In this document: one piece after another, positions 1-20,655 of the stretch
Layout of the letters: every line of letters starts with the position of its first letter
How positions within the stretch are numbered: position 1 is the stretch's first letter
IMG/VR virus record: IMGVR_UViG_3300030109_005351
Span: 1 to 20,655 of that record
DNA: 20,655 nucleotides
Strand: one strand, 5' to 3'
Origin: a virus
The notes under the pieces: model-generated
Databases searched by the model: none
Told to the model about the DNA's origin: nothing
Seen by the model: the letters and a program-made list of their open reading frames with translations, nothing else
Translations under genes and position numbers: made by a program

Positions 1-1113
1 GCCCCAAGCAACTTGCTACATGTTGCAGGTGCAGATGCGTACCTTACGCTGCAAAACACATCGGATGAGAACCTTGATGGTGAGGCAGAAACTCGCGTTC
101 TTTTCGGTGATCATAGCGGTGCTGGCTTAGCGATGATCGAAGGGAGTCATAGCGGCACAGGCAATGACACCAAGGGTAAGTTTAGTGTCGCAACCAATAA
201 TGGTACTTCAATAACGACTGCGTTGACGATTGATGATACCCAAAAAGCTGTCTTTGCTGGTGATGTCGAGTTTGGTGGAGACACACATACGTTTACATCA
301 GCTAACACAGAAGACCCACTGGTCATCATCAAGAACACAACCAATGACACCGCTGCTGCACGTCTTCGATTTGTAAAGGATAAGGGCGCTGCGGGCGCCG
401 ATGCAGATGGTTGTGGTGAGATTGAGTTTTATGGTGACGATGATGCTCAAACCAACATGCTGTTTGCAAAGATTCGGGCGGAAGTAGCCGACGCCTCGAA
501 TACTGCTGAAGGTGGGCGGCTATTGCTTGGCGTAGCCACTCACGATGGCGAGTTTCAGAACGGCCTTGTGATTGAAGATGGTAGTGCTGAAGATGAAATC
601 GATGTCATCGTAGGTAACGGTACGGATTCCGTCACCACTACTGCAGGGTATTGTAAGGCTACAAGCGGATTCCTTGTGCCAGAGGCTAAGTCCGTTCATA
701 TCGAAGCCCCGTTATTGGCTTCAGCAGATCATACGGCTACAGGAGAAACCGCTAGCATGGTGTGTAGCGCGAGTATTGCCATACGCAATCTCGTCGCTGT
801 ATCTAGTGCGGGTAAAGTAGCAAATGCTGACGCCGATGCAGAAGCCAGTATGCCTGTCATCGGAATGGCAATGAATGCTACCGCTAGTGACGGTGATGCA
901 GTTACTGTCTTGCTTCGCGGAATGGTTCGTGATGATACGTGGAATTGGACTGCCGGAAATCGTTTGTTTGCTTCTGGCGACCCGACGACCACCAATGGAC
1001 TGACTGCAACTGCACCATCAGGGACGGGAGACTTTGTTCAATGCGTTGCGGTAGCCCTTAGTGCCGATGTTATCTACCTGAACCCGTCATTCACTCTGGT
1101 TGAGGTGGGGTAG
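1..1113 (+). CDS. Tail-fibre-like structural protein, 5' end outside window
   Basis: The frame is open from the first base, so the gene is cut by the window edge; 370 residues are visible. The sequence is rich in Asp, Gly, Thr and Ala with short beta-strand-like segments and almost no long hydrophobic stretch, as in phage tail fibres. Two related modules follow each other: residues about 8-90 (LTLQNTSDEN, then FAGDVEFG) and about 105-205 (LVIIKNTTND, then LVIEDGS). The C-terminal 130 residues (about 240-370) form a different domain with alternating Val/Ala/Gly, of the kind seen at the ends of marine phage fibres. It probably sits at the virion surface and contacts the host; this is inferred from composition and context. 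The stop TAG shares one base with the GTG start of the next gene, so the two are likely co-translated. No catalytic motif is visible. Confidence 0.7.
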   Translation, partial: APSNLLHVAGADAYLTLQNTSDENLDGEAETRVLFGDHSGAGLAMIEGSHSGTGNDTKGKFSVATNNGTSITTALTIDDTQKAVFAGDVEFGGDTHTFTSANTEDPLVIIKNTTNDTAAARLRFVKDKGAAGADADGCGEIEFYGDDDAQTNMLFAKIRAEVADASNTAEGGRLLLGVATHDGEFQNGLVIEDGSAEDEIDVIVGNGTDSVTTTAGYCKATSGFLVPEAKSVHIEAPLLASADHTATGETASMVCSASIAIRNLVAVSSAGKVANADADAEASMPVIGMAMNATASDGDAVTVLLRGMVRDDTWNWTAGNRLFASGDPTTTNGLTATAPSGTGDFVQCVAVALSADVIYLNPSFTLVEVG

Positions 1114-2321
1114 TGGCTTATACTAAAGTCAATGACGTTGCTGCGGCAAGCATTGCCAAGATCAACGATGTGGCTCCTGCTAACATTGCTAAGTGTAATG
1201 ATGTTGAACCAGCCGCTTCGGGTCAAACTGCAACTCGTTGGGTAGCAGCACATGATGGCACAGGCAGCAACTTTTACCTATCTTATTGTGCTCACAGTGA
1301 TCGAACGTCTTGGACGGGCACAACAATTCAAACTGCAAGCCCTAATTCTCTCTGGCTTGCATACGGAAAAGACGGAAGTGGTAACGCTCTTTGGGTACTC
1401 ACAACTGACTCCGGTTCGATGGAGATTGCCCATGACGGTAACAATGATGTAACCGATGGTAGCACTTGGACGAAAGTTTCAAGCGATAGTGCTGGAAATG
1501 ATCTAGAGAAACTTTGGACCGTTGCTTGGGGTAATGACGTATGGATTGCCGCAGGCATCACTACGGGAGCAAGCAGCGCCAAAGAGGTTTACAGGTCTAC
1601 TGATGGTGCAAGCTGGGCAAGAATAGACCTAAACAGTGTATCTGGAATCGGCACACAACAAATCTATGGGCTGGCCAGTGATGGTGCAGGTAACTGGATG
1701 TTTGGGCAGAATAATAAAATATTTGCCAGCACAGACGATGGGGCTAGTTGGGCTGAGATGACATCGTATCCAGGCACCGCAGTTGCCGATGTAGGGTTTA
1801 CGAACAATACCTGGGTCGTCCTTGGTGTGGTGGCCGGTGATGCCGCTAATGTGAATACGTGTCCTGCTTCGTCATTTGCTACCGAAATGGGTGGTGGCAG
1901 TGCTGCAACCTGGGGTGAGCAAGACACTAAGGTCAGTGATGCAGGCACTACTCATGGAACCCACCAACTTAACTTGGGTCAAACAGGTGCGGGCCGATCG
2001 AGACTAGCGTGCGGTGGTGGCGTCGTCATTATAGGGCACACAGAATACACAATGGCTCTTGACGTAAACGGAACATCGGTGTCTATTCGTGCTTCAGGAA
2101 TCGTTGGCGTAGGTGATGGCACGACAATAGCTGGTACAATAAACACTATTGCCACAGATGGAAACGGTACTTGGCTCGTCGGTTCAGATGGTAGCGGTGG
2201 TGGTGATGTTGCAGAGAGCACAGACAACGGCGCCAATTGGACCCAAATCGTTAATGGCTTCAACTATAACGGCAATCGCAAATTTGAAGCTTTACGCGCA
2301 AATGTATACTTACCCGTATAA
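1113..2321 (+). CDS. Beta-propeller (BNR/Asp-box) tail protein
   Basis: 402 residues from a GTG start that overlaps the upstream stop by one base (TAGTG). The first 32 residues contain three repeats of the form (I)AK-x-NDV (residues 5-9, 16-20, 27-31), a short linker-like array. The rest has repeated Asp-box motifs S-x-D-x-G-x-x-W: STDGASW at 162, STDDGASW at 206 and STDNGANW at 369, with weaker copies such as HSDRTSW at 61. They alternate with W-(V/L)-x-G strands (NDVWIAAG, NTWVVLG, GTWLVGS). This is the signature of sialidase/BNR-type beta-propellers. In phages such proteins are usually tail or receptor-binding components. No sialidase active-site set is recognised, so a binding rather than enzymatic role is more likely. 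It follows the fibre gene directly. Confidence 0.75.
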   Translation: MAYTKVNDVAAASIAKINDVAPANIAKCNDVEPAASGQTATRWVAAHDGTGSNFYLSYCAHSDRTSWTGTTIQTASPNSLWLAYGKDGSGNALWVLTTDSGSMEIAHDGNNDVTDGSTWTKVSSDSAGNDLEKLWTVAWGNDVWIAAGITTGASSAKEVYRSTDGASWARIDLNSVSGIGTQQIYGLASDGAGNWMFGQNNKIFASTDDGASWAEMTSYPGTAVADVGFTNNTWVVLGVVAGDAANVNTCPASSFATEMGGGSAATWGEQDTKVSDAGTTHGTHQLNLGQTGAGRSRLACGGGVVIIGHTEYTMALDVNGTSVSIRASGIVGVGDGTTIAGTINTIATDGNGTWLVGSDGSGGGDVAESTDNGANWTQIVNGFNYNGNRKFEALRANVYLPV

Positions 2322-2330
2322 GGAGACATC

Positions 2331-2540
2331 ATGGAAACTTTGAAAACTAAACTCTCATCACGTAAGTTTTGGGCAGCGTTCCTTGGGGCTCTGTTGCCTC
2401 CAGTTTTGGCGTTCTTGGGTGAAGACATTGCACTTGGCGAAGCGCTCAAGCTTTCCGCTGGGATCTGCGTTTCTTATATCCTCGGCCAGGGCTATGTTGA
2501 CGCAGCCGAAAAGAAAGCTGTGGCTGCAACCGGCGATTGA
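2331..2540 (+). CDS. Small holin-like membrane protein
   Basis: 69 residues with a strong ribosome-binding site (AAGGAGACATC before ATG). Two hydrophobic segments, about residues 13-30 and 36-54, are separated by a short acidic turn (GEDIALGE). The N-terminus is basic (KTKLSSRK) and the C-terminus charged (AAEKKA). Length and two-segment topology fit small class II-like holins or other phage inner-membrane proteins. It lies between tail genes and the lysis-like cassette starting near 3580, which supports a role in timing lysis, but the assignment is inferred and no family-specific motif is recognised. A second holin candidate lies at 4854-5159. Confidence 0.6.
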   Translation: METLKTKLSSRKFWAAFLGALLPPVLAFLGEDIALGEALKLSAGICVSYILGQGYVDAAEKKAVAATGD

Positions 2541-2553
2541 GATAAGCAATTAA

Positions 2554-2928
2554 ATGGCGTTAAGTAGTACCAAATTTGACCGTGCTGTATCCTACAAGGT
2601 GCTGCACGATGCAAATATGACCAATGCAGCACAGAACAATGTCACGGACGGCCCCGGTAAGCTTCACTCTGTAAAGATTGCCAATAGTAACGATGCTGCG
2701 GTTTACGTGAAGCTGTTTAATAATTACTCAGCATCTGTAGGGACGACTGCGCCGGATTGGGTGTTTTCTTGTCCGGCATCGTCAACATACACCTATGAAA
2801 TTCCTAATGGCGTTTCGTATGATGCACTAACAGTCTGTGCTACTGAAAACGGAAATCCAAACGATAACACTGCACCTAGCGTTTCTGGCAATGAAGTCAT
2901 CGCTGTAACAATTGTGACGAGTGTTTAA
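2554..2928 (+). CDS. Small structural protein, paralogue 1 of tandem pair
   Basis: 124 residues, function not recognised. The protein is beta-rich (YVKLFN, YTYEIPNG, VIAVTIVTSV) with no hydrophobic or signal segment, which suggests a virion component such as a fibre accessory or decoration protein. It is clearly related to the next gene. Both share, in the same order, a G-K-(L/V) strand start, an A-x-YVKL motif, a short variable loop, a Y-x-I-x-NG motif and a C-terminal V-(T/S)-IV-(T/S) strand. The SD is weak (GAGATAAGC upstream of ATG). It ends immediately before the ATG of its paralogue (TAA directly followed by ATG), so translation is probably coupled. Confidence 0.7.
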   Translation: MALSSTKFDRAVSYKVLHDANMTNAAQNNVTDGPGKLHSVKIANSNDAAVYVKLFNNYSASVGTTAPDWVFSCPASSTYTYEIPNGVSYDALTVCATENGNPNDNTAPSVSGNEVIAVTIVTSV

Positions 2929-3318
2929 ATGTCTAATTTAACGTCGAGCCTGAGTGATCTTGCAAACAAGCTTATAGTAGACATTAAAGCTGATACAAAT
3001 GAAGCTGAAAATGTCACCGCTGCAGCGGCTGGAAAAGTATACCTTATTAGTATTGACGCCACGGCTGGAACACCGACCACAAGTGAGCCTGCTTGTTATG
3101 TAAAGCTTGCGAATGCAGTAACCGTTACTGGCGGTGGCAATTCTTCTACTGTTCCAACAATTACTCTTTATGCGCCAATTGGTGTTGTGACTACATACGT
3201 CATAAGTAATGGTTGGGAGTTTGATTCAAACCTTTCGTTTTGGTGCGTTACAAGCGCTACATTAACAGGTGACGTTAGCCCAACTGCAGACATTAAAGTA
3301 AGTATTGTATCAACATAA
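2929..3318 (+). CDS. Small structural protein, paralogue 2 of tandem pair
   Basis: 129 residues, function not recognised. It aligns by eye with the preceding protein over most of its length: YVKLANA here against YVKLFNN there, TYVISNGWEFD against TYEIPNGVSYD, and KVSIVST against VTIVTSV at the C-terminus. The N-terminal 25 residues (SNLTSSLSDLANK, then DIKADTNEA) differ from the paralogue and look helical. The arrangement suggests gene duplication followed by divergence. The start ATG follows the upstream stop with no gap, and an upstream GAG is the only SD-like element. A structural role is inferred from position among tail genes. Confidence 0.7.
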   Translation: MSNLTSSLSDLANKLIVDIKADTNEAENVTAAAAGKVYLISIDATAGTPTTSEPACYVKLANAVTVTGGGNSSTVPTITLYAPIGVVTTYVISNGWEFDSNLSFWCVTSATLTGDVSPTADIKVSIVST

Positions 3319-3329
3319 GTGAGGTAAAC

Positions 3330-3566
3330 ATGGTTGAAGAATATATTAAATTGGCGAAAATTCAAATGCAGCTAAAGTTTGGAAATAAACGACAAGCTGT
3401 AGATTATCTTTTTCAGGCTGTTTCATTGTTGCAAGATGAAATCAAAGAAAAAGATTTGGAAATCAAAACTTTGAAGTCTGCAGCCAAGAAGCCTGCGGCT
3501 AAAAAGCCTGCAGCCAAGAAGCCTGCAGCCAAGAAGCCTGCAGCCAAAAAACCAGCTAAGAAATAA
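3330..3566 (+). CDS. Coiled-coil protein with Lys/Ala/Pro repeat tail
   Basis: 78 residues with a good SD (GTGAGGTAAAC before ATG). Residues 1-48 are predicted helical and amphipathic (LAKIQMQLKFG, LLQDEIKEKDLEIK), so they could form a coiled coil. Residues about 51-78 are an almost pure array of AAKKP pentapeptides, about five copies, ending PAKK. Such tails occur in histone H1-like and AlgP-like bacterial proteins and bind nucleic acid or anionic polymers non-specifically. The tail is basic and disordered. A role in DNA binding, or in binding the anionic cell wall within the lysis cassette, is possible; neither is shown. The repeat is encoded by 15-bp near-identical DNA units and so may vary in copy number. 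Confidence 0.7.
   Translation: MVEEYIKLAKIQMQLKFGNKRQAVDYLFQAVSLLQDEIKEKDLEIKTLKSAAKKPAAKKPAAKKPAAKKPAAKKPAKK
3486..3561 (+). repeat. Tandem 15-bp repeat encoding AAKKP
   Basis: About five tandem units resembling GCAGCCAAGAAGCCT, differing only at synonymous third positions (for example GCGGCTAAAAAGCCT), lie at the end of the 3330-3566 gene. The unit is a multiple of three, so gain or loss of copies keeps the frame. Near-identity at the DNA level suggests recent expansion by slippage. Confidence 0.85.
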
Positions 3567-3579
3567 TTTTGGCACTTGG

Positions 3580-3975
3580 ATGAATAAAATGGAACCAGTC
3601 ACGTTGACTACAATTGCTGTTCTTGCGTCCCTGGGTGTTGGTTTCGGTGCTGGCTGGGGCCTGAAGCCCGATGCGGGTGTAAAAGCGATTGAGGCGCAAA
3701 CGGAAGCCATTAAAGAATTGAATGATGGCAATGAAGCGCTCGTCACTAAGGTTCAAGAAGTCGCAGTTGAAGAAGCTAAACGTGAGACAGCTATTGCTGA
3801 CAAACTTACTGATATGCCGCCACCTTGTGTCACAGAAGTAGGCGGCGATCCTATGTCTTTGCAATGTATGTGGGCTTTGTGCATTAGAACAGGTGAAACA
3901 GATAAGCAACGATGTGAGCCATCCAAGTTGACGGATAAGCTGCTCGGGTCTTATAGTTGTATTGAATCTGAGTGA
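3580..3975 (+). CDS. Membrane-anchored coiled-coil protein, spanin-like candidate
   Basis: 131 residues; a second in-frame ATG at 3589 is an alternative start, and neither has a strong SD. An N-terminal hydrophobic segment (about residues 8-27, ending GAGWGLKP) is followed by a charged helical region (about 33-75, AIEAQTEAIKELN and VEEAKRETA). A compact C-terminal part contains four cysteines (CVTEV, LQCMWALC, RCEPS) plus one near the end (SYSC). An N-terminal anchor followed by a periplasmic helix is the topology of inner-membrane spanins (Rz type), and the gene lies in a lysis-like cassette. The Cys-rich end is not typical of Rz, so the assignment is tentative. It overlaps the alternative start of the next gene by four bases. 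Confidence 0.6.
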   Translation: MNKMEPVTLTTIAVLASLGVGFGAGWGLKPDAGVKAIEAQTEAIKELNDGNEALVTKVQEVAVEEAKRETAIADKLTDMPPPCVTEVGGDPMSLQCMWALCIRTGETDKQRCEPSKLTDKLLGSYSCIESE

Positions 3976-3986
3976 CGGGAGTTATC

Positions 3987-4277
3987 ATGGATCTAAAAGA
4001 TATGGTGGTGCCTGGAATCACTCTGGTATTTGCGACCGGTATTGCTTTTGCGTCTTTTGAGTCTGCGGCTCAAGATGTAGAAGACGTTGAGAAACGCGTA
4101 ACGGTTCTTGAATCTAAATCAGGCAAACAAGAGGTTGTTGATGTTAAGATTGAAGGCATTGAAAACCGTCTTGAAAAAATGGAAGATATTGTTCAAAAGA
4201 TGTTGGAAAACCAACAACAGCAAGCGATCAATATCGCTCAAATCTGTCAAGCCACCAACGCTAACTGCGGCTCCTGA
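3987..4277 (+). CDS. Small membrane coiled-coil protein
   Basis: 96 residues from ATG 3987, preferred because GGGAG lies at the right distance upstream. A GTG at 3972 would add five residues and has no SD. A hydrophobic segment at about residues 7-26 (VVPGITLVFATGIAFASF) is followed by a long charged heptad-like helix (VEKRVTVLES, IEGIENRLEKMEDIVQKML), a Gln run (NQQQQ) and a short Cys-containing tail (ICQATNANC). The topology resembles XhlA-type or spanin-like lysis accessory proteins. It sits directly before the transpeptidase-like lysin candidate with one base between stop and start, so the two are probably translated together. Exact role not recognised. Confidence 0.65.
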   Translation: MDLKDMVVPGITLVFATGIAFASFESAAQDVEDVEKRVTVLESKSGKQEVVDVKIEGIENRLEKMEDIVQKMLENQQQQAINIAQICQATNANCGS

Positions 4278-4278
4278 A

Positions 4279-4854
4279 ATGCGTCCGATTCTTCTCGATT
4301 ACGTCGAATCGTTGGGCCATACTGTTTTTGAGTCGGGCGAGTACAACCTGAACATTATTGGTATTCGTAGTCGTAACCACAAGGCCAATAGCTTTGATGA
4401 CCGCATGTGTGTCGCGTTTCGCGATGAGCAAGGCTGGATCACTCGCACCTGGGAATGTACTACTGAGCCTGGAAAATATTGGCTTGAGAACCCCACTCGC
4501 GTCGAAGGGACTGCTATTCTTGTACCTGGGCAATACCGGTCTGTTTGGAAGATCGACAAGCACCAGGGAAAATATGACGCGCTCTGCCAGAGGAACGGTA
4601 CGGTTAAAACTTACCGGGATAGCAATAAAGACGACGTTATTGATCTTGATGTACAGTCTATTACTGAAGGCTATTATGGAATCAACATCCACAAAGCGGG
4701 CTCAGCATCGACGCAAGTAGATAAGTGGTCTGCTGGATGTCAGGTATTCAGTCACAGTAAAGACTTTGAAGAATTTATGTCCATCTGCTACGCGGCCAGG
4801 GATAAGTGGGGCAATAGCTTCAGCTATACTCTGATCGACGAACCGGAGTTTTAA
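4279..4854 (+). CDS. L,D-transpeptidase-like cysteine enzyme, lysin candidate
   Basis: 191 residues from ATG 4279; the frame is open upstream to 4108, but that part lies inside the previous gene and is rejected. The C-terminal third has the sequence GINIHKAG (His138) followed by KWSAGCQVF (Ser151, Gly153, Cys154). This matches the His...S-x-GC layout of YkuD-type L,D-transpeptidases, where Cys is the nucleophile and His its base. The N-terminal half (WITRTWECTTEPG, GTAILVPGQYRSVWKID) looks like the beta-sheet part of the fold. The family acts on peptidoglycan stem peptides. Because no other murein hydrolase is seen and the neighbours are small membrane proteins, this is the best endolysin candidate here. 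No signal peptide is visible, so export would need a holin. Whether it hydrolyses or cross-links is unknown. Confidence 0.65.
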   Translation: MRPILLDYVESLGHTVFESGEYNLNIIGIRSRNHKANSFDDRMCVAFRDEQGWITRTWECTTEPGKYWLENPTRVEGTAILVPGQYRSVWKIDKHQGKYDALCQRNGTVKTYRDSNKDDVIDLDVQSITEGYYGINIHKAGSASTQVDKWSAGCQVFSHSKDFEEFMSICYAARDKWGNSFSYTLIDEPEF

Positions 4855-5159
4855 TGGAAGCCCTGGTAGACACATTGCTATCAGGGGGTCACTTAGGCGT
4901 TTTCGCAGCGTTCTTGGTGTACCAGTTTATGGCCATGCAAAAACGACTGGACAACCTTGTTGAGGGCTTTCAGGAACAGCTTGACGAGATTCGTAAAGAG
5001 TATGAGGCTCGGTCTGAAAAAATGCGTGAACGGTATGATCGGGTCATTGAAGAATATCGTTCTACTGCAGACAATCAATCTAAAGACTTTTTGATCACAC
5101 GCACAAAAGTCCACAACGACATTGTTGCAAAGCTTGATCGCTTGCTGGAAAAAAAATAA
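4854..5159 (+). CDS. BhlA/UviB-type holin-like protein
   Basis: 101 residues; its ATG overlaps the upstream stop by one base (TAATG). One N-terminal hydrophobic segment (about residues 8-27, GGHLGVFAAFLVYQFMAM) is followed by a long, highly charged coiled coil (LDEIRKEYEARSEKMRERYDR). This single transmembrane segment plus charged helix matches the BhlA/UviB (bacteriocin-associated holin) pattern, though I cannot confirm it by search. It is the last gene of the + strand block, and its stop codon lies inside the first stem of the terminator hairpin at 5158-5189. Alternatives are an XhlA-like or inner-membrane spanin-like protein. Confidence 0.65.
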   Translation: MEALVDTLLSGGHLGVFAAFLVYQFMAMQKRLDNLVEGFQEQLDEIRKEYEARSEKMRERYDRVIEEYRSTADNQSKDFLITRTKVHNDIVAKLDRLLEKK

Positions 5160-5189
5160 CCCATCCAAGTCGTGACACTTGAATGGGTT
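5158..5189 (-). terminator. Intrinsic terminator ending the leftward operon
   Basis: A 12-bp stem (AACCCATCCAAG at 5158-5169 with CTTGAATGGGTT at 5178-5189, one G-T wobble) encloses an 8-base loop. Read on the - strand the stem is followed by ATTTTTTTT, a textbook rho-independent terminator for transcripts coming from the DUF2589 side. Read on the + strand the trailing sequence is GAGTTTC, which would terminate poorly. The T-run lies within the last codons of the + strand holin-like gene, so the terminator reaches into the convergent gene. Confidence 0.8.
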
Positions 5190-5384
5190 GAGTTTCAATC
5201 CACAGGTTGTATCAGACTTAGACCACCTAAGCCTGAAAGTGAACATCACCAAAAAGGTGGATTCAATGATTAATAACGCTTAAAGGCAAAAATGTAAACT
5301 GACCCCCCCCACCCGGTAGGAATCGCCCATGCTCACGCCCCGAGATGGGACAGACGATGTGGGTGAGGGGGGCCAGGGGGCCGT
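5190..5384. other. Convergent intergenic zone with GC-rich inverted repeat
   Basis: No coding frame is supported here. The main structure is a 12-position stem, C8ACCC at 5303-5314 pairing with GGGTGAGGGGGG at 5361-5372 (11 of 12 pairs). An inner stem, CCCAT 5326-5330 with ATGGG 5345-5349, is nested in its loop. Smaller repeats lie to the left: CTTAG/CTAAG near 5218-5230, and CCACCT 5223-5228 with AGGTGG 5255-5260. On the - strand the GC stem is followed by TCAGTTTACATTTTT, so it could be a first leftward terminator. An origin-like role cannot be excluded. Confidence 0.55.
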
Positions 5385-5990
5385 TTAGACTTTCTTCGCT
5401 GGTGCAACGCCTTGGGTCGGCGCGATTGCGTCATTCAGCATGTCCAGAACCTTCATAAGGCCTTCTGGGGGCCCGTCGTCGCGGGCTACAACCTTCACGT
5501 CATACTTGGCGCTGTTGTCGCTCTTGCGGCTGTTCTCGCTGTGGTTGGCTACTGAGCCATGCACAGTCACTTCACAGCTAAACAGGCCAGCATTGTACTT
5601 GGCCTTGGCTGTAAGGTCAGCCTTGCTATCAGAAGTGGTCTTGCTTGAAGTGGAAGACTTTACTTCCATTGTGAATCGTACTTCAGCTTCTTTGACTGAA
5701 AGTGCAGGTGTATTGATAATGGCGAGCAGTGGAACCTGAAGATCCACCTTTTCCATCGTCGTGTTTCCGGCAGCGTCTTGAACGGGCTTGTTGAAACCAA
5801 AGTCAACGGTACGAGCCGACAAGTTGCCTTTGCCATCATCGTTCAGGCCCACATCTTTGATGAAGTCACTGGACGCCTTTGCGAGCAGGGTTTGTGCTGA
5901 ACAGGCAGCTTTGAGTGGTCCACCAATGAGTTGATCCATTGGAAGGCCACCAAACTGTGATGACATTTGTACGAGGCCGGAATCTGCCAT
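5385..5990 (-). CDS. DUF2589 family protein
   Basis: 201 residues with a clear SD (ATAGGAGAGCATC before ATG). The layout matches the DUF2589 family (PF11655): an N-terminal DQLIGGPLKAA...AQTLLAKAS...FIKDVG helix region (18-48), a VDF-x-F strand, VPLLAII (86-92), a central beta segment VRFTMEVKSS (104-113) with a Ser/Thr-rich stretch, GSVANHSENSR (145-155), and a C-terminal GPPEGLMKVLDMLNDA (173-188). The family has no known biochemical function. The protein is related to its upstream neighbour. No membrane or signal segment is seen. It is the last gene of the leftward operon, followed after a structured spacer by the terminator at 5158-5189. Confidence 0.8.
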   Translation of the reverse strand: MADSGLVQMSSQFGGLPMDQLIGGPLKAACSAQTLLAKASSDFIKDVGLNDDGKGNLSARTVDFGFNKPVQDAAGNTTMEKVDLQVPLLAIINTPALSVKEAEVRFTMEVKSSTSSKTTSDSKADLTAKAKYNAGLFSCEVTVHGSVANHSENSRKSDNSAKYDVKVVARDDGPPEGLMKVLDMLNDAIAPTQGVAPAKKV

Positions 5991-5999
5991 GATGCTCTC

Positions 6000-6491
6000 C
6001 TATGGAAGCAGTTTGATTAGTTGATCGTCGATTCTTGCATAACCTTCTGGTGGCTCACTGCCCCTGAAAGTCAGCTTGAGTTTAGCAGCATTGCTCTCTT
6101 TTTTGAACCATGACGTATTCGCACATGGGCGAACCATCAGTTTTCCTTTTTGTTTGCTGCTTTCGAGTCCAGATATCTCCACAGACATTTCAACTTCAAG
6201 CTTATCCACGCGCAGGCTCTGTCCAGTCGTGAGTGACTGTAAAGGTACAGGTACTTGTCGCTTGACGAGTTTTCCGTCTTCCCATGTTGGGATTTCCATG
6301 ATGACCATACGAGGTGCATATATGTGTCTTCCGTCGTCATCTGTGACCGGATCTCCACTATCATCAACCTTTTGCTCCCAAAACTCCTGATTCATGATGG
6401 AGTCTAATTCGTGCCGCTCTGCGATATCCGTGGCGGCTATAACCGCTGACTGTATCGAATGGACAATGTCGTCTAAAGAATGTTCAGGCAT
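6000..6491 (-). CDS. DUF2589-like partner protein
   Basis: 163 residues from ATG 6491, which overlaps the upstream stop by one base (TAATG). A GTG at 6503 would add four residues and lies inside the upstream gene. Residues 82-106 (VPLQSLTTG..., LEVEMSVEI) align without gaps to residues 86-110 of the DUF2589 protein next door: VPL, the central L-x-V, EV and the final E are shared. Both proteins end with a PPEG-x-x-(K/R) helix (EPPEGYARIDDQL at 146 here). The N-terminus is an amphipathic helix (LDDIVHSIQSAVIAATDIAE). The two probably arose by duplication and may act together; the molecular role is unknown. Nine bases separate it from the DUF2589 gene. Confidence 0.75.
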   Translation of the reverse strand: MPEHSLDDIVHSIQSAVIAATDIAERHELDSIMNQEFWEQKVDDSGDPVTDDDGRHIYAPRMVIMEIPTWEDGKLVKRQVPVPLQSLTTGQSLRVDKLEVEMSVEISGLESSKQKGKLMVRPCANTSWFKKESNAAKLKLTFRGSEPPEGYARIDDQLIKLLP

Positions 6492-6718
6492 TATTTCACC
6501 CACAGATCAACAAGCTTCACAGCATCCCACATTAGCTGCGTGTAGCTTTCGTAAGCATCGTCAATCGCTGTACCATCTTCGGTATGACCTTCAGCACAGC
6601 GATCCCTAAGCTGGTACGTGCCATCATCGTTCTCACGGCAGATCGCGTATGTCGTACCTCTCACACCTGTGGCTTCGGCTACGATTTCCCAATCGTTCGG
6701 TTTCACCTGCTGTTCCAT
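6491..6718 (-). CDS. Small unknown protein, 75 residues
   Basis: Not recognised. The ATG at 6718 is chosen because TACAGGAGATACT lies directly upstream, matching the ACAGGAGA junction element used by other genes here. The same frame continues upstream to 6862, but that extension (MVNFFFTSHF...) is hydrophobic, lacks an SD and is rejected. The protein is acidic and aromatic (NDWEIVAEATG, RDRCAEGH, QLMWDAVKLVDLW) with two Cys. It overlaps the DUF2589-like gene by one base and so is probably co-translated with it. Confidence 0.65.
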   Translation of the reverse strand: MEQQVKPNDWEIVAEATGVRGTTYAICRENDDGTYQLRDRCAEGHTEDGTAIDDAYESYTQLMWDAVKLVDLWVK

Positions 6719-6854
6719 AGTATCTCCTGTAAAGTTGAGGCATCTATTCAACCACCCACATGCCTCCCTGCTGGGCCACAGGAAGCCATGACACTTCCCA
6801 TCATTATGGAATTGCGCGGCAGAGACAAAAGTAAAGTGGGAAGTGAAAAAAAAA
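6719..6854. other. Leader with 9-bp inverted repeat, no gene seen
   Basis: No convincing coding frame. CACTTCCCA at 6792-6800 pairs exactly with TGGGAAGTG at 6837-6845, leaving a 36-base loop. The nearby A9 run (6846-6854) reads as T-rich only before the stem on the - strand, so this is not a normal intrinsic terminator for the leftward operon. It may be an RNA processing or regulatory structure in the leader of the 6491-6718 gene, or a protein-binding dyad. No confident promoter was found. Confidence 0.4.
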
Positions 6855-6971
6855 TTAACCAATGTCTACGGGTTCACCTGGAGCACTACACTTGGGGCAA
6901 CTGATCTCACCAAACCAAAGGTGGCCGCACTCGATACAGCATCGACGAAATAGCTTAATTACCTTTCCCAT
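6855..6971 (-). CDS. 38-residue zinc-ribbon protein
   Basis: A very small gene. It has ATG 6971 (inside the end of the FmdB-like gene, 17-bp overlap, different frame) and TAA at 6855. The product has the pattern C-x2-C-G-H-x-W-x6-C-x2-C (CIECGHLWFG then ISCPKC; Cys12, 15, 25, 28) preceded by a basic KLFRRC segment. This is a rubredoxin-like zinc ribbon, and four well-spaced Cys with the CGH and CPKC context are unlikely by chance. A stop in the same frame lies just upstream, so this ATG is the only good start; the SD is weak (GGTTTGAAAA), as expected for coupled translation. It may bind nucleic acid or a protein partner; the function is unknown. Confidence 0.6.
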   Translation of the reverse strand: MGKVIKLFRRCCIECGHLWFGEISCPKCSAPGEPVDIG

Positions 6972-7167
6972 TTTTCAAACCGTAGTTGTCTTTTGCCCAA
7001 CCATCGCCCTTCAGGCTGAAGTTGGTCGCACAGATTGTTCGCTTCATTTCAGTGGACGTGCCACGATCTAAAGCACAAGCCCCACAATGGGGGCTTGGGT
7101 CTTTAAATGCTTGCAGGACTTCAACAGCGTTGTCGCACACCCCACAAACGAATCGATATAGCGGCAT
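6955..7167 (-). CDS. FmdB-like zinc-ribbon protein
   Basis: 70 residues starting MPLYRFVCGVCD, the typical N-terminus of FmdB/CxxC_CxxC_SSSS-type putative regulators. Four cysteines form one zinc site (C8, C11, C28, C31), and the C-terminal FSLKGDGWAKDNYG (50-63) is also characteristic of the family. Such proteins are small, common in phages and actinobacteria, and of unproven function; regulation or a folding role is usually proposed. There is no strong SD; the start lies five bases after the upstream stop, suggesting coupling. It is followed by, and overlaps, a second zinc-ribbon gene. Confidence 0.8.
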   Translation of the reverse strand: MPLYRFVCGVCDNAVEVLQAFKDPSPHCGACALDRGTSTEMKRTICATNFSLKGDGWAKDNYGLKNGKGN

Positions 7168-7172
7168 CGCTT

Positions 7173-7829
7173 TTAATCGCTAAACACTACGGGTTCAGGA
7201 CTTGGGTCATTCGAGACTACTGAATCTTGTTTGGTTGGTTTTGATTCAGTTGTTTTGTCTGAAATCGCTTCTACCAATTGCTCAATAAGGCCCGTCAGTC
7301 GAGAGTCATCGCTTGGCCTGTTGGTAAGCGCTTCAATCAATTCGGGTGGAATTGGGCTGTTTTGAACGTTTACAGTCGTACTCACAGGGGCACCATTTGA
7401 ATATTGAAGATCATCATTGTTGTCTGTGTCTACAAACTTCACCACCAAAAACAAACGCTCTACTCCAGACGAGTCGTGATCGATCTTGGTTTCGTATTGT
7501 AGAATTTTCCAATCACCGTTGGGCTGGCTGTTGTTAATGGTTTTTTCCATTCCAACAATGGTGGCGTTGATCATGTTGGCCCAGGTTGGCTCAGTGACGT
7601 TCCCTTGAAGGTTATGAAGCGGCCAAGAAGAATCACACAAACGGGTTCTGAATCCGTCACAATTTTTAGATTGGCTTTCTGCCAGTACCTGTTCTTCAAA
7701 CACTGTATTAAGAATTCTCATAAATGAAGATGTTTGATTAATCTGCGGTATTGCATCTGAATCTTTTTGATCCTTCAGCCGTTCATTAAATGGATTTTTT
7801 TGCTTCTTTGATTCTTCAAAAAGGCTCAT
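7173..7829 (-). CDS. Unknown phage protein, 218 residues
   Basis: Not recognised. The start has a good SD (AAAGGAAAAAAC before ATG). The N-terminus is charged and Lys/Gln-rich (EESKKQKNPFNERLKDQKD). The middle (about 80-140) looks folded (WANMINATIVGMEKTI, WKILQYETKIDHD, LFLVVKFVD). The C-terminal 70 residues contain a helix (PPELIEALTN, GLIEQLVEAISD) and a disordered, Ser/Pro-rich acidic tail. No membrane segment. It lies between the HNH-like gene and the zinc-ribbon pair in the leftward operon, with short gaps on both sides. Confidence 0.65.
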   Translation of the reverse strand: MSLFEESKKQKNPFNERLKDQKDSDAIPQINQTSSFMRILNTVFEEQVLAESQSKNCDGFRTRLCDSSWPLHNLQGNVTEPTWANMINATIVGMEKTINNSQPNGDWKILQYETKIDHDSSGVERLFLVVKFVDTDNNDDLQYSNGAPVSTTVNVQNSPIPPELIEALTNRPSDDSRLTGLIEQLVEAISDKTTESKPTKQDSVVSNDPSPEPVVFSD

Positions 7830-7839
7830 GTTTTTTCCT

Positions 7840-8061
7840 TTATTTTTTTGATCTATTTTTAGACTTACTTATTACTTTAAGATTTGATCTTTTGTTGTTT
7901 AATGGGTTTCCGTCTTCGTGATGAACGTCCTTGCCATCACCTTTTTTTATTTTTCCAACCATCTTCATAATACGATTTGCAGCATTGCGGCCCGCCCTTC
8001 GCTTTTTTTGCTTAGGTTTGCTGTGGTATTCCCTGTATTCGCGCTTGTAGTCACGGGCCAT
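7840..8061 (-). CDS. Small HNH-like protein
   Basis: 73 residues from ATG 8061. A GGAGG lies 12 bases upstream, spanning the end of the RecT gene; the longer frame up to 8139 lies inside that gene and is rejected. The N-terminal part is very basic (YKREYREYHSKPKQKKRRAGRN). Residues 41-64 carry an HNH-type core: GDGKDVHHEDGNPLNN then SNLKVIS (His47, His48, Asn52, Asn60). Similar short proteins are widespread in phages. The size is below that of a complete nicking endonuclease, so it may be a minimal nuclease or only a DNA-binding protein. It sits next to the recombination genes and ends 10 bases before the next start. Confidence 0.7.
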   Translation of the reverse strand: MARDYKREYREYHSKPKQKKRRAGRNAANRIMKMVGKIKKGDGKDVHHEDGNPLNNKRSNLKVISKSKNRSKK

Positions 8062-8068
8062 CTGTTGC

Positions 8069-8887
8069 TTAATCCTCCAATAACGATTCTTGTTTATCGG
8101 TTTGTTGGACCAACTCATCAAGTTGATCAGACAAAACATTCATCGTGTTCATTTCTGGAACGTCGTTCATTTCTACGACCTGAAGATCTTCGGTAGATGC
8201 ATCTTGCATACCATCATGCTCATATGCACTAGTGGTCGCATCGTCCATCGAAACGATGCCGCGAGCAAACGCATACCGAAGTCCAGTCTTCAGCGCCATT
8301 TCAATCGGCCACTGACCCCACGGAGATTGGTTCTTGTTTCGCTTGTAGGCGTCTGAGTTTGCTCGACGCTTCTCAATGTCGGCCTTGCGGATTACGACAA
8401 AGTCTTTGCTGCCATCTTTGTAGTGTGCGACCACATACACCGCTATGAGCGTATCCCATGACTGGTCAGCAGAAAGGTCAGGTACGTGCTCAAGCTTTGG
8501 CTCTGTACCTTCGATGACGTGAAACTCATCACTTTCGAATACAGCCTTTGTGCGTAGGCGCACGCCGCTTCGAGCGGCCAGCTTGGCGAACCCTCGGTGC
8601 GACACTTGCCACTGAAGACTCTTGCCTCTTGGCAGCAAATAAACATCTGGTAGCGGACCACCGGGCATTAGTCCCGTCATCGCTGAAAGTGCCACAGCTT
8701 GTGCCACTGATACTGGGTCACAGCCGTACAGTCGGTCGTTGGTTTGTGCGGCCTGTCTAAAGGCAAGCGCCACACGGCCTGCGGCCTTGGCGCCTTCTTC
8801 CGTACCTGCCATTGCTTGGAGGAAGTCCGATGCTTTAGATTCGACAACGTTTCGAAACTGGTGTGCTGGGTGAAGTGCATTGCTCAT
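8069..8887 (-). CDS. recT: RecT-family single-strand annealing protein
   Basis: 272 residues. The RecT family signature is visible: DPVSVAQAVALSAMTGLMPGG (57-77), an LPRGKSLQWQVSHRGFAKLA segment (85-104), and SPWGQWPIEMALKTGLR (188-204), the conserved M-x2-KT-x2-R helix. The C-terminal 60 residues are acidic and low-complexity, also common in the family. The protein coats single-stranded DNA and anneals it to complementary strands, acting with a 5'-3' exonuclease; the YqaJ-type gene immediately upstream is the expected partner. Its ATG overlaps the stop of that gene (ATGA), and the SD ACAGGAGAACAAAA encodes the last residues of the nuclease. Confidence 0.9.
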   Translation of the reverse strand: MSNALHPAHQFRNVVESKASDFLQAMAGTEEGAKAAGRVALAFRQAAQTNDRLYGCDPVSVAQAVALSAMTGLMPGGPLPDVYLLPRGKSLQWQVSHRGFAKLAARSGVRLRTKAVFESDEFHVIEGTEPKLEHVPDLSADQSWDTLIAVYVVAHYKDGSKDFVVIRKADIEKRRANSDAYKRNKNQSPWGQWPIEMALKTGLRYAFARGIVSMDDATTSAYEHDGMQDASTEDLQVVEMNDVPEMNTMNVLSDQLDELVQQTDKQESLLED

Positions 8888-8903
8888 TTTTGTTCTCCTG
8901 TGT
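8880..8903 (-). repeat. 24-bp junction repeat, copy A (recT start)
   Basis: These 24 bases, spanning the SD, ATG and first two codons of recT, are identical to 18806-18829. The element encodes TGEQK-stop in the upstream gene, then starts the next gene within ATGA. Confidence 0.85.
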
Positions 8904-9798
8904 ATTGAAATCTGAATGTTCGTGTTGGTTCGCCAATCTTTAAGTAATTTTTAGCGAGGTTTGGGTGATCGGCTTCAAATGATGCGCGATCGAATCTGCT
9001 CCGTGGCTTGCTCTGTGACCACGTCGCTACACCACTAATACCATACGCGGTGCCTATTTCTTCTTTTATTCTGTTTTCAAGCATCCGTTTTTTCTCGTCC
9101 AACTCTGCGCATTGTGCTCGAATCTGCCTCAATTGTTCCGCGATTTCAAGATGCGACTCTGATGGCTCAATAAATGTTTTAGACTCCTGCTCAAACATTT
9201 TTGCCAGTGATTTGGAGCATGAGGTTGAGCCGTCCACTTCTGGTGGTTTACCCTGACGTATATGTCGATCATACCAATCCCTGACATAGTCCATCATTTT
9301 CGATTCAACCGATTTGTCTCGATGTATTACAAACGAACGGTACTCATCGTTCATCGTAGCAAAAGCGGCCAAGTCGCATCGGTCATCGTTGGTAACAGCC
9401 ATTTGCCAAATGCACTGTGTAGCATAGTACGGCGGAACCCCGACTCCACCAGAAACGCCCCACCTGTGATCAAACTTTCGAGTAGATTTTATTTCAAGAA
9501 GCCAGCGTTTATCGTCTGTCGTAACGAAAAAATCAGGACGAGCGTGCATCCAAGACTCAGGACCGATGATTGGATCGGCCTCGTATTCTGGTCCTTTTTC
9601 GATTTGAACATTGTTGAGGTGTGCATAATGGGCGCCAATTGCAGGCTCCAGAATGTGACCCCTTTGCGTAGCCGCTGATGATGCGCTTTCGCTGAGTCCG
9701 TGTGCTCTTGCCCACACGTCCCAGGGGCTGCTCCAGGGCGAAAGCCCCAAAATTGCTCCAATGCTACTGCTTCCGATTGTTGGTAGATTTTCATTCAT
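8884..9798 (-). CDS. YqaJ-type viral recombinase / exonuclease
   Basis: 304 residues. The N-terminus has the YqaJ pattern SSSIGAILGLSPWSSPWDVW (10-29), then RGHILEPAIGAHYA (47-59) with Glu51, WMHARPDFFV (83-92) with Asp89, and LLEIKST (100-106) with Glu102 and Lys104. Together these form a PD-(D/E)xK-like nuclease core as in lambda exonuclease. The C-terminal third (about 205-260) is coiled-coil-like (LEIAEQLRQIRAQCAELDEKKRML). It degrades one strand from DNA ends to give the single strand bound by RecT, encoded next in the operon with a four-base overlap. It is the first gene left of the divergent promoter region at 9799-9887. The SD is TACAGGAAAGACAAACA. Confidence 0.85.
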   Translation of the reverse strand: MNENLPTIGSSSIGAILGLSPWSSPWDVWARAHGLSESASSAATQRGHILEPAIGAHYAHLNNVQIEKGPEYEADPIIGPESWMHARPDFFVTTDDKRWLLEIKSTRKFDHRWGVSGGVGVPPYYATQCIWQMAVTNDDRCDLAAFATMNDEYRSFVIHRDKSVESKMMDYVRDWYDRHIRQGKPPEVDGSTSCSKSLAKMFEQESKTFIEPSESHLEIAEQLRQIRAQCAELDEKKRMLENRIKEEIGTAYGISGVATWSQSKPRSRFDRASFEADHPNLAKNYLKIGEPTRTFRFQYTGEQK

Positions 9799-9801
9799 TG
9801 T

Positions 9802-9834
9802 TTGTCTTTCCTGTACTTTCCTTTATATTATCAT
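9802..9834. promoter_or_regulatory. Overlapping divergent promoter candidates
   Basis: Leftward: an extended -10 element TGATAATAT occupies 9833-9825 of the - strand, ahead of the YqaJ gene, without a good -35. Rightward: TTGTCT at 9802-9807 and TATATT at 9824-9829, spaced by 16 bases, precede the HTH gene. The two -10 elements use the same bases, so the promoters would exclude each other. This rests on consensus matching only. Confidence 0.4.
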
Positions 9835-9836
9835 GA

Positions 9837-9857
9837 TGTGATGGTTTTAACATCACA
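9837..9857. promoter_or_regulatory. 21-bp palindromic operator candidate
   Basis: TGTGATG (9837-9843) and CATCACA (9851-9857) are perfect 7-bp inverted repeats separated by seven bases, a spacing typical of dimeric HTH repressors. The site lies between the divergent YqaJ and HTH genes, upstream of the leftward -10 and just after the predicted rightward start. A bound dimer could affect both directions. The adjacent HTH protein is the natural candidate ligand. Confidence 0.55.
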
Positions 9858-9887
9858 GTAACCGGACATTTTTTGACTGGATATTTT

Positions 9888-10124
9888 ATGGACATTCGTT
9901 CTTTCAGAGAAAGTCAGCCTGCCTACAACAGTCGGTTTGGGTTCTGCAAGTGGATGAACGAAGCGCTCAATGTGAAAGGCTTGAGCGTTTCTGTTGCCTA
10001 CTTGCGTGACCTTGAATCGGGTAGATCAATACCCTCCTTGAGGCTTGCGATTGCGGTCGAAGACTTCACCAAAAACAAAGTCACCGTTCGCGATTGGGCT
10101 GGCCTATCAAAACGACGACCCTAA
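9888..10124 (+). CDS. Small HTH (Cro/XRE-like) regulator
   Basis: 78 residues from ATG 9888; a TTG at 9873 would add five residues. It is the only + strand gene in the replication half of the window. Residues about 17-70 look like a helix-turn-helix domain: FCKWMNEAL, then LSVSVAYLRDLESGRSIPS (the L-x-SGRS-x-PS turn is typical of XRE/Cro-like proteins), then LAIAVEDFTKNKVTVRDW. It is transcribed away from the YqaJ gene, with a palindrome between them, so it probably regulates the recombination operon and itself. Its stop codon overlaps the stop of the convergent 10121-10330 gene. The SD is weak (CTGGATATTTT). Confidence 0.65.
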   Translation: MDIRSFRESQPAYNSRFGFCKWMNEALNVKGLSVSVAYLRDLESGRSIPSLRLAIAVEDFTKNKVTVRDWAGLSKRRP

Positions 10125-10330
10125 GCCTCCGCCGCAGTAGATGACTTTAAAACGAACATCATGCTTGCATACATTTGCGCCAACTCAAACTCGTTGTCGA
10201 TGATCTCATTCAGGCGCTGTGGTGACTTCGCCTCACATACAAACTCATCGTCTTGATCGCGAATTTGATATCCATTGCTGGTTTCAATCATTGACCAACC
10301 CGTTGGTAGTTTTTTTAACACATCAATCAT
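10121..10330 (-). CDS. Small unknown protein, 69 residues
   Basis: Not recognised. The chosen ATG 10330 lies one base after the helicase stop (TAA-A-ATG). An in-frame ATG at 10402 would overlap the helicase by 71 bases and is less likely. The product has a beta-hairpin-like middle (GWSMIETSNGYQIRDQDDEFVCEA) followed by a helix (RLNEIIDNEFELAQMYASMMFVL). Small size and position suggest an accessory replication or inhibitor protein, but nothing identifies it. Its stop codon overlaps the stop of the convergent HTH gene. Confidence 0.6.
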   Translation of the reverse strand: MIDVLKKLPTGWSMIETSNGYQIRDQDDEFVCEAKSPQRLNEIIDNEFELAQMYASMMFVLKSSTAAEA

Positions 10331-10331
10331 T

Positions 10332-11702
10332 TTAGGAACATCCAAGCTTGGTATAGAGTCTGTGTCGCTTTCGAGCCAGTCCACGCATTGGTCCACTATC
10401 ATCAACGCAATCAATAACGATCGGATTCTTTTTCTGTGGGTGCGGTCGCATGACTCGACCGATTCTTTGCTGGATTCGACCCATAGCTTTCGTCGGAGTC
10501 GTGAGCACAACTGTGTCGAGTGATGGCAAATCAAGCCCTTCATCTGCGACCGTTGTGGCACAAACAACTTGAATTTCTCGATCATTCGCACGTTGTAATA
10601 CCTGTGTTCGTTGTTTCTTTGTCATTCTGCCTACCAATGGTTCAGCTACGATGCCGTGAGATTGGAGCATATCAGCCATCAGGATGCAATGGTCAACTCG
10701 GTCTGAAAGAACCAAGATCTGCCTTCCTTCCCGACATGCGTCCAGTATTCTTTTGAGAATCTTTTCATTGCGTCCATCATCGGTAGTCATTTTTGTAATC
10801 AGCTTAGACCAGTCTACACGGTTTGGTGGACCTGTATAGTCAGTGAATAGCCATTCAATTTCAGGAGCGACTACATGACCGGAGATTGTAAGCTGTTCAT
10901 TCGTGATCTCATACACGGGTGATCCGAAGTGCCACCAAAGTATGGAGGTCAATCCGTCTGGTCGCTCTGGTGTTGCTGTAAGCCCAAGCCTGTATCTGGC
11001 GGGCATACAAAACATAACTGAGCAGAAGGTGTGTGCTGGTACGTGGTGTGCCTCATCTACGATGCAGAGACCAAACTGTCGCCCGAATGTGTATCGTTCT
11101 GTGAATGACATTCGTTCGAGTGTTTGGAAGGTTGCGACAACAATGCGACCAGAGTCATCCTTCTTGCCTGCGCCGTACTGTGTAGCCTTTTCGTTTAGCA
11201 TCGATTCGATGCGGTTCATCCACTGAACAGCAAGATCGTTGGTGTGAACCAACACCAGCGCCTTTGTGTCATACTCGGTCATTGCCGCAACACCGATTGC
11301 CGTTTTACCGGCACCGCATGGTGCAATCACAACACCCTCTCCGCCATTGGACCTCCAACAGTCCAGGGCCTTGAGTTGGTATTCTCTCAGAGAAAAACCT
11401 TTCGAAAGTTTCAAGGTCTGTGCGACAGGGTCGGTTCGCACATCAACAATTTTACCAAGATCCATTTGAGCAGCAGCCTTACGTGGAACCGCAAGACCAC
11501 CGCCCCAAGGGTGATCATATGGAATACGGTGACAAGCATTGATGTGCTTGTCCGGAATCGGCACGTATCGTCCCTGCTTACGCATACCCATTGCCATTTG
11601 GTACTCAGGGTTTGCAATCTCAAATCTACTTAGAATCGCTTTTTCATTCTCATATCCAGGCGCGAGAAACACCCCGCCACCCAACGCTACTTTATTCATC
11701 AT
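10332..11702 (-). CDS. SF2 DEAH-box helicase (XPB/UvsW-like)
   Basis: 456 residues with all main SF2 motifs in order: FSLREYQLKAL (103-113), Walker A APCGAGKTAIG (127-137), motif Ia LVHTNDLAVQW (151-161), VATFQTLE (189-196), DEAH in IVDEAHHV (214-221), LTATPERPDG (241-250), motif V CATTVADEGLDLPSL (381-395), and motif VI QRIGRVMRP (412-420). The order and the ADEGLD/QRIGRVMR forms match XPB/RadD/UvsW-type helicases that remodel forks and recombination intermediates. The N-terminal 100 residues contain no known domain. It is coupled to the VirE-like gene by a four-base overlap (ATGA) and probably works with it and the primase in genome replication. Confidence 0.9.
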   Translation of the reverse strand: MMNKVALGGGVFLAPGYENEKAILSRFEIANPEYQMAMGMRKQGRYVPIPDKHINACHRIPYDHPWGGGLAVPRKAAAQMDLGKIVDVRTDPVAQTLKLSKGFSLREYQLKALDCWRSNGGEGVVIAPCGAGKTAIGVAAMTEYDTKALVLVHTNDLAVQWMNRIESMLNEKATQYGAGKKDDSGRIVVATFQTLERMSFTERYTFGRQFGLCIVDEAHHVPAHTFCSVMFCMPARYRLGLTATPERPDGLTSILWWHFGSPVYEITNEQLTISGHVVAPEIEWLFTDYTGPPNRVDWSKLITKMTTDDGRNEKILKRILDACREGRQILVLSDRVDHCILMADMLQSHGIVAEPLVGRMTKKQRTQVLQRANDREIQVVCATTVADEGLDLPSLDTVVLTTPTKAMGRIQQRIGRVMRPHPQKKNPIVIDCVDDSGPMRGLARKRHRLYTKLGCS

Positions 11703-13033
11703 GCTTCCTTACTTTGTACTTTCAGTATTTCATTTTTTGCCCAAACATACTTTCGTTTTCCTCCGAGCATCATCCGTTTCTTTTCATAATTTAACTCACG
11801 CAATATCTCTGAGATTCTCATTTCATCCCGTCGATTCATGCGACCTCTCTCAATCTTCAACCCTTCTTCCATTACCATTGTCATTGTTACATAGCCCTGC
11901 TGAACCATCAGGAAGTTGCTGATTGGGTCCATCCAGGGGTCATCTTGCCTGTAAATCTTGCTTGAATCGTGACGCTTAATGTCCATTTCTTTATCCAAAT
12001 ACCAAGTTTCGCCTGCTTTAAAAGCAACGATTGCTTCTGCCCAAAGTTGATCTCGATTCTCTTGAACCCAATGAAGGTTCACCTCGTTGACCCTAATCGG
12101 CCAATACCGACGTGATCCGGTCATGTCATTAATAAACTGTGATTCATTTGTTGTTCCAGCGAACACAACGTGACGCTTAATCGTGATTGCATGGCGCCCA
12201 TAGGCGGGGCGAAAGTTATCCTCTTGCGCGCTCAAGAATGCTTTTGTAGCGCTGTTCGCTGAACGACGAACAGAGTCCAACTCTGCAACCTCATAAATCC
12301 ACGCTCGGGCAATCTGGCTGTAGGAGTTTGCGGAGCCGATATCCAGCGGTGTGTCTGCAAAGTATTCTTCTGTAGCAAGCTTTCTGAACAAGGTGCTCTT
12401 ACCGGCGCCCTGATCTCCTGCCAGGATCAATACGCAGTCTGCCTTGCAGCCGGGTTTATATGCGCGCGCAATGGCTTGGATCAACCACTTTTCAGCCATC
12501 TTCCGGTTCAGGTCCGTGTCGTCGCAGTCTGTTGCCTCGATGACCCATGAGGCCAAGCGTGGGGTTCCATCCCAGTGAAGTGAATCCAACCACTCCAGTA
12601 GTGGGTTGCGTTTGTTTTCTTCGCCTATCAACTGAACGGTGGCACTAACGGCGGCATCAGAGTATTCCAGCCCGTATGCTCTCGACACCCAAAGGGCGAT
12701 GCGCGTGTCGTCTGTATCCCTGTAGTCGCGCTCATCTATTTGAAGTGTGTTGGTAAAGCTGTTCAACCACACCCGGCCACGCCATCTACGGTCCCTTCGC
12801 AAGATGATGTATAGGTTGTTCTTGTTTTTACGAAACCTGCCGGATGGGTCTCCATTACGATCCATGTATTGATCCAGAAGATCGGTAATGCGGGCATCGG
12901 TTTCATTTTCGGGAAGTGGAGCCTCAGTAGGTTCTTGGTTTGGCTGATTGATGCAGTTTTCATTTTCAGCAATGCTCAGTAGATCACCGAGCCTTCTTTG
13001 TCCAGCGGCGAGGACTTCATCCAAATCAGCCAT
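11699..13033 (-). CDS. VirE-family (virulence-associated E-like) ATPase
   Basis: 444 residues from ATG 13033; the adjacent ATG 13036 is an alternative, and GGAG lies upstream at good spacing. The frame is open to 13132, but that part lies inside the primase gene. The core shows DYRDTDDTRIALWVSRAYG, then NPLLEWLDSLHWDGTPRL (about 143-159), Walker A LAGDQGAGKSTL (204-215), Walker B-like WIYEVAELD (245-253), VVFAGTTNESQFI (289-301) and GSRRYWPI. This is the pattern of VirE-domain proteins, P-loop ATPases related to SF3-type replicative helicases. In phages and islands they follow a primase, as here. It probably unwinds DNA at the fork. The C-terminal region may be a winged-helix DNA-binding part (RISEILRELNYEKKRM). 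Confidence 0.85.
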   Translation of the reverse strand: MADLDEVLAAGQRRLGDLLSIAENENCINQPNQEPTEAPLPENETDARITDLLDQYMDRNGDPSGRFRKNKNNLYIILRRDRRWRGRVWLNSFTNTLQIDERDYRDTDDTRIALWVSRAYGLEYSDAAVSATVQLIGEENKRNPLLEWLDSLHWDGTPRLASWVIEATDCDDTDLNRKMAEKWLIQAIARAYKPGCKADCVLILAGDQGAGKSTLFRKLATEEYFADTPLDIGSANSYSQIARAWIYEVAELDSVRRSANSATKAFLSAQEDNFRPAYGRHAITIKRHVVFAGTTNESQFINDMTGSRRYWPIRVNEVNLHWVQENRDQLWAEAIVAFKAGETWYLDKEMDIKRHDSSKIYRQDDPWMDPISNFLMVQQGYVTMTMVMEEGLKIERGRMNRRDEMRISEILRELNYEKKRMMLGGKRKYVWAKNEILKVQSKEA

Positions 13034-14093
13034 CATTTGACTCCAGCGGTACGCGATAAAGGGTGTGTTGGGGAAGCTGATCGCAGATGATTGATGCGTA
13101 ATCATCACCAGAGTCATCTGAATCAGTAGCAATATAAATCTTGAGGTTCTTGGGAATGTTCATCTTACCAAGGGCTTTGTAGCTGCCAGAGGTTCCGGCA
13201 ACAATAGCAAGCTTTAGGTCTTCTCTGTGTGCTTGCTCACATGCCCTCATAAAGTCGGTGATCCCCTCGCAGATCAAAAATCCCTGTATTGAATCGTTCA
13301 AGTGTTGGCGCATGATCTGTTGGGCATACGTGTTTGCCATCAATAAGCCGCCAGCCTCGTACCCTGTTGGCCACCGTGTTTTTGAACCTGAAGGTTGACG
13401 ACCCTTCGCATACGATACGCTGCGGCAATGGATGCTGGCAAATGTACCATCGGGCTCAAAGCACGGTGCTGCTACCCGATAGATTCCTCCCCACTGGTGT
13501 GGAAACCACTCGGGATATTTATATTCATTCGGTAGCGGTAAAACGCGAACGCAAGATGTGCTGTCCAAAACCTTCGGTGAAAATCTTCTATTGATCATCC
13601 ACTTACTTAGTTGCTCTGCAAAGCTTGCTGGCTGCTCAAGCGCTGCCTCTACTGTTGTTGTTTTGCTCCATAGGTCGATCAACTCTTGTTCTGGTGGTCG
13701 AACATACCCTTTGGTTGGGGGTGGTGTAACAACTGGTCTTTTGCTTGGGTCTGGTTGGACGTGTGCGGGAACGCCAGATGGAGTGCAGTAGCCTTGCTCT
13801 GCGAACCAGTCACGAACGACAGATCGCTGATTTTTGTCCAAGTTTCTTAATGGCTGTTGAAAAAAGTGTTGAGATACAAAATCTACAACGTCACCCTTGG
13901 CCCCACACTTGTAGCAGGTCCACGCCATTTCGCTGCGACCAAAGCCAACAGGACCACGCTTTTTATCGTTCGAGCCCCTCTCAAGCATTCCACACGACGG
14001 GCACGGGAAGATCGACTGACCGTTTCCTCGGCTATATTCAAGGTCTGCTGCAACTATAGTAATGCGTGCGTTCTTCGCGCTTTGTATCCACAT
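13026..14093 (-). CDS. DNA primase, zinc-finger plus TOPRIM
   Basis: 355 residues. The N-terminus has a CHC2/phage-type zinc-binding site: CPSC (31-34) and CYKCG (60-64). The middle (about 130-250) is the expected linker/RNA polymerase-like region (WFPHQWGGIYRVAAPCF, SIHCRSVSY). The C-terminal TOPRIM domain has FLICEGITDFMRA (272-284, Glu276) and YIATDSDDSGDDYA (320-333, Asp324/326/327), which bind metal. It makes RNA primers for replication. The SD GTCAGGAG is good but is predicted to be paired within an upstream stem (14099-14155). The gene overlaps the VirE-like gene, so primase and ATPase are probably made together. Confidence 0.9.
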   Translation of the reverse strand: MWIQSAKNARITIVAADLEYSRGNGQSIFPCPSCGMLERGSNDKKRGPVGFGRSEMAWTCYKCGAKGDVVDFVSQHFFQQPLRNLDKNQRSVVRDWFAEQGYCTPSGVPAHVQPDPSKRPVVTPPPTKGYVRPPEQELIDLWSKTTTVEAALEQPASFAEQLSKWMINRRFSPKVLDSTSCVRVLPLPNEYKYPEWFPHQWGGIYRVAAPCFEPDGTFASIHCRSVSYAKGRQPSGSKTRWPTGYEAGGLLMANTYAQQIMRQHLNDSIQGFLICEGITDFMRACEQAHREDLKLAIVAGTSGSYKALGKMNIPKNLKIYIATDSDDSGDDYASIICDQLPQHTLYRVPLESNDG

Positions 14094-14184
14094 GGTAACT
14101 CCTGACGGGGAGCCCGAAAGAGCACCACCGGCTACCCGGTGGGCTCAGTCAGGAGCCCCACTTTTGGGGGGATCAATCCCCAAA
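14094..14184 (-). promoter_or_regulatory. Nested RNA hairpins covering the primase ribosome-binding site
   Basis: On the - strand, CTCCTGAC (complement of 14148-14155) can pair with GTCAGGAG (complement of 14099-14106), which contains the primase SD. Within it, GAGC/GCTC (14110-14113 with 14143-14146) and a perfect 7-bp stem (14125-14131 with 14136-14142) with a four-base loop are nested. A second hairpin lies upstream: GGGGAT 14168-14173 with ATCCCC 14176-14181. The fold would hide the primase SD. It could be a translational switch, an attenuator or part of a terminator; there is no U-tract after it. Confidence 0.5.
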
Positions 14185-14216
14185 GGGCACTATTCTGTAG
14201 TCGGTCGTATGACTTT

Positions 14217-14555
14217 CTACAAACTGTTTTTAGGGGGCACGACCATGCCGTCGATTCGTTCTTGGTTCTGGCCCAAGATGCTGTAGTGCATTTTTAGGTC
14301 AGGTGTAATCGTCAACACAACCTTCATTCCAGTGAGCCGGTACACCCTGTGCATCCATGAAACAACGGTATCCAGTGTTGGCGCCTTTGCTTCACGGTTC
14401 AAGATGCTGCGTAGCCGAGAACGGCTTGTGCCGTAGATGTACGCCATCTTTGAGTGCTTACCTTTTTGGAGTCCGCCCATTGCTTGGGTCATCTGGAACA
14501 CGAGTTGAAATGTGTCGATGCGTTCGTAATCTTCGATTTGGTCTGTTTTTTCCAT
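14217..14555 (-). CDS. HTH-domain protein without a visible SD
   Basis: 112 residues from ATG 14555. Residues about 33-68 (KHSKMAYIYGTSRSRLRSILN, then APTLDTVVSWMHRV) match a lambda-repressor-like HTH of the XRE/Cro type: a GTSRSRL recognition helix followed by a PTLDT turn. The remainder (TGMKVVLTITPD, MHYSILGQ) may be for dimerisation. The ATG lies one base after the T-run of the hairpin at 14566-14596 and has no SD, so translation probably needs read-through, processing or a leaderless start. A GTG at 14573 (in the stem) is an alternative start with no better SD. It lies upstream of the primase gene and may regulate the replication operon. Confidence 0.65.
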   Translation of the reverse strand: MEKTDQIEDYERIDTFQLVFQMTQAMGGLQKGKHSKMAYIYGTSRSRLRSILNREAKAPTLDTVVSWMHRVYRLTGMKVVLTITPDLKMHYSILGQNQERIDGMVVPPKNSL

Positions 14556-14596
14556 AATAAAAAGTGGGGTCACCGCCCCGCTGAAACGGTGACCCC
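14556..14596 (-). terminator. Intrinsic terminator/attenuator between 14603 and 14555 genes
   Basis: A perfect 10-bp stem, GGGGTCACCG (14566-14575) with CGGTGACCCC (14587-14596), has an 11-base loop and is followed on the - strand by ACTTTTTATT. It begins six bases after the stop of the 14603-15097 gene. The T-run reaches to the base before the next ATG, so it separates the first three-to-four genes of the operon from the HTH and replication genes. Read-through or antitermination would be needed for the latter, unless they have their own promoter, which I do not see. Confidence 0.8.
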
Positions 14597-14602
14597 GGCG
14601 AC

Positions 14603-15097
14603 TTACTTCGCCACTTCTTCCCCTTCCCCAAGGGTCAAAGTGTCTTGGTCAGCCACCAACATTGGCTCGCGAACCGCCTCGACCATTGCCACCTCGAAGG
14701 TGATGTTTCCATCACGGGTCTTCTTTGGCAGCTTGTCAAAGACCTCTCGGTCCAGCATGGCCAGGGCATCCCCAACTCCCATTTCATCAAGAAGCTCAGT
14801 CTTCTTGTCGGAGTTGGTTTCGAGTGCAAATGTGACCGCCTCAAGCAGCACCTTTGCAGTTTGCTCACGGGTGAACCCAGAGCGCTTGGCAAAGAGAGCC
14901 AGGGCTACTTTCCACGGGATGGTGGAGGTAGCTTTGACTGGCTTAGACTCTTGGCCCCGCTTGAGTTTACCAGCGACTTTCACGACGAGGTTCACGTCGA
15001 TTTCAGAGTTATTGTTGATGTCTCGTTTTGCAATCGAGACTGCTTTCGTGTTGAACGCCTTTGTAAGGGCGATTATTTCTTGTGATGTGAATCCCAC
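14603..15097 (-). CDS. Conserved-looking phage protein, unknown function
   Basis: 164 residues from a GTG start with the ACAGGAGA-type SD (ACAGGAGAGTGCT before GTG). It begins with a helix (GFTSQEIIALTKAFN), then a strand region with VNLVVKVAGKLKRGQES (about 35-51), a TSTIPWKVALALFAKRSGFT helix (57-76), EQTAKVLLEAVTFALE (78-93), and an acidic C-terminal tail ending EGEEVAK. This shape (a beta strand carrying VKVAGKL followed by a helix of the ALALFAKRSG type) is one I associate with small conserved proteins in phage replication regions, but I cannot name it. Single-strand binding or replication-accessory work is possible. The following terminator suggests it is expressed at a higher level than the genes beyond. 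Confidence 0.65.
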   Translation of the reverse strand: MGFTSQEIIALTKAFNTKAVSIAKRDINNNSEIDVNLVVKVAGKLKRGQESKPVKATSTIPWKVALALFAKRSGFTREQTAKVLLEAVTFALETNSDKKTELLDEMGVGDALAMLDREVFDKLPKKTRDGNITFEVAMVEAVREPMLVADQDTLTLGEGEEVAK

Positions 15098-15120
15098 AGC
15101 ACTCTCCTGTTTGTTGATGG

Positions 15121-15624
15121 TTAGGTCCCTGTAGTAGGGAACCAGCGCATTTTTCGTTCTCCTTTGTACGTCACACGTACTTTTTGAAGCCCTTGCTCTT
15201 TTAGGGCTTTTGATACTTTCATTTCGGTGAGTCGTTTTTGCTCTTGCCAGCCATCAGGATCAACGTACTCGGCAACCACATCGGTGGTGATATCGTACCT
15301 TCGAATAGATGGTGGGTTGAGTTTTAGAAACTCTGTCACTTTGCCGCGAAAGTCGTCGGCCAAGCTTGTGCCGTAGATTACGTCGGGCTCGATGAGTTTA
15401 GACGCTGCCATGATGCCAGATCTTAGTTCTTCCTTCGAGCACACCACCTTCCACTTGCGAGCCAAATAGACCGATACTTGTGAGAAGTCAGGCTCAGTCA
15501 TTTTTCTGCCTTTGTAGTACAGGACCCCGTCACGAGTGCAGCGAAAGTTTTCGCTCAATTCTTCGTCACCCTTGACTGCCAAGTAAACCTTGTACGACCC
15601 TTCTGCTTCTTCAATGCTTGACAT
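15121..15624 (-). CDS. Unknown protein with possible winged-helix C-terminus
   Basis: 167 residues with a strong SD (GGAGGAAGTCA before ATG). The N-terminal half (SYKVYLAVKGDEELSENFRC, GVLYYKGRKMTEPDFS) looks beta-rich. The C-terminal part (TTDVVAEYVDPDGWQEQKRL, KVSKALKEQGLQKVRVTYKG, RKMRWFPTTG) resembles the winged-helix tail found on VirE-like and P4-type primase proteins, where it binds DNA. This may be a detached DNA-binding domain acting with the VirE-like ATPase downstream; that is inference. The start lies inside the end of the previous gene (14-bp overlap). Confidence 0.6.
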   Translation of the reverse strand: MSSIEEAEGSYKVYLAVKGDEELSENFRCTRDGVLYYKGRKMTEPDFSQVSVYLARKWKVVCSKEELRSGIMAASKLIEPDVIYGTSLADDFRGKVTEFLKLNPPSIRRYDITTDVVAEYVDPDGWQEQKRLTEMKVSKALKEQGLQKVRVTYKGERKMRWFPTTGT

Positions 15625-15751
15625 TGACTTCCTCCAGTCGAATTGTGTACCAATGATTGTTAAGTTTGCCGACAGAATCGTTAAAGATCATGGCCCAAAA
15701 AAAATGGTTTGCATCCTTAATGAGCGAAAGCATTTCAGCATATTCGCCCAT
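15611..15751 (-). CDS. Very small unknown protein, 46 residues
   Basis: Not recognised. ATG 15751 follows AAGGGGGAGTA, a strong SD, and overlaps the upstream stop by one base (TAATG). A longer frame to 15793 lies inside the neighbouring gene. The protein has an aromatic centre (HFFWAMIFND, NNHWYTIRLEEVN). Size, SD and overlaps on both sides support a real gene. It has no membrane segment of adequate length. Confidence 0.6.
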   Translation of the reverse strand: MGEYAEMLSLIKDANHFFWAMIFNDSVGKLNNHWYTIRLEEVNVKH

Positions 15752-16032
15752 TACTCCCCCTTTGACTTTGCCAGGTCCGCAAGACTGCCCCAATCAATCT
15801 TTGAGCCCCTGTGCTTACGCTTAAACTTCTTCAGTGGCACGCCTTTCTTTCTTGCGTATGATGCCTTGCCACCGATAAAGCTTCGCTCCTGTGTCGTATC
15901 CTCAAAGCCAAGCTGCTCTAATACATCTTCGTATGACTCCGATTCTTGCCATGCCGATATGAAGGATGGCCATGACCATTCTCTTTTCTGGTTTGCTTTA
16001 CGCTTTCTAAGTTTAGTTACATTGTTAGCCAT
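15751..16032 (-). CDS. Small basic protein, possible DNA-binding
   Basis: 93 residues, SD TACAGGAGAATGTA before ATG. The N- and C-termini are strongly basic (TKLRKRKANQKR; KKGVPLKKFKRKHRG), with a helical middle (WPSFISAWQESESYEDVLEQLGF). The ERSFIGGKASYARKKGVPL part looks like a short HTH, suggesting a DNA-binding or regulatory protein. It is the first gene after the strong promoter at 16057-16085, the place expected for an early regulator. Not assigned to a named family. Confidence 0.6.
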   Translation of the reverse strand: MANNVTKLRKRKANQKREWSWPSFISAWQESESYEDVLEQLGFEDTTQERSFIGGKASYARKKGVPLKKFKRKHRGSKIDWGSLADLAKSKGE

Positions 16033-16056
16033 TACATTCTCCTGTATGGTTTGAGT

Positions 16057-16085
16057 ATATTACTTGGTTCACCTAAGTATGTCAA
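16057..16085 (-). promoter_or_regulatory. Strong sigma70-like leftward promoter with operator-like dyad
   Basis: On the - strand TTGACA (16085-16080) and TAATAT (16062-16057) are separated by exactly 17 bases, the best promoter match found in the window. Transcription would start near 16050, about 20 bases before the start of the 15751-16032 gene. Within the spacer, 16062-16078 reads as a 17-bp imperfect dyad (ACTTGGTTCACCTAAGT, six of eight pairs), a possible repressor site. Confidence 0.75.
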
Positions 16086-16094
16086 GTATGATCT

Positions 16095-16106
16095 TCACTC
16101 ACCTCC
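16095..16106 (-). repeat. Orphan gene-junction element
   Basis: The sequence GGAGGTGAGTGA is present on the - strand exactly as at the junctions of the accessory genes, but is followed by AGATC instead of an ATG. It lies between the stop of the 16111-16581 gene and the promoter. It may mark a lost gene that once stood here. Confidence 0.5.
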
Positions 16107-16110
16107 TTGT

Positions 16111-16581
16111 TTATCTTTCGTCCTCACCGGAACCGTGCCACATCGCGTGGAACACGCGCGCTGATTCCTCGGCTGTGTAGTCTGCGCCTGCCATGCTTTC
16201 CCAAGTCAACGGGTCGTCGTGTATCTCAAAACCTCTGCTGTTTCTGCGAAACCTGCCTGGATCTTCAAAATGCCACACCGTTTCGCACGCCTCCATTTCA
16301 GCGCGTCGATGCAATCGCTTTCGGCTAATCGTCACTGATGGCACGTCAAGAGCCTTGCTGCCATTGGCGTGCCTTGAAAACTGTTTCAGTGCCTTGCCGA
16401 GATCCGGATTGTACTTTGGCTTCACTGTCGGAACAAACAACAGATTCCACGCGTCAATGTCACTGTCACCGTCACCGTCAAGCCAGCGTTCTCTTGGCTC
16501 CCGGCAATCCTTTATCGGTGATACACCCGCGCACCCTGCAGAACGCTGTATCGCAATCAGTAGATCAATCTTGTATGGCAT
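16111..16581 (-). CDS. Unknown accessory protein, 156 residues
   Basis: Not recognised. ATG 16581 has a full SD (AAAGGAGGTGAGTG) and overlaps the upstream stop (TGATG). The protein is Asp- and Arg-rich with DGDGDSDIDAWNLLFVP (36-52) and an acidic, aromatic C-terminus (DPLTWESMAGADYTAEES, ending GEDER). No membrane segment or catalytic motif. It is the last gene of the accessory array. A class II junction sequence follows its stop but has no ATG (16095-16106); the strong promoter for the next gene lies just beyond. Confidence 0.6.
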   Translation of the reverse strand: MPYKIDLLIAIQRSAGCAGVSPIKDCREPRERWLDGDGDSDIDAWNLLFVPTVKPKYNPDLGKALKQFSRHANGSKALDVPSVTISRKRLHRRAEMEACETVWHFEDPGRFRRNSRGFEIHDDPLTWESMAGADYTAEESARVFHAMWHGSGEDER

Positions 16582-16712
16582 CACTCACCTCCTTTAAGAA
16601 TATCAAATGAAGTATTAGAACCCGGCTCCCAGCCGGTTTGGTACTGTTTGGCCTTCACGTTCTCTTTCAAGTTGCAGACGATGCTTTGACCGTATGTATC
16701 TGCTCCAGTCAC
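16581..16712 (-). CDS. Very small unknown protein, 43 residues
   Basis: A frame with good coding appearance (GADTYGQSIVCNLKENVKAK, ending ILKGGE) runs into the GGAGGTGAGTGATG junction. GTG 16712 is the proposed start because it overlaps the upstream stop by four bases (GTGA), giving coupled translation; there is no separate SD. The frame is open further upstream to about position 16780 but without ATG. The final GGE is encoded by the SD of the next gene. Function unknown. Confidence 0.5.
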   Translation of the reverse strand: MTGADTYGQSIVCNLKENVKAKQYQTGWEPGSNTSFDILKGGE

Positions 16713-16951
16713 GTGGTGTACCACTTCACCAATAAGACAGCCTGTTTTGGCAGCCGCCTTATGGTACTTGCTGGGTTGTCAACTCTACTCCGAAAACCAC
16801 TCATCCGTTGGGCAGTATCGCATTGCCAAAACACAACTTTCGCTGTCCACGACTTACACCACTCCCAATGGTCACGTCTCCCTACCCGCCTTCGATAGAC
16901 GGTTTCAGGTGCGGCGGGTAACTCCGCTCCGTGCTGGTCCCAATACTTCAT
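16709..16951 (-). CDS. Small basic unknown protein, 80 residues
   Basis: ATG 16951 lies one base after the stop of an 18-residue frame (TAA-A-ATG), with GGTGAGAG upstream as SD. The protein is basic and Trp-rich (YRRRVGRRDHWEWCKSW, then FRSRVDNPASTIRRLPKQ). It overlaps the start of the next gene by four bases. The other two frames carry stops here or only very short pieces, so this reading is favoured, but a frameshifted older gene cannot be ruled out. Function not recognised. Confidence 0.45.
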   Translation of the reverse strand: MKYWDQHGAELPAAPETVYRRRVGRRDHWEWCKSWTAKVVFWQCDTAQRMSGFRSRVDNPASTIRRLPKQAVLLVKWYTT

Positions 16952-16952
16952 T

Positions 16953-17009
16953 TTATACTCTCACCCACCCGCATGAACATCGGTACTTTACTTCATTTCT
17001 GTGACTCAT
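16953..17009 (-). CDS. 18-residue peptide with CxC motif
   Basis: ATG 17009 has the perfect junction SD GGAGGTGAGTG. The product MSHRNEVKYRCSCGWVRV carries a CSCGW motif like half of a zinc ribbon. It stops at TAA 16953, one base before the next ATG. It may be a leader peptide, a truncated zinc-ribbon gene, or the first piece of a frameshifted gene with the 80-residue frame. Confidence 0.4.
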   Translation of the reverse strand: MSHRNEVKYRCSCGWVRV

Positions 17010-17012
17010 CAC

Positions 17013-17657
17013 TCACCTCCAGTCCACGCATTCGTTCCCAGAGTCCTCGTATGCATTACCATCGCAGTAGCCGTCAGCAAGCGCTTGACGCAGGCGAACC
17101 AACTCATCGATGGTTTCTTCGATTTGCTTTTCGTATTGCTGCCACCCATACTTTTTTCCTCTGAGAATCCTGTGGCCACCCTTCTGGTTCTCCACCTCGT
17201 CCCCTGGGTCTATGATGACAACAACCCTGCCTCCTTCGTCTCCGATGTTTTGACGATGCCTGACGTAAGTGACTCCGTTCCGATAGCACTCATCAAGGTG
17301 CTTGATTTTGTTCTGCACCATTCCCAGAACCCAGCGAGCCATTGATATGTGGCCGTTGATGCTCATCTTGTTCTTGCTGTTGGGGGGGTGGAGATCCTTT
17401 CTCGATGAGTCAATCATGGTCAAGTAGAACCAAGACATGGAGTGCTTGCACTCAACCAAGCCCGTTGTCCTCGATGCATCCTTGTCGGACCACCTTCTCT
17501 TGTCCCAGTGGGTCGTCTTTAGAATCTTGTTGTTAGTCTCATCACAGACTAGCTGGATTACCGCAGGCCGCTTAAAGACCGTTGTGAACCGGTTATCCAG
17601 TGTGATGTACTCGGCTGTATCTACGAACTCTCCGCGAAGGTTTGGTTGTCTATCCAT
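17013..17657 (-). CDS. Unknown accessory protein, 214 residues
   Basis: Not recognised. ATG 17657 follows GGATGGTGAGTG, a variant of the junction element that also encodes the upstream stop. The protein begins with a basic/polar region (FTTVFKRPAVIQLVCDET), has a Trp/Lys-rich part (THWDKRRWSDKDASR), then GHISMARWVLGMVQNKIKHLD (105-125), a VVVIIDPGDE strand (about 148-157), and a long charged C-terminal helix (QYEKQIEETIDELVRLRQAL). No nuclease or ATPase motif recognised. It is the largest gene, jointly with 17870-18514, in the array. Confidence 0.6.
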   Translation of the reverse strand: MDRQPNLRGEFVDTAEYITLDNRFTTVFKRPAVIQLVCDETNNKILKTTHWDKRRWSDKDASRTTGLVECKHSMSWFYLTMIDSSRKDLHPPNSKNKMSINGHISMARWVLGMVQNKIKHLDECYRNGVTYVRHRQNIGDEGGRVVVIIDPGDEVENQKGGHRILRGKKYGWQQYEKQIEETIDELVRLRQALADGYCDGNAYEDSGNECVDWR

Positions 17658-17660
17658 CAC

Positions 17661-17870
17661 TCACCATCCTTTCTTGTCAATCGTCTTACCGCGATACGTC
17701 AATCGGAATGAGTACAGCCCCCTTGCGTTTCTTATCGCTTCGGCTCCACTTTCAAAATCATCGTACTTCGCAACAGTACGCCACTTGCTGTAAGTGTGTT
17801 GCTTGCCGCCCATTGGGCGCCTTACCATTCCGGTGTAGTCTCTCCTTTGCAATAGATACTTCGCAGCCAT
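17661..17870 (-). CDS. Small basic unknown protein, 69 residues
   Basis: ATG 17870 has the SD GGAGAGGTGAGTG and overlaps the upstream stop (TGATG). The protein is basic and beta-like (YLLQRRDYTGMVRRPMGG, then LYSFRLTYRGKTIDKKGW) with a central acidic helix (DDFESGAEAIRNA). It ends KKGW because the TGGTGA of the next junction supplies its last codon and stop. Function unknown; the size and fold could suit an inhibitor or DNA mimic/binder, which is speculation. Confidence 0.6.
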   Translation of the reverse strand: MAAKYLLQRRDYTGMVRRPMGGKQHTYSKWRTVAKYDDFESGAEAIRNARGLYSFRLTYRGKTIDKKGW

Positions 17871-18514
17871 CACTCACCTCTCCTTGCTGTTGGGTGCTTC
17901 ACTTCATGCCATTGAGCAAGCTGCTTGATAAACTGAATACCAATATCGAATCGTTCAAGTTGCAGTTTATTTGCCCAGCCGATCCAACTTGTTTCAGGTG
18001 AATCAGCGCGATCCTCAAAGATCAACTCAAAGGCAACCAAGAGCCACCAAAGACCATTGGCACGCCTTCTTGTTAGTCTTGGCTTGTGGGTCTTTGCTCG
18101 CGAGTACATTACCGATTCATTTATGAATGGATAGGTAAAGCGCGTAGACGTGCTTTGTGGTACTCCGCAACCTTGAATGTATTCAAAGTCTGATTCGCAT
18201 ACTGTGGTTGCGATTCTGTATTCAGCGTGAATGTGGTTGCGAACGTAGAACCAGTCCATCAGATTTGAAAGATACTTCATTCCTTGCCTCATGTCGTCTT
18301 TGATTGAAGCATCAACTTCGTACAGCGGGTCAAGATAATAAGTCGCCCCGCACTCTCTCTCCCACAACCATTTGAGCCAAAACAAAGAATCAATCGATCG
18401 AATGGTCAACTCAGGTTTGCCAAAGCAGTATCGGACGGATTTGTTTGCATCTATGTGCAGCTTCCATCGTTTATGTCGATCAATCAAAGACTCTTTCTTC
18501 AGTGCCTTATTCAT
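17870..18514 (-). CDS. Unknown accessory protein, 214 residues
   Basis: Not recognised. ATG 18514 has the SD GGGAGGTGAGTG and overlaps the upstream stop. The sequence is rich in aromatic residues (SLFWLKWLWERECGATYY, LMDWFYVRNHIHAEYR, GLWWLLVAFELIFED). The two most hydrophobic stretches, about residues 44-51 and 154-165, are short and flanked by charges, so it is more likely a globular helical protein than a membrane protein. It ends RRGE, encoded by the next junction. No catalytic motif seen. Confidence 0.6.
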   Translation of the reverse strand: MNKALKKESLIDRHKRWKLHIDANKSVRYCFGKPELTIRSIDSLFWLKWLWERECGATYYLDPLYEVDASIKDDMRQGMKYLSNLMDWFYVRNHIHAEYRIATTVCESDFEYIQGCGVPQSTSTRFTYPFINESVMYSRAKTHKPRLTRRRANGLWWLLVAFELIFEDRADSPETSWIGWANKLQLERFDIGIQFIKQLAQWHEVKHPTARRGE

Positions 18515-18813
18515 CACTCACCTCCCTCATCAGTGGCGGCTGCGTTTTCTTTCAGCCAAGCAGACAGCCAAGCAGACCTGTCTTTCATCTGCTGCTTGTG
18601 AATCTCGCGAGGCTCCTGGAAGTCTCTTTTGATTACTGCGATCACATGCTCGATTGTTTGCTCTCCAATGAACGCCTTTCGCTTGTCGCAGTCGGTTTCT
18701 TCCATGCGGTCAAGTCCGTAGGCAAGAAGCTGTTCAATGGCTCCAACGTCAACCAATGTTTTGATTGGGTTTGGGAAGCAGTTTGTAAGTGTGTTGAGTG
18801 TATCTTTGCTCAT
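18514..18813 (-). CDS. Small acidic helical unknown protein, 99 residues
   Basis: ATG 18813 follows ACACAGGAGAACAAAA; this leader and the first codons are identical to those of the recT gene over 24 bp. The protein is mostly helical (TKNLVDVG-like start region, IEQLLAYGLDRMEET, GEQTIEHVIAVIKRDF, WLSAWLKENAA) and acidic, ending TDEGGE, where GGE is encoded by the next junction element. Function unknown. It opens a run of genes joined by GGAGGTGAGTGATG. Confidence 0.6.
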   Translation of the reverse strand: MSKDTLNTLTNCFPNPIKTLVDVGAIEQLLAYGLDRMEETDCDKRKAFIGEQTIEHVIAVIKRDFQEPREIHKQQMKDRSAWLSAWLKENAAATDEGGE

Positions 18814-18829
18814 TTTTGTTCTCCTGTGT
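18806..18829 (-). repeat. 24-bp junction repeat, copy B (18813 gene start)
   Basis: Perfect copy of 8880-8903, about 10 kb away, upstream of an unrelated gene. A third copy at 19623-19642 differs by one base in the SD-start core. Shared start regions of unrelated genes suggest a mobile or recombinogenic start-associated sequence. Confidence 0.85.
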
Positions 18830-18851
18830 TCGTCAAGTATGCCATAAAAAA

Positions 18852-19151
18852 CTAAATGTCACGGTCAAATTCTGTCCGCAACTGCTCTTGATAAAGGTCG
18901 AGCAACGTGTCAACCTCCCAATCTTCTAACTCCACAGGAACACGAGCGCCCCTGTCTTGTCGGTGTGCTGACAGAACCTCAATGTGGGGGCCGAGCCCCA
19001 CGCTGGGCTCCGCAGGAAGGAACCGACCAAACACCTCGATGATGTGTTCAATGACAACCTCACCTGTGTCTTCGTCTTCAACCTCTCGAACCAACTCAAC
19101 TGAAATGTTGCGCGGGCTCACCGGTAATCTAAACTGCTCTGCTTTGTTCAT
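18852..19151 (-). CDS. Small acidic unknown protein, 99 residues
   Basis: ATG 19151 is chosen over a TTG at 19199 because it has GGAG at good spacing (CTGGAGCAGAAG). The protein shows a beta-rich middle (SVELVREVEDEDTGEVVIEHIIEVFG) and an acidic helical C-terminus (LEDWEVDTLLDLYQEQLRTEFD). The many acidic residues could mimic DNA or bind a basic protein; this is only a possibility. It is separated by 38 bases from the next gene and by about 70 from the previous one. Confidence 0.55.
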   Translation of the reverse strand: MNKAEQFRLPVSPRNISVELVREVEDEDTGEVVIEHIIEVFGRFLPAEPSVGLGPHIEVLSAHRQDRGARVPVELEDWEVDTLLDLYQEQLRTEFDRDI

Positions 19152-19218
19152 CTTCTGCTCCAGTGTGTTGAGGTAGGGTAGGTATGACTTTACCGGCAAG
19201 TAAAGCCATAGTCAACCG

Positions 19219-19431
19219 CTACTTGAGAATAAAGTCACCAATGGCTTTGGCGGCAATCGAATCTACGGCGAAGTCAGATGCGCGCGCTTGCTGCAACCCA
19301 TCTTTCTTCGTCGCGACTACGATTGTGTTCCCGCCTCTGCCGTTGCCCATGTAAACGAATGGGCCTGTACCCCACCCCTTCACTGTAGACTTCAGTGGTG
19401 TCCCAACTGGTGTCTCTTTGTTTGGTGTCAT
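19219..19431 (-). CDS. Small unknown protein, 70 residues
   Basis: ATG 19431 overlaps the previous stop by four bases (ATGA). The protein is Gly/Lys-rich at the N-terminus (KSTVKGWGTGPFVYMGNGRGG), then has NTIVVATKKDGLQQARASDF and a C-terminal helix (SIAAKAIGDFILK). No family recognised. The compact beta-hairpin appearance and coupling to its neighbour support a real gene. Confidence 0.55.
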   Translation of the reverse strand: MTPNKETPVGTPLKSTVKGWGTGPFVYMGNGRGGNTIVVATKKDGLQQARASDFAVDSIAAKAIGDFILK

Positions 19432-19628
19432 GCTTGACTGTCCTCTGCCTCTGCCCTTTCGAGAACCTCGTTGATTGCTTCAAGCTGCTGCTGGAACGCA
19501 AGACGAGATTCTTCAGGAAACGATTGAACGTTCTCTGCGTTGCCGATCGCAACCGTGGGCCGTGGTTTAGACCACTGCTGTAAGAGTTTCCGCATGTTCT
19601 TTAGTTCTTTGATTTCTTGCTCAGTCAT
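19428..19628 (-). CDS. Small coiled-coil unknown protein, 66 residues
   Basis: ATG 19628 has the SD ACACAGGAGAGCAAAA, one base different from the recT leader, and overlaps the previous stop (ATGA). Two helices (TEQEIKELKNMRKLLQQW and SRLAFQQQLEAINEVLERAEA) are separated by a short loop with KPRPTVAIGN, giving a helical-hairpin look. Function unknown. Confidence 0.6.
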   Translation of the reverse strand: MTEQEIKELKNMRKLLQQWSKPRPTVAIGNAENVQSFPEESRLAFQQQLEAINEVLERAEAEDSQA

Positions 19629-19837
19629 TTTTGCTCTCCTGTGTTTGCTCTGCGAACCACGCTATCGTTCAGGCGAATCCATTCACTTTGTTGTGGTTCA
19701 TCCATTGGGGGGATTGTCTCTGGCACCGGCTTTACCCACTCTGTAAACGGGTGACGGTGCTGAAGTTTGGAAGGGTCGTGCGGGCCAAGGGCCAAGTCGA
19801 AACTTGGGAAGGCTGCTCTGTTTGGTAAGCGAGTCAT
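19625..19837 (-). CDS. Small Pro-rich unknown protein, 70 residues
   Basis: ATG 19837 has the SD ACACAGGAGAATGT. The protein is rich in Pro and His (PNRAAFPSFDLALGPHDP, VKPVPETIPPMDEP) with no clear long helix. It ends NTGEQK, the same last five residues as the YqaJ-type protein (TGEQK), because both C-termini are encoded by the junction element of the next gene. Function unknown. Confidence 0.55.
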   Translation of the reverse strand: MTRLPNRAAFPSFDLALGPHDPSKLQHRHPFTEWVKPVPETIPPMDEPQQSEWIRLNDSVVRRANTGEQK

Positions 19838-19977
19838 ACATTCTCCTGTGTTGTAGGCTCAGTGGACAGAACCGGCGCTTGGCTCTGCGTGGACATGGGT
19901 TTCAATAAAAGGTCTACTTGGGTGAGTAATCCAGGCCCCTCACCCTTACCGGCACTATGACTTAGACCATGATGCAC
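19834..19977 (-). CDS. Possible 47-residue ORF ahead of 19837 gene
   Basis: A frame from GTG 19977 runs to a TGA that overlaps the next ATG by four bases, as real neighbours do here. The product (GKGEGPGLLTQVDLLLKP, then QAPVLSTEPTTQENV) has plausible composition. However, the SD abuts the GTG directly, which is poor, and the region can fold (GGGTGAG 19920-19926 with CTCACCC 19939-19945). The frame could be chance. Confidence 0.3.
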   Translation of the reverse strand: MHHGLSHSAGKGEGPGLLTQVDLLLKPMSTQSQAPVLSTEPTTQENV

Positions 19978-20039
19978 CTCCTATAGATGTTGCGTGGCGT
20001 CCCACGCTTCACCCTGTTGATTGTTGTTTAGTGTTCGGT
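19838..20039. other. Structured low-coding stretch
   Basis: Apart from the doubtful 47-residue frame, no gene is seen. It holds a 7-bp hairpin (19920-19926 with 19939-19945), an enclosing GGTCTA/TAGACC pair (about 19911-19916 with 19962-19967), and a perfect 6-bp hairpin with a four-base loop (19992-19997 with 20002-20007). A two-codon frame ATG-GTC-TAA (19970-19962) follows a strong AGGAGG SD. There is no U-tract, so the hairpins do not form a classical terminator. It may be an RNA regulatory leader. Confidence 0.45.
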
Positions 20040-20303
20040 TTAGGCAAAGTGGTTGTAGTGTTGCCATACGTCGTTGAAGCTGTGTGGTAGTGCGCGACGA
20101 ATAATGTCTTCAGCTTTCCACATCGCTGGTTCGTCGTTGTAGTCCCAGTGCCATTCCCAATCGTAATCAAAGTCGGTGTGAGTTTTGTTGATATGGTTGT
20201 ACAGGAATGCATCGAGTTGATTGAGCCATTCTTCGAAGGATAGGCCCGTGCTTTTGGTCGGTTGAGTTTTGTACTCTATGAAGGCGCTGTATGATGATGC
20301 CAT
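20040..20303 (-). CDS. Small acidic, aromatic unknown protein, 87 residues
   Basis: ATG 20303 is preferred for its ACACAGAGATCATT leader, a weak form of the ACAGGAGA element. ATG 20339 would add 12 residues but has no SD. The protein contains LSFEEWLNQLDAFLYNHI and a striking Asp/Trp/Tyr-rich stretch (DFDYDWEWHWDYNDEPAMW), then EDIIRRALPHSFNDVWQHY. Such an acidic-aromatic surface suggests binding to a basic protein or mimicry of DNA, which is speculation. The frame continues upstream into the 20380-20604 gene, but that part is a shadow. Confidence 0.55.
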   Translation of the reverse strand: MASSYSAFIEYKTQPTKSTGLSFEEWLNQLDAFLYNHINKTHTDFDYDWEWHWDYNDEPAMWKAEDIIRRALPHSFNDVWQHYNHFA

Positions 20304-20379
20304 AATGATCTCTGTGTTGGTGAAGCGGTAGTGCTTCATTAAGGAATACGGAGTCAGGTGGATAGGCCCGACATGGGGA

Positions 20380-20604
20380 TCACTCACCTCCCTTGGCTTT
20401 GGCGATGGCTTCATTGGCACGAATCCAAATCGGCAAGTGCAGACAGTCATTCTTGACTTGAAAACGCATGATGTCTTCCAGCACCTCCAGCAAGTCAGGT
20501 GCCGCCTTGTACAAGCGGTAGCCATCGTCACCCAAGGCGAACCGTTGCTGACGTTCGGTGCGTTCATCCAGTTGCTTCGCGTATCGTTCGAGTATTCCGT
20601 TCAT
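20380..20604 (-). CDS. Small helical unknown protein, 74 residues
   Basis: ATG 20604 has the SD GGAGGTGAGTG and overlaps the upstream stop (TGATG). The protein is helical and charged (ILERYAKQLDERTERQQRF, APDLLEVLEDIMRFQ) and ends KAKGGE. The segment DGYRLYKAAPDLLEVLEDI is similar to a motif common in phage early proteins (Y-x-LYxAAPDLL-x-AL), also found in eukaryote-like ead/Ea22-type phage proteins. I regard the relation as likely but the function is unknown. Its stop lies in a junction element that is not followed by ATG. Confidence 0.6.
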   Translation of the reverse strand: MNGILERYAKQLDERTERQQRFALGDDGYRLYKAAPDLLEVLEDIMRFQVKNDCLHLPIWIRANEAIAKAKGGE

Positions 20605-20655
20605 CACTCACCTCCAGTGCGTTCTTGTTGCGGCCACCATGATGGTGACTCAGAT
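20604..20655 (-). CDS. C-terminal end of a further accessory gene
   Basis: An open frame enters from the right edge and ends ESPSWWPQQERTGGE with TGA overlapping the next ATG (TGATG). The GGE ending and overlap match the other class II junctions, so a coding gene beyond the window is likely. Nothing else can be said about it. Confidence 0.55.
   Translation of the reverse strand, partial: SESPSWWPQQERTGGE

Follow-up and report, generated by a model that had tools for sequence, protein, structure and literature searches.

The window analysed here is the 20,655-nt stretch covering positions 1 to 20,655 of the IMG/VR viral record IMGVR_UViG_3300030109_005351. Within an accessory gene array at 16.1-20.6 kb, a 14-mer, GGAGGTGAGTGATG, in which a Shine-Dalgarno sequence is fused to a TGATG stop/start overlap, is present as four exact copies and five copies with one to three changes (Table 1). 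All nine copies lie on the minus strand, which is the coding strand of the array. When up to three mismatches are allowed, the whole window contains 12 matches compared to 1.66 expected, and none of 100 shuffles reached 12 or more (maximum six). With at most one mismatch there are seven matches on the minus strand and none on the plus strand, and a reversed-pattern control likewise gave none.

Table 1. Features of the accessory array, listed 5' to 3' along the array, followed by core genes of the window
Feature	Position	Strand	Remarks
Exact junction GGAGGTGAGTGATG	20602..20615	-	opens 74-aa cassette c19 (20604-20380)
Cassette c19, 74 aa, ends ...KAKGGE	20380..20604	-	PHROG 1273-like
Junction copy lacking ATG, GGAGGTGAGTGATC	20378..20391	-	closes c19, opens no gene
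Weak copy GGAGGTGCATCATG, 3 changes	19968..19981	-	
Gene c54, 99 aa, ends ...DEGGE	18813-18514	-	
Exact junction	18512..18525	-	closes c54, opens 214-aa gene (18514-17870)
Cassette, 214 aa, ends ...RRGE	17870..18514	-	
Junction variant AGAGGTGAGTGATG	17868..17881	-	opens 69-aa cassette
Cassette, 69 aa, ends ...KKGW	17661..17870	-	
Junction variant GATGGTGAGTGATG	17655..17668	-	opens cassette c43
Cassette c43, 214 aa, ends ...VDWR	17013..17657	-	ends at TGA inside GGAGGTGA
Exact junction 3' of c43	17007..17020	-	opens 18-codon ORF (17009-16953)
Exact junction	16579..16592	-	closes 43-47-aa ORF (...KGGE), opens c81
Cassette c81, 156 aa	16111..16581	-	homologues in L159, L171
3' anchor of the array, a motif copy without ATG, GGAGGTGAGTGAAG	16093..16106	-	
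Sigma-70-like promoter, TTGACA-17-TAATAT	16057..16085	-	directly past anchor
Core VapE-like primase/helicase	11699..13033	-	no motif; query for finding relatives
Core YqaJ-type exonuclease	8884..9798	-	candidate recombination partner
Core RecT single-strand annealing protein	8069..8887	-	candidate recombinase for exchange

A ribosome site, stop and start in one sequence

A previous sequence-only reading of this DNA had placed exact copies at 16579, 17007, 18512 and 20602, variants at 17655 and 17868, and two copies without ATG. All of these were verified, with two changes and one change in the respective variants and with the truncated copies spanning 16093-16106 and 20378-20391. Equally accurate were its descriptions of upstream genes that end in GGE or RGE, or in GW or WR, and of a core free of copies. 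The GGE and RGE ends use the TGA of TGATG (at 18512, 17868, 16579 and 20380), GW is found at 17655 and WR at 17007, with the TGA inside GGAGGTGA, and no copy lies at the VapE-like, helicase, YqaJ and RecT genes in the window. Its view that the copies join gene ends to gene starts stands with two refinements: the copy at 17007 opens a mere 18-codon ORF, and the copy at 16093 starts no gene but marks the point where the array invariably ends on its 3' side. The 18-codon ORF is similar to the beginning of cassette c95 of the relative L131, and is apparently what is left of a cassette that was replaced. The GGAGGTGAGTGATC copy is probably a scar, and the weak ninth copy at 19968 may be a chance match.

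As RNA, the motif is a near-perfect Shine-Dalgarno sequence, wherein GGAGGTGA pairs with the tail of 16S rRNA. Stop codons are present in two of its reading frames and a start codon in the third, and as a result most genes that end in the motif gain a GGE or WR tail. Among genes with their stop in the motif, 154 of 176 end in GE, compared to 9 of the 475 other array genes, and members of one family end in WWPEGGE with the motif and in WWPGEQS without it. The C-terminal GGE is therefore a side effect of the junction, as the sequence-only reading had suggested. In 79 of 116 motif-to-motif intervals there is a single gene whose stop codon is the TGA within TGATG, and one gene wholly fills 84 of the 116, such that the arrays are mostly scar-free.

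In 120 exact sites that differ in their surroundings, conservation is confined to the motif itself, a weak A or AA before it and a weak G or A after it, with neither a conserved block nor an inverted repeat in the flanks beyond. Between GGAGGTGA and TGATG stands a G in 111 cases, an A in seven and never a C or T, and a T at this position would lengthen the pairing with 16S rRNA. A structured DNA or RNA element was considered and rejected, as four window junctions share no consistent single-strand fold and there was no attC-like structure and no Rfam match.

Gene exchange at the motif in related phages

In 80 relatives, the motif is present in up to 10 copies per locus, all of them on the coding strand and on the upstream side of the VapE-type replication gene; in the long relatives (up to 74.6 kb) the copies are confined to a single array region and a single strand. 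The exact 14-mer is found at 111 of 439 array starts versus about 1 of 449 core starts. GGAGG sites of the core have variable spacers, and core TGATG starts use different ribosome sites, for example AAGGAAGCATGATG. The core starts thus rule out a general start signal or ribosome site of the whole family. Single exact copies are present in many unrelated viral contigs, and a different phage backbone, G024, which has other replication and packaging genes, carries the same motif and cassettes. This sharing of cassettes between backbones lay outside the expectations of the sequence-only reading. Among GTDB genomes there was no VapE relative, and therefore no host or prophage, and the closest cultured phages share core proteins alone, at about 27-37% identity. 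Anti-phage defence content was set aside, PADLOC matches being limited to methyltransferase models. Assembly chimeras were also discounted, because several of the arrays are present on more than one contig (L164/L166, L155/L156, L188/L189) and because a 14-bp repeat is shorter than the k-mers usually employed by assemblers.

Relatives gain, lose and replace single genes exactly between copies, which bears out the modular plug-in of small genes that had been proposed from the window. One near-identical pair, L140 and L229, is 98-99% identical on both sides of the differing segments. Exactly at one L140 motif, L229 carries two additional cassettes (482 + 14 bp), forming a clean empty/filled site, and one cassette is replaced between two other motif copies. 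Single cassettes are 82-93% identical from motif to motif, with flanks near chance level and unrelated neighbours.

In the array of the window, cassette c19 with its two flanking motifs is 94% identical in L131, and in 12 non-redundant relatives it has 14 distinct left and 16 distinct right neighbours. The c51-c54 block upstream of the 18512 junction is common to L131, L132 and L133; homology to these relatives stops at the motif corresponding to this junction and restarts no more than five bases from the first base of the 3' anchor. The c43 protein is 94% identical in L131, where the end of the array follows directly. A search among the relatives found no homologue of the 214-aa cassette opened at 18512, and a direct scan found none of c81, for which clustering recovered two more distant homologues. 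The position of the promoter past the anchor is kept in many relatives.

In a boundary profile covering 44 arrays, BLAST homology blocks start at the first base of the motif and stop at its last, with 4.0 breakpoints per site at the motif, 2.1 at other gene boundaries and 0.6 at random positions. Site pairs in which only the downstream gene (163) or only the upstream gene (120) is common show identity breaking off sharply where the motif ends, intermediate pairs number just eight, and at least 69 junction exchanges are implied, these counts being partly dependent because the phages are related to one another. When both genes are present elsewhere, their adjacency is kept in 12% of comparisons at exact motifs, in 24% at motifs with one or two changes and in 73% at other overlapping junctions (permutation p <=5e-5). 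Exchange at the motif is thus shown through comparative genomics, and because relatives acquire, drop and exchange whole genes precisely there, the motif behaves as a natural plug-in connector for phage genes.

Probable coupling of translation, short homology and competing accounts

Taken together, these observations make it likely that the motif is an adapter which couples translation and at the same time provides the short homology at which single genes are exchanged. As a gene-to-gene adapter, it makes the upstream stop coincide with the next start, and the fusion of a Shine-Dalgarno sequence to a TGATG overlap predicts coupled translation along the array; termination-reinitiation at TGATG is established in bacteria (PMC6728339). 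Since the same sequence is found at every junction, it could act as short common homology, and a gene between two copies could be inserted, deleted or exchanged without a scar, in frame and with its own ribosome site. Exchange would occur by annealing-type homologous recombination during co-infection, probably via the phage RecT/YqaJ system, and subsequent selection for expression would preserve the motif. The outcome would be a common stock of small genes, most of them unknown, that are shuffled among relatives and reach at least one further phage backbone.

RecT and YqaJ are present in each of the 56 relatives whose sequence reaches far enough. Short or diverged homologies can be exchanged with the help of Rad52-like phage recombinases, and the minimal efficient pairing segment is reported as 23-27 nt for Red-beta and 31-34 nt for RecA (PMC3945230). 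At 14-17 nt the motif is below these minima, and exchange at the motif alone is therefore expected to be rare; nor is the motif required, as breakpoints occur at other gene boundaries too. Backbone G024 gave no RecT or ERF match, which removed an ERF recombinase from consideration there, and has an AAA_24 protein slightly below the Pfam cut-off.

One counterpoint to a role in recombination is that 13 of the 14 motif bases are explicable simply as an optimal Shine-Dalgarno sequence followed by TGATG. It favours an account based on selection only, wherein genes arrive by illegitimate recombination, only precise junctions survive because a strong Shine-Dalgarno sequence with a TGATG overlap gives the best expression, and the motif is convergent or hitch-hikes with each gene, with no role in recombination. 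The breakpoints at other gene starts agree with this account, as does the standing of illegitimate recombination as the usual explanation of phage mosaicism (PMC3029335). Nevertheless, we consider it unlikely, given that neighbouring genes stay together so much more often at the other overlapping junctions of these arrays, that core TGATG starts carry other ribosome sites, that the spacer base is never the T that would extend pairing, and that the arrays are mostly scar-free.

It is considerably less probable that a phage or host protein or a small RNA binds the motif and keeps its identity, with shuffling being incidental. The start-associated sequences (SAS) of cluster K phages, which are similarly placed, repeated and confined to non-structural genes, provide a precedent, and a regulatory role has been proposed for them (PMC3203893, PMC12699233), but in our arrays the ribosome site and the stop/start overlap account for nearly all bases, there is neither a further conserved block nor an inverted repeat, and homology stops sharply at the motif. 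An integron-like system, in which a dedicated recombinase acts on the motif, would fit the single-gene cassettes, the fixed 3' anchor and the exact junctions. We find this hard to credit, because the site is a 14-nt asymmetric, armless sequence and because 13 records of up to 74.6 kb yielded no tyrosine or serine recombinase domain, and thus no site-specific recombinase (PF00589 in 0 of 13, against 14 of 14 genomes in the control). Finally, GGAGGTGA is the canonical anti-Shine-Dalgarno complement and many unrelated viral contigs hold one exact copy, as expected if the motif were the family's ordinary consensus with no special tie to gene exchange. This is almost certainly wrong: the difference between array and core starts refutes it, and cassette identity, one-sided pairs, adjacency and the L140/L229 comparison all speak against it.

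The adapter interpretation has a stronger form, for and against which we see about equal grounds. The motif may define a standardised cassette format, in which one sequence serves as recombination site, stop, ribosome site and start under dual selection, and backbones share a gene pool without a site-specific recombinase. If so, different phage backbones would draw small accessory genes from this common pool. Whether gene-by-gene mosaicism of phages arises by homologous exchange at boundary sequences or by random joining and selection has been debated for decades; the dozens of defined natural junctions, clean empty/filled sites and within-array controls make this question directly testable. 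In addition, the motif marks the ends of accessory genes and provides a handle for finding them, and short C-terminal tails such as GGE can stem from the junction rather than from protein function.

Comparison with known systems

Integrons carry arrays of shuffled, single-gene, mostly promoterless cassettes with a common junction sequence. The motif arrays resemble them in being single-gene, shuffled and commonly joined, and differ in having no integrase in the 13 long records and no attC-like structured site, and in junctions that are predicted to be translationally coupled in-frame overlaps. As in TGATG-coupled gene pairs (PMC6728339), the stop and start overlap and the Shine-Dalgarno sequence lies inside the upstream gene. 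Such coupling generally involves gene pairs with varied sequences, whereas here the exact sequence is common and marks exchange boundaries.

Cluster K mycobacteriophages carry SAS, short repeats at gene starts, together with 17-bp inverted repeats (ESAS) upstream of about half of the sites, and SAS are asymmetric, in one orientation, at non-structural genes only, with a Shine-Dalgarno core and 11-19 copies per genome (PMC3203893, PMC12699233); a similar 26-bp repeat is described for phage Mordin (PMC4611695). Our motif is likewise an asymmetric repeat by start codons, in one orientation and at non-structural genes only. The SAS consensus GGGATAGGAGCCC has no match in the window within two mismatches, and the 14-mer has no copy in four cluster K stretches. 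Unlike SAS, the motif takes in the start codon as well as the stop of the preceding gene, and it lacks ESAS-type inverted repeats, the conserved upstream columns being weak A residues only. The passages of the SAS reports considered here do not propose gene exchange at SAS (PMC3203893, PMC12699233), and in a small comparison set, four cluster K phages, there were only seven one-sided versus five intermediate pairs, and hence no comparable boundary signal.

The motif also resembles boundary sequences, short conserved border sequences where homology switches between mosaic modules, which have been proposed to be linkers for recombination but were reported as unidentifiable at most mosaic boundaries (PMC3029335). 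Here, the same short sequence borders exchanged modules in several genomes, and from the precision of breakpoints and the 12% versus 73% adjacency we infer that recombination by homology may take place at the motif itself. Unlike boundary sequences, it is one fixed 14-mer that dozens of phages use at many of the junctions in each genome, and it doubles as ribosome site, stop and start. The motif is thus a new version of both the 'boundary sequence' and the 'start-associated sequence' ideas.

A junction sequence confined to the accessory array

The 14-mer GGAGGTGAGTGATG, a Shine-Dalgarno sequence fused to a TGATG stop/start overlap, lies at every position where the sequence-only reading had placed it, and every copy is on the minus strand, the coding strand of the accessory array upstream of the VapE-like gene. 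Between 16.1 and 20.6 kb of the window there are four exact copies and five with 1-3 changes. Allowing up to 3 mismatches, the whole window holds 12 matches, against 1.66 expected and a maximum of 6 in 100 shuffles; at a limit of 1 mismatch the minus strand has seven and the plus strand none, and a reversed-pattern control at that threshold gave no match in the window. Six window copies contain an ATG that opens an ORF, and two lack it, as had been claimed. The window, 20,655 bases long, is a virus contig from IMG/VR. The core genes on the same strand, for a VapE-like primase, a helicase, a YqaJ exonuclease and a RecT annealing protein, are free of the motif, again as the sequence-only reading had it.

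Features of the window and of one relative, with coordinates
Record	Position	Strand	Feature
Window	20378	-	Motif copy without ATG
Window	16093	-	Motif copy without ATG
Window	16057-16106	-	Array end: motif copy without ATG, then promoter-like TTGACA-17-TAATAT, then CATACAGGAGAATGTAATG start
Window	16953-17020	-	18-codon ORF after the 17007 junction
Window	18813, 19628, 8887	-	Second start context, ACACAGGAGA(A/G)CAAAAATG and similar
Window	14566-14596	-	Strong terminator-like hairpin, 14 pairs, then ACTTTTTATT; 3' of a 164-aa core gene
Window	3330-3566	+	Small protein with a repeated KKPAA tail at its end
L211 (G024)	12253-13344 and 13292-14275	-	AAA_24 protein (just under the Pfam cut-off) adjoining a motif-opened 327-aa protein

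A VapE search supplied 80 loci of relatives, in which a locus has as many as 10 exact copies, all of them on the VapE strand and upstream of VapE, with none on the opposite strand; a blind scan for the 14-mer had already picked out several of these contigs. Longer records, the largest 74.6 kb, have every copy within one genome region, and a relative whose VapE is 48% identical (G018) has none. Across 120 exact sites with distinct context, conservation covers only the 14-mer, with weak A/AA before and G/A after. The promoter position and CATACAGGAGAATGTAATG start context at the array end recur in many relatives. One locus (L159) has 10 exact junctions in the array upstream of gene family c7 (14 on its whole 54.9-kb contig) and carries cassette family c19 three times, which suggests duplication or repeated capture.

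The sequence-only reading had weighed the possibility that the motif is equally common at core genes, or simply the general ribosome site of the phage family. This is ruled out by its distribution: the exact 14-mer occurs at 111 of 439 array starts versus about 1 of 449 core starts. Spacers vary among the core genes that have GGAGG, most core TGATG overlaps rely on a different sequence (for example, AAGGAAGCATGATG), and the single base constrained by neither ribosome pairing nor TGATG is G in 111 cases and A in 7. The second recurrent start context listed in the table, also found in relatives, is used at other starts, array and core alike. A C-terminal GGE had been regarded as a by-product of the junction, and it behaves as one: the tail is GE in 154 of 176 genes whose stop lies inside the motif's TGATG versus 9 of 475 others, and one gene family ends in WWPEGGE where the motif is present and in WWPGEQS where it is absent.

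Cassette exchange at the motif

Across relatives, core gene order is conserved downstream and the array is shuffled upstream. The window and three relatives with 97% identical VapE (L131, L132 and L133) have in common genes c51-c54 and everything from c10 onward; between these blocks the cassettes, small genes typically running from motif to motif, differ, and homology starts or stops at the motif. L131 and L132 share cassette c95 at 93% identity, but it sits to different sides of the c51-c54 block in the two, between flanks that are 25-32% identical. Two loci that are 98-99% identical on both sides (L140 and L229) show two differences: a pair of cassettes has been inserted exactly at one copy of the motif, and between two copies a single cassette has given way to another. 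This bears out the expectation that genes are gained or lost precisely there. The 18-codon ORF begins with 36 nt, motif included, that are 92% identical to the c95 start of L131 and then diverges; judged from this alignment, it is probably what remains of a cassette that was replaced in part, the breakpoint lying inside the gene.

Accounting for the 264 motif sites takes at least 69 exchange events. Among the site pairs, 163 have just the downstream gene in common, 120 just the upstream gene and 29 both, and 8 are intermediate; these classes were picked by flank identity, and the contrast is thus partly built in, although neither the abruptness of the step nor the scarcity of intermediates is. 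Identity steps up or down at the motif's first or last base. Homology blocks end 4.0 times per motif site, versus 2.1 at non-motif gene starts and 0.6 at random positions. Where both genes are present in another phage, adjacency is kept in 12% of comparisons at exact and 24% at near-motif junctions, versus 73% at overlapping, 76% at short-gap and 60% at long-gap non-motif junctions (permutation p at most 5e-5 to 1e-4, from a statistic that ignores phage relatedness).

Other backbones and cassette content

A 66.7-kb record (G024) encodes a P22-like portal, a family A DNA polymerase and a DUF927 protein, and searches of it for VapE-like, RecT and the family's terminase gave no match. It has two arrays on opposite strands, with five and three exact copies. 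Two of its cassettes match cassettes of L138 and L168 at 89% DNA identity from one motif to the next, the flanks being at 20-40%, and both cassette families stand side by side on contig L223/L228. Because a few other proteins are shared at 79-92% identity, G024 and the window family are evidently in genetic contact. In this phage without RecT, the motif-opened 327-aa protein resembles, by eye, a PD-(D/E)XK nuclease; its neighbor falls just short of the Pfam threshold for AAA_24, a family that includes Sak4-type recombinases. Two further records, L212 (G022) and L213 (G025), each have three exact copies and several genes ending in GGE, with no VapE or RecT match and no cassette shared with the window family.

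Pfam matches among 104 cassette representatives fell into five families, each with a single member: an MT-A70 methyltransferase, a pyrimidine-dimer glycosylase (T4 endonuclease V type) and three zinc-binding domains. PADLOC matched methyltransferase models only.

Possible mechanism and known systems

We propose that the motif couples translation of adjoining genes; termination-reinitiation at TGATG overlaps is established (PMC6728339). It probably also provides homology for cassette exchange. RecT and YqaJ occur in 56 of 56 relatives examined, and phage Rad52-like recombinases act on short and diverged homologies, with a reported minimal pairing length of 23-27 nt (PMC3945230). Since this exceeds the motif length, any one exchange at the motif is probably a rare event that selection would retain; once neighbors are shared, longer homology could take over. 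Selection might instead act alone, precise junctions surviving for expression and the motif having no part in recombination, an account that we consider unlikely.

An integron was rejected, as no tyrosine or serine recombinase was found in 13 long records and conservation is limited to the 14-mer. The start-associated sequences (SAS) of cluster K mycobacteriophages are similarly placed (PMC3203893), but the motif differs in sequence and is without extended inverted repeats; in a small comparison set of four cluster K phages, SAS sites gave no sharp boundary signal. In the way it works, the motif resembles the short conserved boundary sequences that have been put forward for phage mosaicism and are said to be absent from most mosaic borders (PMC3029335).
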